Assembly (NCBI RefSeq): GCF_019679455.1
Contig: NZ_JAIEZQ010000001.1
Span: 1,178,001 to 1,242,000, forward strand
Direction: 5' to 3'
DNA length: 64,000 bases
DNA from: Nocardioides jiangsuensis
GTDB taxonomy: Bacteria > Actinomycetota > Actinomycetes > Propionibacteriales > Nocardioidaceae
Positions 1 to 64,000 of this stretch are shown one piece after another. The notes beneath the pieces were generated by a model. The model saw nothing but the letters and a program-made list of their open reading frames with translations. It made no database searches and was not told where the DNA came from. A program made the position numbers and the translations under genes. Position 1 is the stretch's first letter. Every line of letters starts with the position of its first letter.

Positions 1-2
1 TC

Positions 3-428
3 GCGGCCGACGGCGACTTCCTCACCGCGTACGCCGCCTCGAAGTTCGGCGTCGAGGGGTTCATGGAGGGCCTGGCTCCCGAGGTCGCGCCGTTCGGCAT
101 CCGCACCATGCTCGTCGAGCCCGGCTTCTTCCGCACCGAGCTCCTCACGCCGCAGTCCACGCAGTACGCCGAGCCCTCCATCGAGGACTACGCGGAGCGC
201 ACGACCACGACCGTAGCGGCGTGGAAGGGCATGGACGGCAAGCAAGGCGGGGACCCCGCCAAGCTCGCCGGCGCGCTGGTGCGGCTGGCCGGGGTCGAGG
301 AGCCCCCGGCACGCTTCGCCGCCGGCGCCGACGCCGTGACCACCTTCGAACAGAAGGCCGGCGAGCTCCTCGCCCAGGCCGACGCCCACCGCGGGCTGTC
401 CACCAGCCTCGCCCACGACGACGCCTGA
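3..428 (+). CDS. Short-chain dehydrogenase/reductase, C-terminal part (cut by window edge)
   Basis: The reading frame is open from the left edge, so the N-terminal Rossmann glycine motif is outside the window. The visible part begins just before the classical SDR catalytic motif YxxxK (YAASK at codons 10-14), followed by the conserved PG turn in [10 protein letters not shown]. This is the usual C-terminal half of an NAD(P)-dependent oxidoreductase. The C-terminal tail, with an aromatic/acidic substrate-binding region, gives no substrate clue. The gene ends about 400 bp before the convergent dctA gene. Family assignment is firm; substrate is unknown. Confidence 0.85.
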
Positions 429-720
429 GCCAGAAGCCGTCGCCGTCCCTGCAGCCGGGACACACCAGTGAGCGCAGGGCCCGGTCCGTCGTACCTGCGC
501 CCTCGGCTCGCGGGCGGCGGGGACCTTCGCCGCCGCGGGCCGGGCCGTTCGGCTCTGACCCCGGGAGCGACGGCGGGGTGGAATGGAGATGACGAGGAGG
601 ATCCCCTCCGGAACACGGGAGCGGTTGTTCCGCACGTGGAGTTTCGGTCCGTGCATAACGGTTCGGGTCCTCCTCGCCTCTGCGTTCCCGCGGCCGGATG
701 CGGCGGGCCGGAGACGGGAC

Positions 721-752
721 AGGAGGCCGGACCCTGGTGGGTCCGGCCTCCT
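721..752. terminator. Perfect 14-bp hairpin between convergent genes
   Basis: Arms at 721-734 and 739-752 are perfectly complementary (AGGAGGCCGGACCC and its reverse complement) around a 4-nt loop TGGT. No U-tract follows on either strand. The hairpin sits in the gap between the SDR gene (+, ends 428) and dctA (-, ends 845), so it could stop transcription from both sides. The rest of 429-844 is GC-rich and shows no credible gene. Confidence 0.6.
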
Positions 753-804
753 GCGCGTGCGGTGTCTCTCGTGCCGTTGCCGGTGGCGCTGCGGCCCGGG
801 CGCT

Positions 805-847
805 GCGGCGGGGGCTCAGCGGCGGGGGCTCAGCGGCGGGGGGCTCA
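805..847. repeat. Three tandem 14/14/15-bp units at the dctA stop codon
   Basis: The unit GCGGCGGGGGCTCA occurs at 805-818 and 819-832, and with one extra G at 833-847. Each unit contains TCA, which is TGA on the minus strand. The copy at 845-847 is the dctA stop codon, and the one at 830-832 is in the same frame five codons later. It looks like replication-slippage expansion at the gene end and is probably neutral. Confidence 0.6.
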
Positions 848-2257
848 GCGGCCGGCGGGCACCTCGGCGCGGGCATGGTCGTGGGCCGGGGCGTGCGCAC
901 CGTTCGGGTGGTGGTCGCCGTGGTCGTCGTGGGATCCGTGGTCGTCGAGCATCGTGGTCTCGTCGAACGGCTCCCTGCCCTCGAGCACCCGGTCGAGGCG
1001 CTCGCGGTCGAGGCCGCCGGTCCAGGAGCCGATCAGCACGGTGGCCACCGAGTTGCCCGCGAAGTTGGTCAGCGCGCGGGCCTCGGACATGAACCGGTCG
1101 ATACCGACGATCAGGCCGACGCCGTCCACCAGGTCGGGGCGGTGCGAGGCGAGCCCGCCGGCCAGGGTGGCCAGGCCGGCGCCGGTGACGCCCGCGGCAC
1201 CCTTCGAGGCGATGATCATGAAGACCAGCAGCGAGATCTGCTCGCCGATGCTCAGCGGGTCACCGAGCGCGGAGGCGATGAACAGCGACGCCATGGTCAG
1301 GTAGATCGCGGTGCCGTCGAGGTTGAAGGAGTACCCGGTCGGCACCACCACGCCCACGGTCGTCTTGTCGATGCCGGCGTGCTCCATCTTCGCGATCAGC
1401 CGCGGCAGGGCCGACTCCGAGGACGAGGTCGACAGGATCAGCAGGAACTCGCGTCCGAGGTAGCGCAGCAGCTTGAACAGGTTCACGCCGGTGGCGAGCT
1501 TGAGCACCGCGCCGAGGATGATGAACACGAAGACCGCGCAGGTCACGTAGAAGCCGAACATGATCACGGCGAGGCTCTGCAGGGCGTCGACGCCGGTCTC
1601 GCCGACGACGGCGGCGATGGCGCCGAACGCGCCGACGGGGGCGGCCCACATGATCATCGCCAGCACCCGGAAGACCACGCGCTGCAGGTGCTCGATGCCG
1701 CGGATCACCGGGGCCGCGGGACGGCCCATCATCTGCAGGGCGAAGCCGACGAGCAGTGCGACGAGCAGGGTCTGCAGGATCTCGCCGGAGGTGACGGCGG
1801 AGAACAGCGAGTCGGGGACGATCCCGAGCACGAAGTCGGTGGTGCTCTCGCTGGCGCCTGCCGCCTGCTCCTTGCCCGCGGCGGCGACCTCGTCGTTGAG
1901 CTGGAGGCCCTCGCCGGGCTTGAGGATGTTGCCCACGACCAGGCCGATCGCCAGTGCCACCGTGGACATGGTCAGGAAGTAGGCGAGCGCGAGGCCGCCG
2001 ACCTTGCCGACCCGGGCGGCGCTGCGCACCGACCCGACGCCGAGCACGATCGTGCAGAAGATGACCGGCTGGATCATCATCTTGATCAGCGCGACGAAGG
2101 CCTCGCCGAGCGGCTTGAGCCCCACCGCGAACGCGGGGAACAGGAAGCCCACGATGATGCCGAGGATGACCGCGCCGATCACCGCGAGATACAGGTAGTG
2201 GGTGCGGTCCTTCTTCGTCGCCGGTGCCGGCGGAGCCGGGTCGTGTGCCGTCGTCAT
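845..2257 (-). CDS. dctA: C4-dicarboxylate/cation symporter (DctA-type, DAACS family)
   Basis: 470-residue integral membrane protein for uptake of succinate, fumarate or malate with protons or sodium. Family hallmarks are visible: the serine-rich stretch SSSESALPRL, the PTGYSFNLDGTAIY segment and the glycine-rich KGAAGVTGAG segment that form the substrate site in this superfamily, plus about eight hydrophobic segments. The C-terminus is an unusual His/Asp-rich tail (many HDDHGDHH-like residues), which could bind metal or be disordered. The ATG at 2257 was chosen over an upstream in-frame start at 2374 because it is preceded by GAAGGG and starts just before the conserved region. It is divergent from a CitA/DcuS-type kinase and regulator, its probable controllers. 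Confidence 0.9.
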   Translation of the reverse strand: MTTAHDPAPPAPATKKDRTHYLYLAVIGAVILGIIVGFLFPAFAVGLKPLGEAFVALIKMMIQPVIFCTIVLGVGSVRSAARVGKVGGLALAYFLTMSTVALAIGLVVGNILKPGEGLQLNDEVAAAGKEQAAGASESTTDFVLGIVPDSLFSAVTSGEILQTLLVALLVGFALQMMGRPAAPVIRGIEHLQRVVFRVLAMIMWAAPVGAFGAIAAVVGETGVDALQSLAVIMFGFYVTCAVFVFIILGAVLKLATGVNLFKLLRYLGREFLLILSTSSSESALPRLIAKMEHAGIDKTTVGVVVPTGYSFNLDGTAIYLTMASLFIASALGDPLSIGEQISLLVFMIIASKGAAGVTGAGLATLAGGLASHRPDLVDGVGLIVGIDRFMSEARALTNFAGNSVATVLIGSWTGGLDRERLDRVLEGREPFDETTMLDDHGSHDDHGDHHPNGAHAPAHDHARAEVPAGR

Positions 2258-2367
2258 GGGTCTGCCCTTCGTGTGTTCGGAGGTTCCGACCCCATCGTCG
2301 GTACCCGCTGTGACTGCCGTCACGCTTGCGTTCGTTGTGTTCACGCACCGTCCGGCACAATGCGCAC
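2258..2367. promoter_or_regulatory. Divergent promoter region dctA / sensor kinase
   Basis: This 110-bp gap must contain both promoters. On the plus strand TTGTGT (2335-2340) and ACAATG (2357-2362) are spaced by 16 bp as a plausible -35/-10 pair. Transcription would then begin at or next to the GTG at 2368, giving a leaderless kinase mRNA. The response regulator of the pair probably binds here, by analogy with DctR/CitB systems; no clear dyad was identified. Confidence 0.4.
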
Positions 2368-3978
2368 GTGGCATGGCTGAGGACGCGCAGGCGCCCGCTC
2401 ACGGTGGCCCAGCAGATCTTCCTGCTGCAGAGCCTGATGGTGCTGGCTGTCGTCGTCGCCGCGGTCTCCCTCGCGTACGTCGACGCGCGGCGTGCGCAGC
2501 TCGACGGCGCGCGTGACCGCACCGTTGCGGTCGCCGAGGCCGTGGCGGACGCGCCCACCGTACGCAACGCCCTCACCTCCGAGGACCCCAGCCGGGTGAT
2601 CCAGCGCTACGCCGAGCAGGTCCGCGTCGACTCGGGCACCGACTTCGTGGTGGTGATGGGCCTCGACCGCACCCGCTACTCCCACCCCGACCCCGCGCAG
2701 CTCGGCCGGTCCTTCATCGGCGACCTCGGTACGGCGCCCGAGGGCGAGGTGTTCACCCAGGAGTACACCGGCACGCTCGGGCCCTCGATGCGCGCCGTGG
2801 TTCCGGTGTTCGACCGCGGCGAGGTGGTCGCGCTGGTCTCCTCGGGGATCACGCTGGACCGGGTCGAGCGGGAGCTCGAGCCGCGGCTGGTGCTGATCGC
2901 GGCCGCCGCGCTGGCCGTGCTCGCGCTCGGTGCCTTCGGCGCCTGGCTGATCAGCCGGCGGCTCCGCCGGCAGACCCACGGGATGGGCGCCGCGGAGATC
3001 ACCCGGATGTACGAGTACTACGACGCCGTGCTCCACTCGGTCCGGGAGGGGCTGCTGCTCGTCGACACCGAGGGCCGGGTGCCGCTGGTGAACGACGAGG
3101 CCGCGCGGCTGCTCTCGCTCACCGGCCGGGTGGTCGGACGCCCCGTCGACTCGCTGGGCCTGCCCGATTCGCTGACCCGGTCGGTGCTGTCGACCGACCC
3201 GCGGCCCGACGAGATCCACCTCGTCGACGACCGGGTGCTCGTGGTGAACCAGTCGCCGGCCACCTGGCAGGGCGTCCAGGTCGGCTGGGTGGTGACGCTG
3301 CGTGACCACACCGACATCCGGGCGGTGGCCGGCGAGCTCGACACCGTGCGCGGCCTGGCCGAGTCCCTGCGCTCGCAGAACCACGAGGCGGCCAACCGGT
3401 TGCACACCGTGGTCTCCCTGATCGAGATCGGCCGCACCGAGCAGGCGCTGGAGTTCGCGACCGCCGAGCTCGCGGCCGCGCAGCAGCTGACCGACCGGGT
3501 GGTCGGCGCGGTCGAGGAGCCCGTGGTCGCCGCGCTGCTGCTCGGCAAGAGCGCCCAGGCCGCCGAGCGCGGCGTGGAGCTCGCCATCACCGAGTCCACG
3601 AGCGTGCACGACCTGTTCGTCGAGCCGCGCGACATGGTGACCCTGCTCGGCAACCTCCTCGACAACGCGCTCGACGCGGTGACCGAGTGCGCCGAGCGCC
3701 GGATCGAGGTCGACCTGGTCGCCGACGCCGCGGAGCTGCGGCTCCGGGTCGAAGACAGCGGCCCGGGCCTGCCGCCCGGTCTCGCGGACCGGGTCTTCGA
3801 CCGGGGCTGGTCGACCAAGACCGCGGACGGCCCGGTGGGCCGCGGGCTCGGCCTGGCGCTGGTCGGCCGGGTGGTGCGCGCGTACGACGGGACGGTCGAC
3901 GTACGCACCTCCCACCTCGGCGGTGCCGCGTTCCACGTCCGGCTGCACCCCCGGCCGACAGCGGGAGGCCGCTCGTGA
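2368..3978 (+). CDS. Sensor histidine kinase, CitA/DcuS (dicarboxylate-sensing) type
   Basis: 536 residues from the GTG at 2368, chosen over a longer in-frame start at 2326 because the latter would put basic, non-conserved residues ahead of the first membrane helix. Order: TM helix at about residues 16-36, extracytoplasmic PAS-like sensor to about 174, second TM at 175-196, cytoplasmic PAS at about 215-315, phospho-acceptor region with NHEAANRLH (His339 likely phosphorylated), and an ATPase domain with N-box NLLDNALDAV, G1 EDSGPGLP and G2 GRGLGLALV. This architecture is typical of the CitA/DcuS/DctS family. It overlaps the downstream regulator by 4 bp (GTGA) and lies divergent from dctA, so a role in dicarboxylate sensing is a strong inference. 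Confidence 0.9.
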   Translation: MAWLRTRRRPLTVAQQIFLLQSLMVLAVVVAAVSLAYVDARRAQLDGARDRTVAVAEAVADAPTVRNALTSEDPSRVIQRYAEQVRVDSGTDFVVVMGLDRTRYSHPDPAQLGRSFIGDLGTAPEGEVFTQEYTGTLGPSMRAVVPVFDRGEVVALVSSGITLDRVERELEPRLVLIAAAALAVLALGAFGAWLISRRLRRQTHGMGAAEITRMYEYYDAVLHSVREGLLLVDTEGRVPLVNDEAARLLSLTGRVVGRPVDSLGLPDSLTRSVLSTDPRPDEIHLVDDRVLVVNQSPATWQGVQVGWVVTLRDHTDIRAVAGELDTVRGLAESLRSQNHEAANRLHTVVSLIEIGRTEQALEFATAELAAAQQLTDRVVGAVEEPVVAALLLGKSAQAAERGVELAITESTSVHDLFVEPRDMVTLLGNLLDNALDAVTECAERRIEVDLVADAAELRLRVEDSGPGLPPGLADRVFDRGWSTKTADGPVGRGLGLALVGRVVRAYDGTVDVRTSHLGGAAFHVRLHPRPTAGGRS

Positions 3979-4679
3979 CGGTCCGGGTCCTGATCGTGGA
4001 GGACGAGGAGATCGCGGCGCTCGCGCACGCGGAGTACGTCGGCCGGGTCGACGGGTTCGAGGTCGCCGGGGTGACCCGGTCCGCCGGGGAGGCGATGCGC
4101 CACCTGCGCCGCGACCCCCGGGTGGACCTGGTCCTGCTCGACATGCACCTGCCCGACGGGCACGGGCTCGGGCTGCTGCAGTCGATGCGCTCGGCCGGGA
4201 TCCTGTGCGACGTGATCGCGGTGACCTCCGCCCGGGACCTCGACGTGGTCCGCCAGGCGGTGTCGCAGGGCGTGGTGCAGTACCTGCTCAAGCCGTTCAC
4301 GTTCGCCGGCTTCCGCTCCAAGCTGCTCCAGTACGCCGCCTACCGCGAGCGGCTGGGCGCCACCGAGGAGCAGGTGGTGCAGGAGGAGGTCGACGAGCTG
4401 ATCGGGCTGCTGCGCACCGGCGCCGGCGACGCCCCGCTGCCGAAGGGGATGAGCGCCGACACGCTGCGGGAGGTCACCACCGCCGTACGGTCCGGCGGTG
4501 GGCTGTCCGCATCGGAGGTGGCCGGCCGGATCGGCGCCTCCCGGGTCACCGCGCGGCGGTACCTCGAACACCTCGCGGAGATGCGCCTCGTGGACCGGCG
4601 GACCCGGTACGGCGGCAGCGGGAGGCCCGAGGTGGAGTACCGCTGGCGCGGCCAGGACGGCCCCGGCTCAGCGGGCTGA
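3975..4679 (+). CDS. Response regulator, CitB/DctR type
   Basis: 234 residues. Receiver domain with acidic pocket EDEE near residue 9, phospho-acceptor Asp56 (LLDMHLPDG), Thr84 and Lys106 (YLLKPF). The C-terminal part has a helix-turn-helix at about 178-200 (LSASEVAGRIGASRVTARRY), as in CitB/DcuR-like regulators rather than OmpR or NarL types. The GTG start overlaps the kinase TGA by 4 bp, indicating translational coupling. The partner kinase and nearby dctA suggest it activates dicarboxylate uptake. Its last 12 bp overlap the convergent lepB gene. Confidence 0.9.
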   Translation: MTVRVLIVEDEEIAALAHAEYVGRVDGFEVAGVTRSAGEAMRHLRRDPRVDLVLLDMHLPDGHGLGLLQSMRSAGILCDVIAVTSARDLDVVRQAVSQGVVQYLLKPFTFAGFRSKLLQYAAYRERLGATEEQVVQEEVDELIGLLRTGAGDAPLPKGMSADTLREVTTAVRSGGGLSASEVAGRIGASRVTARRYLEHLAEMRLVDRRTRYGGSGRPEVEYRWRGQDGPGSAG

Positions 4680-5339
4680 GTCGCCGACGCTCGCGAAGGT
4701 CTCCGGCGGCTCGAGCCGCTGCCACCGGTCGGCGGGCCACACGACCGCCCACACCTTGCCGACCACCGCGTCGACCGGTACCGAGCCGTTCCCGGCCTCC
4801 TGCATGTGGAAGCGGGAGTCCTCGCTGTTGGACCGGTTGTCGCCCATCATCCACAGGGATTCCTCGGGTACGACGACGTCGAACTCCCGCTGCGAGGGGC
4901 GCACGCCGTCGCGCAGGTAGGCCGACTCCTCGAGGGGGTCGCCGTTCACCGTCACCCGGCCCCGCGCGTCGCAACAGGCCACCTCGTCGCCGCCGACCCC
5001 GATCACGCGCTTCACCAGGTGCCCGCCGGTGGGGTAGAGGCCGACGAGGGACAGGGCGCGCGGCAGCCCCTCCAGCTCCGGGCCCGGCGGCAGCCAGCCG
5101 CCGGGGTCGCGGAAGACGACCACGTCGCCGCGCTCGACCTCGCCGCGCCAGAGGGAGACCTTCTCGACGAGGATCCGGTCGTCCTCCTCCAGTTGCGGCA
5201 GCATCGAGGTGGAGGGGACGAAGAACATCTGCGCCACGAACGCCTTCACCAGCACCGACACGGCCAGCGCCAGCACGACCAGGAACAGCACCTCCTGCCA
5301 CCAGGCGGGCTTGGCGCGCGTGCGGTGCTCCCGGCTCAT
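4668..5339 (-). CDS. lepB: Signal peptidase I
   Basis: 223-residue membrane serine protease that removes Sec/Tat signal peptides on the outer face of the membrane. An N-terminal anchor helix (about residues 16-36) is followed by the catalytic serine in PSTSMLP (Ser45), the general-base lysine in VKRVIG (Lys110) and the box E motif GDNRSNSEDSR (166-176). Type I S26 peptidases of actinobacteria have this size. Its 3' end overlaps that of the response regulator. It does not sit in the rpsP-rplS-rnhB context often seen for lepB, so it may be a second copy; this cannot be tested here. Confidence 0.93.
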   Translation of the reverse strand: MSREHRTRAKPAWWQEVLFLVVLALAVSVLVKAFVAQMFFVPSTSMLPQLEEDDRILVEKVSLWRGEVERGDVVVFRDPGGWLPPGPELEGLPRALSLVGLYPTGGHLVKRVIGVGGDEVACCDARGRVTVNGDPLEESAYLRDGVRPSQREFDVVVPEESLWMMGDNRSNSEDSRFHMQEAGNGSVPVDAVVGKVWAVVWPADRWQRLEPPETFASVGDSAR

Positions 5340-5360
5340 GCGCGTGACTCTAGCCCGGCC

Positions 5361-5657
5361 TCAGCCGGTGAGGGCGCGAGTCAGCGCGACGAGCTGGACG
5401 GCGAGGACGACGCCGCCGAGGATCCTCCGGAACGGGTTCGCGCCGCGGGCCACCTCGTCCACCGCCCACACGAGCAGCGCACCGGCGCCGACCCAGCGCA
5501 GGGTGTCCTCGGCGTCCGCGGGGAGATCGGCCAGCCGGACGGCGGCGCACAGTGCCCACACGCCGATCGCGGCGTTCGGCCACTGGCCGACCACGAGCCG
5601 TCCGCTCTCGCGGTCCCGGAACAGCCAGTCGACGACGCCACGGTCACTGCTGCTCAT
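5361..5657 (-). CDS. Small membrane protein, unknown function
   Basis: 98 residues beginning with ATG. The N-terminal third is polar (about residues 1-22); three hydrophobic stretches follow at about 27-42, 52-67 and 76-95. No motif was recognised. It ends 21 bp before the lepB start on the same strand, so it may be cotranscribed with lepB. High-GC codon bias and hydrophobic periodicity support a real gene. Function is unknown. Confidence 0.65.
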   Translation of the reverse strand: MSSSDRGVVDWLFRDRESGRLVVGQWPNAAIGVWALCAAVRLADLPADAEDTLRWVGAGALLVWAVDEVARGANPFRRILGGVVLAVQLVALTRALTG

Positions 5658-5828
5658 GGGTGCTCGTTCCTGGTCGGTTCGGGGTCGGTCGGTGCGGCTG
5701 GCCGGCGCGCGTGCGGGGGACCGAACCGGTCACGTGAGCCGTTGCGGCCCCGATGGACGGCCGGCGCGGGGCCACGACCGCCCAGGTGCGGGGTTGCGGC
5801 CTTGGTGCGCCGTACGACGGGGAGCGGC

Positions 5829-6065
5829 TCAGGCGCCGGGCTGGCCCATGTCGGGCATCCCGTCGACCTTCGGCGACCCGCCGTCCGTCGTACCCGCTTC
5901 GTCCTCGTCCTCGTCGCCGGGCTGGCGGGCCAGCGGGTTCTCCGCCGGACGCAGGTCCTCGGGCAGCTGCTCGTCCTCGATCAGCCCCGTCTCCGGGGGA
6001 GCGGGCGGGCGCCGCTCGTCGCCCGACGGGGTGGAGGTTCCGGTCTCGTTGCTCGACTCGCTCAT
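5829..6065 (-). CDS. Small acidic hydrophilic protein, unknown function
   Basis: 78 residues from the ATG at 6065; an in-frame upstream start would add an unlikely Gly/Arg-rich leader. The product is Pro/Glu/Asp-rich, with no hydrophobic segment and a run of acidic residues (GDEDEDEAG), and is probably intrinsically disordered. Small proteins like this are common in actinobacteria. It lies in the same direction as the fasciclin gene but is separated from it by a strong hairpin at 6131-6163, so it probably has its own promoter. Confidence 0.5.
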   Translation of the reverse strand: MSESSNETGTSTPSGDERRPPAPPETGLIEDEQLPEDLRPAENPLARQPGDEDEDEAGTTDGGSPKVDGMPDMGQPGA

Positions 6066-6130
6066 GGCTGCGTCGTACCCAGCCCGGCCGCCGCCCAAGC
6101 ACGCGCGCAGAAGACGGGCGGACGGACGAC

Positions 6131-6163
6131 GGCGGTGGCCCCTGGTGCACAGGGACCACCGCC
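6131..6163 (-). terminator. Hairpin terminator after the fasciclin gene
   Basis: Arms 6131-6144 and 6150-6163 form a 14-bp stem around the loop GTGCA. On the minus-strand RNA the single non-Watson-Crick position is a G-U pair, whereas on the plus strand it would be a C-A mismatch, so the structure favours minus-strand transcripts. It lies 39 bp past the fasciclin stop codon. No U-run is present, as is common in high-GC actinobacteria. Confidence 0.6.
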
Positions 6164-6201
6164 GGGTCCGGCTCGTCGTTCCGGGCGGCCCCGGAGCGGG
6201 C

Positions 6202-6894
6202 TCACATCTGGGGCATGAGCACCGAGTCGATGAGGTAGACGGTCGCGTTGGCCGTCTGGACGCCGCCGCAGATCACGTTGGCGTCGTTGACCTTGAGGTT
6301 GTCGCCCTCACCGGTCACCTCGACCTTGTCACCCTGCACGGTGGTCTGCATGCCGGTGATCTGGTCGGGAGCGATCTGGCCGGGGACCACGTGGTAGGTC
6401 AGCACGGTGGAGAGCGTGTCGGCGTTCTTCGGCTCGCTCAGCGACTTCACGGTCTTGGCCGGCAGCTTGGCGAACGCGTCGTCGACCGGCGCGAAGACGG
6501 TGAACTCGTCACCGTTGAGGGTGTCGACGAGGTTCACGTCGGGGTTCAGCTTGCCGGAGACCGACGCGGTCAGGGTCTTGAGCAGCGGGTTGTTGCTCGC
6601 GGCCACGGCGACCGGGTCCTCGGCCATGCCGGCCACCGAGCCCGCGCCGTCCGGCACAGCCTTGGCGTAGTCCTCGCAACCGGGGCCGACCAGGTTGGCG
6701 GCGGGGTCCGTGCCGCTCTCGGCCTCCTCCTCCATGGGCTCCTCCATCGGGGACTCCATGGGGGTCTCCTCGGTGGTGGAGCTGCTGCTGCCCGAGCTGG
6801 TCTCGGCGGCGCCCTCGTCGGCTCCGCAGGCGGCGGTCAGCGACAGGGCGGAGACGGCGGCGACGGCGATCGCGGCATTCTTGATGGAGCGCAT
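6202..6894 (-). CDS. Fasciclin-domain lipoprotein (MPT70/MPT83-like)
   Basis: 230 residues. An N-terminal lipoprotein signal with lipobox LTAAC (Cys23) is followed by a Ser/Thr/Glu/Met-rich linker (about 30-65), then one fasciclin (FAS1) domain at about 95-230. The FAS1 H1 box is visible as [15 protein letters not shown] and the YHVVPG motif as [12 protein letters not shown]1 lipoproteins are surface-anchored adhesion-like proteins. In mycobacteria the relatives MPT70/MPT83 belong to the SigK regulon together with a molybdoenzyme; here the upstream gene is also a molybdoenzyme and both carry the same CCATCC/CCGAAC promoter. The ATG at 6894 is the only start that gives a proper signal peptide. 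Confidence 0.92.
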
Positions 6895-6952
6895 GAGGTG
6901 CTTCCCTTCGATTGGGTGCTGCGAGTTTTCCCTTGCTCTGCTTGCATCTGGG

Positions 6953-6979
6953 GTTCGGTCCCGGGCAAGGGGCGGATGG
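6953..6979 (-). promoter_or_regulatory. SigK-like ECF promoter of the fasciclin gene
   Basis: On the minus strand CCATCC (6979-6974) and CCGAAC (6958-6953) are separated by 15 bp. The same pair with the same spacing and the same GCCCC directly after CCATCC occurs in front of the neighbouring molybdoenzyme gene. Mycobacterial SigK promoters are described as CCATCC with CCGAAT at a slightly longer spacing. Predicted transcription starts near 6946, leaving a 5' UTR of about 50 nt before the ATG. Confidence 0.6.
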
Positions 6980-7001
6980 GTGGGGTCGGGGTTTTTTCTG
7001 G

Positions 7002-8744
7002 TCAGGAGACCGTCACGTTGACGGAGTCCCAGCCGGTGGAGCCGTCCGGCGCGATGGGTGCGCGCTCGGCGGTCTGGGTGTAGCCGGTGGCGTCGGTGGC
7101 GCGGACCTCGAGGGTGTGGTTGCCGGGCTCGGCGTCCCAGTCCAGGACCCACTGCCGCCACGTGTTGACGTTGTCCTGCTCGGCCAGACGGGCCTCCTGC
7201 CAGTCCCCGCCGTCGACGCTGACTTCGACCTTCGCGATGCCGCGGTCCTGGGACCAGGCGACGCCGGCGACGGCGTTCCGGCCGGCCTTCAGCTGGGCGA
7301 AGGAGCGGGGTACGTCGATCCGCGAGGACGTCTTGATCGGCGCCTCCGCCGCGTAGCCCCGGGTCGTCCAGTAGGCCTTGAAGTCCGCGAAGCGGGTGAC
7401 CTCGAGGTCCACGAGCCACTTCGTCGCGGAGACGTAGCCGTAGAGCCCTGGGGTGACCATCCGGACCGGGAACCCGTGCTCGAGCGGCAGCGGCTCGCCG
7501 TTCATCCCGATGGCGACCAGCGCCTCGCGCTCCTCGTCGAGCAGGACCGGCAGCGGGGTGCCCGCGGTGAAGTCGTCGGCGCTGGTGGAGCGGACCGCGT
7601 CGGCGCCGTCCCGGACGCCGGCCTCGCGGAGGAGGTCGCCGATCGGGATCCCGATCCAGGTGGCGTTTCCGACGTACTCGCCGCCGACCGGGTTCGAGAC
7701 GCAGGTCAGCGTGATCCGCCGCTCCACCAGGCGCCGCGCGAGCAGGTCCTGGTAGGTGAGCTCGAGCTCGCGGTCGACCATGCCGTGGATGCGCAGCACG
7801 AAGCCGTCGATCGGCACGTCGGGCACCTCGAGGGCGGTGTCCACCCGGTAGAAGTCGCGGTTCGAGGTCAGGTAGGGGGTGATCCCGGGGACGTCGAGGC
7901 TCGCGCCCGGTGCGAGCGGGGGAGCGGCACTCGCCGGCGCGGGCAGGTCGAGCGCCGACCGCGCCGCGGCGGCCTCGGCACCGCCGAACATCCGGCTGGT
8001 GACGCCCCCGGCGGCGGCGACGGCGCCCACCGCGACGGCGGCCTTGAGGAACGCGCGGCGGTCGAACGCCGGCGGCAGGTCGTCCCCGTCCACCCGGTGC
8101 GGGAGGTGGCTCGGGTGGCGCAGCCGCGGCTTGCCGCCCTCGAGCGTCTCCACCGTGCCGGACCCCGTCGTGCCGGACACCGCCGCGCCGGGCTCGGCGG
8201 AGGCGGTCGCCGGCGAGGGCCTTCCCGTGGCCGGGACCGGGGAGGAGGTGGCTGCGGACCCTTCGCGGTCTTTCGGTGCGACGGGCGTGCGAAGGGCCCG
8301 CAGCAGGAGGAGCAGCGACCCGAGACCCACGGCGACGAGCGCCAGAACAGGAAGGAGTCTCGGGGCCGCCCCCGCTGTGGCGGCGCGGTCGGTCAGTGCC
8401 GCGGCGGCCGAGACCGTGCTGAGCACGAGGAACGCGCCGACGGCGAGGCGTGGGCGGCGGGCGCCCAGGGCGCCGGCGGAGACCGCCAGCACGGTGACGG
8501 TGGCGACCACCCCGCCGATGAGGACAGGTTTGTCCGCGGTGCCGAAGGTCTCGATCGCCCACTCCTTGACCGGACGTGGGGCCGCGTCGACCGCGCGGTT
8601 GGCGACCGCGAACAGCGGGGACGTGACACCGGTGAGCAGCACGGCGACCGCCTCCGCGGCGGCCACCCCCGCGGCACCGGCGAGCAGACCGGCGACGCCC
8701 CCGGCGACGACGGGGCTGGTGCCGGGCGACCTGTGTGATCCCAT
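7002..8744 (-). CDS. Membrane-anchored sulfite-oxidase-family molybdopterin oxidoreductase
   Basis: 580 residues. The N-terminal part has four hydrophobic helices (about residues 12-40, 75-95, 100-120 and 130-150), then a polar linker, then a twin-arginine-like motif [10 protein letters not shown] near 228-237 followed by a hydrophobic stretch. The C-terminal half is the sulfite oxidase/YedY molybdopterin domain, with the predicted Mo-coordinating cysteine in [16 protein letters not shown] (about Cys348), followed by a dimerisation/Ig-like domain with [20 protein letters not shown]. The catalytic domain is predicted to be outside the membrane. The ATG at 8744 was chosen because a SigK-like promoter ends 7 bp upstream, implying a leaderless message; an in-frame GTG at 8765 lies inside that promoter. 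Substrate unknown. Confidence 0.9.
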
Positions 8745-8751
8745 GTGGCGG

Positions 8752-8778
8752 GTTCGGCGCCGCACGCGGGGCGGATGG
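8752..8778 (-). promoter_or_regulatory. SigK-like ECF promoter of the molybdoenzyme gene
   Basis: Minus-strand CCATCC (8778-8773) and CCGAAC (8757-8752) with a 15-bp spacer, matching the fasciclin promoter in both hexamers, spacing and flanks. The -10 hexamer ends 7 bp before the ATG at 8744, so transcription should begin at or next to the start codon. Confidence 0.6.
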
Positions 8779-8855
8779 GTCTTCGGGACGAAACGGACAC
8801 GCCGCCGCCGGGTGCGACGCCGCCGCCGGCGGGTCGGGCCGGCCGGGCGTCCGGG

Positions 8856-10757
8856 TCAGGCGTGCTCGTCGCCGGTCACCCAGAGCGCGGCGTACGGCGG
8901 CAGCCAGATCGCCCCGTCGTCGCCCACGGTCAGCCGCGCGCGGCGGATGTGGTCGACGCAGGCGGCCGGGTCCAGGCCGAGGTCCGCCAGCCGGTACGCC
9001 GGCAGCGGCCGGTGGTGCTCGGTCACGTTGTAGGCGCCGAGCATCGGGCCGAGCGGGTGGTCGCGCAGCACGAGCAGCACCCCGGAGTCGCTCGGGTCGA
9101 GCGGCTGCGCGCCGACGCTGGCGTGCAGGTGCGGCAGCGCCCGTCGCGCCTGGACCAGGTTGCGCAGCCCGGCGTGGACGCCGGTCTCGTCGTGCGGCGG
9201 CCAGGGCATCCGCGGCCGGTGCGCCCACCGGTTGTCGTCTGCGTGCGCGGGGTCGTGGTCCCACCCGGGGTCGTTGGTCAGGCCGAGCTCGTCGCCCATC
9301 CAGAGCACCGGCAGTCCGCCCCAGCCGAGGGTGAGCGCGTGCGCGAGGAGGATCCGGTCCACCGCGTGCGGGTCGCCGCACTCGAGCCCGGCGAGGCTGG
9401 CCAGGGAGCCGGAGATCCGCCGGTCGCCGGTCTGCTCGTTGTGCTGGAAGACCAGCCCCCGCGCGAAGCTGCCCGGGAAGGCCCCCGAGTAGAAGTCGGA
9501 GAGGAACGACCGGTGCGCGTGCCCGTCGAGACCGACCGCGCGGGCGTCGCCGTCGTCGATCGCCCAGCCGATGTCGTCGTGGCAGCGGGCGTAGGTCACC
9601 CAGGAGGTGCTCGCGGGGATCGCGGGCAGCTGCCGCAGCGCCGCCGTGGCCAGCCGCACGTCGCGGCTCGCGAACATCGACCACAGCTGCACCATCAGCC
9701 CGTTGTGGTAGGCGAGGTCGCTGACCTTGGCGTGGTGCCGCCCCTTGCCCAGGTAGTGCACCAGATCCTGCGGTCCGACGATGGCCTCGGCCTTGAAGAG
9801 CACCGCGGGGCAGGCCATCTTGGCGACCGCCCGCATCGCCTGGGTCAGCGCGTGCACCTCGGGCTGGTTCTGGCAGGCGGTGCCCATCCGCTTCCACAGG
9901 AAGGCGATAGCGTCGAGCCGGAACACCTCCACGCCCTCGTTGGCCAGGTCGAGCACGATGTCGACGTACTCGCAGAACACGTCGGGGTTCGACCAGGCCA
10001 CGTCCCACTGGTAGGCGTTGAACGTGGTCCACACCCAGCCGTCGAGGTCGTCGTCCCAGGTGAAGCTGCCCGGCGCGAAGTCCGGGAACACCTCCGGCAG
10101 GTTCTCCTCGTAGCGGTCGGGGGTCTCCCGGTCGGGGAAGACGTAGAAGTAGTCGCGGTAGCGCTGCTCCCCGCGGCGCGCCCGCACCGCCCACTCGTGC
10201 TGGTCGGCGACGTGGTTGAGGACCAGGTCCAGGCAGACGCTGATCCCGTGGCCCCGCAGCGTCCGGGCGAGGTCGCGCAGGTCGGCCATCGTGCCGAGGT
10301 CCGCGCGCACCGTGCGGTAGTCGGCCACCGCGTAGCCGCCGTCGTTCGGCCCCTCGCGCGGTTCGAGCAGCGGCATCAGGTGCAGGTAGGTGACGCCGAG
10401 CTCGGCGAGGTACGGCGCCCGCGCGGCCACCCCGGCGAGGTCGCCGGCGAACCGGTCCGCGTAGGCGGCGTACCCGAGCATGGTGGGCCGCTGGAACCAG
10501 TCCGGCTCCAGGCTGCGCCGCAGGTCGAGGCGGTGCAGGTCGTCCTCGCGCTCGACGAAGGCCCGGGCGGCGGCCGCGATCACGCGGGACGCCGTGCCGA
10601 ACGGGTCGGGGTAGACGCCGTCCAGGCCGTCGTACAGGTCGGGCCACCAGCGCTCCACGCGCGCCTCGAAGAGCTCGCGCCGGTGGGCGGGCGCGGAGGC
10701 GAGGGCCGGCGCGCAGGCGTCGAGCGGGGCGGCGGGGCGGGGGGCAGGCGGGGGCAT
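8856..10757 (-). CDS. GH13 amylosucrase / sucrose-active alpha-glucosidase-type enzyme
   Basis: 633 residues, the usual amylosucrase length. An N-terminal all-helical region (about 20-95) precedes the (beta/alpha)8 domain. Catalytic residues can be placed: nucleophile Asp282 in [15 protein letters not shown], acid/base Glu324 in LFKAEAIVG and transition-state Asp394 in ARCHDDIGW; region I is DLVLNHV (177-183). The sequence LWKRMGT after the nucleophile and the HDDIGW motif are typical of the amylosucrase subfamily (GH13_4), which makes alpha-glucan from sucrose or hydrolyses sucrose. Synthase cannot be separated from hydrolase by eye. No signal peptide, so cytoplasmic. It stands alone, divergent from a quinone oxidoreductase gene. 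Confidence 0.88.
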
Positions 10758-10859
10758 CGTGTGTCATCCAACCGAACTTCGGGCCGCGGCGGAACCCTCT
10801 GCCCACCGTGGCGGGTGCGCACGACATACTCGGACGCACCCGACACGAGGAGTCTGCTG

Positions 10860-11825
10860 ATGCGCGCTGTCCAGGTCGTCCGGCTCGAGGGGCCGCAGGG
10901 GGTCGACGTGGTCGACGTCCCGGAGCCCGCCGCCGAGGGGAAGGTGCTCGTCGACGTGCACGCCCTCGGGGTCGCCTTCCCCGACCTGCTGCTCTCCGCC
11001 GGCCAGTACCAGCTCAAGCCCGAGCCGCCGTTCACGCTCGGCGTCGACTTCGCCGGCGTGGTGCGGGAGGCCCCGGAGGGCTCCGGTTTCGCCGCCGGGG
11101 ACCGGGTCGCCTGCTGCCTGCCGTACGGCGGCGGCGCCGACGTGGTCGCGATCGACCCGGAGAGCGTCTTCCCGCTGCCGGACTCGATGAGCTTCGAGCA
11201 GGGCGCGGCGCTGCCGATGAACTACCTCACCGCCCAGTTCGCGCTCGCCACCCGCGCCCAGCTGCGCGCGGGCGAGACCGTCCTGGTGCACGGCGCCGCC
11301 GGGGGTGTCGGGACCGCGAGCATCCAGGTCGCCAAGGGGTACGGCGCCCGCACCGTCGCGGTCGTCTCCACCGAGGAGAAGGGCGAGGTGGCCCGCCGCG
11401 CCGGGGCCGACGAGGTGGTCCTCGTCGACGGCTTCGCCAAGGCCGTGAAGGAGCTCACCGGCGGCCGCGGCGTCGACGTGGTTGTCGACGTGGTCGGCGG
11501 CGACCTGATGACGGACTCGCTGCGCTGCCTCGCGCCGCTCGGGCGGCTGCTCGTGGTCGGCTTCACCGCCGGCGCGATCCCCGAGGTGCGGGTGAACCGG
11601 CTGCTGCTCAACAACATCGACGTGCGCGGGGTCGGCTGGGGCGCCTACGCGATGGTGCGGTCCGGGTTCATGCGGAGCCAGTGGGACGAGCTGCTGCCGA
11701 TGATGGAGTCCGGCGTCGTGGACCCGCCGATCGGGTCGACGTACCCGCTCGAGGACGTCCGGGTGGCGCTCACCGACCTCGCTGAGCGTCGGGCGACCGG
11801 AAAGTCCGTTCTGTCCCTGAAGTGA
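10860..11825 (+). CDS. Zinc-independent NADPH:quinone oxidoreductase (MDR superfamily)
   Basis: 321 residues. N-terminal GroES-like domain followed by a Rossmann domain with the nucleotide motif [16 protein letters not shown] (about 143-158). The catalytic zinc ligands of alcohol dehydrogenases are missing, which places it in the quinone reductase (QOR) branch. A strong Shine-Dalgarno (CGAGGAG) precedes the ATG at 10860. Probably soluble and NADPH-dependent; the natural substrate is uncertain. The gene stands between divergent and codirectional neighbours with no functional link visible. Confidence 0.9.
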
Positions 11826-11851
11826 CGTTTCGCTGAGTAAAGTTCCCCGCC

Positions 11852-13936
11852 ATGGGGGAGCTCCGTCGCACACGCCTGCTCACCCTCGCCCTGACCACGC
11901 TGCTGGTGGTCTCCCCGCTGTCCGCGTGCAGCGCCGGTGACCCGCTGGGGACGCCGCCCGCGCAGGCGGGAGGGGCCGGGGCGAGCTGGGCGCCGGCACC
12001 GGTGGACGTCGACGGCCTGACGTCCCTGGCCAGCGCGGACGCCGCGGGGTTCCGGCTGCACACCGCCGCGGGCGACCGGGCGTTCCTGCCGGGGATGAAC
12101 CTGGGCAGCACCACCCCGCTGCACCAGCCCGGGGAGCTCGCCATCGAGGCGGCCGACTACCGGCGCTGGCTGGCCGGGATGGGCGCCATGGGTGTCCGCG
12201 CGGTGCGGGTCTACACGATCCATCCGCCCGCCTTCTACGACGAGCTTGCCGCCTACAACCGCGCGCACCCGCAGGCGCCGCTGTACCTCGTGCAGGGCGT
12301 CTATCTGCCCGACGAGTCGTACGTCGAGCCCGGCGGCACGCTGTACGACGCCGCGGTGGACGGCGCGTTCGCGCAGGAGCTCCTCGACGCCTCGGCCGCG
12401 GTGCACGGCGACCTCGAGCGCGACCCCGCCCCCGGCCATGCGAGCGGCATCTGGCGCACCGACGTCTCGGCGTGGCTGGCGGCCTGGGTGGTCGGCGTGG
12501 AGTGGGACCCGGCCGGCGTCCGTCGTACCGACACCCGGTTCGCGGACGCGCCCTACACGCCCGGCCGCTACTTCGCCGCCACCCCGGCCGCCACCGCCAC
12601 CGAGCGCTGGCTCGCCGGCCACCTTGACGCGCTGGCGGCGGCCGAGAGCGCGCGCGGCGTCTCGGTGCCGCTGGCCTTCGCCAACTGGCCGACGGCCGAC
12701 CCGCTGACCCACCCCGACGAGCCGAGCCCGCAGGAGGACAGCGTCGGGGTCGACGCCGACCACGTGCTGCCCACCCGGGCCTGGCCCGGCGGCACCTTCG
12801 CCAGCTTCCACGCCTACCCGTACTTCCCGGACTTCCTGCGCCACGAGGAGCGGCTGCGCGCCTTCCGCGTCGACGGCGAGCCCGACGCGTACGCCGGCTA
12901 CCTGTCCGCGCTCGACGAGCACTTCACCCGGATGCCGGTGATGGTCACCGAGTTCGGGGTGCCGTCCTCGCTCGGGTCGGCGCACGCCGGCACCAACGGC
13001 CGCGACCAGGGCGGCCACGGCGAGGCCGAGGCGATGGCCACCGACGCCGCGCTGCTCCGGGTCGTGCGGGAGCAGGGGATGGCCGGCGGGTTCGTCTTCT
13101 CCTGGACCGACGAGTGGTTCAAGCGGACCTGGAACACCCAGGCCCACCAGCTCCCCGCCGAGCGGCGCCAGCTCTGGCACGACCCGCTCACCAACGAGCA
13201 GTGGTTCGGCGTGGTGGCCACCGACTCCGCGCGGGTGCCGGACGCCGCCCGGGAGCTGGTGCCCGAGGAGGGGCCGCTGTCCTACGTGCTGGCGGACGCC
13301 GACGCGTCGTACCTGCACCTCGACCTCGCGGTGCGCGGGGAGCTGCCGGCCCGGCTCACGGTCGAGGCCGACACGGTGCCGGGGCCGGAGGCCGCCGACC
13401 ACCGGATCGTGCTCGACCTGGCCGCCGGGGCGGGGCAGGCCTGGGTCCGGGCGGGGCTCGACCCGGTGCGGCTCGACGCGACCTCGCCCGGCGACCTGCC
13501 GCCCGACACGGCGGAGGAGTGGCACCGTTACCGGCTGCTGACCAACCGGACGCTCCGGCTGCACGGCCGGCCGTTGCCCGCCGAGCACCAGGAGGTCGGC
13601 GCGCTGGTCGAGGGCGTCTGGGACCCGGCCGCGCTGGACTATGACAGCCGGGCCACCTGGCAGGTGCTCGACCGGGACGGCGCCGACGACGTGGTCCGGC
13701 TGCGGGTGCCGTGGCCGATGCTCGGCCTCGCGGACCCCTCGAGCCGTACGGCGCTGGGGGAGGGCGTCCCCGCGGCCGCCGTACCCGTGGACGGCCTCGG
13801 GCTCACCTTCGCCGCCGACGGCGCCACGACGTCGATGACCTACACCTGGCCGACCTGGAATCACGTCGAGCACACCGAACGCCTCAAGGACGGCGCCGAG
13901 GTGCTCGCGGCGGCGTTCCGGGACGCGGGCCGCTGA
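11852..13936 (+). CDS. Lipoprotein with a glycoside-hydrolase-like TIM barrel
   Basis: 694 residues. Signal peptide with lipobox LSAC (Cys26), so probably tethered on the outside of the membrane. The central part (about 60-420) looks like a clan GH-A barrel: a conserved strand ending in FLPGMNLG, a possible acid/base glutamate in VVGVEWDP (Glu217) and a nucleophile-like glutamate in VMVTEFGVPS (Glu367), with FSWTDEWFKRTW after it. The C-terminal 200 residues are beta-rich and may bind carbohydrate. Proteins with this layout are annotated mostly as hypothetical in actinobacteria. Substrate is unknown; catalytic assignment is by motif resemblance only. It follows the quinone reductase gene by 26 bp. 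Confidence 0.7.
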   Translation: MGELRRTRLLTLALTTLLVVSPLSACSAGDPLGTPPAQAGGAGASWAPAPVDVDGLTSLASADAAGFRLHTAAGDRAFLPGMNLGSTTPLHQPGELAIEAADYRRWLAGMGAMGVRAVRVYTIHPPAFYDELAAYNRAHPQAPLYLVQGVYLPDESYVEPGGTLYDAAVDGAFAQELLDASAAVHGDLERDPAPGHASGIWRTDVSAWLAAWVVGVEWDPAGVRRTDTRFADAPYTPGRYFAATPAATATERWLAGHLDALAAAESARGVSVPLAFANWPTADPLTHPDEPSPQEDSVGVDADHVLPTRAWPGGTFASFHAYPYFPDFLRHEERLRAFRVDGEPDAYAGYLSALDEHFTRMPVMVTEFGVPSSLGSAHAGTNGRDQGGHGEAEAMATDAALLRVVREQGMAGGFVFSWTDEWFKRTWNTQAHQLPAERRQLWHDPLTNEQWFGVVATDSARVPDAARELVPEEGPLSYVLADADASYLHLDLAVRGELPARLTVEADTVPGPEAADHRIVLDLAAGAGQAWVRAGLDPVRLDATSPGDLPPDTAEEWHRYRLLTNRTLRLHGRPLPAEHQEVGALVEGVWDPAALDYDSRATWQVLDRDGADDVVRLRVPWPMLGLADPSSRTALGEGVPAAAVPVDGLGLTFAADGATTSMTYTWPTWNHVEHTERLKDGAEVLAAAFRDAGR

Positions 13937-13984
13937 GACCTCCCGCGGCGACGCCGCACCGCGTCCCGGCGCGACGGGTCGGGG

Positions 13985-14281
13985 TCAGCCCTCCACGAGG
14001 TGCTGGAACTCCGGGTGCCGCTCGATGTACTCCTTGATGAACGGGCACAGCGGCCGCACCTTCAGGTCCCGCTCCGCGACGTCGGCGAGCGCGCCGCGAG
14101 CCAGCGCCGAGCCGACGCCCTGCCCCTCGACGGCGTCGTCGACCTCGGTGTGGGTGAAGACCACGAGGCCGCCGTGCAGCTCGTACGCCGCGAACCCGGC
14201 GAGCTGCCCGGAGGCGAGGGTCGCCTCGTAGCGGTTCTCGCCCGCGTTGTCCTTGACCGTCACGTCGCTGTCGTCGCTCAT
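13985..14281 (-). CDS. Small GNAT-type acetyltransferase (YjdJ/NATD1-like)
   Basis: 98 residues starting at the ATG at 14281. It matches the short single-domain acetyltransferase family with the acetyl-CoA binding loop EGQGVGSALARGAL (about 52-65) and the C-terminal signature RPLCPFIKEYIERHPEF (76-92). These proteins are minimal N-acetyltransferases of unknown target. It ends 48 bp from the convergent lipoprotein gene and its 5' end is close to the divergent M13 peptidase gene. Confidence 0.88.
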   Translation of the reverse strand: MSDDSDVTVKDNAGENRYEATLASGQLAGFAAYELHGGLVVFTHTEVDDAVEGQGVGSALARGALADVAERDLKVRPLCPFIKEYIERHPEFQHLVEG

Positions 14282-14351
14282 CCGGTCAGTGTGGCATCCC
14301 TCCTGACGAACCCGCGGACCGGCGCGGGGCGCGCGGGCTAAGGTGGCGGAC

Positions 14352-16304
14352 GTGACGATTCTCGATGACGCCGAAGACGGCATGAACCCGGACATCCGCC
14401 CCCAGGACGACCTTTTCGGGCACGTGAACGGGACCTGGCTCGCCACCTCCGAGATCCCCTCGGACCGCTCCAGCTGGGGACCGTTCGTGATGCTCGCCGA
14501 CGAGGCCGAGACCCGGGTCAAGGCGATCATCGAGAGCGCGGCGGCCGGCGAGGTCGGCGGCGAGAACGGCCGCAAGATCGGCGACCTGTTCGCCAGCTTC
14601 ATGGACCAGGATCGGATCGAGGAGCTCGGCGTCGAGCCGGTGCTCCCGGCGCTCACGGCGGCGGCGAAGATCGCCGACACCAGCGAGCTGGTCCGGTTCG
14701 TCGGCGAGGTGGAGCGCGTCGGCGGCGGCGGCCTGTTCGGGTCGTACGTCGACACCGACGACCGCAACTCCGACCGGTACCTGGTCAACATCCTCCAGGG
14801 CGGCCTCGGCCTGCCCGACGAGTCCTACTACCGCGAGGACAAGTTCGCCGACATCCGCGCCGCCTACGTCGCGCACCTGACCCGGATGTGGGCGCTGGTG
14901 GGCCGCGACGACGCCGACGTGGCCGCGCTGACCGTGCTCGACGTGGAGACCCGCCTGGCGCAGGGCCACTGGGAGCGCGCGGAGACCCGCGATGTCATCA
15001 AGACCTACAACCTGACCTCGCTCGAGGAGCTGGTCGCGCTCGCGCCGAACGTCGACTGGGCCGCGTGGTCGGAGGGCCTCGGCGCCCCCGACGGGGCGTT
15101 CGCGGAGACGATCGTCCGCCAGCCGAGCTACCTCACCCACCTGTCCACCGCGCTCGAGGAGATCCCGGTCGAGCAGTGGCGCGAGTGGCTGGGCATGCGG
15201 GTCATCCGCCGCGCGGCGCCGTACCTGCCCTCCGCCTTCGTCGCGGAGAACTTCGACTTCTACGGCCGCACGCTCAACGGCACCCCCGAGCTGCGCGCCC
15301 GCTGGAAGCGCGGCGTCTCCCTGGTCGAGGGCGCCCTCGGCGAGGCCGTCGGCGAGGTGTACGTCGCCCGGCACTTCCCGCCGACCTCGAAGGCGATCAT
15401 GGACGACCTGGTCGCCAACCTGATCGAGGCCTACCGCCGCAACATCGAGAAGCTCGACTGGATGGGCGAGGACACCAAGCAGCGCGCGTTCGAGAAGCTC
15501 ACCACGTTCAACCCCAAGATCGGCTACCCGAAGAAGTTCCGCGACTACTCCAGCCTGAAGATCGTCGCCGACGACCTGATGGCCAACGTCACCGCCGCCG
15601 CGTCCTTCGAGACCGACCGCCAGCTGAACAAGATCGGCTCGCCGGTCGACCGCGACGAGTGGTTCATGCTGCCGCAGACCGTCAACGCCTACTACAACCC
15701 GGGCACCAACGAGATCTGCTTCCCCGCCGGTATCCTCCAGCGGCCGTTCTTCGACCCCGAGGCGGACCCGGCCGAGAACTACGGCGGCATCGGCTCGGTC
15801 ATCGGCCACGAGATCGGCCACGGCTTCGACGACCAGGGCTCGCAGTACGACGGCCAGGGCAACCTGAACGAGTGGTGGACCGAGGCCGACCGGGCCGCGT
15901 TCAAGCAGAAGTCCGACGCGCTGATCGCGCAGTACGACGGGTTCGAGCCGCGCGACCTGCCCGGCGAGCGGGTCAACGGCGCCCTGACCGTGGGCGAGAA
16001 CATCGGCGACCTCGGCGGCCTGACCATCGCGCACAAGGCCTACCTGATCAGCCTCGACGGGCAGGAGCCCCCGGTGATCGACGGGAGGAGCGGTTCGCAG
16101 CGGGTGTTCATGAACTGGGCCTACGCGTGGCGGACCAAGCGCCGCAAGGAGCAGGCCCGGCAGTTCCTCACCACCGACCCGCACAGCCCCGCGGAGTTCC
16201 GCGCGAACATCGTGCGCAACCTCGACGAGTTCCACGACGCCTTCGGCACGCAGCCGGGGGACGGCCTGTGGCTCGACCCGGAGGACCGCGTCAGGATCTG
16301 GTGA
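14352..16304 (+). CDS. M13-family zinc metalloendopeptidase (PepO/neprilysin type)
   Basis: 650 residues. The zinc-binding motif HEIGH lies at about 486-490 within VIGHEIGHGFDDQG, the third ligand Glu is in ENIGDLGG (about 549), and the C-terminus ends in the family-typical PEDRVRIW. Upstream is the substrate-backbone motif NAYYNPGTNEICFPAGIL. There is no signal peptide or TM helix, so it is probably cytoplasmic, like other actinobacterial members. The GTG at 14352 was chosen because AAGGTGG lies just upstream; another GTG at 14343 is possible and would add three residues. Confidence 0.93.
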   Translation: MTILDDAEDGMNPDIRPQDDLFGHVNGTWLATSEIPSDRSSWGPFVMLADEAETRVKAIIESAAAGEVGGENGRKIGDLFASFMDQDRIEELGVEPVLPALTAAAKIADTSELVRFVGEVERVGGGGLFGSYVDTDDRNSDRYLVNILQGGLGLPDESYYREDKFADIRAAYVAHLTRMWALVGRDDADVAALTVLDVETRLAQGHWERAETRDVIKTYNLTSLEELVALAPNVDWAAWSEGLGAPDGAFAETIVRQPSYLTHLSTALEEIPVEQWREWLGMRVIRRAAPYLPSAFVAENFDFYGRTLNGTPELRARWKRGVSLVEGALGEAVGEVYVARHFPPTSKAIMDDLVANLIEAYRRNIEKLDWMGEDTKQRAFEKLTTFNPKIGYPKKFRDYSSLKIVADDLMANVTAAASFETDRQLNKIGSPVDRDEWFMLPQTVNAYYNPGTNEICFPAGILQRPFFDPEADPAENYGGIGSVIGHEIGHGFDDQGSQYDGQGNLNEWWTEADRAAFKQKSDALIAQYDGFEPRDLPGERVNGALTVGENIGDLGGLTIAHKAYLISLDGQEPPVIDGRSGSQRVFMNWAYAWRTKRRKEQARQFLTTDPHSPAEFRANIVRNLDEFHDAFGTQPGDGLWLDPEDRVRIW

Positions 16305-16340
16305 GGCGGGACACCGCGAGACACCGGGGAGGTGACGAGC

Positions 16341-17225
16341 GTGCGGGGACGACGGGTGCCGACCGCTGACTCGCGGCGCGCCCTGCCTGCGACCGCCCTG
16401 CTCGTGCTGCTCCTGCCTGCGGTCGCCTCCTGCGGCCAGGACGTCTCCGCCTCGGCCGAGCCGACCCCCGCGGCGCAGGCGCCCACGGCCTCCCCGACGG
16501 GGGCCGCGACCGTGGGTCCGGGCCGGCCCGGCTCGCCGCCCCCGCGCGCGACGCCCCGCAGCCCGGCCCCCGAGCGCGGGGCCCGGGACGTGCGCGGTGG
16601 CGGGTTCGCCACGTCGGTGCCCGGCAGCGACGCCCCCGACCGCAAGGCCGACACCGGCCCCGTGTTCGCGCTCGGCGAGGACGGGCCGGACCTCGAGGAG
16701 ATCGAGCGGCTGGTCGAGGCGGTGGAGCGGATCGCCGCGCAGCAGGCCACGGAGGACCCCCTGGCCACCGGCGGCTCCATGGCCGCGGCGGTGGGCACGT
16801 TCAGCTACCGGTACTTCGCCGACGGCACGGTCGCCCCGGACCCGGCGTGGGTCGCCGCCAACATCCGCACCGAGCAGGTCCCGATCCTCGGCGCCGTCAC
16901 CGGGCACGAGGTGCTGTTCCCCCAGCTGCGCGGGGCCCTGGAGGAGGTGGTCGCCCGCGGCCTCGCGGACAGCATCGACCCCGACCAGTTCGGCGGCTGC
17001 TACGTGCCCCGGTTCATCGGCCGCGACCCCGCGCAGGGGCTCTCCCTGCACACCTGGGGGATCGCGGTGGACCTCAACGTGCCGGGCAACCAGCGCGGGA
17101 CCGTCGGCGAGATGGACCGGACCGTGGTGGACATCTTCCAGCGATGGGGCTTCGCCTGGGGCGGCGACTGGGGCTACACCGACCCCATGCACTTCGAGCT
17201 CGCGCGCCTGGTCCGGGCCCGGTAG
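16341..17225 (+). CDS. Lipoprotein M15 peptidase (D-Ala-D-Ala carboxypeptidase-like)
   Basis: 294 residues from the GTG at 16341, which sits 8 bp behind a near-ideal GGAGGTGA. A short signal peptide with lipobox VASC (Cys31) is followed by a long Pro/Ala/Ser-rich linker and a C-terminal M15 domain. Zinc-site residues are visible: His237 and Asp244 in SLHTWGIAVDL, and His284 in the DPMHFEL motif. Such enzymes trim peptidoglycan peptides in the cell wall. It follows the M13 peptidase by 36 bp on the same strand and may share its transcript. Confidence 0.87.
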   Translation: MRGRRVPTADSRRALPATALLVLLLPAVASCGQDVSASAEPTPAAQAPTASPTGAATVGPGRPGSPPPRATPRSPAPERGARDVRGGGFATSVPGSDAPDRKADTGPVFALGEDGPDLEEIERLVEAVERIAAQQATEDPLATGGSMAAAVGTFSYRYFADGTVAPDPAWVAANIRTEQVPILGAVTGHEVLFPQLRGALEEVVARGLADSIDPDQFGGCYVPRFIGRDPAQGLSLHTWGIAVDLNVPGNQRGTVGEMDRTVVDIFQRWGFAWGGDWGYTDPMHFELARLVRAR

Positions 17226-17258
17226 TCGGCCCCGGGCACGGCCCGGCCGTTCGCCGGG

Positions 17259-17759
17259 TCAGTCGTTCGCCGGGCCGAGCACGCGCTCGATCGCCTCGGT
17301 GATGCGCGGGTCGTCGGGGACCACGCTCGGGTTCCACCGGGCGACGACCTTGCCGTCGCCGTCGAGCAGGAACTTCTCGAAGTTCCACGCGATGTCCCCG
17401 GTGCGGCCCTGCTCGTCGGGGACGTCCACCAGGTCGGCGTACACCGGGTGCCGGCCGCCGCCGTTCACCTCGATTTTCTCGGTCATCGGGAAGGTGACGC
17501 CGTACGTCGCCGAGCAGAACTCCGCGATCTCCTCCGACGACCCCGGCTCCTGGCCGCCGAACTGGTTGCAGGGCAGGCCGACCACGGTGAAGCCACGACC
17601 GGCGTACCGCTCGTGGACCTCCTCCAGGGCGGTGTACTGCGGGGTGAGGCCGCACTTCGAGGCGACGTTGACGAGCAGCGCCGGCCGGCCGCCGGTGATC
17701 TCGCCGACGGTGGCCGGGGTGCCGTCGAGCCGGGCGATCGGGGTGTCGAGGAGAGCCAT
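17259..17759 (-). CDS. Glutathione-peroxidase family thiol peroxidase
   Basis: 166 residues. Peroxidatic cysteine Cys36 in NVASKCGLTPQY replaces the selenocysteine of animal enzymes. The tetrad partners are also visible: Gln70 in PCNQFGGQEP, and the Trp and Asn in IAWNFEKFL. Bacterial members usually use thioredoxin to reduce hydroperoxides. A single complete domain of normal length in the cytoplasm. Convergent with the M15 gene and divergent from an APC permease gene. Confidence 0.94.
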   Translation of the reverse strand: MALLDTPIARLDGTPATVGEITGGRPALLVNVASKCGLTPQYTALEEVHERYAGRGFTVVGLPCNQFGGQEPGSSEEIAEFCSATYGVTFPMTEKIEVNGGGRHPVYADLVDVPDEQGRTGDIAWNFEKFLLDGDGKVVARWNPSVVPDDPRITEAIERVLGPAND

Positions 17760-17780
17760 GACCCCCAGGCTAGCCAGGGG

Positions 17781-17815
17781 CTGAACCCGGCAGGCACGGC
17801 TCGTGCAGGTTTCAG
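17781..17815. promoter_or_regulatory. Imperfect dyad between peroxidase and permease genes
   Basis: An outer CTGAACC / GGTTTCAG pair (one bulge) encloses a GCACG-GCT-CGTGC stem. It lies in the 129-bp divergent region between the glutathione peroxidase start (17759) and the permease start (17889). It could be an operator or an RNA hairpin; there is no further evidence. Confidence 0.35.
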
Positions 17816-17888
17816 GCGCGCTCGGGGTGGAGAGCCTGACCCCACCGAGGGGTGGCCGGACGCCACCCGGCAAGGGGGAAAGACCGCC

Positions 17889-19250
17889 GTGGCCAACACC
17901 GAGACCGACCAGCTCGTCTCCCCGACCGGGCAGAACGAGGACCTGAAGCGGACCATCACCGCACCGCTGCTGTTCTTCTACGTCCTCGGGGACGTGCTCG
18001 GCTCGGGCATCTACGCCCTGATCGGGGTGATGGCCCTCGAGGTCGGCGGTGCCTTCTGGACGTCGTTCGTCGTCGGGGTCACCGTGGCGATGCTGACCGG
18101 CTTCGCCTACGCCGAGCTGATCACCAAGTACCCCCAGGCGGCCGGGGCCGCGCTCTACGTCTCCAAGGCGTTCGGCAACCGGTTCTTCACCTTCGTGGTC
18201 ACCTACTTCATGCTCAGTGCGAGCATCGCGGCCGCCGGTGCCCTGGCCCTGGTCTTCGGCGGCGGCTACTTCAAGGAGTTCATCGAGCTCCCGACCACGC
18301 TGGTGGCGATCGGCTTCATCGTGGTGCTGGCGCTGCTGAACTTCCGCGGAATCTCGGAGTCGGTGAAGGCGAACATGCTGATGAGCCTGGTGGAGATCAC
18401 CGGCCTCGGCATCGTCCTCGCGGTGGGCGCGGCGGTGCTCTTCCAGGGTGACGCCGACTTCAGCAGGCCCTTCGAGTTCAAGGGCGACGGCAACGAGATG
18501 CTGCTGGTCCTCGCCGGCGCCGCGCTGGCGTTCTTCTCCATGACCGGCTTCGAGAACGCGGCGAACGTCGCGGAGGAGACCAAGAACCCCAACAAAGTCT
18601 TCCCGCGGGCGCTGCTCGGCGGCATGGCCGTGGCGGGGGTGCTCTACCTCCTCGTCGCCTTCATCGCCTCGATGGTGGCGCCCACCGACCAGATCGCCGG
18701 CTCCGAGAGCGCTCTGCTCGAGGTGGTCAAGGCCGGCCCGATCCCGGTCCCTGGCAGCGTGTTCGCCGCGATCGCCCTGGTCGCGGTCACCAACACCGCG
18801 CTGGTCGCGCTGGTGGCGCAGTCGCGGATCATGTACGGCATGGCCCGCGAGGGCGTCGTGCCGCGGATCTTCGCCCGCACACACGCCAGCCGGCAGACCC
18901 CGTGGGTCGCGATCGTGTTCACCACCGCGGTGGTCGTCGCGCTGCTGGTCACCGCCGACGTCGAGCGGCTCGCCGCGGTCACCGTGCTGTTCCTGATCGC
19001 GGTCTACGCGCTGGTCTGCGTCTCCGCGCTCAAGCTCCGCAAGGACACCGTTGACCACGACCACTACCGGGCGCCGACCTGGACCCTGTACGCCGGCCTG
19101 GTCACCAACCTCGGCCTGCTGGTGAACACCGTGCTCGACGACCCGGGCGCGGTCGGCTACGCGGCGATCATGGTCGCGGTCGGGCTGGTGCTCTACGTCG
19201 TGAACAACCTGGTCACGTCGAAGACGGACCGTCAGCCGGTCGCGCGCTGA
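17889..19250 (+). CDS. APC-superfamily amino-acid permease
   Basis: 453 residues with about 12 hydrophobic segments. The first TM carries the APC signature GDVLGSGIYALIG, where the unwound GSGIY binds the substrate amine and carboxyl groups. The conserved FFSMTGFENAANVAEE segment in TM6 matches amino acid/polyamine transporters. The GTG start at 17889 follows a GGGGGA ribosome site. The last 38 bp overlap the convergent TetR gene. Substrate unknown; proximity to a leucine-type catabolic operon allows, but does not prove, branched-chain amino acid uptake. Confidence 0.87.
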   Translation: MANTETDQLVSPTGQNEDLKRTITAPLLFFYVLGDVLGSGIYALIGVMALEVGGAFWTSFVVGVTVAMLTGFAYAELITKYPQAAGAALYVSKAFGNRFFTFVVTYFMLSASIAAAGALALVFGGGYFKEFIELPTTLVAIGFIVVLALLNFRGISESVKANMLMSLVEITGLGIVLAVGAAVLFQGDADFSRPFEFKGDGNEMLLVLAGAALAFFSMTGFENAANVAEETKNPNKVFPRALLGGMAVAGVLYLLVAFIASMVAPTDQIAGSESALLEVVKAGPIPVPGSVFAAIALVAVTNTALVALVAQSRIMYGMAREGVVPRIFARTHASRQTPWVAIVFTTAVVVALLVTADVERLAAVTVLFLIAVYALVCVSALKLRKDTVDHDHYRAPTWTLYAGLVTNLGLLVNTVLDDPGAVGYAAIMVAVGLVLYVVNNLVTSKTDRQPVAR

Positions 19251-19788
19251 TCGCCCCGAGCGCCATCCGCTCGAGCATCGCCCGCATCTCCGGCTCGGGG
19301 AGCATCCCGCTGTGCGGGGTGGAGTTGAGCAGCCCGAAGACCGCGTGCGCCATGGCCCGGGCCCGGCGCGGGCTCAGGTCGTGGTGGGTCTTGCGGAGCT
19401 GACCGGCCCAGAGGTCGACGTACTCCCGCTGGAGGAGGCGGACCTGCTCGCGCGCGTCCTCGGGCAGCGAGGCCCAGTCGCGGTCCTGGACCACGATCAG
19501 CGCCTTGTTGTGCAGGGCGAAGTCGATGTGCCAGTTGACCAGCGCGTGCAGGGCCTCGGTCGCCCCCTCGGCCTGGGCGACCCGGGAGCGGCCGACCTCG
19601 AGCAGCTCCTGGCTGATCGAGACCAGCATCTCGGCGAGCATCGCGTCCTTGGAGCTGAAGTGCCGGTAGAGCGCCGGCCCGGAGATCCCGCAGGCGGCGC
19701 CGAGGTCGACCACGGAGACGCCGTGGAACCCGCGCTCGGCGAACAGCTCGGCGGCGGTCGCCAGGATCTGGTCGCGTCGGGTGGTCAC
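19213..19788 (-). CDS. TetR-family repressor, probably of the acyl-CoA carboxylase operon
   Basis: 191 residues from the GTG at 19788 (an in-frame GTG at 19806 is the alternative). The N-terminal helix-turn-helix is clear: ILATAAELFAERGFHGVSV then GAACGISGPALYRHFSSKDAM (about residues 7-50). The ligand domain has the helical pattern of acyl-CoA-type TetR regulators. It is divergent from the acyl-CoA carboxylase/HMG-CoA lyase operon, and matching 6-4-6 dyads lie both next to its own start and near the operon start. That indicates autoregulation plus operon control, presumably relieved by an acyl-CoA. Confidence 0.87.
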   Translation of the reverse strand: MTTRRDQILATAAELFAERGFHGVSVVDLGAACGISGPALYRHFSSKDAMLAEMLVSISQELLEVGRSRVAQAEGATEALHALVNWHIDFALHNKALIVVQDRDWASLPEDAREQVRLLQREYVDLWAGQLRKTHHDLSPRRARAMAHAVFGLLNSTPHSGMLPEPEMRAMLERMALGAISARPADGPSST

Positions 19789-19809
19789 CCCGCCAGCGTA
19801 GGGCACCGG

Positions 19810-19825
19810 GTTAACGGTCGTTCAC
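19810..19825. promoter_or_regulatory. TetR operator candidate near its own gene
   Basis: GTTAACGGTCGTTCAC is a 6-4-6 dyad (GTTAAC, GGTC, GTTCAC) with one mismatch between half-sites. It lies 21 bp upstream of the TetR start codon and matches the two overlapping sites at 19951-19976. Confidence 0.6.
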
Positions 19826-19950
19826 TCCTGACCGAGCGGGACGGCGATCGAAGCCGCCCGCGGTGACCGGTCCGACCACCGGCCCGTTCCACATCGGCAG
19901 GACACCGGGCCAGGGTTGGTGGCGGCGAGTGGCGCGTCCGGGGATCCGGG

Positions 19951-19976
19951 GTTAGCATGCGTTAACGATCATTAAC
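19951..19976. promoter_or_regulatory. Overlapping double TetR operator before the acyl-CoA carboxylase operon
   Basis: Three GTTAAC-type half-sites are spaced at exactly 10 bp: GTTAGC-ATGC-GTTAAC-GATC-ATTAAC. The central half-site is shared, making two overlapping 16-bp dyads on one face of the helix. The stretch is AT-rich inside very GC-rich DNA and lies about 75 bp upstream of the operon's first start codon, a good position for repression. Confidence 0.65.
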
Positions 19977-20049
19977 CGATCTGCCGACCGCCCCTTCGCC
20001 CGTGCCGCGCGCGTGGCCGCGGGCAGCCGACGACCGTGGAGGAGACGCC

Positions 20050-21681
20050 GTGGACGCGACAGGCTCGACCGCCGGGACCGAGGTCGCCGACCTGCCCGGC
20101 CCGACCGAGGGGTCCGGCATGAGGCCGCTCGTCGAGGACCTGCGCCGCCGGCTGGAGACCGCCCGCCGCGGCGGCTCGGAGTCGGCCCGGCGCAAGCACC
20201 TCGACCGGGGCAAACTGCTCGCCCGCGACCGGATCGACCAGCTGCTCGACCCGGGCAGCCCGTTCCTGGAGCTGAGCCCGCTCGCCGCGACCGGCATGTA
20301 CGGCGGCTCCCCGGACGGCGACGACCCGGTGCCCTCGGGCGGCATCGTCACCGGGATCGGGCGGGTCAGCGGCCGCGAGTGCGTGATCGTCGCCAACGAC
20401 GCCACGGTCAAGGGCGGCACCTACTACCCGGTGACGGTCAAGAAGCACCTGCGCGCTCAGGAGGTCGCCCGGGCGAACCGCCTCCCGTGCATCTACCTCG
20501 TCGACTCCGGCGGCGCGTTCCTGCCGATGCAGGACGAGGTGTTCCCGGACAAGGAGCACTTCGGCCGGATCTTCTTCAACCAGGCGAACCTCTCTGCCGC
20601 CGGGATCCCGCAGGTCGCGGCGGTGATGGGGTCGTGCACCGCCGGCGGCGCCTACGTGCCGGCGATGTCCGACGAGACGGTGATCGTCAAGGAGCAGGGC
20701 ACGATCTTCCTCGGCGGGCCGCCGCTGGTGAAGGCCGCGACCGGTGAGGTGGTCACCGCGGAGGACCTCGGTGGCGGCGACGTGCACGCCCGGAAGTCCG
20801 GGGTAGTGGACCACCTCGCCACCGACGACGCCGAGGCGCTCGCGATCATCCGCTCCGTCGTGGCCACCTTCGAGCGCGGCACCCCCGACGCCCTCGTCCC
20901 CGCCCCCGTCGAGGAGCCGGTGGAGGACCCGGCGGGCCTGTACGACGTGGTGCCGACGGACTCGCGTACGCCGTACGACGTGCGCGAGGTGATCAGCCGG
21001 ATCGTCGACGGCTCGCGGTTCCACGAGTTCAAGGCGCTCTACGGGGAGACCCTCGTGTGCGGGTTCGCACGCGTGTGGGGCTTCCCGGTCGGGATCGTGG
21101 CGAACAACGGCATCCTGTTCAGCGAGTCCAGCCTCAAGGGCGCGCACTTCATCGAGCTCTGCAACCAGCGCGGCATCCCGCTGGTGTTCCTGCAGAACAT
21201 CACCGGCTTCATGGTCGGCCGGGAGTACGAGAACGGCGGCATCGCCCGCGACGGCGCCAAGCTGGTCACCGCGGTGGCGTGCTCGGTGGTCCCCAAGTTC
21301 ACCGTGGTCATCGGCGGCTCGTTCGGTGCCGGCAACTACGGCATGTGCGGGCGGGCCTACGACCCCCGGTTCCTGTGGATGTGGCCCAACGCGCGGATCT
21401 CGGTGATGGGCGGGGAGCAGGCCGCGTCCGTGCTCGCCACCGTCCGCCGCGACGGGATCGAGGCCCAGGGCGGCTCCTGGTCGGCGGACGAGGAGGAGGC
21501 GTTCAAGGCCCCGATCCGTGACCAGTACGAGTCGCAGGGCTCGCCGTACTACTCGACCGCGCGGCTGTGGGACGACGGCGTCATCGACCCCGCGGACACC
21601 CGCCGGGTGCTCGGCATGGGCCTGGCCGTCGCCGCGAACGCCCCGATCCCCGAGCCGTCGTACGGCATCTTCCGGATGTAG
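20050..21681 (+). CDS. Acyl-CoA carboxylase beta subunit (methylcrotonyl-CoA carboxylase type)
   Basis: 543 residues. Carboxyltransferase subunit that moves the carboxyl group from biotin to an acyl-CoA. Both crotonase-like halves are present; glycine-rich oxyanion-type loops include [15 protein letters not shown] and [20 protein letters not shown], the latter typical of methylcrotonyl-CoA carboxylase rather than propionyl-CoA carboxylase. The GTG at 20050 follows GGAGGAG. It is first in an operon with the biotin carboxylase subunit and HMG-CoA lyase, which fits the last steps of leucine breakdown. Expected regulator: the divergent TetR. Confidence 0.9.
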
Positions 21682-21739
21682 CCAGCGGGCGACCGCGAGC
21701 CCCGCGGATGCCCGGCACCGTCAGAACCGAGGAATGTCC

Positions 21740-23710
21740 ATGATCTCCACCCTGCTCGTCGCGAACCGCGGGGAGATCGCGCTGCGCGTGATCCGGGCCG
21801 CGCACGCGGCCGGCCTGCGCACCGTCGCGGTCTACTCCGACGCCGACCGCACCGCGCCGCACGTGCGGGCCGCCGACACCGCGGTCCGGATCGGACCCAC
21901 CCCGGCGTCCGAGTCCTACCTGAACATCGAGGCGCTGCTCGAGGCGGCCCGGAAGACCGGCGCGGACGCGGTCCACCCCGGCTACGGGTTCCTCTCCGAG
22001 CGGGCCGCGTTCGCCCGCGCCGTCACCGAGGCCGGGCTCACCTTCGTCGGGCCCACCGCCGAGGTGATGGAGCAGATGGGCCGCAAGGACACCGCCCGGG
22101 ACATCGCGGTCGCGGCCGGCGTGCCCGTCGTCCCCTCCGCCGAGCTGCGCGGCAGTACCGTCGACGCGGACGCGATCGGCTACCCGCTGCTCGTCAAGGC
22201 CGCCGCCGGCGGTGGCGGCAAGGGGATGCGGATCGTGCGCGACCCGGCCGACTTCGCCGACGCCCTCGCGGCAGCGCGCCGGGAGGCGGCCTCCGCGTTC
22301 GGTGACGACACGATCCTGGTGGAGCGGTACGTCGAGCACGGCCGCCACGTCGAGGTGCAGGTGCTCGCCGACGAGCACGGCAACGTGGTGCACCTCTTCG
22401 AGCGCGACTGCTCCGCGCAGCGCCGGCACCAGAAGGTCCTCGAGGAGGCGCCTGCCCCGACGATCAGCGCCGATGTGCGCCGGGTCCTCACCGACTCGGC
22501 GGTGGCGCTGTGCCGCGAGGTCGGCTACACGAACGCCGGCACGGTGGAGTTCCTGGTGTCGGGGGAGGAGGTGTTCTTCCTGGAGATGAACACCCGGCTC
22601 CAGGTCGAGCACCCGGTCACCGAGCTCGCGGTGTCCGTCGCCGGCAGGCCCCTGGACCTGGTCCGGCTCCAGCTGCTGGTCGCCGCCGGTGAGCCGCTGC
22701 CGTTCAAGCAGGACGACGTCGCCCTCACCGGGCACGCGATCGAGGCACGGGTCTACGCCGAGGACGCCTTCAACGGGTTCCTGCCGCAGGCCGGGGTGGC
22801 CGAGCACGTCCGCTGGTCGCCGCGCGCCCGCGTGGACGCCGCCCTGGAGTCCGGGCAGGAGGTCAGCACGTCGTACGACCCGATGCTCGGCAAGGTGATC
22901 GCGCACGGCGCCACCCGGGAGGCCGCCCGCCGCTCCCTGGTCACCGCGCTCGACGACACCGCGATCCTCGGGCTCACCACCAACCTCGGCTTCCTCCGCG
23001 GGCTGGCCTCCTCCGACGCGTTCCGCGACAACACCATCGACACCGCCTGGCTCGACTCGCACCCGGACGCGATCCGGCCCGAGGGGCTCGAGGGTGCCTC
23101 GGTGCTCGCGGCCTGGGCCCTGGCCACGTCGCAGCCGGCCGACCTCGCGCACCCGTTCGGTGCCGGCGACGGCTGGCGGCTGTCCGGCCCCGCGGCGCCG
23201 ACGCCGGTGGAGCTCGTCGTGGACGGTGAGCGCACGCTGTTCCGGGTGGACCCGGCCGGCCGGGTGAGCACGCACGACCGAAGCTGGCGGGTGCACGAGA
23301 TCGCCGCCGACGCGGGCCTGCTCCGCCTGGAGGTCGACGACCTCGTGCACGAGGCGGCGGTCCGGGTCGGACCGCACCGGGTCGACGTCGCCCACCGCGG
23401 CAACACGCACCGCTTCGACCGGCCGGACGCGTTCGGCCCCGGCAGCAGCCACGCGGTCTCCGACGGCACCGTGGTCGCGCCGATGCCCGGCACCGTGCTC
23501 GCCGTCCAGGTCACCGCGGGGCAGCAGGTGGAGGAGGGGGCGATACTCGGCGTCATGGAGGCGATGAAGATGGAGCTCTCGCTGAAGGCGCCCGTGACCG
23601 GGACGGTGGCCACGGTGGCCGCCGCGGTGGGGCAGCAGGTGGCGCTCGGCGCGACCCTGTTCGTCGTCGACCCGTCGCATCCGGGTGGCCCCGGCGAGCA
23701 GGAGGTCTGA
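21740..23710 (+). CDS. Acyl-CoA carboxylase alpha subunit (biotin carboxylase + biotin carrier)
   Basis: 656 residues. Biotin carboxylase domain (about 1-450) starting with LLVANRGEIALRVIRAA and containing the ATP-grasp glycine loop AAGGGGKGMRI and the ERDCSAQRRHQKV and EMNTRLQVEHPVTE signatures. A middle region leads to a C-terminal biotinyl domain with EAMKMEL (biotinylated Lys610). The ATG at 21740 was preferred over one two codons upstream because GAGGA is then at normal distance. It lies 58 bp after the beta subunit and 2 bp before HMG-CoA lyase. With the beta subunit it forms the carboxylase holoenzyme. Confidence 0.92.
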   Translation: MISTLLVANRGEIALRVIRAAHAAGLRTVAVYSDADRTAPHVRAADTAVRIGPTPASESYLNIEALLEAARKTGADAVHPGYGFLSERAAFARAVTEAGLTFVGPTAEVMEQMGRKDTARDIAVAAGVPVVPSAELRGSTVDADAIGYPLLVKAAAGGGGKGMRIVRDPADFADALAAARREAASAFGDDTILVERYVEHGRHVEVQVLADEHGNVVHLFERDCSAQRRHQKVLEEAPAPTISADVRRVLTDSAVALCREVGYTNAGTVEFLVSGEEVFFLEMNTRLQVEHPVTELAVSVAGRPLDLVRLQLLVAAGEPLPFKQDDVALTGHAIEARVYAEDAFNGFLPQAGVAEHVRWSPRARVDAALESGQEVSTSYDPMLGKVIAHGATREAARRSLVTALDDTAILGLTTNLGFLRGLASSDAFRDNTIDTAWLDSHPDAIRPEGLEGASVLAAWALATSQPADLAHPFGAGDGWRLSGPAAPTPVELVVDGERTLFRVDPAGRVSTHDRSWRVHEIAADAGLLRLEVDDLVHEAAVRVGPHRVDVAHRGNTHRFDRPDAFGPGSSHAVSDGTVVAPMPGTVLAVQVTAGQQVEEGAILGVMEAMKMELSLKAPVTGTVATVAAAVGQQVALGATLFVVDPSHPGGPGEQEV

Positions 23711-23712
23711 CC

Positions 23713-24663
23713 GTGCGCACCCCCCAGGTCGTCCGCGACCCGTCGCTCCCGGAGCGGGTCACCATCTACGAGGTCGGTCCCCGCGACGGCCTCCAGAACG
23801 AGAGCGCCGTGGTCCCGCTCGAGACCAAGGCGGCGTTCCTGCGCCGGCTCGTCGAGGCGGGGCTGCCGGTCGTCGAGGCGACCAGCTTCGTGCACCCGAA
23901 GTGGGTTCCGCAGCTCGCCGACGCCGCCGACCTGGTCGACGCGATCGCCGAGCGCGGCCTGGACCGGGTCGACGGGCGGACCGTGCCGATGCCGGTGCTC
24001 GTGCCCAACGAGCGGGGCCTGGACCGTGCCCTGGAGCGGGGGGTGCGGCACATCGCGATCTTCGGCAGCGCGACCGAGACGTTCGCGCAGCGCAACCTCA
24101 ACCGCAGCCTCGACGAGCAGTTCACGATGTTCGAGCCGACCGTACGACGGGCCCGCGAGGCGGGGATGGACGTCCGGGCCTACATCTCGATGTGCTTCGG
24201 CGACCCGTGGGAGGGCGACGTCCCGGTCGACCAGGTGGTGTCCGTGGGCAAGCGGCTCTTCGACCTCGGCGCCTCCCAGCTCTCGCTCGGCGACACGATC
24301 GGGGTCGGCACCCCGGGGCACGTCGCCGCGCTGCTCGCCGCGTTCAACGAGGCCGGGCTGCCGAACACCGACCTCGCGATGCACTTCCACGACACCTACG
24401 GCCAGGCGCTGTCGAACACCCAGGCCGCGCTCCGCGCCGGGGTCACCACCTTCGACGCCAGCGCCGGCGGCCTGGGCGGGTGCCCGTACGCGGAGAGCGC
24501 CACCGGGAACCTCGCCACCGAGGACCTGGTGTGGATGCTGCACGGCCTGGGCATCGACACCGGGGTCGACCTCGACCGGCTGGTCGCGACCAGCGTGTGG
24601 ATGGCCGGGCAGCTCGGCCGGCCCAGCCCCTCGCGGGTCGTCAACGCGCTGGCGGGCGGCTGA
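23713..24663 (+). CDS. Hydroxymethylglutaryl-CoA lyase
   Basis: 316 residues. TIM-barrel HMGL-like enzyme cleaving HMG-CoA to acetoacetate and acetyl-CoA. The N-terminal catalytic motif GPRDGLQNE (about 22-30) with Arg24/Asp25, the metal-binding MHFHDTYGQA segment and the signature GGLGGCPYAESATGN containing the active-site cysteine are all present. It begins 2 bp after the carboxylase alpha stop, so it is translationally linked. Its product position in leucine catabolism matches methylcrotonyl-CoA carboxylase; the enoyl-CoA hydratase and isovaleryl-CoA dehydrogenase of that pathway are not in the window. Confidence 0.93.
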   Translation: MRTPQVVRDPSLPERVTIYEVGPRDGLQNESAVVPLETKAAFLRRLVEAGLPVVEATSFVHPKWVPQLADAADLVDAIAERGLDRVDGRTVPMPVLVPNERGLDRALERGVRHIAIFGSATETFAQRNLNRSLDEQFTMFEPTVRRAREAGMDVRAYISMCFGDPWEGDVPVDQVVSVGKRLFDLGASQLSLGDTIGVGTPGHVAALLAAFNEAGLPNTDLAMHFHDTYGQALSNTQAALRAGVTTFDASAGGLGGCPYAESATGNLATEDLVWMLHGLGIDTGVDLDRLVATSVWMAGQLGRPSPSRVVNALAGG

Positions 24664-24697
24664 CGGGAGCCCGCCGCGCGTGGGGCAGAATGCGCGC

Positions 24698-25798
24698 ATG
24701 AGCCGGACCGTCTACCTCCACATCGGTGCGCCGAAGACGGGCACCTCGTACCTCCAGGACCGGCTGCGGCTGAACAAGGCGGAGCTGCGCCGGCACGGCG
24801 TGCACTACCCGCTGGGCCGGCTGAACCTGCACTCCGACCACTTCAGGCCCGCGCTCGACCTGATCGAGAAGGACTGGGGCGGGGCGCTCGCCCAGGCGGA
24901 GGGGCAGTGGGACGCCCTGATGCGGCAGGTACGCCGGCTCGACGGCACCGTGATCATCAGCCACGAGATCCTCGCCGCCGCGACCCCGGAGCAGATCGCG
25001 CGGGCGATGGCCGACCTCGAGGGCGACGAGGTGCACGTCGTGTACTCCGCGCGCGACCTCGGCCGGCAGATCCCCGCGGAGTGGCAGGAGAGCATCAAGC
25101 AGCGCCGCAGGTGGACGTTCAAGAAGTACATCAAGAACGTGCAGACCGCCTCCCAGTCCGCACCGGACCTGTGGTTCTGGCGGGTGCAGGGACTGCCCAA
25201 CGTGTTGGCCCGCTGGAGCGCGGTGCTGCCGCCGGAGCGTGTCCACCTGGTCACCGTCCCGCCGGCCGGCGCCCCCAAGGACCTGCTGTGGCAGCGGTTC
25301 TGCACGGTCTTCGGGATCGACCCGGCCTGGGCGCCGAAGGAGAGCGAGCGGCGCAACGAGTCGATGGGCGTCGAGGAGGCCGCGCTCGTGCGCCGGCTCA
25401 ACGCCCGTCTCCGCAAGGCCGGGGTGACCGGCGCCGAGCACCGGGCGCTGGTCAAGGAGCTCCTGGTGCACCAGAACCTGGCCCGCCGGCGCCGGAAGAC
25501 CCCGGTCACCCTGCCCCCGGCGGTCTACCCGTGGGCCGAGGAGGTCACCGAGGAGTGGCTGACCTGGGTCGCGGGCTCGGGCGTCGACGTGGTCGGCGAC
25601 GTCACGGACCTGCGTCCGGTGGCACCGGCGCCGGGCACGCCGTGGGTCAACCCCGACCGGCCGAAGCAGAAGGTGCTGGCGCGGGCGGCCCTCGAGGGTC
25701 TCGCCGTGATGACGGCCGAGGCCGCCCGCCGCTCCGACCCCGAGCAACAGCTCTCCGGCAAGGTCACCCGCGCGGTCAAGCGCATGCGCGACCACTAG
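24698..25798 (+). CDS. Sulfotransferase-like P-loop protein
   Basis: 366 residues. The N-terminus YLHIGAPKTGTSYLQ is a clear PAPS-binding 5'-phosphosulfate loop (Lys13 with GTS), as in bacterial sulfotransferase families. A possible 3'-phosphate-binding segment is VHVVYSARDLGRQIPAEWQE around 110-130. The C-terminal region is basic and less conserved. The acceptor is unknown (candidates would be a glycolipid or polysaccharide). It follows HMG-CoA lyase by 34 bp on the same strand but has no metabolic link to it. Confidence 0.8.
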   Translation: MSRTVYLHIGAPKTGTSYLQDRLRLNKAELRRHGVHYPLGRLNLHSDHFRPALDLIEKDWGGALAQAEGQWDALMRQVRRLDGTVIISHEILAAATPEQIARAMADLEGDEVHVVYSARDLGRQIPAEWQESIKQRRRWTFKKYIKNVQTASQSAPDLWFWRVQGLPNVLARWSAVLPPERVHLVTVPPAGAPKDLLWQRFCTVFGIDPAWAPKESERRNESMGVEEAALVRRLNARLRKAGVTGAEHRALVKELLVHQNLARRRRKTPVTLPPAVYPWAEEVTEEWLTWVAGSGVDVVGDVTDLRPVAPAPGTPWVNPDRPKQKVLARAALEGLAVMTAEAARRSDPEQQLSGKVTRAVKRMRDH

Positions 25799-25822
25799 GC
25801 CGGCAACCCTGCCCGCTCCGGT

Positions 25823-25910
25823 CGGCGTCGAGAGGTCACTCGTTCGGCGTCGAGAGGTCACTCGTTCGGCGTCGAGAGGTCACTCGTGAGGCCTTGAGGC
25901 GTCAGTCGTT
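25823..25910. repeat. Array A of 22-bp direct repeats between convergent genes
   Basis: Units at 25823-25844, 25845-25866 and 25867-25887 begin CGGCGTCGAGAG and are identical except for the truncated end of the third; a diverged fourth unit lies at 25891-25910. The array fills the gap between the sulfotransferase-like gene (+) and the EcsC-like gene (-). A second array built on the same 22-bp unit occurs at 27365-27430. No spacers, so it is not CRISPR. Confidence 0.85.
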
Positions 25911-25916
25911 CGGCGG

Positions 25917-26597
25917 TCAGCGCATCGTGCGGCGGAGCAGCTCCCGGTCGGCGTACCGGCCGATCCTCCAGGTGGCGAACGCGTCCGCGCTCGCGCCGAA
26001 GAGCCCGCCGACCACCGGAACCCGGCGGCCCACGGTCACGGCCACCCGCTTGCCGGCCACCCGGGTGAGCAGCTCGGAGGTGACCTCGGCGGCCATCACC
26101 TGGTCCAGGTGCGGGTCGTGCGTGGGTGCCGTGGCGATCGCCATCGGCGGGGCCGGCAGCTTCTTCTTCCGGACCAGGGTCTGCACGGTCTCCTCGCCGA
26201 GCATGCAACCGAGCACCGCGTTGTGCACCCGCGGGTCCGCGAGGTCGTAGCCGCGCAGGTGCGCGATGCCCGCGACCATCCGGCACTGGAGCAGGGCGAG
26301 CCCGCTGATGTTCGCGGGGATCGTGATCGCGGCGGTGACCATGCCGCCGAGGTTGGTGGCGAAGCCCTGGGCGCCGGCGTACCGGACGTGGTTCTCGATC
26401 ACCTCGTGGATCGCCTTCTCCACGTCGCCGTGCTGCTCCGCGAGCTGCTTGTCGGCCGCGCTCGCCGCACCGGGCAGCGGGCCGACGCCGTGGATCGCGC
26501 GGCGCAGCGCCTCGTGGACGAAGTTCGTGGTCAGCTCCGGGGCGAGCCGGTGCACGCTGGGGCCGAGGGCCTTGCCGATCGAACCGCCGATGCCCAT
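25917..26597 (-). CDS. EcsC-family protein
   Basis: 226 residues, ATG at 26597. Alternating amphipathic helices with a Gly/Ala-rich core (FATNLGGMVTAAITIPANISGLALLQCRM, described here only in part) resemble the C-terminal region of EcsC, a protein linked to ABC transporter Ecs in Bacillus; the precise role in actinobacteria is unknown. The central hydrophobic region at about 82-105 could insert into or associate with the membrane. Divergent from aat with 86 bp between starts. Confidence 0.7.
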   Translation of the reverse strand: MGIGGSIGKALGPSVHRLAPELTTNFVHEALRRAIHGVGPLPGAASAADKQLAEQHGDVEKAIHEVIENHVRYAGAQGFATNLGGMVTAAITIPANISGLALLQCRMVAGIAHLRGYDLADPRVHNAVLGCMLGEETVQTLVRKKKLPAPPMAIATAPTHDPHLDQVMAAEVTSELLTRVAGKRVAVTVGRRVPVVGGLFGASADAFATWRIGRYADRELLRRTMR

Positions 26598-26683
26598 GTT
26601 CTCTCCTGCACTGTCTTCGGGGTGCTGATGTGCACCCTACGTCGCTGTCGGGGGGCCCTGGTGGGACGGTGTTGGATGGGAGC

Positions 26684-27373
26684 GTGCCGATCGAACCACC
26701 CCCGACCGGATGGGTCTTCCCCGACCCGTCCGACGCCGATGACGACGTCGTGGGCATGGGGGCCGACCTCCAGCCGGGAACGCTCCTCGCTGCCTACCGC
26801 CACGGGTTGTTCCCCATGCCCGGGGGAGTGCCCGACGAGGAGCCGGACGAAACCGACCTGCCGATGTTGTGGTGGTCACCGGACCCGCGGGGCGTGCTGC
26901 CGCTCGACCGGCTCAGGGTGTCCCGGTCGCTGCGGACCTCGACGCGCCGGATGGAGGTACGCGTGGACACCGCCTTCGACCAGGTGGTCGCGGCCTGCGC
27001 GGACCCCGCGCGCGACTCGGGCTGGATCGACCACCAGATCGTCGAGGCCTACACCCGGCTGCACCTCCTCGGCTGGGCGCACTCGGTGGAGGCGTGGCAG
27101 GACGGCCGGCTGGTCGGCGGACTGTACGGCGTCGCGATCGGCGGCCTGTTCGCGGGGGAGTCGATGTTCCACCGGGTGACCGACGCGTCGAAGGTGGCGC
27201 TGGTCGGCCTGGTCGACCTGCTGTGCGACGAGCACGCGGACCAGCGGGTGCTCGACGTGCAGTGGCGCACCGACCACCTCGGGTCGCTGGGCGTGGTCGA
27301 GGTTCCGCGGAGGTCGTACCTGCGGATGCTCCGAACGGCGCTGGACCTCCCGCTCCCCGCCCCCTGGCGTTGA
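26684..27373 (+). CDS. aat: Leucyl/phenylalanyl-tRNA--protein transferase
   Basis: 229 residues from the GTG at 26684 behind GGGAG. It adds Leu or Phe from aminoacyl-tRNA to N-terminal Lys/Arg of proteins, marking them for ClpS/ClpAP degradation. Family motifs are visible: AAYRHGLFPMP near the N-terminus, MLWWSPDPRGVLPLD, the tRNA/peptide region EAYTRLHLLGWAHSVEAW and GGLYGVAIGGLFAGESMFH. Its stop codon lies inside the first unit of repeat array B. Confidence 0.94.
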   Translation: MPIEPPPTGWVFPDPSDADDDVVGMGADLQPGTLLAAYRHGLFPMPGGVPDEEPDETDLPMLWWSPDPRGVLPLDRLRVSRSLRTSTRRMEVRVDTAFDQVVAACADPARDSGWIDHQIVEAYTRLHLLGWAHSVEAWQDGRLVGGLYGVAIGGLFAGESMFHRVTDASKVALVGLVDLLCDEHADQRVLDVQWRTDHLGSLGVVEVPRRSYLRMLRTALDLPLPAPWR

Positions 27374-27430
27374 GACGTCAGTCGATCGGCGTCGAAACGT
27401 CAGTCGATCGGCGTCGAGACGTCAGTCGTA
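27365..27430. repeat. Array B of 22-bp direct repeats between convergent genes
   Basis: Three units at 27365-27386, 27387-27408 and 27409-27430; the first contains the aat stop codon. The unit is the same as in array A except for single-base differences (GACGTCAG in place of GAGGTCAC). Like array A it ends in CGGCGG just before a convergent minus-strand gene, here the rhodanese. Confidence 0.85.
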
Positions 27431-27443
27431 CGGCGGTGGGCGG

Positions 27444-27785
27444 TCACACGACGTGCGGGGTCTGGTCGTTCTCGCTCACCATCGCGCGCCCCGCGGCGAA
27501 CCAGTCGACCATCCCGCCCTCGAGATTGACCGCGTCGAGCCCGCGCGCCTGGAGGTAGCCGACGGCCTGCGCGGAGCGGCCGCCGATCTTGCAGACCACG
27601 AGCACCCGCGACTCCGGGATCTCCCCGAGCCGGCCGGGCAGCTCCATGAGCGGGATGTGCTGTGCGCCCTCGATGTGGCCGTGCTGCCACTCGAGGTCCT
27701 CGCGCACGTCGAGCACGTGCAGGGCCTGGGGCAGGGGGTCGGGCACGCCTGCGATGTCGACGGTGGGAATGGCGCCGTACGTCAT
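27444..27785 (-). CDS. Single-domain rhodanese (sulfurtransferase)
   Basis: 113 residues. Active-site loop VVCKIGGRS with Cys65 carrying the persulfide, and the DVRED and HIEGAQHIPL motifs of the rhodanese fold. A complete single domain without signal peptide or fusion partner. It may transfer sulfane sulfur in the cytoplasm; the natural acceptor is unknown. Lies 22 bp upstream of the Fpg-type glycosylase gene in array order on the minus strand. Confidence 0.92.
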   Translation of the reverse strand: MTYGAIPTVDIAGVPDPLPQALHVLDVREDLEWQHGHIEGAQHIPLMELPGRLGEIPESRVLVVCKIGGRSAQAVGYLQARGLDAVNLEGGMVDWFAAGRAMVSENDQTPHVV

Positions 27786-27807
27786 GTACCGACCATACGC
27801 GAGATCG

Positions 27808-28674
27808 CTATTTCAGGAACTTGCTCGTCCGACGGTCGGCAAGGGGCTTGCCCCCGGTCTGGCAGGTGGGGCAGTACTGCAGGGACGAGTCCGCGAAGGA
27901 CACCTCCCGGACCGTGTCGCCGCAGACCGGGCAGGGCTGGCCGGCGCGCCCGTGCACGGCGAGGTGGCTCTTCTTCTCGCCCTTGAGGTCGGCCGCGGCG
28001 AGCCCCCGGGAGCGCTCGACGGCCTCGCCGAGCACGGTGCGGATCGCGTCGTACAGAACCTGCAGGTCGTCGCCCTCGATGCTGGACGCCGGCTTGAACG
28101 GCGACATCCGCGCCGCGTGGAGCAGCTCGTCGGAGTAGGCGTTGCCGATGCCCGCGATCGTCCCCTGGTGTCGCAGCACGCCCTTGATCTGCGCCCGACC
28201 GGCGTCGGCGAGGATCTGCCCGAGCACGTCGATCGTGAAGTCCTCGGCGAGCGGGTCGGGCCCGAGCCGCTCGATCCCGGGCACGTCGGAGGGCTTGCGG
28301 ACCACGTAGATCGCGAGCCGCTTCTGCGTGCCGGCCTCGGTGATGTCGAGCCCGGAGCCGTCGTCGAGCACCACCCGGGCCGCGAGCGGGGACTTGTGGC
28401 TCGGCTTCGGCGGCAGCTTTGGCACCTCGTCGCGCCAGCGGACCCACCCGGCGCGGGACAGGTGCGCCACGAGGTGCAGTCCGGAGGCGGTGATGTCGAG
28501 GAACTTGCCGTGCCGGGTGACGTCCTCGACCAGCGCGCCGTACAGCGCCGAGAGCGGAGGGTCGAAGGTCTTGAGCGCGCTGAAGGCGGCGATGTCGACG
28601 CGCGCGATGGCACGGTCGGTCAGCCGCCCGCGCAGGTCCAGCGCGAGGGCCTCCACCTCGGGTAGCTCCGGCAC
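27808..28674 (-). CDS. Fpg/Nei-family DNA glycosylase
   Basis: 288 residues when started at the GTG at 28674, which makes Pro2 the mature N-terminus (PELPEVEALA). That is required because the catalytic amine of this family is Pro2; the in-frame ATG at 28686 would bury it behind extra residues. Further features: conserved lysine in RHGKFLDI, the H2TH region around QGTIAGIGNAYSDELLH, and a C-terminal zinc finger with Cys248, Cys251, Cys268 and Cys271. It repairs oxidised bases in DNA. Long KKSH-rich segments differ from standard MutM, so substrate range (8-oxoG or pyrimidine lesions) is undecided. Confidence 0.9.
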   Translation of the reverse strand: MPELPEVEALALDLRGRLTDRAIARVDIAAFSALKTFDPPLSALYGALVEDVTRHGKFLDITASGLHLVAHLSRAGWVRWRDEVPKLPPKPSHKSPLAARVVLDDGSGLDITEAGTQKRLAIYVVRKPSDVPGIERLGPDPLAEDFTIDVLGQILADAGRAQIKGVLRHQGTIAGIGNAYSDELLHAARMSPFKPASSIEGDDLQVLYDAIRTVLGEAVERSRGLAAADLKGEKKSHLAVHGRAGQPCPVCGDTVREVSFADSSLQYCPTCQTGGKPLADRRTSKFLK

Positions 28675-28748
28675 GCGGGCAAGCATAGGCGTGACCTCGG
28701 ACACTTCGAAGTGATGACAAGCCCCCCGGCGTGCGCCATTCTGAGCAG

Positions 28749-29021
28749 ATGCAGACGGTTCCTCCGATCCCCGCCGCCGGCGAGGTGTTCCTCGACGCCC
28801 GCGGTGGGCCGCGCGCGCTGCGGGTCTCGTGGCACGACGAGTCCGGGGTGGTCGTGCTGTCGATCTGGCGCGAGGGGACCTGCGCGGGGTCGTTCCGGCT
28901 CGACGTCGAGGACGTGCCGGCGCTGGTCGACTTCCTGCGCGAGGGCCTCGCTCGCGAGTACGACGCCGCCCGCGCCTCGCTCCTCCCGGGCATGCGTCCC
29001 GCGGACGGACTCGCGGTCTGA
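28749..29021 (+). CDS. Small conserved actinobacterial protein, unknown function
   Basis: 90 residues from the ATG at 28749. Compact beta-rich pattern with FLDARGGPRALRVSWH and VVLSIWREGTCAGSFRL, followed by an acidic helix (DVEDVPALVDFLREGL). No signal peptide or membrane segment. The sequence style is that of a small conserved family I have seen in many actinobacteria, but no biochemical function is known to me. Divergent from the Fpg-type gene with 74 bp between starts. Confidence 0.8.
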   Translation: MQTVPPIPAAGEVFLDARGGPRALRVSWHDESGVVVLSIWREGTCAGSFRLDVEDVPALVDFLREGLAREYDAARASLLPGMRPADGLAV

Positions 29022-29104
29022 CCCGCCGCGGCCGCGCCACCGGGGACGGAACCCGGCACCCCGGAGCTCCCCAAACTCCGGAGCTCCCGGCCCCCGCGAC
29101 ACTC

Positions 29105-29145
29105 CGCTAGGGCTCGCTAGCGAAATCTACGGTCTGACCTAGATT
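29105..29145. promoter_or_regulatory. Two adjacent dyads upstream of the AAA-type ATPase gene
   Basis: The first dyad is CGCTAG-N6-CTAGCG at 29105-29122. The second, at 29124-29145, has AATCTA and TAGATT arms around an inner GGTC-T-GACC. Both are AT-rich islands in GC-rich DNA and end about 20 bp before the GTG at 29164, a typical operator position. Upstream (29061-29092) a CCGGAGCTCCC motif is directly repeated. Confidence 0.5.
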
Positions 29146-29163
29146 CACCGATACAGTCCCATC

Positions 29164-30357
29164 GTGGATCCCGTGCGCAACCCCTATGCCCCCGGCGCCG
29201 GCCAGCGCCCGCCCGAGCTCGCCGGTCGTGACCGCGAGCTGCGCCAGTTCGAGGTGACCCTGGAACGGGTCGCCGCCGGCCGGCCCGAGCGCTCGATGGT
29301 GCTCTCCGGTCTCCGCGGCGTCGGCAAGACGGTGCTGCTGAACGCGCTGCGCAGCCTCGCGGTCAAGCGGGCATGGGGGACCGGCAAGATCGAGGCCCGC
29401 CCCGACCAGTCGCTGCGCCTGCCGCTCGCGCAGGCGGTGCACGCCGCGGTCCGCGAGGTCTCGCACCGGCACCGGGACCCCGAGCGGGTCGATGCGGTGG
29501 CCGGCGTCCTCAAGTCCTTCGCGCTCCGGGCCCGCCTCGAGGACCGCAAGGGCGTCCGTTGGCACCCGCCCACCGACGTACCCGCCACCAAGGGCCGCGC
29601 CGACTCCGGCGACCTCGAGCTCGACATGATCGAGCTGTTCACGGACGTCGCCGAGCTCGCCGGGGACCTCGGGGTGGGCATCGGCATCTTCATCGACGAG
29701 ATGCAGGACATCCCCGCGCCCGAGCTGGCCGCGCTGTGCGGCGCGGTGCACGAGATCAGCCAGCAGGGCGCGCCGCTGGTCGTGGTCGGCGCCGGCCTGC
29801 CGCACCTCCCGGTGGCGCTGTCGGCGAGCAAGTCGTACGCCGAGCGGCTGTTCCGGTACGTCGTCGTGGACCGGCTGCCGCGCGACATGGCCGACCGGGC
29901 CCTGCTCGTGCCGGCCTCCACCGAGGACGTCGACTACGCCTCGGACGCGCTCGACGAGCTGTACCGGCTCACCGACGGGTACCCGTACTTCGTGCAGGCC
30001 TACGGCAAGGTCACCTGGGACGTCGCGGTGGACACCCCGATCTCGGTCAGCGACGTGCACGAGGCCTCGCCGGAGGCGGAGGGGGAGCTCGCGGTCGGCT
30101 TCTTCGGCGCCCGCTACGACCGCGCCACCCCCGCCGAGCGCGACTACATGCGCACGATGGCCGAGCTCGGCGCGGACAACAACGACGCCTCGGTCACCAC
30201 CGCCCAGGTCGCCGACGCGCTGGGCCGCAAGCCGCAGAGCCTCTCCCCGGCGCGTGACGGGCTGATCAAGAAGGGCCTCGTCTACTCCTCCGAACGGGGG
30301 ACGGTGGCCTTCACAGTGCCGCACTTCGGCAAGTTCCTCCGCGCGCAGAAGGCCTGA
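29164..30357 (+). CDS. P-loop ATPase (AAA/STAND-like, archaeal-ATPase type)
   Basis: 397 residues. Walker A GLRGVGKT (49-56), Walker B GIFIDEMQD (Asp178/Glu179), a sensor-like SYAERLFRYV segment, and a C-terminal winged-helix-like region (about 320-390) with SVTTAQVADALGRKPQSLSPARDGLIKKGLVY. The combination of an Orc1/STAND-like ATPase with a wHTH suggests a nucleic-acid or signalling switch. It is followed after 1 bp by an APH-like kinase gene, so the two are cotranscribed. Biological role unknown. Confidence 0.85.
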   Translation: MDPVRNPYAPGAGQRPPELAGRDRELRQFEVTLERVAAGRPERSMVLSGLRGVGKTVLLNALRSLAVKRAWGTGKIEARPDQSLRLPLAQAVHAAVREVSHRHRDPERVDAVAGVLKSFALRARLEDRKGVRWHPPTDVPATKGRADSGDLELDMIELFTDVAELAGDLGVGIGIFIDEMQDIPAPELAALCGAVHEISQQGAPLVVVGAGLPHLPVALSASKSYAERLFRYVVVDRLPRDMADRALLVPASTEDVDYASDALDELYRLTDGYPYFVQAYGKVTWDVAVDTPISVSDVHEASPEAEGELAVGFFGARYDRATPAERDYMRTMAELGADNNDASVTTAQVADALGRKPQSLSPARDGLIKKGLVYSSERGTVAFTVPHFGKFLRAQKA

Positions 30358-30358
30358 C

Positions 30359-31129
30359 GTGACGGTCCACGAGCTCGAGGGCGGCTGGGACAGCCGGGCG
30401 CGGATCGTCGACGGCCGCTGGCTCGAGCGCCGCCCCCGCCGGCCGGAGGTCGAGACCCGGCTGGTGCAGGAGACCCGGCTCCTCCCGTGGCTCGCGCCGC
30501 AGCTCCCCGCGCGGGTCCCGGTGCCGGTCGTGGTCACCCGCCACCCCCTCGTTGTACGCCACGAGCTGGTCCAGGGTGAGCCCGCCGCCGCGCTGACCGC
30601 GGCGCAGGCCGCGGCGTGCGGCCGGTTCCTCGCCGCGCTGCACACGGTCGACGTGGACGGCGCGGTCGCGCACGGTACGACGGACGCCGGCCCGGCGCAC
30701 GACGAGCACCTCGCCGTCCTGGACCGGTTCCGGGCCGACGTGCTCCCGCGGCTCACCCCCACCGAGCGGACCGCCGGCGCCGCGCTGCTCGACCGGCTCT
30801 CGACCCCGCCGCCCGGGCCCGCGCTGGTCCACGCCGACGTCGGACCCGTCCACCTCCTGGTCGACGGTGACGCGCTGAGCGGGGTGATCGACTGGAGCGA
30901 CGCACACGTGGGGGACCCGGCGAAGGACCTGGCCTGGCTCGTGCACGGTTCCGGCCAGGGCGAGGCGGTGGCCCGGGCGTACGGCGCCGACGCCGCGACG
31001 CTCTCGCGCTCCCACGACTGGCACCTGCTCGGCCCCTGGTACGAGGTGACCTACGGGCTCGACACCGACCAGCCGGATCTCGTAGCCAGCGGAATCGCCG
31101 GGGTCCGGACACGGCTCAACGCGCCCTAG
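30359..31129 (+). CDS. APH-fold phosphotransferase-like protein
   Basis: 256 residues. Kinase-like catalytic loop VHADVGPVHLL (catalytic Asp in HAD; the usual Asn is replaced by His) and the metal-binding DWSDAHVGDPAKDLAWL segment. The N-terminal lobe is shortened and lacks an obvious Gly-rich loop. Homologues are generally called aminoglycoside phosphotransferases, but most chromosomal actinobacterial copies have other or unknown substrates. The GTG start lies one base after the ATPase stop codon. Confidence 0.8.
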   Translation: MTVHELEGGWDSRARIVDGRWLERRPRRPEVETRLVQETRLLPWLAPQLPARVPVPVVVTRHPLVVRHELVQGEPAAALTAAQAAACGRFLAALHTVDVDGAVAHGTTDAGPAHDEHLAVLDRFRADVLPRLTPTERTAGAALLDRLSTPPPGPALVHADVGPVHLLVDGDALSGVIDWSDAHVGDPAKDLAWLVHGSGQGEAVARAYGADAATLSRSHDWHLLGPWYEVTYGLDTDQPDLVASGIAGVRTRLNAP

Positions 31130-31157
31130 ACGGGCAGGGTGGTGCCACGATTGGCCC

Positions 31158-31967
31158 ATGCAGTGGAACGTCGGCGAGGCGGGCAGGCCGCAGGTGGTCG
31201 CCCACCGCGGGGCGAGCGACGTCAACGCCGAGCACACCCTCGGGGCCTACGTCGCCGCGCTCGACGCCGGTGCGGACGCGCTGGAGTGCGACGTACGCCT
31301 GACCGCCGACGGGCACCTGGTCTGCGTCCACGACCGCCGGGTCGACCGGACGGCGAACGCGAAGGGCCTGGTCTCCACGATGGACCTCGCGCAGCTCGAC
31401 GAGCTCGACTTCGCCTCCTGGAAGAACCCGTGGGCCGACCTCGACGAAGAAGCCCCGGACCTCGACCTCGAGACCCGCAAGGTGCTCACCCTCGAGCGCC
31501 TGATGCAGGCCGTCGCCGACTACGACCGCCCGGTGGACATCGCGATCGAGACCAAACACCCGACCCGGTACACCGGCCTCGTGGAGCGCCGCCTCGTGGA
31601 CCTGCTCGACTCGTTCGGGTGGACGGGCAAGGACTCGCCCGCCCGGGTGATGAGCTTCTCGTGGATGGCGCTCAACCGGGTCAAGAAGCTCGCCCCCGAG
31701 GTGGAGACCGTGCTGCTCGTGGACCGGGCGTACACCTTCCCGGTGACCCGGAAGCTGGTGGGGGACACGTGGATCGCCGGACCGGACATCGATCTCATCC
31801 GGGACAACCCTCGCTTTGTGCGTAAACTGCGCCGCGCCGGACGACGAATCCACGTCTGGACGGTCAACACGAGCGAAGATCTCGACCTGTGCGTCGAGCT
31901 CGGCGTCGAGGCCGTGATCACCGACAAACCGGGGGCCGCCCTGGGGCACCTGCGTCGCGGGGTTTGA
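31158..31967 (+). CDS. Glycerophosphodiester phosphodiesterase
   Basis: 269 residues. N-terminal catalytic motif VVAHRGASDVNAEHT with His17/Arg18, metal ligands in ALECDVRLTADG (Glu44, Asp46) and the second histidine in VCVHDRRVDRT (His59). TIM-barrel GDPD enzymes release glycerol-3-phosphate from lipid head groups. No signal peptide, hence cytoplasmic. Its ATG follows the kinase gene by 28 bp, suggesting one transcript. Confidence 0.93.
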   Translation: MQWNVGEAGRPQVVAHRGASDVNAEHTLGAYVAALDAGADALECDVRLTADGHLVCVHDRRVDRTANAKGLVSTMDLAQLDELDFASWKNPWADLDEEAPDLDLETRKVLTLERLMQAVADYDRPVDIAIETKHPTRYTGLVERRLVDLLDSFGWTGKDSPARVMSFSWMALNRVKKLAPEVETVLLVDRAYTFPVTRKLVGDTWIAGPDIDLIRDNPRFVRKLRRAGRRIHVWTVNTSEDLDLCVELGVEAVITDKPGAALGHLRRGV

Positions 31968-32028
31968 TGCCACGACGCGTTGGGCATCATCGTCGCGGGA
32001 AGGTGATGGTTATCAGAGGGGTGAAGGC

Positions 32029-32445
32029 GTGGTGACACGCTCAGTGCGAGCAGGGCGTGCGCCGGTGACGATGCGCGTCCCCTTTGCCGCGTCCTCGGTG
32101 GCCACCGCCCGGCAGCAGCTCAAGAAGTGGATGGTCGAGAACGGCGGGAGCCGTGACCAGGTCGAGGACGGCCGGGTCGTCATCTCCGAGCTCGTGGCCA
32201 ACTCCATCCGTCACGCAGAGCCCCTCTCCGACGGGACGCTGCTGATCACCTGGGTGTACGAGCGGCGCGGCGTCAGGCTCTCCGTCACCGACGGTGGCAG
32301 CCCGACCCGGCCCCGCAAGCTCAACGCCCCCTCCTCCGCGCTGGCCGGCCGTGGCATGGCCATCGTCGAGTCGCTCTGCCTGTCCTGGTGGGCCGAGCAG
32401 AACCGGTCGCAGTCGACCGTGCACGCCGTCCTCGCGATGAGCTGA
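32029..32445 (+). CDS. HATPase-type anti-sigma-like serine kinase (RsbW/SpoIIAB fold)
   Basis: 138 residues (a second GTG lies one codon later). A single GHKL ATPase domain with N-box ISELVANSIRHAE, DGG motif (SVTDGGSP) and GRGMAIVE as the G2 loop. The lone domain is typical of actinobacterial regulators that bind a sigma factor or anti-anti-sigma factor. No partner is adjacent; the target is unknown. Start follows a GAGGGGTGAAG ribosome site. Confidence 0.85.
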   Translation: MVTRSVRAGRAPVTMRVPFAASSVATARQQLKKWMVENGGSRDQVEDGRVVISELVANSIRHAEPLSDGTLLITWVYERRGVRLSVTDGGSPTRPRKLNAPSSALAGRGMAIVESLCLSWWAEQNRSQSTVHAVLAMS

Positions 32446-32472
32446 CGCCCTGCTTGGGTAGCCTTTCCCGTC

Positions 32473-33420
32473 ATGGGAAAGCGGTCGCGAGTCAAAACCA
32501 GGTCCGAAGCCACCACCACCGCCGGTGAGGTCGGCCCCCGGCAGCCCTGCCCGTGCGGCTCCGGCCGCCGGTACAAGGCCTGCCACGGCAGCCCCTCCGG
32601 TGCGCCGCAGACCTTCGTCAGCCGCCCCTTCGAGGGACTCGCGGGGGAGTGTGACCTGATCGCGCTGCGCGAGATCGTCCCCGCCGCGACCGCGCCGCTG
32701 CCGCTGGCGGACTCGGTGAAGACCGACCGCGACGTGCTGCTCTGCTCGCTGCTGCCGGTGGCCGCCCCCGCGCTCGTCCGCCAGGACGGCACGGTGTGGC
32801 TCGCCCTCCAGGTGCAGCACAGCTTCGGCGACCCCAGCCGCGACCTCGCCGCCGTGCTCGAGCGCGCTCTGGAGGCCGCACCCGGTGAGGTCGTCGGGCT
32901 CACCGACCCGCCCGGCGAGGGCCCGCGCCTGCAGGACCTCGTGGCCGACAAGCCGCTCGAGGTCACCGTGCACGACGGCTTCGACTTCTGGATCTCCGAC
33001 CTCGACGACGAGAGCGGTGCGATGGCCGCCTCGCTGGAGCGCGCGAACTCCGCGGCGATGCCCACCGTGCGGCTGACCTCGGTCGAGGCGGCGTACTGGA
33101 CCGACGTCGGCACCAAGGAGCACCTGCGGTGGGTGATGCCGTACGACGAGGAGCAGCTGCTCTCCGCGCTCGCCCGGCTGCACGTGGCCGGCAAGGACGT
33201 CGTGGCCGAGGGCTCGCGCCTGGTCGGGATGTTCCGTGCGCACGGCCTGCTCGTCCCGGTGTGGGACCTGCCCGTCGGGACCGGCGCGGACGTGCTCGAG
33301 AAGCCCGCCGCCCAGTTCGCGAAGGACCTCGACGCCGCCCTCGCAGACGGGTCGCCGCTGACCGCGGAGGAGCGGGCGGCCCGCTCCGGGCTGGCGAACC
33401 GACAGCTCACGATTCGGTGA
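32473..33420 (+). CDS. DUF5926 protein with N-terminal SEC-C zinc motif
   Basis: 315 residues. The N-terminus carries the SEC-C signature PCPCGSGRRYKACHG (25-39), a Cys-X-Cys...Cys-His zinc site found at the tail of SecA. The remainder matches a long actinobacteria-specific conserved region (DUF5926). No hydrophobic segment. Function unknown; it could act in protein quality control or translation because of the SEC-C motif, but that is inference. Followed by a strong terminator. Confidence 0.88.
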   Translation: MGKRSRVKTRSEATTTAGEVGPRQPCPCGSGRRYKACHGSPSGAPQTFVSRPFEGLAGECDLIALREIVPAATAPLPLADSVKTDRDVLLCSLLPVAAPALVRQDGTVWLALQVQHSFGDPSRDLAAVLERALEAAPGEVVGLTDPPGEGPRLQDLVADKPLEVTVHDGFDFWISDLDDESGAMAASLERANSAAMPTVRLTSVEAAYWTDVGTKEHLRWVMPYDEEQLLSALARLHVAGKDVVAEGSRLVGMFRAHGLLVPVWDLPVGTGADVLEKPAAQFAKDLDAALADGSPLTAEERAARSGLANRQLTIR

Positions 33421-33517
33421 CCTGACTAGACCGATGGGGTCCAATTGGCGGTGACGTGCCTCATATTCGCCGGATCCAGTTGAACGAGCGCGTCCCGGAC
33501 CCGTACATTTACCAATG

Positions 33518-33561
33518 CCCGGTCGTTGTTGTATCCCCCGTCAGCAACGGCCGGGTTTTTT
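33518..33561 (+). terminator. Rho-independent terminator with U6 tract
   Basis: Stem arms 33518-33528 and 33545-33555 (11 bp, one G-U) with a 16-nt loop are followed by TTTTTT at 33556-33561, the clearest intrinsic terminator in the window. It ends the DUF5926 transcript. The preceding 33421-33517 stretch is distinctly AT-richer, and a possible promoter-like TTGAAC/TACATT pair (33480-33509) could instead make a short RNA. Confidence 0.85.
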
Positions 33562-33675
33562 CATGCCCCGACCCAAAGCGGACAGCCACCACGTGCAGTG
33601 GCGGTCGCGCGGGGCGGATCCCCGCCGCGGCGACCCGCGGTGACGGCGCCGAGTGCACGTCCGGGTGGTCGGCGG

Positions 33676-33855
33676 CTAGTCGGGCGTCTGGGTGGACTCG
33701 TGGCGGGTCTCCTCCGGGTGCTCGGTGCGCTCGTCGGAGTCCTCCAGGATCACCCGCGCCTGCTCCTCGGGAGCCTCGCTGCCGGCCGCGGCCTCCTCCG
33801 GGAGCAGGTCCTCCGCGCGGCGTTCGATCCGGGCTTCATCGGCTGACTCGGTCAT
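33676..33855 (-). CDS. 59-residue hydrophilic protein (short gene)
   Basis: ATG at 33855, stop TAG at 33678-33676, 59 residues, acidic, with no hydrophobic segment. The middle carries EEQARVILEDSDERT, which resembles a small conserved family in high-GC actinobacteria. A preceding GAGGCATG gives a weak ribosome site. Convergent with DUF5926 (beyond the terminator). Function unknown. Confidence 0.7.
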   Translation of the reverse strand: MTESADEARIERRAEDLLPEEAAAGSEAPEEQARVILEDSDERTEHPEETRHESTQTPD

Positions 33856-33916
33856 GCCTCGACCGTAGCAACCGCGTCCCGCCGGGCAGGGCCGGCCCAG
33901 GAGGCGAAGCCCGACC

Positions 33917-34072
33917 TCAGAGGACCCGGTGCAGCGGCAGCTCGCGCCGGCTGCCGACCGAGAACGCGACGTCGAGCTCGCGGTCCCACGCGACGGCCGC
34001 GCGGTGACGATGCGTCAGCCAGGCGGTCCCCAGCGCCGACATCAGGACACACAGAAGTAGGACGAACGACAT
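33917..34072 (-). CDS. 51-residue single-span membrane peptide (short gene)
   Basis: ATG at 34072, TGA at 33919-33917, 51 residues. Residues 2-20 form one membrane helix (SFVLLLCVLMSALGTAWL) and the remainder is a basic cytoplasmic or outer tail. An AGGGG motif lies about 10 bp before the ATG. The short length, clear start and stop, and good hydrophobic segment support a genuine small membrane protein; function unknown. Divergent from the GNAT gene at 34258. Confidence 0.65.
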   Translation of the reverse strand: MSFVLLLCVLMSALGTAWLTHRHRAAVAWDRELDVAFSVGSRRELPLHRVL

Positions 34073-34257
34073 GACAAACCCCTAGAACCCCTCGACGATC
34101 TCGAGCCCTCGCGCCGGTGGTGCGGTGACTCTCCCCGCTGTCGACGGTACGCCGGTGTTGTCCGGAACGAGACCGTTTTACCCAGATGACGGGCCGGCCG
34201 GGCAACCACCGCGGGAACGTCGTACGCCGGGGTGCCGGCCGGTCTAGGGTGCCTCCG

Positions 34258-34935
34258 GTGAGGACCCTCGAGGACATCTGGCCGCTGTTCGGGCTCCGGA
34301 TCACCGCCGGGCCGCTGCAGCTTCGCCCCGTCGCCGACGCCGACATCCCCGGCCTGGTCGCGCTCGCGGTGGAGGGGATCCACCCCGCCGACCGGATGCC
34401 GTTCAGCTACCCGTGGACGAGCGCGCCGCGCGACGAGCTGCCGCGCGACATGGCGGCCTACTACTGGCGCACCCGCGCCGGGATCACGCCCGACCGCTGG
34501 ACCGTCGACTTCGCGGTCCGGCGTGACGGCGAGCTCGTGGGTGTGCAGGGGTTCGGCACCGACGGCTACCTCGTCACGCACACCGGGGAGACCGGGTCCT
34601 GGCTCGGGCAGCGGCACCAGGGACGGGGGACGGGGACGCTGATGCGGCAGACGCTGTGCGCCTTCCTCTTCGACCACCTCGACGCGGAGGAGATCACCTC
34701 GGCCGCGTTCCTCGACAACCCGGCGTCCCTGGCGGTCAGCCGCAAGGTCGGCTACCTGCCCAACGGGGACTTCCGGGAGCGGCGTCGGCCCGGGGAGATG
34801 GCGCTCAACCGCAAGCTGCGGCTGACCGAGCCCGCGCTGGTCCGGCACGAGCACGAGCTCCGGGTCGAGGGCCTGGCACCGGTACGGCGCCTGCTCGGCC
34901 TCGACCGGGCGGACGGGTCCGACCGGACCACCTGA
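34258..34935 (+). CDS. GNAT-family acetyltransferase (RimJ/RimL-like)
   Basis: 225 residues from the GTG at 34258. RimJ-type fold: N-terminal DIWPLFGLRITAGPLQLRPV, central aromatic substrate segment and the acetyl-CoA loop GQRHQGRGTGTLMRQ (about 121-135), then the C-terminal SAAFLDNPASLAVSRKVGY pattern typical of proteins that acetylate N-termini or small amines. Target unknown. Convergent with arcA 13 bp away. Confidence 0.87.
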   Translation: MRTLEDIWPLFGLRITAGPLQLRPVADADIPGLVALAVEGIHPADRMPFSYPWTSAPRDELPRDMAAYYWRTRAGITPDRWTVDFAVRRDGELVGVQGFGTDGYLVTHTGETGSWLGQRHQGRGTGTLMRQTLCAFLFDHLDAEEITSAAFLDNPASLAVSRKVGYLPNGDFRERRRPGEMALNRKLRLTEPALVRHEHELRVEGLAPVRRLLGLDRADGSDRTT

Positions 34936-34948
34936 ACCGCCATCCCGG

Positions 34949-36163
34949 TCAGAGCAGCTCGCGCGAGACCGGGCAGGACATGCAGCGCGGCCCGCCGCGG
35001 CCCGACCCGAGCTCGGAGCCGCTGATCGCGACGACCTCGATGCCGGCCTCCTCGAGGCGCGCGTTGGTCTCCACGTTCCGCTCGTAGGCCACGGCCACCC
35101 GCGGCGCGAGGGCCAGGGTGTTGTTGCCGTCGTCCCACTGCTCGCGCTCGGCGGTGACCGGGTCCAGGCCGGTGTCGATCTGGTGCAGGGTGTCGATGCT
35201 CATCGCCTTCGCCGCGGCCACCAGGAACGGCTCCGCCTCCGCGACCTGGAGCACGAGGTCGCGGTCGGAGTCGCCGTTGCGTTCGGTGACCGTGACGGCG
35301 TACGCCTGCAGCTTGTCGGCGACGTTGGGGTACATCACGATCTTGTCGACGTCGACCATGGTGCAGACGGTGTCGAGGTGCATCGTGGCGCGCTCCTGCG
35401 CGATCGGCACCGCGAGCACGGTGTGCGCGAGGTCCGCGGCGAAGACCTGCCGGGCCAGCCGCTCCGCGCCGGCGGGGGTGGTGCGCTCGCCGACGCCGAC
35501 CGCGATGACGCCGGGGGCGAGCAGCAGTACGTCGCCGCCCTCGACGTTCTCGTGCTGCCAGCCGTGGATCGTCGGCGTGCCCGCGAACCTTGGGTGCTGG
35601 GTGTAGATCAGCTCGGTCAGCTGGGTCTCGCGCGCCCGCGCCGGCATGGTCAGCGAGGTGACTGCCACCCGGTCCTGGATCCACACGCTCGAGTCGCGGG
35701 TGAACAGCAGGTTCGGGAGCGGGTCGATGAGGAAGTCGTCGTGGGTGAGCAGGCTCGTGACCAGGCCGAACCCGCCGCGGACCTCGTCGTTGCGGACCCC
35801 CGCGGTCAGGAACGCGGCCAGCTCCTCGGGGCTCTGGTCGTGCAGCGCGACGGTCAGGTAGTCGCGCAGCGTGTCGCCGAGGTGCAGGCTCGACATGGCG
35901 CCGGCGATCGCCAGCTCGCGCGCCTGCTCGCTCTGCAGCGTCTCGGTGAGCAGCTCGGTCAGGTAGAGCACCTCGACGCCCCGGTCGCGCAGCGCCTGCG
36001 CGAACGCGTCGTGCTCGTCCTGGGCGCGGCTGACCCACGGGATGCCGTCGAACAGCAGCTTGTCGTTGTTGCGCGGGGTGAGCCGCTTGAGCTCCGGGCC
36101 GGGCCGGTGCAGCATCACCGTGCCGAGCCGTCCGACCTCGCTGTTCACGCCATGCTTCGTCAT
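34949..36163 (-). CDS. arcA: Arginine deiminase
   Basis: 404 residues, normal for the family. It converts L-arginine to citrulline and ammonia. The C-terminal active-site cysteine lies in [14 protein letters not shown] (Cys394), and substrate-binding motifs include the MLHRPGPEL start, [17 protein letters not shown] and the [11 protein letters not shown] loop with catalytic acidic residues. No ornithine transcarbamylase or carbamate kinase gene is adjacent, so the standard arcBC energy pathway is not encoded next to it. It comes after larB-larC-GDT1 on the same strand with small gaps and may be the last gene of that transcript. Confidence 0.95.
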
Positions 36164-36165
36164 GG

Positions 36166-36184
36166 CCGACAGAGTATCTGTCGG
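36166..36184. promoter_or_regulatory. Perfect 8-3-8 palindrome immediately before arcA
   Basis: CCGACAGA-GTA-TCTGTCGG occupies nearly the whole gap between the GDT1 stop codon and the arcA ATG. It is a perfect inverted repeat. It could be an operator, an attenuating hairpin at the ribosome binding site of arcA, or a processing site between the two cistrons. Confidence 0.6.
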
Positions 36185-36185
36185 A

Positions 36186-36788
36186 TCAGCCCACGAGCTC
36201 GTACAGGGTGATCCCGGCGAGGACGACGCAGACCGCGGCGCCGATGTAGTGCAGCAGCGACAGCCGCATGTAGCGCAGCAGCACCCGGCCCGAGAGCACC
36301 GCGAGCCCGGACACGGCGAGGAGCGCGCCCCAGGCGCCGGCGAAGACGCTCAGCGGCTCGCCGTACTTCGCGACCAGGCTGATCGTGAGCAGCTGCGAGA
36401 GGTCGCCCCACTCGGCGGCGAACAGCACCAGGAACGACGCGACGACGGCCTTGAGGCCGGTGCGCTCCTCGGTGGCCTTCGCGGCGTACTCGTCCTCGGC
36501 CTCCTGCTCCTCGGCGTCGGCGCCGGGAGCGGACTTGAACAGCAGGAACGCACCGGCCAGGAAGATCGCCACGGCGACTCCCTTGACCAGGGTCTCCGGC
36601 AGCAGGGTGGCGAGCTGTCCGGCGGTGACCGCGATCAGCACCTGGAGGAAGAACGCGAGCCCGACCCCGAGCCAGACCAGCAACGGCCGGTAGCGGGTGG
36701 AGAGCACCAGCGCGGCGATGAAGGTCTTGTCCGGCAGCTCCACCACGAAGATGGCGGCGAAGGTCAGGGCGACGACGGCGAGGTCCAT
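36186..36788 (-). CDS. GDT1/TMEM165-family cation transporter (UPF0016)
   Basis: 200 residues with six hydrophobic segments. Both signature repeats are present: ELPDKT (17-22) and EWGDLSQ (126-132), the acidic motifs thought to bind Mn/Ca ions in this family. A polar, Glu-rich loop links the two halves (about 88-110). Family members export Mn2+ or Ca2+. It lies 15 bp downstream of larC and 22 bp upstream of arcA on the same strand. Confidence 0.93.
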
Positions 36789-36803
36789 GCGGGGCTTTCC
36801 GGG

Positions 36804-38015
36804 TCAGCGGTCCAGGAGCGGGCGTGCGGCGGCGACGGCTTCGGCGAGGACGTCCTTGACCGGACGCCCGGTGGCCGCGGCGACGGCGGCGAGGTCCTCG
36901 TACTCCGGCTGAGCGTTGACGACCACGCCGTTGTGCAGTGCAAGTTTCACATGCACGGTGAAGCCGTCCACCGCCACGGTCCGCATGTCCCGGTCGAGCG
37001 CGTGCTTGCCGATCGGGATCTCCCGGACGCCGATCGTGGAGGTCTGCCGGAAGATCTCGGTGCGCACCGCCTCTGCCCGGTCCCCGGCGACCAGCACGTG
37101 CAGGGTGTGCGCGGGGCGGCCCTTCTTCATCAGGATCGGGGTCAGCCACGCGTCGGAGGCGCCGGCGGCGAGCAGCGACGCGATCACGTTCGGCCACAGC
37201 CGCGGGTCGAGGTCGTCGACGTTGGTCTCGACGAGCAGCGGGCTGTTCGTGCCGTGCGGCGCCGCGTCGCCCGTGGGGGACACCGCGTGCCCGACCAGGA
37301 GCCGCAGCACGTTCGCGTGCCCCTCGGGGTCCCGGCCGCCGGCGCCCACGCCGACCTCGGCGACGACCATCGCCGGCTGCGGCCCGAAGCCGGTGGCGTT
37401 GGCGGTGAGCAGCGCGGCGCCGGTCGGCGTGCACAGCTCCATCGCGGGCGCGGTCGGGGGACCGGCGTACGACGGGGTGCCCCGGAGCAGCTGCGCGACG
37501 GCCGGAGGCGGCACCGGCATCGAGCCGTGCGCGCCGCGGACCGTCCCGGAGCCGACCGCGACGGGGGAGACCACGAGGGTGTCGAGGCGCAGGTGCTCGA
37601 GCCCGGCGGCCACCCCGACCACGTCGGCGATCGCGTCGAGCGCCCCGACCTCGTGGAAGTGCACCTCGTCGGGGGTGGTGCCGTGCACCGCCGCCTCCGC
37701 GACCGCGAGCCGCTCGAAGGTCGCGCGGGCCCGGCGGCGGACCCCCTCGGTGAGCGGCGCGGCGTCGAGCAGCGCGGCCACGTCGTGCCAGGTCCGGTGG
37801 GTGACGCTGTCCGCGACCTCCACGTGGCAGCGGGTGGCGGCGAACCCGTTGCGGGTCACGGTCTCGGGGCGCAGGGCGACGTGCTCGGGCGCCACCGCGC
37901 GGACCGCGTCCTCGAGCACGTCGACCGGGACGCCCGCGCCGACGAGCGCGCCGAGGAGCATGTCCCCGCTGGCGCCGGAGGAGGCGTCGACCCAGCCGAC
38001 CGCGCGTGCGGTCAC
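36804..38015 (-). CDS. larC: LarC, nickel-pincer cofactor nickel insertase
   Basis: 403 residues. It begins WVDASSGASGDMLLGAL, the LarC N-terminal signature, contains the His-rich DEVHFHEVGALDAIAD motif near the middle and a C-terminal nickel-handling region. LarC inserts nickel into pyridinium bis-thiocarboxylate mononucleotide to complete the cofactor of lactate racemase-type enzymes. In Lactobacillus it is made by a programmed frameshift; here it is one uninterrupted reading frame. The GTG overlaps the larB stop by 4 bp. Confidence 0.93.
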   Translation of the reverse strand: MTARAVGWVDASSGASGDMLLGALVGAGVPVDVLEDAVRAVAPEHVALRPETVTRNGFAATRCHVEVADSVTHRTWHDVAALLDAAPLTEGVRRRARATFERLAVAEAAVHGTTPDEVHFHEVGALDAIADVVGVAAGLEHLRLDTLVVSPVAVGSGTVRGAHGSMPVPPPAVAQLLRGTPSYAGPPTAPAMELCTPTGAALLTANATGFGPQPAMVVAEVGVGAGGRDPEGHANVLRLLVGHAVSPTGDAAPHGTNSPLLVETNVDDLDPRLWPNVIASLLAAGASDAWLTPILMKKGRPAHTLHVLVAGDRAEAVRTEIFRQTSTIGVREIPIGKHALDRDMRTVAVDGFTVHVKLALHNGVVVNAQPEYEDLAAVAAATGRPVKDVLAEAVAAARPLLDR

Positions 38016-38686
38016 CGGGCCGCCCTCGCGACCCGGGCGGCGAAGACGCCGGCGCCGAAGCCGTTGTCGATGTTGACGACCGTGACCCCCGGCGCGCAGG
38101 AGTTGAGCATGCCGAGGAGGGCGGCCACCCCGCCGAACGAGGCGCCGTAGCCGACGCTGGTGGGGACCGCGACGAGCGGGACGCCGGTCAGCCCGCCGAC
38201 CACGCTGGGCAGCGCACCCTCCATGCCGGCGACGACGATGAGGCAGTTCGCGCTGGCGAGCTCCTCGCGCCGGGCCAGGACCCGGTGCAGGCCGGCCACG
38301 CCGACGTCGTTGACCAGGCGCACGCCGGCGCCGTACACCCGGGCGGTGAGGGCGGCCTCGGCGGCGACGGGTGCGTCGGAGGTGCCGGCCGAGACGATGG
38401 TGACCGTGCCCTGCGCCGACGGCAGCGGGCCGAGCGTGACCGCGCGGGCCACGTCGTCGACCTCCGCGTCGGGCAGCTCCGTGGTCACGGCCTCGACCGC
38501 CTCGGTGGTGAGCCGGGTGGCGAGCACCGCGCGTTCGGGGTGCGCGGCGTGCAGGGTGCGGAGGATCTCGACGACCTGCGCCGGTGACTTGCCGGCGCCG
38601 TAGACCACCTCGGGGTCGCCGGTCCTTGCGGCCCGGTCGGTGTCGAGCAGGGCGTACCCGAGGTCGGAGACGGGCTGGTGGTTCAT
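38012..38686 (-). CDS. larB: LarB, nickel-pincer cofactor biosynthesis carboxylase
   Basis: 224 residues from the ATG at 38686; a longer in-frame start (38728) would run into the pheA start region. It is a PurE-like carboxylase of nicotinic acid adenine dinucleotide: the AGTSDAPVAAEAA segment, the GMEGALPSVVGGL motif and the SVGYGASFGG loop are characteristic. It works upstream of LarE (thiolation, not present) and LarC. Start is 32 bp from divergent pheA. Confidence 0.93.
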   Translation of the reverse strand: MNHQPVSDLGYALLDTDRAARTGDPEVVYGAGKSPAQVVEILRTLHAAHPERAVLATRLTTEAVEAVTTELPDAEVDDVARAVTLGPLPSAQGTVTIVSAGTSDAPVAAEAALTARVYGAGVRLVNDVGVAGLHRVLARREELASANCLIVVAGMEGALPSVVGGLTGVPLVAVPTSVGYGASFGGVAALLGMLNSCAPGVTVVNIDNGFGAGVFAARVARAAR

Positions 38687-38718
38687 GCGGGCGAATCTAT
38701 CTCCCCTAGTCTGGGCGG

Positions 38719-39678
38719 GTGCCGCCACCGCCGCCCCCGCCGCCGGGTGTCCCGCCCGCCCGCTACGCCTACCTCGGCCCCGAGGGGACGTTCACCGAGC
38801 AGGCGCTGCGCTCGCTGCCCGCCGCCGCGCGCGCCGAGCTGGTGCCGTGCGCCACGGTCACGCTCGCGCTCGACGCGGTCCGCTCCGGCGAGGCCGACGG
38901 CGCCGTGGTGCCGATCGAGAACTCCGTCGAGGGGTCGGTGCCGGTCACCCTCGACGAGCTGGCCACCGGCGAGCCGCTGATGATCACCCGGGAGATGACG
39001 GTCCCGATCGCCTTCTCCCTGCTGGCCCGCCCCGGCGTCCGCCCCGAGGACGTCAAGGTCGTGGCGACCCACCCGCACGCCGCCGCGCAGACCCGGCGCT
39101 GGGTCGCGCTGAACCTGCCGTACACCGAGGTGGTGCACGCGCCCTCGACCGCCGCCGCGGCCGCCGCCGTCGCCGACCCGGAGTCGACCTGGGACGCCGC
39201 GATCGCCGCGCCGTTGGCCGCGGAGCACTACCGGCTGGCCGTGCTCGCGGCCGGGATCGGCGACAACCCCGACGCCGTGACGCGGTTCGTGCTCGTCTCG
39301 CGGCCGGGCCTGCCCGCCCCGCGGAGCGGACGCGACAAGACCTCGCTGGTCGCGTTCATGCGCGACGACCACCCCGGCGCGCTGCTGGAGATCCTCGAGC
39401 AGCTCACCATGCGCGGGGTGAACATGACCCGGATCGAGTCCCGCCCCACCGGCGCCGCGCTCGGCAACTACTGCTTCTCCATCGACTGCGAGGGGCACGT
39501 CGACGACGCCCGGGTCGGCGAGGCGCTGATGGGCCTGCGCCGGGTCTGCGCCGACGTACGCTTCCTCGGCTCCTACGAGCGGCACGACGGGGTCGCCCCC
39601 ACGGTCCGCCCCGGGACGTCGGACGTGGAGTTCAACGACGCGGCGGCGTGGCTCGCGCGCCTTCGCGCCGGAGACTGA
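38719..39678 (+). CDS. pheA: Prephenate dehydratase
   Basis: 319 residues. After a short Pro-rich N-terminus come the Pdt domain motifs YLGPEGTFTEQAL and PIENSVEGSV and the catalytic Thr-Arg-Phe (TRF at 188-190). A C-terminal ACT domain has GALLEILEQLTMRGVNMTRIESRP, with the ESRP and TxxE-like segments that bind phenylalanine for feedback control. Converts prephenate to phenylpyruvate. Monofunctional, without chorismate mutase, as in most actinobacteria. Confidence 0.95.
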   Translation: MPPPPPPPPGVPPARYAYLGPEGTFTEQALRSLPAAARAELVPCATVTLALDAVRSGEADGAVVPIENSVEGSVPVTLDELATGEPLMITREMTVPIAFSLLARPGVRPEDVKVVATHPHAAAQTRRWVALNLPYTEVVHAPSTAAAAAAVADPESTWDAAIAAPLAAEHYRLAVLAAGIGDNPDAVTRFVLVSRPGLPAPRSGRDKTSLVAFMRDDHPGALLEILEQLTMRGVNMTRIESRPTGAALGNYCFSIDCEGHVDDARVGEALMGLRRVCADVRFLGSYERHDGVAPTVRPGTSDVEFNDAAAWLARLRAGD

Positions 39679-39702
39679 CCCCTCCCGTTACGCTCGGCCC
39701 CG

Positions 39703-40137
39703 ATGAACATCTCTGTGCTGCTCACGGTGCTGGTGCTGCTCCTGCTGGTGACCTCCGTCGTCGCGATCGCGCTCGCCGTGGTCGCGCTCAAGCGGTCCCA
39801 GCCCGGTCACGCCCGGCGTGCGTCGGCGATGAAGGGCGCCGCGAGCCTGCCCACCGACGTGGACGGCCTGCGCGCCGAGGTCCAGGCGCTCCGGGTCGAG
39901 GTCGCCGAGGCGCTGCGGCACCTCGCGGTGGTCCGCTACGACGCCTTCGGTGACATGGGCGGCCACCTGTCCTGGTCGATGGCGCTCCTCGACGACGGCG
40001 GCAACGGAGTCGTGCTCACCTCCATCCACGGGCGCAGCGAGGCACGCACGTACGCGAAGAACGTCGCCGCGTGGAGCTGTGACCAGGCCCTCTCCCCGGA
40101 GGAGGAAGAGGCGATCAAGTTCGCCAAGGCCTCCTGA
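39703..40137 (+). CDS. DUF4446 membrane-anchored protein
   Basis: 144 residues. One N-terminal TM helix (about 4-30), a coiled-coil-like stretch (DVDGLRAEVQALRVEVAEALRH at 52-73, listed by position) and a C-terminal DUF4446 region with RYDAFGDMGGHLSWSMALLD. The family is widespread in Gram-positive bacteria with unknown role. It is 24 bp downstream of pheA in the same direction. Confidence 0.9.
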   Translation: MNISVLLTVLVLLLLVTSVVAIALAVVALKRSQPGHARRASAMKGAASLPTDVDGLRAEVQALRVEVAEALRHLAVVRYDAFGDMGGHLSWSMALLDDGGNGVVLTSIHGRSEARTYAKNVAAWSCDQALSPEEEEAIKFAKAS

Positions 40138-40180
40138 CCCGGAGACCCTCAGCGACCCCGGTCGTCCGTACCAGCGGGCG

Positions 40181-41305
40181 CTATCGGCCCCGCTCCTGCG
40201 GACGACCCGGATCCGCCGGCCCGTCCGAACGCCCCGGGCGCGCGCAGGGCCCGCCCGGCGTGACCGCGAGCCGCTGCCCGGTCGGTGCGGCGGTGTCGAG
40301 CGCGACCGTGGCCAGCGTGGCGTGCCACAGCGCCGGGTCCGTGCTCCGGTCCGGGTGCGCGCACACCCCGCCCACCTCGGCGTGGTCGTCCATCGCCGCG
40401 ACGACCTGCTCCGCCGTCCTGGGCAGCCGCTCCTCGAACGCACCGAGCAGCGTGTCGCGCCGGATCCCGCTGCCGGGCCCGATCGAGGTGGAGAGGCAGC
40501 CGTCCCGGCCCTCCTCGGACACGAAGTGGTTGGTCCGCACGAGCAGGCCCCCCTCCGGCTCGAGCACCCCCGCCCCGCCGGGGAACAGCTCCACGGACGC
40601 CGTACGCCCGCCGTCGGGGCCGCCCTGCACCACGGTCAGCGAGGAGGAGGCGGAGGTCCGTACCGCGCGGGCCTGCGCCACCGCGTCGTCGAGGTCCTCG
40701 GCGGTGTCGAGCAGCTGCCGGCTGAGCAGGTGCACCGGGAAGCCGATCCCGTCGTCCGCGGCGCCCGCGTCGGAGGCGTGATGGAGCATGTTGAACAGCA
40801 CGCCGACCCCCTCCGAGCTCACGCCGATCTTGCCGAGCAGGCCGTACTCCGTGACGGTCTCGACCACCCGGCCGCCGGGGTGCGGGATGGTCCAGCGCAG
40901 CCAGCCGTGGCGCATCGCGTCGTACCAGTCCCAGGTCTGCACGGCCACCGGCGCCCGGCCCGCCGGCAGCGCGACCACCGTCGAGCACTCGTCGACGCCG
41001 GTCGGGTTGGCCACCGCGAGCAGCTCGGTCCGGGCGTTCAGCGCGGCGATGTCGCGCACGCGCACGCCCGCGCCGGCCGCGATGCCGTCGATCTCCTCGG
41101 CCGCCGCGGGCGCGAGCTCCCGGATCCGCTGCCAGGCGTGGTCGGCCCAGTGGTCGACGTCGAAGGGGCCCAGGGCACGGGTGACGAAGAGCCGGCGGTA
41201 CGACGCCACGGTGCGGGCGACCTCGGCGGCATGGTGCTCGCCGAACTCCACGCCCCGGTCGTGGGGCCCGAGCACGGACGAGGTGAAGGCGGGCACGCGC
41301 GTCAT
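40181..41305 (-). CDS. C45-type acyltransferase/hydrolase-like protein
   Basis: 374 residues. The conserved region around DECSTVV (Cys107) is the N-terminal-nucleophile-like cysteine of the C45 acyl-CoA:6-aminopenicillanic acid acyltransferase family. Preceding it is IDGIAAGAGVRVRDIAALNARTE, part of the known family signature (positions 72-94). The usual proteins cut themselves so that the cysteine becomes N-terminal. Natural substrate unknown in actinobacteria; the proline/arginine-rich C-terminal tail is poorly conserved. Confidence 0.8.
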   Translation of the reverse strand: MTRVPAFTSSVLGPHDRGVEFGEHHAAEVARTVASYRRLFVTRALGPFDVDHWADHAWQRIRELAPAAAEEIDGIAAGAGVRVRDIAALNARTELLAVANPTGVDECSTVVALPAGRAPVAVQTWDWYDAMRHGWLRWTIPHPGGRVVETVTEYGLLGKIGVSSEGVGVLFNMLHHASDAGAADDGIGFPVHLLSRQLLDTAEDLDDAVAQARAVRTSASSSLTVVQGGPDGGRTASVELFPGGAGVLEPEGGLLVRTNHFVSEEGRDGCLSTSIGPGSGIRRDTLLGAFEERLPRTAEQVVAAMDDHAEVGGVCAHPDRSTDPALWHATLATVALDTAAPTGQRLAVTPGGPCARPGRSDGPADPGRPQERGR

Positions 41306-41333
41306 CGGGCCACGGTAGCCCGCGCGGGCCGGG

Positions 41334-42908
41334 TCAGCGAGGGACGCGCACCAGCAGCCGGCCGTGCACGCACTCGGCGCGCATCTCCTTGCCGGGGCCG
41401 ATCGGGTCGCCGTCGAGCTGGCGCGGGATCTCGTGCGCGGTGCGCAGGACGACCTTCTTGCCGGTCATCCGGTTCAGCGCGTCGTCGGTGCGCTTGCCCT
41501 TGCTCATCACCCGCCACACCAGCGGCAGCCAGCTCAGGAACCGGCGGGGGGAGACCAGCACCACATCGAGCACGCCGTCGTCGATCGCGGCGTCGGGGAG
41601 CAGCGGGATGCCCGCGGTCAGGTAGCCGACGTTGCCGATCACGACCGTGCGCGCCCGGTGCCGCGTGAACGGTCCGTCGTCCATGGAGATCTCCACGCGC
41701 ATCGCGGGGTAGCGCAGATGCTTGAAGCCGGCCACGAAGTAGGCCAGCCAGCCGATCCGCGCCTTGATCTCGTCGTTGGCGCCCTCCATGATCGCGGCGT
41801 CGAAGCCCATGCCGGCCATCACCATGAAGTGCTCGTCGGGGCCGAGGCCGTCGCCCTCCACTGCGACCAGGTCGATCGCCCGGTCCTGGCCGTTGAGCGC
41901 GACGTCGATCGCGGCCTGGAGGTAGAGCGGGATGCCGAGGTTGCGGGCCAGCAGGTTGCCGGTGCCGGCCGGGACGACCCCGACCGGGACGCCGGTGCCG
42001 GCCAGCTCCGCGCAGACCGTGCGCACGGTCCCGTCGCCGCCGCAGACCAGCACCAGGTCCGCGCCGCCGATCGCGGCCTGCTCGGCCATCGAGCGGCCCG
42101 GGTCCTCGACGGTGGTCTCGCGCCAGGTGATGTCGGTCCAGCCGGCGTCGGTGGCGACCTGGTTCACGAGGGTCTTGAACGCCTCGACGTTGTCGACCTT
42201 GATCGGGTTGAGCACGACGGCCAGCCGCTTCGACGTGGGGACCGGGCTGCTGAACTCCTCGACCACGCGGGAGCGGGGAGCCGGGTCGTAGAAGACCATG
42301 GCGCCGAACAGCCACAGGAACCCGACGGCGTACCCGGCGACGACGTCGGAGAAGTTGTGCACCCCGAGGAAGATCCGGTCCAGGCCGACGATGATGAACA
42401 GCAGCGTCCACAGGCCGGTCAGCCCGCGGCGCAGCGAGCGGCGGCGCACGAAGATCAGCGTGAGCACGACCGCGACGCCCATCGCCGACGCGATCCCCGA
42501 GGCGTGGCCGGACGGGAAGGAGAAGCTGTCGAGCGTGTGTACCGGGTCGTTCCACACCGGCCGGTTCCGCTGGAACCAGGGCTTGAGGAAGTAGATCGTC
42601 AGCGACGCCCCGAGCATCACCACGGCCACCCAGACGCCCGCCCGGAGGTGGCGGCGGACCAGCAGCAGCACCACCACGGCGACGCTGACGATCGTCATCG
42701 GGACGGTGCCGAAGGCGACCTCGACGGCGTGGAGGACGTCGTACGCGAGGGGGTTCTCCGAGGTCCAGGCATGAGGGGTGCGCCCGAAGTCGCGGTCGAG
42801 CGCGAAGAGCGGCCGGTACTTCAGCTTGACCATCACCGCCAGCGTGGAGAGGACGGCCAGGCACAGGAGCGCCCAGCCGAGCAGGCGGGTGCGGGTACGG
42901 TCGAGCAC
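41334..42908 (-). CDS. PAP2 phosphatase-lipid kinase fusion (bifunctional)
   Basis: 524 residues. N-terminal membrane PAP2 domain (about 1-210) with all three motifs: KPWFQRNRP, PSGHASG and HNFSDVVAG, with six hydrophobic helices. C-terminal diacylglycerol/sphingosine-kinase-like domain (about 225-520) with the ATP loop CGGDGTVRT and PAGTGNLLARNLG. The fusion could both dephosphorylate and phosphorylate lipids such as phosphatidic acid/diacylglycerol. It lies 37 bp downstream of a WS/DGAT gene on the same strand, a sensible partner for making neutral lipid. Confidence 0.9.
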   Translation of the reverse strand: MLDRTRTRLLGWALLCLAVLSTLAVMVKLKYRPLFALDRDFGRTPHAWTSENPLAYDVLHAVEVAFGTVPMTIVSVAVVVLLLVRRHLRAGVWVAVVMLGASLTIYFLKPWFQRNRPVWNDPVHTLDSFSFPSGHASGIASAMGVAVVLTLIFVRRRSLRRGLTGLWTLLFIIVGLDRIFLGVHNFSDVVAGYAVGFLWLFGAMVFYDPAPRSRVVEEFSSPVPTSKRLAVVLNPIKVDNVEAFKTLVNQVATDAGWTDITWRETTVEDPGRSMAEQAAIGGADLVLVCGGDGTVRTVCAELAGTGVPVGVVPAGTGNLLARNLGIPLYLQAAIDVALNGQDRAIDLVAVEGDGLGPDEHFMVMAGMGFDAAIMEGANDEIKARIGWLAYFVAGFKHLRYPAMRVEISMDDGPFTRHRARTVVIGNVGYLTAGIPLLPDAAIDDGVLDVVLVSPRRFLSWLPLVWRVMSKGKRTDDALNRMTGKKVVLRTAHEIPRQLDGDPIGPGKEMRAECVHGRLLVRVPR

Positions 42909-42944
42909 GGTTCTCCACGTCGTTCAGGGGGTGCGGGGGCGTCG

Positions 42945-44408
42945 TCAAGTATGACGGCTTGCCCCGTTGTGCCCGGACACGGCGTGTGCCATTCGTCGCA
43001 CGTCCTCGATCTCGTCGTGGAAGGCCTCCACGAGGCGTTCCGGGTCGGGCAGAAGCCCGGCGTCGACCTTGAACCCGACCCGCACGGTGCCGGCGTAGGT
43101 GAAGATCGAGACGCCCACCGTCTGCCGCCCCGACCCGGGAACCCAGCCGAGCAGGCCGCTGATCGGGGTACCGGCGAGGTACCGCGGCATGGTCGGGCCC
43201 GGCACGTTGGTGGTCACGCCGATCGCCTTGTCGGCGAAGAAGTCGACCAGGAAGCGCTCGAGCTCCGGGCCGGTCCGGCCGATCGCCTTGATCAGCCCGA
43301 AGGTGAGCACCACCTCGGGGGAGTCCTTGATCACGTCCATCCGGCGTTTGGTCTCGGCGATGCGGGCCAGCGGCTCACGGGTCCCGGTCGGCAGCCGGAA
43401 CAGCACGAGCGCGAACTGGTTGCCCAGCTCGGCCGGCAGGGGCCGGTCCAGCGGGCGCACGTTGACCGGGACCATCGTGGAGACGTCCACCCGCTCGCCG
43501 CCGTGCTCGGCCATGTACGTCGACAGCGCCCCCGCCACCGCCGCGACCAGGACGTCGTTCACGGTCGCGCCGCACGCCCGCCCGACCTCCATCACGTCGT
43601 CGAGCGGGAACGGCGCGGACCAGACCACCCGCTTCTCCGGGGAGGGCGCGCCGCTGAACGGGGTGTGCGGCCGCGGCCCGAGCAGCAGCTTGTCTGCGAC
43701 CGCACCGGTGAGCCTGGCCCGGGTGAACGCGTCGCCGAGCAGGTGCGGGTCGAACAGCCGGGGGACCTCCCGCAGGGCGGCGGCCGCGCCGGCCAGGGCC
43801 GTGCCGGTCACGGCGCCCGCGGCGCTCCCGGCGGCGCCGGCCATCCGCAGCGCCCCCTCGAGCACCCCGAACGGCGCCTCGTCCCCCGGTCCGCGGGTAG
43901 TCGCGCCCGGTGCGGGGCGGGCGCCGTGGTGGCGGGGTCCCTCGGGCGTGGGGTCGGTCATCGAGAGCAGTACCCGGGTCAGCGCGACCCCGTCGGCGAG
44001 GGCGTGGTGCAGCCGGCAGAAGAGCACCGACCCGTCGCCGTAGCCGTCGACGAGGTGCAGCTCCCAGAGCGGGTGGTCCCGGTCCAGCGGGACGGGCACC
44101 CGCTCCTCGACGTACCGCTGCAGGTCGGCGTCGTCGCCGCGGTCCAGGGTCACCCGGACCAGGTGTCGCTCGAGGTCGAAGTCAGGGTCGTCCTCCCAGT
44201 GCGGCGTCCCGACGTGGGCGAGCGGCATCACCGGGCGCTGCGTGAACACCGGGTACCGGTCCAGCAGCCGCTCGCGGACGACCGCGACCACCCGGTCCCA
44301 GTCCGCCGGCCCGGCGAGGAACACCAGCGTGTCGATGACCATCAGGTTGTCGGGCCGGTCCATGTTCAGCCAGATGGTGTCCACCGGCCCGATCGGCCGT
44401 CGCGCCAT
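42945..44408 (-). CDS. WS/DGAT wax ester synthase/diacylglycerol acyltransferase
   Basis: 487 residues. The catalytic HHxxxDG motif is HHALADG (134-140), and the C-terminal NVPGP motif is in [15 protein letters not shown]. The N-terminal sequence [17 protein letters not shown] matches the family. These enzymes make triacylglycerol or wax esters. A strong GGGAGGAGG lies before the ATG at 44408. A 96-residue upstream extension in the same frame was rejected because it is not family-like. Partner gene: PAP2-kinase fusion just downstream. Confidence 0.92.
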
Positions 44409-44595
44409 GACGGTCCTCCTCCCACCCTCACCCGCAGGCTCGCACCTCGCGCGGCGTGGCGGCAGGGGCGCAGGTCCCGGGTCGGCCCGCCGTACGGCGC
44501 CCGCTCCTCCCGTCGTGGGGCGGCAGCCAGGACGTGAGCCGTTCATGTTCCTCGTCATGGGAAAAGGGTGTGAACCAGACCGATATCCTTGCCGG

Positions 44596-45873
44596 GTGAT
44601 CGATCCGCGACTCCTCCGAGACGACCCTGACCGTGTGCGTGCAGGACAGGCCAAGCGCGGCCTCTCCGCGGACGTGGTCGACCACGCCCTGGCTGCCGAC
44701 GAGCAGCGGCGGTCCTCCATCGCGGAGTACGAGCGGCTCCGGGCGGAGCAGAAGCAGCTCGGCAAGCAGATCCCGCAGGCGCAGGGCGAGGAGAAGCAGG
44801 CCCTGCTCGAGCGCACCAAGACCCTCTCCGCCGACGTGAAGAAGGCCGAGGCGGCGCAGGGCGAGGCCGAGCAGACCTACCGCGAGCTGCTGATGGCGAT
44901 CCCGAACGTGGCCGCCGACGAGGCGCCCGCCGGCGGCGAGGACGATTACGCGGTGCTCGAGGAGGTCGGCACCCCGCGCGACTTCGCCGCGGAGGGCTTC
45001 GAGCCAAAGGACCACGTCGAGCTCGGCCGGATCCTCGGCGCGATCGACGTCGAGCGCGGCGCGAAGGTCTCCGGCGCCCGCTTCTACTACCTCACCGGCG
45101 TCGGCGCGGACCTGGAGCTCGCGCTGGTCAACATGGCGATGGACCAGGCGCGGGGCGCGGGGTTCACCACGATGATCCCGCCCGCGCTGGTGAAGCCGCG
45201 GGCCATGGAGGGCACCGGGTTCCTCGGCCAGGCCGCGGACGACGTGTACCGGATCGAGGGCGACGAGATGTACCTCGTGGGCACCTCGGAGGTCCCGCTG
45301 GCGGCGTACCACTCCGACGAGATCCTCGACGGCCGCTCGTTGCCGCTGCGCTACGCCGCGTTCAGCCCCTGCTTCCGCAAGGAGGCAGGCTCCTACGGCA
45401 AGGACACACGCGGCATCATCCGGGTGCACTGGTTCGACAAGGTGGAGATGTTCTCCTACACGACCGTCGAGGAGTCCGAGGCCGAGCACCAGCGCCTGCT
45501 GGGCTGGGAGAAGGAGTGGCTCGAGAAGCTCGAGCTGGCCTACCGCGTCATCGACACGGCGGCCGGTGACCTAGGCCTGTCGGCGCAGCGCAAGTTCGAC
45601 TGCGAGGCGTGGATCCCGACCCAGGGCCGCTACCGCGAGCTCACCTCGACCTCGAACTGCACCGACTTCCAGGCCCGCCGGCTCGACATCCGCGGCCGCT
45701 TCGAGGACGGCGTGAAGCCGCTGGCCACGCTCAACGGCACGCTCGTGGCGATCCCGCGCACGATCGTGGCGATCCTCGAGACGCACCAGCAGGCGGACGG
45801 GTCGGTGCGGGTCCCCGCGGCGCTCCAGCCCTACCTGCAGGGACGCAAGATCCTGGAGCCGGTCGTTGGCTGA
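44596..45873 (+). CDS. serS: Seryl-tRNA synthetase
   Basis: 425 residues from the GTG at 44596. N-terminal coiled-coil arm that grips the long variable arm of tRNA-Ser (about residues 30-105), then the class II catalytic core with motif 2 ([30 protein letters not shown] region) and motif 3 ([17 protein letters not shown]). Length and order are standard. Downstream genes HAD1 and HAD2 overlap with it or each other, making a three-gene transcript; two tRNA-Ser genes are elsewhere in the window. Confidence 0.97.
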
Positions 45874-46723
45874 GCCGGTGCACTTCTCCGCGGACGGGCA
45901 CGACCCCGCCTTCTCGCCCCGCCTGGTGGCGCTCGACATCGACGGCACGATCCTGGTCCCCGAGCCGGAGAACGGGTTCAGCGTCGAGGAGACCACCCCG
46001 GCCGTCCGGGACGCGATCGACCGGGCCCTCGAGGCCGGCTGCCACGTGGTGCTGGCCAGCGGCCGCGCGCCGCTGAGCATGAGCGTGGTGCTGCGCCACC
46101 TCGACATGCCCCGCGACAAGGCCACCAAGGTCCTCGCGGTCGCGTCGAACGGCGCGGTGACCTTCTCCTTCCCGCCGCTGAAGGTGGTCAGCGAGGTCAC
46201 CTTCGACGCACGGGAGGCGGTGCGCACCGTCCTCGAGCACGTTCCGGAGGCCGCGGTCGCGGTCGAGGAGCACGGCGTCGGCTACCGGGTGAACCGGCAC
46301 TTCCCCGAGGGCGAGCTCGACGGGGAGATGATCCTGACCCCGATCGAGGAGATGATCGCCAGCGAGGTCAGCCGTGTGATCATCCGCGACCCCGACTCGA
46401 CGTCGGAGGACTTCGTGACCCTCGCGCACAAGCTCGGGCTCCAGGGCACCAACTACTTCATCGGCTGGACCGCCTGGCTCGACCTCGCGCCGGAGGGCGT
46501 CGACAAGGCCAGCGGCCTCGCGGAGGTCGCGGAGCGGCTCGGCGTGGAACCGAAGGACGTGCTCGCGATCGGCGACGGCCGCAACGACATCGAGATGCTG
46601 CGGTGGGCCGGCCGCGGCGTGGCGATGGGCCAGGCGCCCGAGGAGGTCAAGGCGATCGCCGACGGGGTCACCGCGACCGTCTGGGACGACGGGGCCGCGC
46701 TCGAGATCAGCCGCTGGTTCTGA
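45866..46723 (+). CDS. HAD-superfamily (Cof-type) phosphatase 1
   Basis: 285 residues from the TTG at 45866, which overlaps the serS stop and is preceded by CTGGAG; a GTG at 45878 is the alternative. Catalytic motifs: DIDGTIL (nucleophile/acid pair), ASGRAP (motif II Ser) and [15 protein letters not shown] (motif IV). The Cof-type cap module is present. Substrate unknown. Its stop overlaps the next gene by 1 bp. Confidence 0.85.
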
Positions 46724-47511
46724 TGGTCAGGCTCGTCGCCACCGACCTCGACGGGACGCTGCTGCACACCGACGGCACGGTCACCGCGCGCACCCGTGAG
46801 GTGCTCACCGCGGTCGAGGCGCTCGGGGTCACGGTCGTCTTCGTGACGGGTCGGCCGATCCGCTGGATGGAGGACCTCTGGGAGCACGTCGGCGGGCACG
46901 GCCTGGCGATCTGCTCCAACGGCGGGATCGTGTACGACGTCCACGCCCGCGCCGTGCGCACCGCCCGGCCGATCCCCGTCGAGGTCGGCCTGCAGACCGC
47001 GGCGATTCTGCGCGACGCCGTCCCCGGGACCACGTTCGCGCTCGAGCGCACCCACGGGTTCGCCAAGGAGCCGGACTTCATGCCGCGGATCCCGCCGCCG
47101 GCCGACCTCGCGATCGGGCCGCTGGAGCAGATCCTCGACGACACGGCGGTGAAGTTGCTGGCCCGCCACGAGGACCTGGAGCCGGAGAAGTTCTGGGCCG
47201 AGGTGGAGAGCCACGTCGGGCACCTGGTCACCACCACCTGGTCCTCGACCGGGGCGCTGGTCGAGATCAGCGCCGCCGGCGTGAGCAAGGCGAGCACGCT
47301 GGAGCTGCTCTGCCTCGAGCGCGGGGTGGACGCCTCGGAGGTGGTGGCGTTCGGGGACATGCCCAACGACCTGCCGATGCTCGCGTGGGTCGGCACGTCG
47401 TACGCGATGGCCAACGCCCATCCGACCGTGCAGGAGCTCGCCGACCACGTCGCGCCCTCGAACGAGGAGGACGGCGTCGCCGCGGTCCTCGCCGAGATCT
47501 TCGACCTCTGA
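46723..47511 (+). CDS. HAD-superfamily (Cof-type) phosphatase 2
   Basis: 262 residues. DLDGTLL motif, motif II VFVTGRPI and the Asp pair in FGDMPNDLPML. The ATG overlaps the preceding TGA. It is a second Cof-like enzyme in tandem with the first; the two differ in sequence enough to be old duplicates or unrelated paralogues. Substrate unknown. Confidence 0.87.
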   Translation: MVRLVATDLDGTLLHTDGTVTARTREVLTAVEALGVTVVFVTGRPIRWMEDLWEHVGGHGLAICSNGGIVYDVHARAVRTARPIPVEVGLQTAAILRDAVPGTTFALERTHGFAKEPDFMPRIPPPADLAIGPLEQILDDTAVKLLARHEDLEPEKFWAEVESHVGHLVTTTWSSTGALVEISAAGVSKASTLELLCLERGVDASEVVAFGDMPNDLPMLAWVGTSYAMANAHPTVQELADHVAPSNEEDGVAAVLAEIFDL

Positions 47512-47990
47512 ACCGAGCAGATCCGGGAACCGGAACGGCCCCGGCTGCGTCGGAACCTCATGAGCCTGTCCCGGACCCTCCGGAGCGTCCCAGTGCTCCG
47601 GCTCACCACCCCGCTCTGCAGCGGGTCCGGCCCTGCGGAGCCCCAGGACGTCGCACGCGTCGAGAAGCTCGCCGGCGGTCCCGCCCCGTCCGGTGAGAAG
47701 CCCGTCGGCGGTCGGCGGGTCGATCCGGGAACCGAGAGCTCGGCATCGGCCCCCACCGCCGGCGGGAACCCCGCGTCGGGCCCCGCGTCGGGCCCCGCGT
47801 CGGGCCCTGCGACCCGGCGGGCGTGAAGCCCCGGCGGCGGCCGGTTGGTCCGAGCACCGGGAGCTCGGCGACAGGACCGGCCGCCGGCGGTCACGCGTCC
47901 GACAGCCCCGGTTCGCGTGTTCCCCTTCCACAATCGGCCGATCCGCGCCAGACTCGACCATCGGTATGTGATCCACGTCACGGAGGTCAT
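47512..47990. other. 479-bp non-coding gap with a tandem repeat
   Basis: No convincing gene. A 12-bp unit CCCCGCGTCGGG is repeated three times exactly at 47769-47804 with a degenerate fourth unit. Open frames across it on both strands are compositional. A SD-like GGAGGT lies at the right end before the gene at 47991. Confidence 0.6.
47769..47804. repeat. Three perfect 12-bp tandem repeats
   Basis: CCCCGCGTCGGG at 47769-47780, 47781-47792 and 47793-47804, followed by a mutated partial copy. Probably slippage-prone and variable between strains. Confidence 0.75.
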
Positions 47991-48266
47991 ATGTCTTCGC
48001 AGGACGCAGTAGGCACGACTCGGGAGGCGCTGACGACGCTCGCCGCGGCGGTGCTCCGGGTCCGCAACGAGTACGGCGACACCCTCGGCGTACGGCGGCT
48101 CACGTCGGACGTCGACCGGCTCCAGGCCGACCTCGACGAGCTCGGGACCCCCGCGCCGGGCCACCGGCCCGACGTCGCCCCGCGCGAGCTGCTCGAGATC
48201 CCCGACGCCCCCTACGACGAGAGCATGTGGCAGGACGCCCAGTCCGAGGCTCAGCACGCCCCGTGA
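47991..48266 (+). CDS. Small conserved actinobacterial protein, unknown function
   Basis: 91 residues, ATG at 47991 with CGGAGGT 5-10 bp upstream. Contains a predicted helix with RVRNEYGDTLGVRRL and a coiled-coil-like SDVDRLQADLDEL, then a disordered acidic tail. No hydrophobic segment. I cannot assign a function. It precedes sdhC by 14 bp and may be cotranscribed with the succinate dehydrogenase genes. Confidence 0.75.
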   Translation: MSSQDAVGTTREALTTLAAAVLRVRNEYGDTLGVRRLTSDVDRLQADLDELGTPAPGHRPDVAPRELLEIPDAPYDESMWQDAQSEAQHAP

Positions 48267-48280
48267 GGGGCGCACCGCCG

Positions 48281-49069
48281 ATGAGCTCAGGAGTGCGCAG
48301 CCCGGGACGGGCCGAGATCCAGGGTCGGACCCTGCGCCAGGACACGTGGTGGCTCCAGCCCCTGGTCACCTTCGTGGTGCTGCTCGCCTTCGTCGTCTAC
48401 GCGACGTGGCGCGCCTTCGCCGGCGAGCACTACTACGCGTCGCCGTACCTCTCGCCGTTCTACTCGCCGTGCATGGGCGCCCAGTGCGTCGAGGGGTCCG
48501 CGGACTTCGGCCGGCCCTTCGACTGGTTCCCGTGGTCGCCGGCGCTGATCATCCTGGTCATCCCGCTCGGGTTCCGGATGACCTGCTACTACTACCGCAA
48601 GGCCTACTACCGGGCGTTCTGGCTCTCCCCGCCGGCCTGCGCGGTCGCCGAGCCGCACGGCCGCTACACCGGCGAGCGGCGGTTCCCGCTCATCCTGCAG
48701 AACCTGCACCGGTGGTTCCTGATCGTCTCCGCGCTGGTCGCCCTCGTGCTCAGCTACGACGTGGTGCTCGCCTTCCGCGACGCCGACCACGAGTGGGGGC
48801 ACATGGGCCTCGGCACGCTGGTGCTGCTGGTCAACGTGCTGCTGATCTGGGGCTACACCCTGTCCTGCCACTCCTGCCGCCACCTGATCGGCGGCCGGCT
48901 GCGGCACTTCTCCAAGCATCCCGTCCGCTACCGGGCGTGGACCCTGGTCTCGCGGCTCAACGGCCACCACGCGAAGTTCGCCTGGCTGTCGCTGTTCTCG
49001 GTCGCGCTCGCCGACCTGTACGTCTACCTGCTCGCCACCGGCGCGATCACCGACCCGAGGTTCTTCTGA
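48281..49069 (+). CDS. sdhC: Succinate dehydrogenase membrane anchor (SdhC type, actinobacterial)
   Basis: 262 residues with five hydrophobic helices and several conserved His residues that can hold heme, e.g. in the LQNLHRWFLI and SCHSCRHLIGGRL segments. In this actinobacterial group one long anchor subunit replaces SdhC/SdhD. It is immediately followed by sdhA and sdhB (1-bp and 40-bp spacing), which confirms the complex. The ATG at 48281 follows GAGGGGCG. Confidence 0.88.
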   Translation: MSSGVRSPGRAEIQGRTLRQDTWWLQPLVTFVVLLAFVVYATWRAFAGEHYYASPYLSPFYSPCMGAQCVEGSADFGRPFDWFPWSPALIILVIPLGFRMTCYYYRKAYYRAFWLSPPACAVAEPHGRYTGERRFPLILQNLHRWFLIVSALVALVLSYDVVLAFRDADHEWGHMGLGTLVLLVNVLLIWGYTLSCHSCRHLIGGRLRHFSKHPVRYRAWTLVSRLNGHHAKFAWLSLFSVALADLYVYLLATGAITDPRFF

Positions 49070-49070
49070 G

Positions 49071-50975
49071 ATGACCGGCCCCGACACAGGACCGAGCAGC
49101 CGGCACCCCATGACCGGCAACCGGATGGACCCCGGTGACGAGACCGAGCCCTCGTACGGCACCGGCTTCGAGACCCACGCGTACGACGTCGTGGTGATCG
49201 GCGCGGGCGGGGCCGGGCTCCGGGCGGCGATCGCCGCCCACGACGCAGGGGCCCGGGTCGCGGTGGTGTGCAAGTCCCTGCTGGGCAAGGCGCACACCGT
49301 GATGGCCGAGGGCGGGATCGCCGCCGCGATGGGCAACGTCTACGCCGAGGACGGCTGGCAGGTGCACTTCCGCGACACCATGCGCGGCGGCAAGATGCTC
49401 AACAACTGGCGGATGGCCCAGCTGCACGCGCAGGAGGCGCCCGAGCGGGTGATGGAGCTCGAGGAGTGGGGGGCGCTGTTCGACCGGACCCCCGACGGGC
49501 TGATCTCCCAACGCGACTTCGGCGGCCACCGCTTCGCCCGGCTCGCCCACGTCGGCGACCGCACCGGCCTGGAGATGATCCGCACCCTGCAGCAGCGGAC
49601 CGTCGCGCTCGGGATCGACGTGTTCATGGAGTGCACGGTCACCGAGATCTTCACCGACCGCTCCGGGCCGGCCCCGACGGTGACCGGCGCCTTCGGCTAC
49701 TGGCGCGAGACGGGCCGGTTCGTGGTGTTCGAGGCGCCCTCGGTGGTGCTCGCCACCGGCGGGATCGGGAAGTCCTACCAGGTGACCTCGAACTCCTGGG
49801 AGTACACCGGCGACGGGCACGCGCTCGCGCTGCGGGCCGGGGCCAGCCTGATCAACATGGAGTTCGTGCAGTTCCACCCGACCGGGATGGTCTGGCCGCC
49901 GTCGGTGCGCGGGATCCTCGTCACCGAGTCGGTGCGCGGCGACGGCGGCGTGCTGCGCAACTCCGAGGGCGAGCGGTTCATGTTCGACTACATCCCGGAG
50001 TACTTCAAGGCCGAGACCGCCGACACGGTCGAGGAAGCCGAGGGCTGGTACGCCGACAAGAAGAACAACCGGCGCCCGCCCGAGCTGCTGCCGCGCGACG
50101 AGGTGGCGCGCGCCATCAACTCCGAGATCAAGGCCGGCCGCGGGTCACCGCACGGCGGGGTCTTCCTCGACATCGCCTCCCGCCGCGACGCCGACTTCAT
50201 CCGGCGCCGGCTGCCGTCGATGTACCACCAGTTCAAGGAGCTCGCCGACGTCGACATCACCGCCGAGCCGATGGAGGTCGGCCCGACCTGCCACTACGTG
50301 ATGGGCGGGGTCGAGGTCGACGCGGACACCGAGCGCAGCAAGGTGGTCGGGCTGTACGCCGCGGGCGAGGTGGCCGGCGGCATGCACGGCTCCAACCGGC
50401 TCGGTGGCAACTCGCTGTCGGACCTGCTGGTGTTCGGCCGCCGCGCCGGCCACAACGCCGCCTACCACGCGTACGGCGCCGCGCAGGACCGTCCACGGAT
50501 ACGCGACGAGGAGGTCCGCGCCGCGGCCGACGCCGCCCTGGCGCCGTTCCGGCTCGAGGAGGACGGTGGCGCGGAGAACCCGTACACCGTGCAGAAGGAC
50601 CTTCAGGACGTGATGCAGCGGCTCGTCGGGATCATCCGCAAGGCCGACGAGCTGACCGAGTCGCTCGCGGAGATCGGCCGGCTCAAGGAACGCGCCCGGC
50701 ACCTGCTCGTCGAGGGCCACCGGCAGTACAACCCCGGCTGGCACCTCGCGCTCGACCTCGCCAACATGCTGCTGGTGTCCGAGTGCGTGGCGACCGCGGC
50801 GCTCGCGCGCGAGGAGTCCCGGGGAGGCCACACGCGCGACGACTTCCCGGGTCCCGACCCGGAGTGGGGCGCCCGGAACCTGGTGCTGACGCTCGAGGGC
50901 GACGCCGTACGCCTGGAGCAGCAGCCGCTGCCGGTGATGCCCGACCAGCTCAAGACGCTGTTCGAGGACGCGTGA
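49071..50975 (+). CDS. sdhA: Succinate dehydrogenase/fumarate reductase flavoprotein subunit
   Basis: 634 residues. FAD-binding Rossmann motif VVIGAGGAGLRAA (42-54), the covalent-flavin histidine in KAHTVMAEGG (His75), the HPTGM active-site segment and GSNRLGGNSL near 440. Complete, cytoplasmic. Start ATG at 49071 directly follows sdhC. Members of this group work as menaquinone-linked dehydrogenases or fumarate reductases in actinobacteria. Confidence 0.96.
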   Translation: MTGPDTGPSSRHPMTGNRMDPGDETEPSYGTGFETHAYDVVVIGAGGAGLRAAIAAHDAGARVAVVCKSLLGKAHTVMAEGGIAAAMGNVYAEDGWQVHFRDTMRGGKMLNNWRMAQLHAQEAPERVMELEEWGALFDRTPDGLISQRDFGGHRFARLAHVGDRTGLEMIRTLQQRTVALGIDVFMECTVTEIFTDRSGPAPTVTGAFGYWRETGRFVVFEAPSVVLATGGIGKSYQVTSNSWEYTGDGHALALRAGASLINMEFVQFHPTGMVWPPSVRGILVTESVRGDGGVLRNSEGERFMFDYIPEYFKAETADTVEEAEGWYADKKNNRRPPELLPRDEVARAINSEIKAGRGSPHGGVFLDIASRRDADFIRRRLPSMYHQFKELADVDITAEPMEVGPTCHYVMGGVEVDADTERSKVVGLYAAGEVAGGMHGSNRLGGNSLSDLLVFGRRAGHNAAYHAYGAAQDRPRIRDEEVRAAADAALAPFRLEEDGGAENPYTVQKDLQDVMQRLVGIIRKADELTESLAEIGRLKERARHLLVEGHRQYNPGWHLALDLANMLLVSECVATAALAREESRGGHTRDDFPGPDPEWGARNLVLTLEGDAVRLEQQPLPVMPDQLKTLFEDA

Positions 50976-51015
50976 GCGTGACGGAGCCGGGCGGCCGGCG
51001 GGACGGGGATGCGTG

Positions 51016-51789
51016 ATGGGGTACGACCTTCACCTGCGGGTCTGGCGCGGTGACGCGGCCGGAGGGGACCTCGGCGACTACACGGTCCAGGTCGAGGAGG
51101 GCGAGGTGGTGCTCGACGCGATCCACCGGCTCCAGGCGACCCAGACCGGCGACCTCGCCGTCCGGTGGAACTGCAAGGCCGGCAAGTGCGGCTCGTGCAG
51201 CGCGGAGGTCAACGGCCGGCCGCGGCTGATGTGCATGACGCGGCTCGCGGACTTCGACCCCGCCGAGACGGTCACGGTCACCCCGATGCGCGGCTTCCCG
51301 GTGATCCGCGACCTGGTGACCGACGTGTCGTTCAACTACGCGAAGGCGCAGGAGGTGCCGGCGTTCGCGCCGACCCCGCGGGACGCCGACGGCAAGCGCC
51401 GGATGATGCAGGAGGACGTCGAGCGCGGCCAGGAGTTCCGCAAGTGCATCGAGTGCTTCCTGTGCCAGGACACCTGCCACGTGGTCCGCGACCACGAGGA
51501 GAACAAGGAGGCCTTCGCCGGTCCCCGGTTCTTCCTCAGGTACGCCGAGCTCGACATGCACCCGCTGGACACCCACGACCGCCGGCAGCTCGCCCAGGAC
51601 GCCGCCGGGCTCGGGATGTGCAACATCACCAAGTGCTGCACCGAGGTGTGCCCCGAGGGCATCAAGATCACCGACAACGCGATCATCCCGATGAAGGAGC
51701 GCGTGGTGGACCGCAAGTACGACCCGGTGGTGTGGTTGGGGTCGAAGATCTTCCGCCGCGACCGGCGCGACGAGGTCGAGCGGGGCTAG
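51016..51789 (+). CDS. sdhB: Succinate dehydrogenase iron-sulfur subunit
   Basis: 257 residues. 2Fe-2S ligands Cys53, Cys58, Cys61 and Cys73 in CKAGKCGSC...C, followed by ferredoxin-type clusters around KCIECFLCQDTC and MCNITKCCTEVCPEGI. The ATG at 51016 is one codon after an alternative GTG. It completes the sdhCAB operon. Confidence 0.96.
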   Translation: MGYDLHLRVWRGDAAGGDLGDYTVQVEEGEVVLDAIHRLQATQTGDLAVRWNCKAGKCGSCSAEVNGRPRLMCMTRLADFDPAETVTVTPMRGFPVIRDLVTDVSFNYAKAQEVPAFAPTPRDADGKRRMMQEDVERGQEFRKCIECFLCQDTCHVVRDHEENKEAFAGPRFFLRYAELDMHPLDTHDRRQLAQDAAGLGMCNITKCCTEVCPEGIKITDNAIIPMKERVVDRKYDPVVWLGSKIFRRDRRDEVERG

Positions 51790-51802
51790 GGGGTACGGCG
51801 CC

Positions 51803-52090
51803 ATGGCAGAGCTGCTCACGCAGGAGGAGATCGACCGCGCGCTCGCGGGGGAGCTGACGCACTGGACCCAGCAGGGCGACACGATCACCCGCTCGGTGAA
51901 GGCGCCCACGTTCATGGACGGGATCCACTTCGTGCAGCGGGTGGCGGAGGTCGCCGAGGACCTCGACCACCACCCCGACATCGACATCCGGTGGCGGACG
52001 GTCACCTTCACCCTCACGACGCACGCCGCGCACGGGCTGACCGCGCGGGACCTCCGGCTCGCGGGGGACATCGACCGCCTGGTCGACTAG
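51803..52090 (+). CDS. Pterin-4a-carbinolamine dehydratase
   Basis: 95 residues, ATG at 51803, 13 bp after sdhB. Short alpha/beta protein with the conserved DHHPDIDIRW motif and the THAAHGLTARD end. Acts in tetrahydrobiopterin recycling or, in bacteria lacking phenylalanine hydroxylase, on pterins or as a moonlighting protein. No PhhA gene is visible nearby. Confidence 0.92.
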   Translation: MAELLTQEEIDRALAGELTHWTQQGDTITRSVKAPTFMDGIHFVQRVAEVAEDLDHHPDIDIRWRTVTFTLTTHAAHGLTARDLRLAGDIDRLVD

Positions 52091-52106
52091 CCCCACCGCG
52101 TCCCCG

Positions 52107-52706
52107 TCAGAGGTACATGCCCCCGCCGCGGCCCTGGTGCTCGTCGGGCCGGCCGGCCTGCGTCTCGGCCGCGCGCTCGGCGGCCTGCTGCGCGGCCTGG
52201 ACCGCCTCCTCGGGGATCATCCCCGGCGGCAGCGCCCGGCGCATCTGCTCGAGCTGGGCCCGGGCCGCCACCTGCTGGGCGTAGATCGCGGTCTGGATGC
52301 CGTGGAAGAGCCCCTCGAGCCACCCCACGAGCTGGGCCTGCGCGATCCGCAGCTCCGCCTCGGACGGCGTCTCGTTCGTGAAGGGGAGCGCGAGCCGCTC
52401 CAGCTCCTCGACCAGCTCGGGCGCGAGCCCCTGCTCGAGCTCCTTGATCGAGGACTCGTGGATCTCCTTGAGCCGCTGGCGGCTGGCCTCGTCGAGCGGC
52501 GCCGCCTTCACCTCCTCGAGGAGCTGGCGGATCATGCTGCCGATCCGCATCACCTTGGCCGGCTGCTCCACCAGGTCGGTGATGTGGCGCTCGCCGTCCT
52601 CGCCCTCCGAGCCGGGCTGGCCGGTCACGGACATCCCGTCGGGGCCGATGATGACGACCTTCGGGTCGTCGTCGTTCCCGTTGGTCTCGGGGCTCTGGTC
52701 AGTCAT
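52107..52706 (-). CDS. bpa: Bacterial proteasome activator Bpa (PafE)
   Basis: 199 residues. Acidic, disordered N-terminus followed by four long helices (about 45-165) that assemble as a dodecamer ring on the 20S proteasome, and a C-terminal tail ending GGGMYL, matching the HbYX-like docking motif (GQYL in mycobacteria). ATP-independent proteasome activation in actinobacteria is a known function of this family. 9 bp upstream of the oxidoreductase gene on the same strand. Confidence 0.93.
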   Translation of the reverse strand: MTDQSPETNGNDDDPKVVIIGPDGMSVTGQPGSEGEDGERHITDLVEQPAKVMRIGSMIRQLLEEVKAAPLDEASRQRLKEIHESSIKELEQGLAPELVEELERLALPFTNETPSEAELRIAQAQLVGWLEGLFHGIQTAIYAQQVAARAQLEQMRRALPPGMIPEEAVQAAQQAAERAAETQAGRPDEHQGRGGGMYL

Positions 52707-52715
52707 GCCTTCACC

Positions 52716-53693
52716 TTACGTAGTGAGAACGATCTTGCCGGTGTGCTGTCCGCTCTCCATCAGGCGGTGCGCCTCGGCCGCCTGCTCGAGCGGGAAGGAG
52801 GTGTGCACCAGCGTCCGCACGCTGCCGTCCGAGACCAGCGGCCACACGTGCTCGACCACCGACGCGCAGATCGCGGCCTTCTCCTCGACCGGCCGCGAGC
52901 GCAGCGACGTGGCGATCACCGCGCCGCGCTTGACGAGCAGCTTGCCGATGTTCAGCTCCGCCTTGGACCCGCCCTGCATGCCGATGATCACCAGGCGGCC
53001 CTGGGTGGCCAGCGCCGAGACGTTGCGGTCGAGGTACTTCGCCCCCATGTTGTCGAGGATGACGTCGGCGCCGCGGCCGTCGGTGGCGGCCCGGACCTCC
53101 TCGACGAAGTCCTGGTCGCGGTAGCTCACGGCCACGTCGGCGCCGAGCGAGCGGCACAGCTCCAGCTTCTCATCCGACCCCGCGGTGGTGACCACCGTCG
53201 AGCCGAGCGCCTTGGCGAGCTGGATCGCGACGCTGCCGATGCCGCCGGCGCCGCCGTGCACGAGCAGGGTCTCGCCGGGCTGGAGCCCGGCCACCATGAA
53301 CACGTTGGACCACACGGTGCAGGCCACCTCGGGCAGCGCGCCGGCGGTCACCAGGTCGACGCCCTTGGGGACGGGCATCAGCTGCCCGGCCGGTACGGCG
53401 ACCTTCTCGGCGTACCCGCCTCCGGCGAGCAGCGCGCAGACCTCGTCGCCGACGGCCCAGTCCGTCACGTCGGGGGCCACCGCGCTCACCACGCCGGAGC
53501 ACTCGAGGCCGAGCACGTCGGAGGCGCCGGGCGGCGGCGGGTAGTGCCCCTGTCGCTGCAGGGTGTCGGCGCGGTTCACCGCGGTCGCGGTCACGTCGAG
53601 GACGACCTCGCCGGGCCCCGGCTCGGGGTCGGGCAGGTCGGTGACGGTGAGGACCTCGGGCCCTCCGGGTGCGGAGGCGATGACGGCGCGCAT
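52716..53693 (-). CDS. PIG3/QOR-type NAD(P)H quinone oxidoreductase
   Basis: 325 residues from the ATG at 53693. MDR Rossmann domain with LLVHGGAGGIGSVAIQLAK, no zinc ligands, and the C-terminal IGMQGGSKAELNI segment typical of the PIG3 subgroup. Soluble; probable quinone or enoyl reductase. Cotranscribed with bpa. Confidence 0.9.
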   Translation of the reverse strand: MRAVIASAPGGPEVLTVTDLPDPEPGPGEVVLDVTATAVNRADTLQRQGHYPPPPGASDVLGLECSGVVSAVAPDVTDWAVGDEVCALLAGGGYAEKVAVPAGQLMPVPKGVDLVTAGALPEVACTVWSNVFMVAGLQPGETLLVHGGAGGIGSVAIQLAKALGSTVVTTAGSDEKLELCRSLGADVAVSYRDQDFVEEVRAATDGRGADVILDNMGAKYLDRNVSALATQGRLVIIGMQGGSKAELNIGKLLVKRGAVIATSLRSRPVEEKAAICASVVEHVWPLVSDGSVRTLVHTSFPLEQAAEAHRLMESGQHTGKIVLTT

Positions 53694-53726
53694 GAGCCCC
53701 AGGCTATTGCGCCGCGACAAGCGGGG

Positions 53727-54014
53727 TCACTCGGTGCCGACGAGGTCGTCCTCGTTGAAGTCGTCGGGGCTCACGTCCTCGCCGCCCCACTTCTCGGCCA
53801 GCGCCTGGGCACGGCCGGCCAGCTCCTCGACGTCGGCGACGCTCCCGCCGCGCAGCCCGGCGGCGTAGCCGACCAGGAACGTGGTGATGGGGGCGGCCGG
53901 ACGCTCGACGGAGTGCGCGGCGTCGCGGGCCAGGTCCAGGATCAGTCCCTCGTCGACCTCGGCGTCCACCTCGAGGGCGTCGCAGAGCTCGTCGATCCAG
54001 TCGTGCAGAGTCAC
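53727..54014 (-). CDS. DUF6457-type small protein
   Basis: 95 residues from the GTG at 54014. Begins MTLHDWIDELCDALEVD and continues with an all-helical domain and an acidic C-terminus. Small proteins of this type are often found beside molybdenum-cofactor genes, as here (MobA 123 bp away on the same strand). Function unknown. Confidence 0.8.
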   Translation of the reverse strand: MTLHDWIDELCDALEVDAEVDEGLILDLARDAAHSVERPAAPITTFLVGYAAGLRGGSVADVEELAGRAQALAEKWGGEDVSPDDFNEDDLVGTE

Positions 54015-54136
54015 GGTTCCCAGAGTTCTACGTGGACCGGGTTCTCGCAACCCCTGGGCGGATTCTCGCCGACTTGGACCGATCCGTCCGACCGACTGGA
54101 CGGGCGGATCGCCCGAAATGACCAGCCTCCGACCCA

Positions 54137-54733
54137 TCAGCCGCGCAGGTCGCGCAGGTCGTCCCAGGTGTCGACGTCCCGCGCCTCCTCGCCGACGGCG
54201 TCCACCGAGGCCAGGCGCAGCGGCAGGAGCAGCCGGCGCATCGGCAGGCCGTGCTCGTCCTCGTGCCGCGGGGGACGGGCGGACGTGAGGCCGTCGTACC
54301 GGTAGACCGCGGCGAGGTACTGCCGGTGGCCGTCCGGGTCGACCAGCACCGCCCCGTCCGCGTCCGGCTCGGCGCGTACGGCGTCCACCAGGCGGGCCAG
54401 CGTCGCCGGCGTCACGCGGGGCATGTCCACCGCGAGCACGCACACCAGGTCCGCTCGGCGGCCCAGCGCGTCCAGGCCCGCGAGGAGTCCGGCGGCCGGA
54501 CCACCGCCGACGGGGTCCTCCCGGGTCCACGTGACCGGCCGTGACGTCGGCACCCGCGGGCCCACCACGACGACCTCGTCCGAGGCGATGGTGGCCCGGA
54601 GGGCGTGCTCCAGCAGGGTCTCCCCGCCGATCTCGATGCCGGCCTTGTCCGCGCCACCGAGCCGCACTCCGCCGCCGCCGGTGAGGAGGACGCATGCCAG
54701 GCGGGGGGAGGAGGGGGACTCGGGGCTGCTCAC
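54137..54733 (-). CDS. mobA: MobA-like molybdenum cofactor guanylyltransferase
   Basis: 198 residues, GTG at 54733. N-terminal nucleotide-binding signature VLLTGGGGVRLGGADKA with Lys30 and a metal-binding VDMP (Asp103). It transfers a nucleotide to molybdopterin. A longer upstream extension was not used since the family begins here. May support the sulfite-oxidase-type molybdoenzyme at 7-8.7 kb, although that subfamily often uses Mo-MPT without guanylylation. Confidence 0.82.
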   Translation of the reverse strand: MSSPESPSSPRLACVLLTGGGGVRLGGADKAGIEIGGETLLEHALRATIASDEVVVVGPRVPTSRPVTWTREDPVGGGPAAGLLAGLDALGRRADLVCVLAVDMPRVTPATLARLVDAVRAEPDADGAVLVDPDGHRQYLAAVYRYDGLTSARPPRHEDEHGLPMRRLLLPLRLASVDAVGEEARDVDTWDDLRDLRG

Positions 54734-54770
54734 GCTCGCAGTCTCGCACCTCGGGTGGCAGGCTGGCCGG

Positions 54771-55562
54771 GTGCGCACCCTCACCGTGACCCTCGTGCAG
54801 AAGGCCTCCGGCCTGGACCCGGCCGAGAACCTCGCCGCCCTCGACGACGTCGTGGCCGAGGCCTTCTCCGGGTCCTCGCCGCGTCCCGACCTCGTCGTGC
54901 TCCCCGAGGTGTTCATGCGCGACTTCGGCAAGCCCGGGTCGGAGATCGGCGCCTTCGCCGAGGACCTCGACGGCCCGTTCGTGCGGCGGCTGCGGCAGAA
55001 GGCCCAGGAGTATGACGTCACGCTCGTCGCCGGGATGTTCGAGCGCAGCGAGGACCCCGCCCGTCCGTACAACACGCTCGTGGTCGTCGACGGGGGCGGC
55101 CTCCGGGCGACGTACCGGAAGATCCATCTCTACGACTCCTTCGGCTACAAGGAGTCCGACCGGCTGCTCGCCGGCGCCCTCGAACCGGTCACCGTCGACC
55201 TCGACGGGATCCGCCTCGGGCTGATGACCTGCTACGACCTGCGCTTCCCCGAGCTCGCCCGGGCGCTCGTCACCGCGGGCGCCGAGCTGCTCGTCGTGCC
55301 CGCCGCGTGGGTGGCCGGGCCCGGCAAGGCCGACCACTGGACCACGCTGGCGCGGGCGCGCGCGATCGAGAACACCGTGTACGTCGCCGCGGCCGGCCAG
55401 CCCGGACCGCGCTACACCGGCCACTCGATGGTGGTGTCGCCGCGCGGTGAGGTGCTCACGGCGGCGGGCGAGGAGGAGGCCCTGGTCACCGCGGTGGTGG
55501 ACGGCGACGAGCTGGAGGCCGCGCGCGCGGAGAACCCGTCGCTGCTCAACCGGCGCCTCTGA
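54771..55562 (+). CDS. Carbon-nitrogen hydrolase (nitrilase superfamily)
   Basis: 263 residues. Catalytic triad: Glu46 in VVLPEVF, Lys117 in TYRKIHLYD and Cys154 in MTCYDLRFPE. Class of omega-amidases/deaminated-glutathione amidases (Nit1/2-like). GTG start, divergent from mobA. Substrate not assigned. Confidence 0.93.
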   Translation: MRTLTVTLVQKASGLDPAENLAALDDVVAEAFSGSSPRPDLVVLPEVFMRDFGKPGSEIGAFAEDLDGPFVRRLRQKAQEYDVTLVAGMFERSEDPARPYNTLVVVDGGGLRATYRKIHLYDSFGYKESDRLLAGALEPVTVDLDGIRLGLMTCYDLRFPELARALVTAGAELLVVPAAWVAGPGKADHWTTLARARAIENTVYVAAAGQPGPRYTGHSMVVSPRGEVLTAAGEEEALVTAVVDGDELEAARAENPSLLNRRL

Positions 55563-55640
55563 CGTGGGTCCGGCCGCGTTGGTATCCTCGCGGGGTCAGG
55601 TGGGGTCTGACGCCATCGTCGTCGTCGTGAGGGTTTGACC

Positions 55641-56861
55641 GTGGTGCGTGCTGACCAGAAGCCTGGTCGCCGGCGTGCGGTGCCGGAGCCGAAGCCCCGA
55701 CGCAGCCGTTCGGACCGGCAGGACCGGACCGGCGTCGACGCCCGGGACCAGCAGGACCCGCAGGAACCTGCCGGCTCCCCGGCCCCCGAGGCCGTTCCCG
55801 AGCCGCCGACGCTGATCGCGCCCCAGGTCACCCCCCGCGTCCAGGGCGTCCCTCCCGCGGAGCCGAAGCGGTCCCTGGCCGCCCGGCTCACCGTCAGGGC
55901 GATGAAGGGGCTGTGGCTGCTCACCGTCCTCGCCGGTGCCGCGGCGGTCGCCACCCACTGGATACCGGACCTGTCCGTGCCCGACGTCGTCGCGACCGCG
56001 GGCGCGGTCACGCTGACCACCGCCTACGCCTTCGGCCTGGCCGCCCGCACCGGTGGCCGGCCGCTGCTCAGCGGCGGGTTGGCCCTCGCACTCGCCCTGG
56101 CCGCCGTCCTGTCGCAGGTGCCGATCCTGCTCGCCGGCGCCGCCGTCGGCACCGCCGTGCTCGCCGCCGTGCTCGGCGTGATGTCCACGGTCCCGGCGGC
56201 GCGTTTCGTCGGCGTGGTCCGTGAGGTCCTCGTCGCGGTCGCGGTCGCGGTCGTCGGCGGGTTCGCCGCGGAGGCCTACGAGGCCGAGCTGTCTCTCGAG
56301 CGCACCGGCTACCTGGTCCTCGGCCTCTCCCTGCTCTGCGCGCTCGGGCTGGTCTACCGGCTCGGCGCCGGTCTGCACGGCCTCGGCAAGCGTGGACTGG
56401 TGATGATCGTCGGCGGCGTCGGCCTGCTCACGGTCACCCTCGCCTACACCGAGGCGCTCGGACAGTGGGGCTCCCCGGCGCTGATCGAGGGCATCGAGAG
56501 CAGTGTCGACGTGGTCCGCGACACCCTCGGCGCCGTACCGCGGCCGATCGAGGTGCTGCTCGGCTTCCCGGCGCTGGCCTGGGGGATCTCCACCCGCGCC
56601 CGTCGGCGCCAGGGCTGGTGGGTCTGCGCGTTCGGTGCGGCCGGCCTCGCCGCGGTGACGGTCTCCATGCTCGACCCCGACGTCTCGGTGCTCGAGTCGG
56701 GGCTGACCCTGCTGTACGGCGTCGTGCTGGGGCTGCTCCTCGGGTACGTCGTGATCCGCGCCGACCTGTTCCTCACCGGCCCCCGTGGCCGCCGGGCCCG
56801 CCGGCTCGAGGAGGCCCGGGCCCACCGTCCCGAGCCGGGCCGGATGCAGCCCCTGCTGTGA
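55641..56861 (+). CDS. Multi-span membrane protein, unknown function
   Basis: 406 residues from the GTG at 55641 (a TTG two codons earlier and a GTG one codon later are alternatives). About 80 Pro/Arg/Glu-rich N-terminal residues (likely cytoplasmic) are followed by some nine or ten membrane helices and a short basic tail. No domain recognised. Ends 83 bp before a biotinyl-domain gene. Confidence 0.75.
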   Translation: MVRADQKPGRRRAVPEPKPRRSRSDRQDRTGVDARDQQDPQEPAGSPAPEAVPEPPTLIAPQVTPRVQGVPPAEPKRSLAARLTVRAMKGLWLLTVLAGAAAVATHWIPDLSVPDVVATAGAVTLTTAYAFGLAARTGGRPLLSGGLALALALAAVLSQVPILLAGAAVGTAVLAAVLGVMSTVPAARFVGVVREVLVAVAVAVVGGFAAEAYEAELSLERTGYLVLGLSLLCALGLVYRLGAGLHGLGKRGLVMIVGGVGLLTVTLAYTEALGQWGSPALIEGIESSVDVVRDTLGAVPRPIEVLLGFPALAWGISTRARRRQGWWVCAFGAAGLAAVTVSMLDPDVSVLESGLTLLYGVVLGLLLGYVVIRADLFLTGPRGRRARRLEEARAHRPEPGRMQPLL

Positions 56862-56944
56862 GACGGACGGGCCCGTCCCGCGCGGCCCCGACCGTTCCCC
56901 GTCGTACCTGCGGGTAATCGGGCGGCGCGTGTACCGTCCGGCTC

Positions 56945-57178
56945 ATGGCCCGTGACCCGAAGACCGCAGAGATCGTCGCCGAGATGGTGGCCAACGTGAT
57001 GCGGGTGGTCGTCGCCCCCGGCGACAGGCTCGAGGCCGGCGACACCGTGGTGCTGCTGGAGTCGATGAAGATGGAGATCCCCGTCCTCGTGGAGGCGCCC
57101 GGGACCGTCACCGCGGTCAAGGTCGGCGAGGGCGACGTGGTCCAGGAGGGCGACGTCCTGGTCACGCTCGACCTCTGA
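56945..57178 (+). CDS. Free-standing biotinyl/lipoyl carrier domain protein
   Basis: 77 residues, ATG at 56945. The whole protein is one carrier domain with ESMKMEIPV (modified Lys42). Similar short proteins, annotated as acetyl-CoA carboxylase biotin carrier or biotin/lipoyl-binding protein, occur in actinobacteria with an unknown partner. No carboxylase gene is adjacent here. Confidence 0.88.
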   Translation: MARDPKTAEIVAEMVANVMRVVVAPGDRLEAGDTVVLLESMKMEIPVLVEAPGTVTAVKVGEGDVVQEGDVLVTLDL

Positions 57179-57227
57179 GCCCGTCCCCTAGACTGCTGCA
57201 CCGTGCGGGTCCTCGCGGGCTCGTCCA

Positions 57228-57319
57228 GGAGGGGTGCCGGAGCGGCCGATCGGAACCGCCTTGAAAGCGGTCGCTGGCAGAGATGTCAGCCGCGGGTTCG
57301 AATCCCGCCCCCTCTGCCA
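57228..57319 (+). tRNA. tRNA-Ser (anticodon UGA)
   Basis: Acceptor GGAGGGG pairs with CCCCTCT (first pair G-U), with the CCA end encoded. The anticodon stem has loop CTTGAAA, giving UGA. A long variable arm (CGCTGGCAGAGATGTCAGC region) is typical for tRNA-Ser. T-loop GGTTCGAATCC. 92 nt. Confidence 0.95.
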
Positions 57320-57323
57320 GGCA

Positions 57324-57358
57324 GACGCCGGCCCACCGTTCGCGGGAGGGCCGGCGTC
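57324..57358 (+). terminator. Hairpin after tRNA-Ser(UGA)
   Basis: Perfect 11-bp stem: GACGCCGGCCC at 57324-57334 and its complement at 57348-57358, 13-nt loop, 5 nt after the tRNA end. No U-tract. Confidence 0.65.
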
Positions 57359-57433
57359 ACCGCGTTCGCGCGACGGAGCGGGGACGCTTCAGACCCACGG
57401 AGGGTCCGGGCGTTCCCCCTGGTCGGCAGTGGG

Positions 57434-57793
57434 CTACTCCGAGCCGCCGATCTCGAGCGAGACGGTGTCGTAGACCAGGTCGCTGAGCCGCTGCCGGTGG
57501 TGCTCGAGGTCGGCGACGAGCCGCTTGAGGTCGCGGCGCACCGGCTCCACGTCCGGCGCCTCGAGCACCGTCGGGCCGAGCACGCCGAGCTTGCGCAGCA
57601 GGGCGTCGCGCTCACGGAGCAGGGCGGCCTGGCGTGCGGCGAGCCAGGCGTCCCCGCCACGGCTGTACTCGCGCGCCAGCGCTTCCTTGACGCCTGCCAT
57701 CCGGTGCCGCACCAGCCATCGCCACATGTGGTGGCGGCGGGGTGAGTCGAGGGCTTGCTGGAGCCCGATGATCGCGTGTTCCAAACCGGTCAC
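57434..57793 (-). CDS. Conserved hypothetical helical protein
   Basis: 119 residues from the GTG at 57793, which has GGAGGTGG just upstream; an in-frame start further upstream (57874) is less likely. Mostly charged helices (MWRWLVRHRMAGVKEALA and a Lys/Glu/Leu-rich RDALLRKLGVL then RRDLKRLVADLEHHRQRL near the end), coiled-coil-like. No known domain. Divergent from the membrane-protein gene at 57923. Confidence 0.72.
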   Translation of the reverse strand: MTGLEHAIIGLQQALDSPRRHHMWRWLVRHRMAGVKEALAREYSRGGDAWLAARQAALLRERDALLRKLGVLGPTVLEAPDVEPVRRDLKRLVADLEHHRQRLSDLVYDTVSLEIGGSE

Positions 57794-57922
57794 GGGAACC
57801 ACCTCCGGCCACGGGGGAAGATGAGGGGTGGATCTTGAGTGTGACCCCGGCCACAGTCTTGTGACAAGGGCCATGACCCCGCCATTTGGCCGCGGTCGGC
57901 GGTATTGGGTCTAATCGACGAC

Positions 57923-58375
57923 GTGGCCTCCGACTATCGATTCTCCCAGCCCCTGATCGCCCGCTTGCTGGGGTTCTTCCTGGCCGGCCTCGGCGTGCTG
58001 GTCTTCCTGCTCACCGCCGCGGTCGGGCTGTTCGCGCTGCCCGTGGTCGTGCTGACCGTGGGCGTCGTCCTCGCGGTCGTCGCGGTGTTCGTCGGGGGCG
58101 CCCTGCTGACCCGCAACGGCACCGTGGTCCGGCTCGACGACGAGGGCTACCAGGTGCGCTTCGTGCGCGGCGCGGGGGTGAAGCAGGCGCGGTGGAAGGA
58201 CGTCGAGGACGTGGTCGCCACCACCGTGGCCGACGAGCGGTGCGTGGTGCTCCGGCTGCGCGACGGCCGGACGACGACGATCCCGGTGCGGGCCCTCGCC
58301 GGCAGCCCCGACGCCTTCGTCAAGGACCTCCAGGTCCACCTGAACAAGGGGCACGGGTACCGCCGGCTGAACTGA
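57923..58375 (+). CDS. Membrane protein with two TM helices and a beta-rich tail
   Basis: 150 residues from the GTG at 57923 (a TTG at 57905 would add six). Two hydrophobic segments at about 14-38 and 41-62 then a C-terminal region with PH-like beta pattern (VVRLDDEGYQVRFV ... ARWKDVEDVVATTV). Function unknown. Weak or no Shine-Dalgarno; TATTGG/TAAT upstream may be a promoter giving a very short leader. Confidence 0.72.
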   Translation: MASDYRFSQPLIARLLGFFLAGLGVLVFLLTAAVGLFALPVVVLTVGVVLAVVAVFVGGALLTRNGTVVRLDDEGYQVRFVRGAGVKQARWKDVEDVVATTVADERCVVLRLRDGRTTTIPVRALAGSPDAFVKDLQVHLNKGHGYRRLN

Positions 58376-58432
58376 GCCGGGTCCCGATTGGCCCCGGCGA
58401 GGCGCGCGCAGGTAGCCTGTGCCTCGCTGTCT

Positions 58433-58523
58433 GGAGGTGTCGCCTAGTGGCCTATGGCGCCCGCCTGCTAAGCGGGTTGAGGGTTACCCCCTCTCGCGGG
58501 TTCAAATCCCGCCACCTCCGCCA
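58433..58523 (+). tRNA. tRNA-Ser (anticodon GCU)
   Basis: Acceptor GGAGGTG pairs with CACCTCC; CCA encoded. Anticodon loop CTGCTAA gives GCU. Long variable arm and T-loop GGTTCAAATCC. 91 nt. Confidence 0.95.
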
Positions 58524-58538
58524 GACCCGAACGGCCCC

Positions 58539-60113
58539 TTACGGAGACTCGTCTCCGGAGGGGTCGTTCGTCGTCTCCGGGCCGGGCAGGGCCTCCGCGG
58601 CCTCGTCGCCCAGGTCGAGCTCGGTGTACGGACCCACCACGAAGTCGCCCACGGTGCGCACGGTGACCGGTTGCAGGCCCACCGGCCGTCCCGCCCGGTA
58701 GGTCACCAGGGTCACCTGCGCGTCGCGGCGCAGCTTGCTGCCGATGGCCACCGCGTACGCCGCGCCGCCGGTGGTGCCGTTCGTGTAGGTGTAGCCGGCC
58801 CTGCCGTTCTCACCGACCACCCGGGTCGGCCCGAGCTGCGCGTGGATGTGCCCGCCGACGACGAGGTCGACGCAGCCGCGCGCGAGGGCGTCGCGGCCGG
58901 TGTTCGCGTCGTGCACCAGGAGGGTGGAGACCCGCTCCCCGTCCTCGTCGTACGCGCAGGCATCGTCGGCCACCCGCTCGGCGTGATCGCCGAAGGACAG
59001 CCCGACCTCGTCGCGCCAGCTGCCGAGCCCGCTGCTGCGCGGGTCGTCGGAGCCCAGGAGCCGGATGTCGTCGGGACCGTCGACGAGCTCGCCCTCGAAC
59101 GTGGTGAAGCCGAGGTCGTCGAGGTAGGTGGGCACGAAGTCGCCGTTGTCGTGGTTGCCGGCGACGGCGAAGAGATGGTCGTAGTCACGGAACGCCTGGT
59201 GGAGCGAGTCCAGGCTGAACGCCTCCCACGGGCTGCCGGTCGAGGTGTCGTCCCCGGCGTCGAGGAGCATGGTCGCGCCACCCTGGTCGGCGATCGCGCG
59301 GGCGACGGCATCCATACCGATGTTGTCGTGCCGGTCGCTGACGAGCAGCGCCACGGTCTCGTCGTCGCCGGGCCGGTGCAGCTGGTCGGCGAGCTCGGGG
59401 GTGGCGGCCACGACCTTCTCGTAGAAGGCGACGCTACGGCGGTAGCTGTCGAAGGCGCTCTCGGCGAGCCGCTTGGTGCCGGTGGTCATCAGGCCGCTCT
59501 CGATCTCGAGCCGCTCGGCCTCCTCGGGCACGGGCACGTCCGGCAGCTCGTCGGCGACCGAGACCCAGTCCTCGCCCTGCAGCCGGGACTCGTCTCCGCG
59601 CCGGCTCCAGGGCTGGAGCACCGCGACGGCGACCACGACGCCGGCCAGGCCGACGTACCCGACCCGGCGGGGGGTGAGGTGGTGGAACAGCTCCTCGCGA
59701 CGGCGCCGGCCGAGGGCGACCAGGGCGGCGGGGCCGAGGAGGCCGATCAGGGCGCCGGTGACCGCACTGTCCACGGCCATCGCGGAGAGCGCGGAGCGGA
59801 GCTTGGCGATCTCGCCCTCGGGCTGGCTGCCGATCACCGCGTAGCGCTGGATCAGTGCCTCGTAGCTGCTGAGGTTGGTCTTTCCGAGCCGGACATCGGC
59901 GCCGAGCGCATAGCCGGTGGGGTAGCGCAGGTTCGGCAGGTACGGGCCGAGGTCGAGCGTGGCGTACCCGTCGAACGTGGGGGAGACGACCGCGTCGTGG
60001 CTGGCGATGTTGGTCGACTCGGAGCTGTTGGCGAAGGCGAGCAGGCTCACCGGGACCGCGAGAAACGCCCAGGCCAGGCCGAGGATCAGGATCCGTCCGA
60101 GTCGTTGCCGCAT
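58539..60113 (-). CDS. Membrane-anchored metallophosphoesterase
   Basis: 524 residues from the ATG at 60113 (TTG at 60146 is the alternative). One N-terminal TM and further hydrophobic segments up to about 175, then a calcineurin-like domain with SDRHDNIG, LDAGDDTS, AGNHDNGDF and GGHIHAQLG motifs for two metal ions. The catalytic domain is predicted to be on the outside. Its stop codon lies in a hairpin (58529-58569) next to tRNA-Ser(GCU). Substrate unknown. Confidence 0.83.
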   Translation of the reverse strand: MRQRLGRILILGLAWAFLAVPVSLLAFANSSESTNIASHDAVVSPTFDGYATLDLGPYLPNLRYPTGYALGADVRLGKTNLSSYEALIQRYAVIGSQPEGEIAKLRSALSAMAVDSAVTGALIGLLGPAALVALGRRRREELFHHLTPRRVGYVGLAGVVVAVAVLQPWSRRGDESRLQGEDWVSVADELPDVPVPEEAERLEIESGLMTTGTKRLAESAFDSYRRSVAFYEKVVAATPELADQLHRPGDDETVALLVSDRHDNIGMDAVARAIADQGGATMLLDAGDDTSTGSPWEAFSLDSLHQAFRDYDHLFAVAGNHDNGDFVPTYLDDLGFTTFEGELVDGPDDIRLLGSDDPRSSGLGSWRDEVGLSFGDHAERVADDACAYDEDGERVSTLLVHDANTGRDALARGCVDLVVGGHIHAQLGPTRVVGENGRAGYTYTNGTTGGAAYAVAIGSKLRRDAQVTLVTYRAGRPVGLQPVTVRTVGDFVVGPYTELDLGDEAAEALPGPETTNDPSGDESP

Positions 60114-60130
60114 CCACAGCAGGATAGGTG

Positions 60131-60146
60131 TTGCAAGTTTGTGCAA
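60131..60146. promoter_or_regulatory. TGCA-N6-TGCA dyad near the metallophosphoesterase start
   Basis: TTGCAAGTTTGTGCAA: perfect TTGCA...TGCAA arms with a 6-bp centre, 18 bp upstream of the phosphoesterase ATG. A related dyad is at 60426-60441. Confidence 0.45.
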
Positions 60147-60425
60147 CCTGGGCGGCTCATGCGGGGTGGCCTGACCGGGTTCCTCATGATCTGTCCCGGC
60201 ATGGCCTTGTCATCTGCGAAAACCGGGCTGAATGGGTGGTTGCACCGCCGGTTTGGGTGCGTAAGTATGTGGCGTCGGATCAAGCCTCTTTGTCCGCGTC
60301 GAGATCGAGTCTCTGGGGCTCGACACCGCTCCCTGCCCTGCCGTGCGGGTGGCTTGCGCTGCAGCTGCGGCATGCGCCGAGACATTGTCCTCCCCCGCAC
60401 TGGGTTTCGCAGGAAAACGCCGGTT

Positions 60426-60441
60426 CTGCAGAAAAATGCAG
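60426..60441. promoter_or_regulatory. TGCA-N6-TGCA dyad upstream of the peptide gene
   Basis: CTGCAGAAAAATGCAG: perfect CTGCA...TGCAG arms with an AT-rich 6-bp centre, about 110 bp before the peptide start codon and 54 bp before a TAGATA -10-like element. Candidate binding site for the adjacent regulator or another factor. Confidence 0.45.
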
Positions 60442-60549
60442 TGCACACTCATGAGGGTTCGTTTGGTGGCCGAAGTGGCGTGCGTGCCTGACACTAGATA
60501 CAGGCCACAGTCCTCGTGGCTCCGCACCAACTACCCAAGAGGTTGACCG

Positions 60550-60723
60550 ATGAAGAAGACGCGGTTCGCAGCCAGGATCATTGCAGGCGCTCTGGCCTCG
60601 GCTGTCATCCTGACCGGATCGCTTGCCGGTCCTGCTCAGGCTAAGAACGACACCGGCTGGCCGACGGGCGCCAAGAGCGGTGACACCTCGGTCCTGAAGG
60701 ACACGGGCTGGCCGACCGGCTGA
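60550..60723 (+). CDS. Secreted mini-protein with duplicated DTGWPTG heptapeptide (candidate signal peptide precursor)
   Basis: 57 residues, ATG at 60550 with AAGAGG 7 bp upstream, TGA at 60721. Residues 1-31 are a textbook Sec signal peptide: basic KKTRFAAR start, hydrophobic core IIAGALASAVILTGSL and a cleavage site AQA before Lys32. The predicted mature chain has only 26 residues and includes DTGWPTG at 34-40 and again at 51-57, the latter being the exact C-terminus. No Cys, so not a disulfide or lanthipeptide type. It is divergent in orientation from a TrmB/LuxR-like regulator gene whose stop lies about 200 bp downstream, with a 6C-type sRNA between. Resembles a processed pheromone precursor; function is inferred. 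Confidence 0.85.
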   Translation: MKKTRFAARIIAGALASAVILTGSLAGPAQAKNDTGWPTGAKSGDTSVLKDTGWPTG

Positions 60724-60795
60724 CCGTGACGTGTAGCGCTCGATCTCGGGCGAGCGGCACAAAGATGCGCCGGCCAAGGCCGTGCGCCACATAGT

Positions 60796-60914
60796 TTGAG
60801 ACAGGGACGACGGAGTCATCCCCCCCGACTCCTCGATCCCAGTGCCATCCCCCCGGCCTGTCTCAACCTCGCGAGGGCAGACATGTATTGCACATGATCT
60901 GCCCTCGCTTATTT
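60796..60914 (+). ncRNA. 6C-type small RNA with terminator
   Basis: Outer stem TTGAGACAGG/CCTGTCTCAA (60796-60805 with 60857-60866) encloses a hairpin GGAGTC-ATCCCCCCC-GACTCC (60812-60832), and a second run CATCCCCCCG lies at 60847-60855. Two C6-or-longer runs in a stem-bearing RNA are the hallmark of actinobacterial 6C RNA (B11 in mycobacteria). A strong terminator follows: GCGAGGGCAGA at 60871-60881, inner CATGT/ACATG, complement at 60898-60908, then TTATTT. Exact 5' end is uncertain (CATAGT -10-like element at 60790-60795). In mycobacteria 6C acts by C-rich loops on G-rich ribosome sites. Confidence 0.8.
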
Positions 60915-60919
60915 ATGCC

Positions 60920-61972
60920 CTATGTGTCGCTGGACGCATTCTCTTCGGCAGCCTCGGACTCGACGCCTGCCGTCGGGTCTACGGCATCTGCGTCGGTAGC
61001 GGCAGCGCCCATGGCGTGCCCGAGCTGGAAGCGTGTCTGCACGCCGTACTCGTCCTTGAGGGCCGCGATGTACCCGGCGTAGGTGCGTGTGCTGACTCCG
61101 AGGCGCTTGGCGCTGGCCGGGTCGCTGTGACCCTCGACGAGGAGACGGATGGTCATCGCGCGGACATCCGAGGCGATGCTCCGCTCGTTCTTGGCGTCAT
61201 GAGCCGTGAATGGGCGTGCCCGCTCCCATGAGCGTTCGAAGATGTCGACCAGGTAGTCGATCAGGGACCGATCGTGGATCGCGATCGCGACGTGGTCGCC
61301 GGCTGCCCCAGGGATGATCGCGACGTAGCGGTCGACGACGATGAGCCGGTTGAAGAATTCGTCGAGGGTGCGCACCTCGGCACCGTGCTGGGTGACCTCT
61401 CCGACGTACTCACGCGTCGCGGGGCTCTGGCGCGCAGAGTGCTGGTAGAGCGTGCGCATCTTGATACCGCGGTTCAGGGCCTGGATGTCCCGGTTGACCG
61501 CCAGAGCCAGCTGCGGAGCCGGACGTCGGCCGTGCGGCTGGGCGGTCAGCAGCTCCTTGCGGCAGTCGCTGACTGCGGCCTGGATGTAGCTGTTGATGTT
61601 GGCGAAGCCCCGGACCTCGGTGATGGGCCGAGAGGACAGATGCGGGGACTTTCGGTACGTCTGACCGAGGTTCGTAAAGACGCCTGCCCATCGGGCTGAC
61701 TCGGTGAGGAGGTCCGCACCCTGCTGTCCGAGGGGGACCACCACCCGTGACTGCACCTCAGCAGGGTCAACGGGGTAATACTGAGTCGCTTCATCGTCGA
61801 AGCGAAGCAAGCCGATATCGATCAGAAGCTCGAGGGCCGGACGAAGTTCCGACCCCTCTTGCAGCCTGGGATCTTCGGCGTCGAGGTGCCCGTGAGCCAC
61901 TGCGTTGGCATAGATACGGCTCGCGTGCGTCTCCAAGAGCTCTCGCTCCTCAGGGCCGTACCGTGCAGCCAC
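60920..61972 (-). CDS. TrmB-like/LuxR-type transcriptional regulator
   Basis: 350 residues from the GTG at 61972 behind a strong GGGAGG. N-terminal winged-helix-like region (about 10-70: AEDPRLQEG...ALELLIDIGLLRFDDEATQYYPVDP), a central TrmB/PLD-like sensing region with RTLYQHSARQSPATREYV and AEVRTLDEFFNRLIVVDRYVAIIPG (173-222), and a C-terminal LuxR-type HTH at about 272-318 (LLVEGHSDPASAKRLGVSTRTYAGYI). The acidic C-terminal tail is not conserved. No signal peptide. This combination is frequent in Streptomyces and relatives with unknown ligands. Neighbours: convergent peptide gene and 6C RNA on one side, pckG on the other, in the same direction. Confidence 0.85.
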   Translation of the reverse strand: MAARYGPEERELLETHASRIYANAVAHGHLDAEDPRLQEGSELRPALELLIDIGLLRFDDEATQYYPVDPAEVQSRVVVPLGQQGADLLTESARWAGVFTNLGQTYRKSPHLSSRPITEVRGFANINSYIQAAVSDCRKELLTAQPHGRRPAPQLALAVNRDIQALNRGIKMRTLYQHSARQSPATREYVGEVTQHGAEVRTLDEFFNRLIVVDRYVAIIPGAAGDHVAIAIHDRSLIDYLVDIFERSWERARPFTAHDAKNERSIASDVRAMTIRLLVEGHSDPASAKRLGVSTRTYAGYIAALKDEYGVQTRFQLGHAMGAAATDADAVDPTAGVESEAAEENASSDT

Positions 61973-62041
61973 GCATCCTCCCTCGTCCTTTACCCGCGCA
62001 AGTATGCCTCAGATGAGCCCAGGTCGTGGGTGAGGCGCGAA

Positions 62042-62072
62042 GAAGGCCCCGTCCACAGGGGACGGGGCCTTC
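62042..62072. terminator. Strong hairpin after pckG
   Basis: Perfect 13-bp stem: GAAGGCCCCGTCC at 62042-62054 and its complement at 62060-62072, 5-nt loop ACAGG. It is 26 bp past the pckG stop on the minus strand, separating pckG from the regulator gene downstream (starts 61972). No U-run. Confidence 0.75.
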
Positions 62073-62097
62073 CGTGTCTCCGATGACAGCGTCGCTG

Positions 62098-63933
<1,836 letters not shown>

Positions 63934-64000
63934 GGCCTACCGTTCCCTCTCGCGCATCGCGGTGGCGTGTGAAGCGCCGCCCGGCCATCGAGCGTGTCGA

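Follow-up and report, generated by a model that had tools for sequence, protein, structure and literature searches.

D-x-x-W mini-protein precursors and an adjoining TrmB/LuxR-type regulator: a putative peptide-signalling pair in actinobacteria

RESULTS

The precursor gene and its convergent neighbour

The window, i.e. the whole stretch of 64,000 nt analysed here (positions 1,178,001 to 1,242,000 of contig NZ_JAIEZQ010000001.1 of Nocardioides jiangsuensis), carries a small ORF and a convergent regulator gene whose features are collected in Table 1. The translation of the small ORF is MKKTRFAARIIAGALASAVILTGSLAGPAQA^KNDTGWPTGAKSGDTSVLKDTGWPTG*. The original prediction had described it as a 57-residue secreted precursor devoid of Cys, with an AQA cleavage site (residues 29-31), two DTGWPTG heptapeptides and a good ribosome site, and each of these elements was confirmed from the sequence. 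Synonymous codons distinguish the two heptapeptide copies (ACC/ACG and ACG/ACC). The precursor had no Pfam or NCBIfam match; thiovarsolin-type RiPP precursors (NF033878), which also gave no match with it, were rejected as a candidate family, one Streptomyces precursor scoring 19.6 bits against a curated cut-off of 35.

Table 1. Positions of the features in the window and, for two RNA copies, elsewhere in the genome
Feature	Position	Strand	Evidence
Predicted operator TGCA-N6-TGCA-N-TGCA-N6-TG upstream of the precursor, TGCAGAAAAATGCAGTGCACACTCATG	60427..60453	+	only match within the window
Ribosome-binding site AAGAGG, 7 nt before the ATG	60537..60542	+	sequence
Putative peptide-signal precursor, 57 aa, two D-T-G-W cores	60550..60723	+	sequence, homologue search, repeat constraint
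Sec signal peptide, residues 1-31, predicted AQA cleavage site	60550..60642	+	sequence; layout shared by 129 homologous loci
Peptide copy 1, DTGWPTG, residues 34-40	60649..60669	+	sequence, repeat constraint
Peptide copy 2, DTGWPTG, residues 51-57 (exact C-terminus)	60700..60720	+	sequence, repeat constraint
Structured C-rich RNA with intrinsic-terminator hairpin, probable end of the precursor transcript	60793..60908	+	covariance model R1 (this sequence among those it was built from), 83.4 bits, E 1.6e-13
Predicted cytosolic peptide receptor/regulator, 350 aa, convergent	60920..61972	-	profile search, AlphaFold2, Foldseek
Regulator residue 172 (Met), tracks core position 2	61457..61459	-	covariation, Nocardioidaceae
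Regulator residue 162 (Asp), predicted reader of the position-2 Ser/Thr hydroxyl; also tracks position 3	61487..61489	-	covariation
Regulator residue 158 (Ala), tracks core position 3	61499..61501	-	covariation, both groups
Regulator residue 141 (Leu), predicted reader of core position 2	61550..61552	-	covariation, both groups
Two further genome copies of the C-rich RNA	G000:C1:1622145-1622265 (L395); G000:C2:720441-720554 (L396)		each downstream of the same operator

The regulator had no Pfam or NCBIfam match at the gathering cut-off either. It comprises a TrmB-type winged HTH (residues about 1-70), a PLD-like effector domain (about 116-257) and a LuxR/GerE-type HTH (about 260-330): profile searches aligned TrmBL2 over residues 18-254 (E 8e-13) and the DosR/DevR HTH over about 265-328. 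An AlphaFold2 model computed from a 48-sequence alignment (pLDDT 89) retrieved, with Foldseek, TrmBL2 (5bpi, E 5.9e-14), TrmB (3qph), the TrmB sugar-binding domain (2f5t) and the PLD-fold nuclease Nuc (1byr). The protein is probably cytosolic, since no transmembrane segment is evident by eye. It contains no TPR repeat according to Pfam, and none appeared among the listed Foldseek matches; in the profile search only its HTH resembles LuxR-type proteins, with no autoinducer-binding domain. The pair is flanked by a metallophosphoesterase-type protein and a PEP carboxykinase-like ORF (the latter named by sequence inspection only). Among the neighbouring ORFs we recognised no AHL synthase and no combination of membrane histidine kinase and processing enzyme, and no importer or protease gene lies beside the pair. 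Further upstream, at 57905-58375 (+), is a small membrane-protein gene (..WKDVEDVVATTVADERCVVLRLRDGRTTTIPV..) with relatives on the same side of the pair in four other loci (L096, L126, L147 and L168); its synteny with the pair is conserved.

A family of precursors in Nocardioidaceae

The regulator was detected in 223 of 299 Nocardioidaceae genomes (E <= 1e-10), with named members in Nocardioides, Marmoricola and Pimelobacter. A tblastn-type search, in which matches above about E 0.001 were mostly chance and were kept only if they lay beside the regulator, yielded homologous small ORFs with duplicated D-x-x-W blocks of their own. These blocks differ from one homologue to the next but match internally (DTGWGGT/DTGWGGV, DTGWGKV/DTGWG, NDTGWNGT twice, RDTSWPS twice), and all of these homologues, together with one single-block locus (DTGWPF), adjoin the same regulator. 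A convergent mini-ORF with signal peptide and motif was present at 129 of 132 Nocardioidaceae regulator loci (128 if one ATSW variant is set aside), the stop codons of the two genes being a median 157 bp apart; by the search rules the precursor was absent at two loci, and one further locus stops at a contig end. As a control, D-x-x-W occurred in only 3 of 72 same-strand small signal-like ORFs from the same stretches. In named records the pair was found at 73 of 79 loci, e.g. in N. cavernae, N. albus (DITWG, three copies), N. luteus (DTTWPN, two copies) and P. simplex.

The commonest Nocardioidaceae cores were DTGW (43), DTSW (32), DTTW (17) and DSSW (15), followed by DITW, DSGW, DYTW and others, in one to six copies per precursor; over the whole family, these secreted mini-proteins carry one to ten copies. 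When there is a single copy, it directly follows the signal-peptide site in one genus (g7, Nocardioides) and is C-terminal in another (g5), so that the ends of the mature peptide are uncertain. In one sub-group of Nocardioides (L060, L097, L109, L121 and others) the core is followed by a Cys pair, as in DTSWGCGGYC, possibly the mark of a cyclised signal.

The constraint acting on the core was estimated from 68 successive repeat pairs. These displayed 47 synonymous differences in the core against one real amino-acid difference (DTSW/DTAW, L037), the remaining counted non-synonymous steps being a Ser codon switch. Core pS was 0.344 and pN 0.004, i.e. a ratio of 0.013, compared with a pN/pS of 0.87 for the three residues just before the core. 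Because the search pattern fixed D and W, the information comes from the two residues between them, which are identical within a precursor and differ between precursors. Judging from this codon pattern, the duplicated core is under protein-level selection. The original prediction would have been refuted by a lack of homologous small ORFs at the locus, by loss of the repeat in relatives or by codons free of protein-level constraint; what we found instead is that signal-peptide ORFs with D-x-x-W stand beside TrmB/LuxR-like regulators, where it had suggested looking for them, and that they keep the repeat, in varying copy number, under the constraint just described. The ORF is short and unannotated in Pfam and NCBIfam, as a chance ORF or a low-complexity repeat without function would be; conservation, repeat codon pattern, linkage and the covariation reported below all contradict such an origin, whose probability we consider negligible in view of the comparative data.

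A shared operator and its candidate targets

The TGCA-N6-TGCA-N-TGCA pattern was found upstream of the precursor at 96 of the 129 homologous loci, with its end at a median distance of 100 bp from the start codon; shuffled upstream sequences gave 0-1 for parts of the pattern. It was not seen before the regulator gene itself (0/32), and the exact operator is missing upstream of the precursors of one sub-clade (DTGWGWR).

The 14-base exact operator occurs at three places in the whole window genome, two of which lead C-rich RNAs (see below). In 12 other complete genomes it was almost confined to precursors, with six further places and none for the reversed control. Four of these six are at secreted zinc metalloprotease genes (L459, L456, L458 and L446): an M4 enzyme (E 1e-48, operator 89 bp upstream), an M6 enzyme (E 3e-76, 166 bp), a matrixin-like enzyme (85 bp) and an M43 enzyme, with an additional TGCA-N6-TGCA-N-TGCA site some 100 bp ahead of its own start.

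One-mismatch operators, which are weak by count alone, were noted in the window genome 78-110 bp upstream of secreted choice-of-anchor-B/LVIVD proteins (G000:C1:213321, L402; G000:C2:694221, L404). One of the two sites sits between two divergent genes of this type, and the genes concerned have strong ribosome sites. Sites with two mismatches were no commoner than in the reversed control and were ignored.

A structured C-rich RNA downstream of the precursor

The segment between the two convergent genes folds into an outer stem enclosing two hairpins with C-rich loops, followed by a terminator (MFE -60.8, z -8.5 versus shuffles for 60793-60908). C-runs alone are weak evidence, as shuffles give runs too (67/94 and 28/94), and a covariance model, R1, was therefore built; compensatory changes affect 17 of the 24 consensus pairs among 27 sequences. 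The window genome has exactly three R1 copies, all three among the building sequences of the model, and they are at exactly the three exact-operator places. In 11 of 12 other genomes, most of which did not enter the model, R1 detected a single copy, located at the precursor, so that the precursor mRNA is likely to terminate in a regulatory RNA.

The 6C RNA of actinobacteria (Rfam RF01066) resembles these elements in having hairpins with C6 loops, but neither the window nor the two other copies gave a match at the gathering score of that family. The best 6C RNA match of the genome lies elsewhere (G000:C1:1316550-1316622, L428); with 45.6 bits it is just under the cut-off of 47 and looks genuine.

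The pair in Streptomyces, on plasmids and in phages

The regulator was found in 114 of 121 Streptomyces species (E <= 1e-60). There the precursor, which usually begins VRTKPTM, is divergent from the regulator and about 110-140 bp away from it, and carries up to ten core copies (e.g. nine DSTW, seven DIGW or six DIAW). A single xx type is used throughout 58 of 60 multi-copy precursors, with about 26 types across 69 species. Some precursors depart from the core Asp in the same way in all copies: EISW repeats (L327 and L342) have Glu, NTSW/NSSW repeats (L381 and L388) have Asn. At G654:C1:2007032-2010961 and comparable loci of Streptomyces, a single precursor is surrounded by an array of three or four regulator paralogues. 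Two Streptomyces plasmids also bear the pair, one (L302, DTGWGAP in three copies) beside an NRPS/MbtH cluster and the other (L303, GDSAWG) beside a ketoarginine-pathway (2-ketoarginine methyltransferase) cluster; control of antibiotic clusters by these pairs is possible.

A genome of another class (G599, L072) has a precursor ending in YDTGWD. The pair is divergent there, as in Streptomyces and phages, and convergent in Nocardioidaceae, hence the adjacency has outlived rearrangement. Such a mini-ORF does not accompany the more distant TrmB-LuxR relatives (about 15), so that the trait is the mark of a clade. The TGCA operator is absent from the promoters of the phage, S. globosus and G599.

In Streptomyces phage Chymera (KU958700, L301:3388-4663) the pair is in the lysogeny region beside the integrase and immunity repressor genes, between the integrase and an XRE-type gene. 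The precursor, SEA_CHYMERA_30, reads ...AQA^DPGWG...NDPGWG*, and the regulator, SEA_CHYMERA_29, is divergent from it. The pair also occurs in related prophages and viral contigs (L307, L308 and L309). In two of these contigs, whose regulators are 88% and 68% identical, the two DPGWG copies have been retained despite a different signal and spacer; the fourth viral contig has a single terminal DVGWG. The phage regulator aligns with TrmB-LuxR relatives, with no AimR homology and no PHROG match, and a BFVD fold search returned no clear viral TrmB-LuxR regulator. The Chymera pair is a candidate for an arbitrium-like system, an effect on lysogeny being suggested by its position. It shares with the AimP-AimR arbitrium of Bacillus phages the association of peptide precursor and regulator in the lysogeny region, and differs from it in the peptide and in the unrelated fold of the receptor.

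Covariation between peptide core and regulator

Mapped onto a tree of the regulators from Nocardioidaceae (127 sequences), the core shows 20 changes at position 2 (the first x of D-x-x-W) and 17 at position 3. With no more than 3-5 pairs available, independent-pairs tests lacked power; we therefore used a parsimony co-change test against randomly placed changes weighted by branch divergence, with p-values that ignore tree uncertainty. For position 2, residue 141 came first of 233 columns (z 6.5, family-wise p_max <0.0005), with 10.4 shared branches for 2.2 expected; with a tree built without the tested columns, it coincided on 11.5 of 19-20 changes. Residue 172 was second (z 5.1, p_max 0.002). 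For position 3, residue 162 reached a p_max of 0.05 and residue 158 ranked second of 233. The test was then repeated on Streptomyces, a second group, for columns fixed in advance. Residue 141 was again first for position 2 (of 170 columns, z 6.0), followed by residue 162 (p_max 0.015), and residue 158 was first of 170 for position 3 (p_max 0.028); residue 172 alone was not replicated there.

Simple pairing rules emerge when the residues are considered. In Nocardioidaceae, Thr at position 2 goes with Leu141 (87/96) and never with Met141, Ser goes with Met141 (16/19), and, at position 3, Gly goes with Asp162 (47/47) and Thr with Glu162 (24/28). The pair of the window (Thr; Leu141, Asp162, Met172) obeys the rule of its family. 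In Streptomyces, Ser at position 2 means Met141 plus Asp162 (31/31) and Thr means Val141 plus Asp162 (15/15); with aliphatic residues (I, L or V), Val, Ile or Ala at 141 is combined with Gly, Ala or Ser at 162 (23/23), Asp162 being found in 0 of 23. The phage receptors for DPGW, a core without the hydroxyl, have Ala162. In the AlphaFold2 model, residues 141 and 172 are on strands and 158 and 162 on a helix of the PLD-like domain. The covariation predicts that the peptide contacts residues 141, 158, 162 and 172.

We regard the covariation on the regulator tree as the decisive result: the residue code is near-perfect in Streptomyces, and the pattern indicates that the peptide and the neighbouring regulator have changed together in evolution, which argues for a peptide rather than a sugar as the ligand. 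It also bears on two other explanations. One is an exported antimicrobial or competition peptide that is not the ligand of the regulator and is merely expressed under its control. A small secreted peptide with species-specific variants would suit this role, and the regulator with its operator might represent no more than routine control of transcription; we nevertheless hold it to be improbable, because the core changes with effector-domain residues in two groups and is only four residues long, and because the two genes have no immunity or modification gene between them. The other is a peptide perceived on the surface of the cell through an unlinked receptor, the regulator answering to something else, e.g. 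a sugar as in TrmB, to whose sugar-binding family its fold belongs. This would leave unexplained both the covariation of residues 141, 158 and 162 with the peptide and the near-constant pairing of the two genes in convergent, divergent and phage arrangements, and seems very improbable.

DISCUSSION

From the above analysis, we consider it highly probable that the locus encodes both a secreted peptide signal and the DNA-binding receptor dedicated to it, working through export, re-entry, binding and operator control. Sec would export the precursor, cleavage would follow AQA, and trimming of the two D-T-G-W blocks would give a peptide of about 4-7 residues starting at Asp. This peptide would be taken up again, an oligopeptide ABC importer being the probable route, and would bind the PLD-like domain of the convergent regulator. 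To judge from the replicated covariation, residues 141, 162 and 172 would read the first variable residue, and residues 158 and 162 the second. The loaded regulator would bind the TGCA-N6-TGCA-N-TGCA operator through its LuxR-type HTH and, as operator positions suggest, switch on the precursor (a positive feedback) together with the C-rich RNA at the end of its transcript. Further targets may be secreted metalloproteases in relatives and, in the window genome, the two other C-rich RNAs and probably the choice-of-anchor-B proteins. The likely role is a density- or secretion-dependent control of exoprotein production.

The same genes and covariation, with the same receptor and operator, would also fit a self-monitor of secretion and import, in which the cell reads its own re-imported peptide as a gauge of secretion or of the state of the medium, with little cell-to-cell exchange; targets that are secreted proteins even suit a secretion monitor. 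This reading is rather unlikely, although it is to be taken seriously: the high diversity of core types between Streptomyces species looks as if private signals had been selected, and a pure self-monitor would have no need of these.

A secreted signal read by its neighbouring regulator is also what the original prediction had proposed in calling the ORF the precursor of a peptide messenger. The adjoining regulator with TrmB fold and LuxR-type HTH, the selection on the core and its covariation with the regulator in two groups all lend support to this reading. The analogy with Phr, which the prediction had drawn, stands as far as the logic is concerned and fails for the receptor, which is not a TPR/RRNPP protein. 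Like the RRNPP systems of Bacillota (Rap-Phr, PlcR-PapR, NprR-NprX, PrgX, AimR), the pair combines a Sec-exported mini-precursor containing short peptide copies with an adjacent gene for a predicted cytosolic DNA-binding receptor (the small exported propeptide gene being present at 129/132 loci), a predicted loop of export, processing and import, and candidate exoprotease targets. PlcR and NprR control exoproteases. RRNPP receptors are TPR proteins, whereas the D-x-x-W regulator is actinobacterial, has a TrmBL2/TrmB/PLD fold according to the model and goes with a D-x-x-W core. We thus keep the system within peptide signalling as RRNPP-like, since it would work alike but lacks the defining feature of RRNPP.

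The other known systems are more remote. Archaeal TrmB and TrmBL2 have the same winged HTH and PLD-like effector domain; here, a C-terminal LuxR-type HTH is added, the predicted ligand is a peptide instead of a sugar, and a secreted precursor is encoded next door. LuxR-type AHL receptors are likewise signal-responsive regulators with a LuxR-type HTH, but the present regulator has no autoinducer-binding domain and no LuxI partner. Agr/ComX-type two-component signalling differs in the membrane histidine kinase and processing enzyme, neither of which adjoins the pair. The gamma-butyrolactone receptors (ArpA of Streptomyces) are used by the same bacteria; here there is no AfsA and the signal is gene-encoded. 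According to published descriptions, actinobacteria signal chiefly through small molecules, gamma-butyrolactones among them (PMC10075063, PMC4748050). In the open-access papers searched, we found no earlier description of a D-x-x-W peptide-regulator system.

To conclude, we think it probable that these pairs represent a second, unrelated class of signalling by gene-encoded peptides, in which the receptors are intracellular and have a PLD fold, the specificity code is readable, and exoproteases and C-rich RNAs are controlled. This class would have spread through actinobacteria, most Streptomyces included, and have been captured by a Streptomyces phage as an arbitrium-like lysogeny signal. Confirmation of binding would set the system apart as a class of its own within peptide signalling. 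Through the phage copy, peptide communication by phages would reach beyond Bacillus. Actinobacteria are the main antibiotic producers, and a near-universal peptide-signal locus of Streptomyces, with about 26 core types, would be a new layer of signalling in these bacteria.
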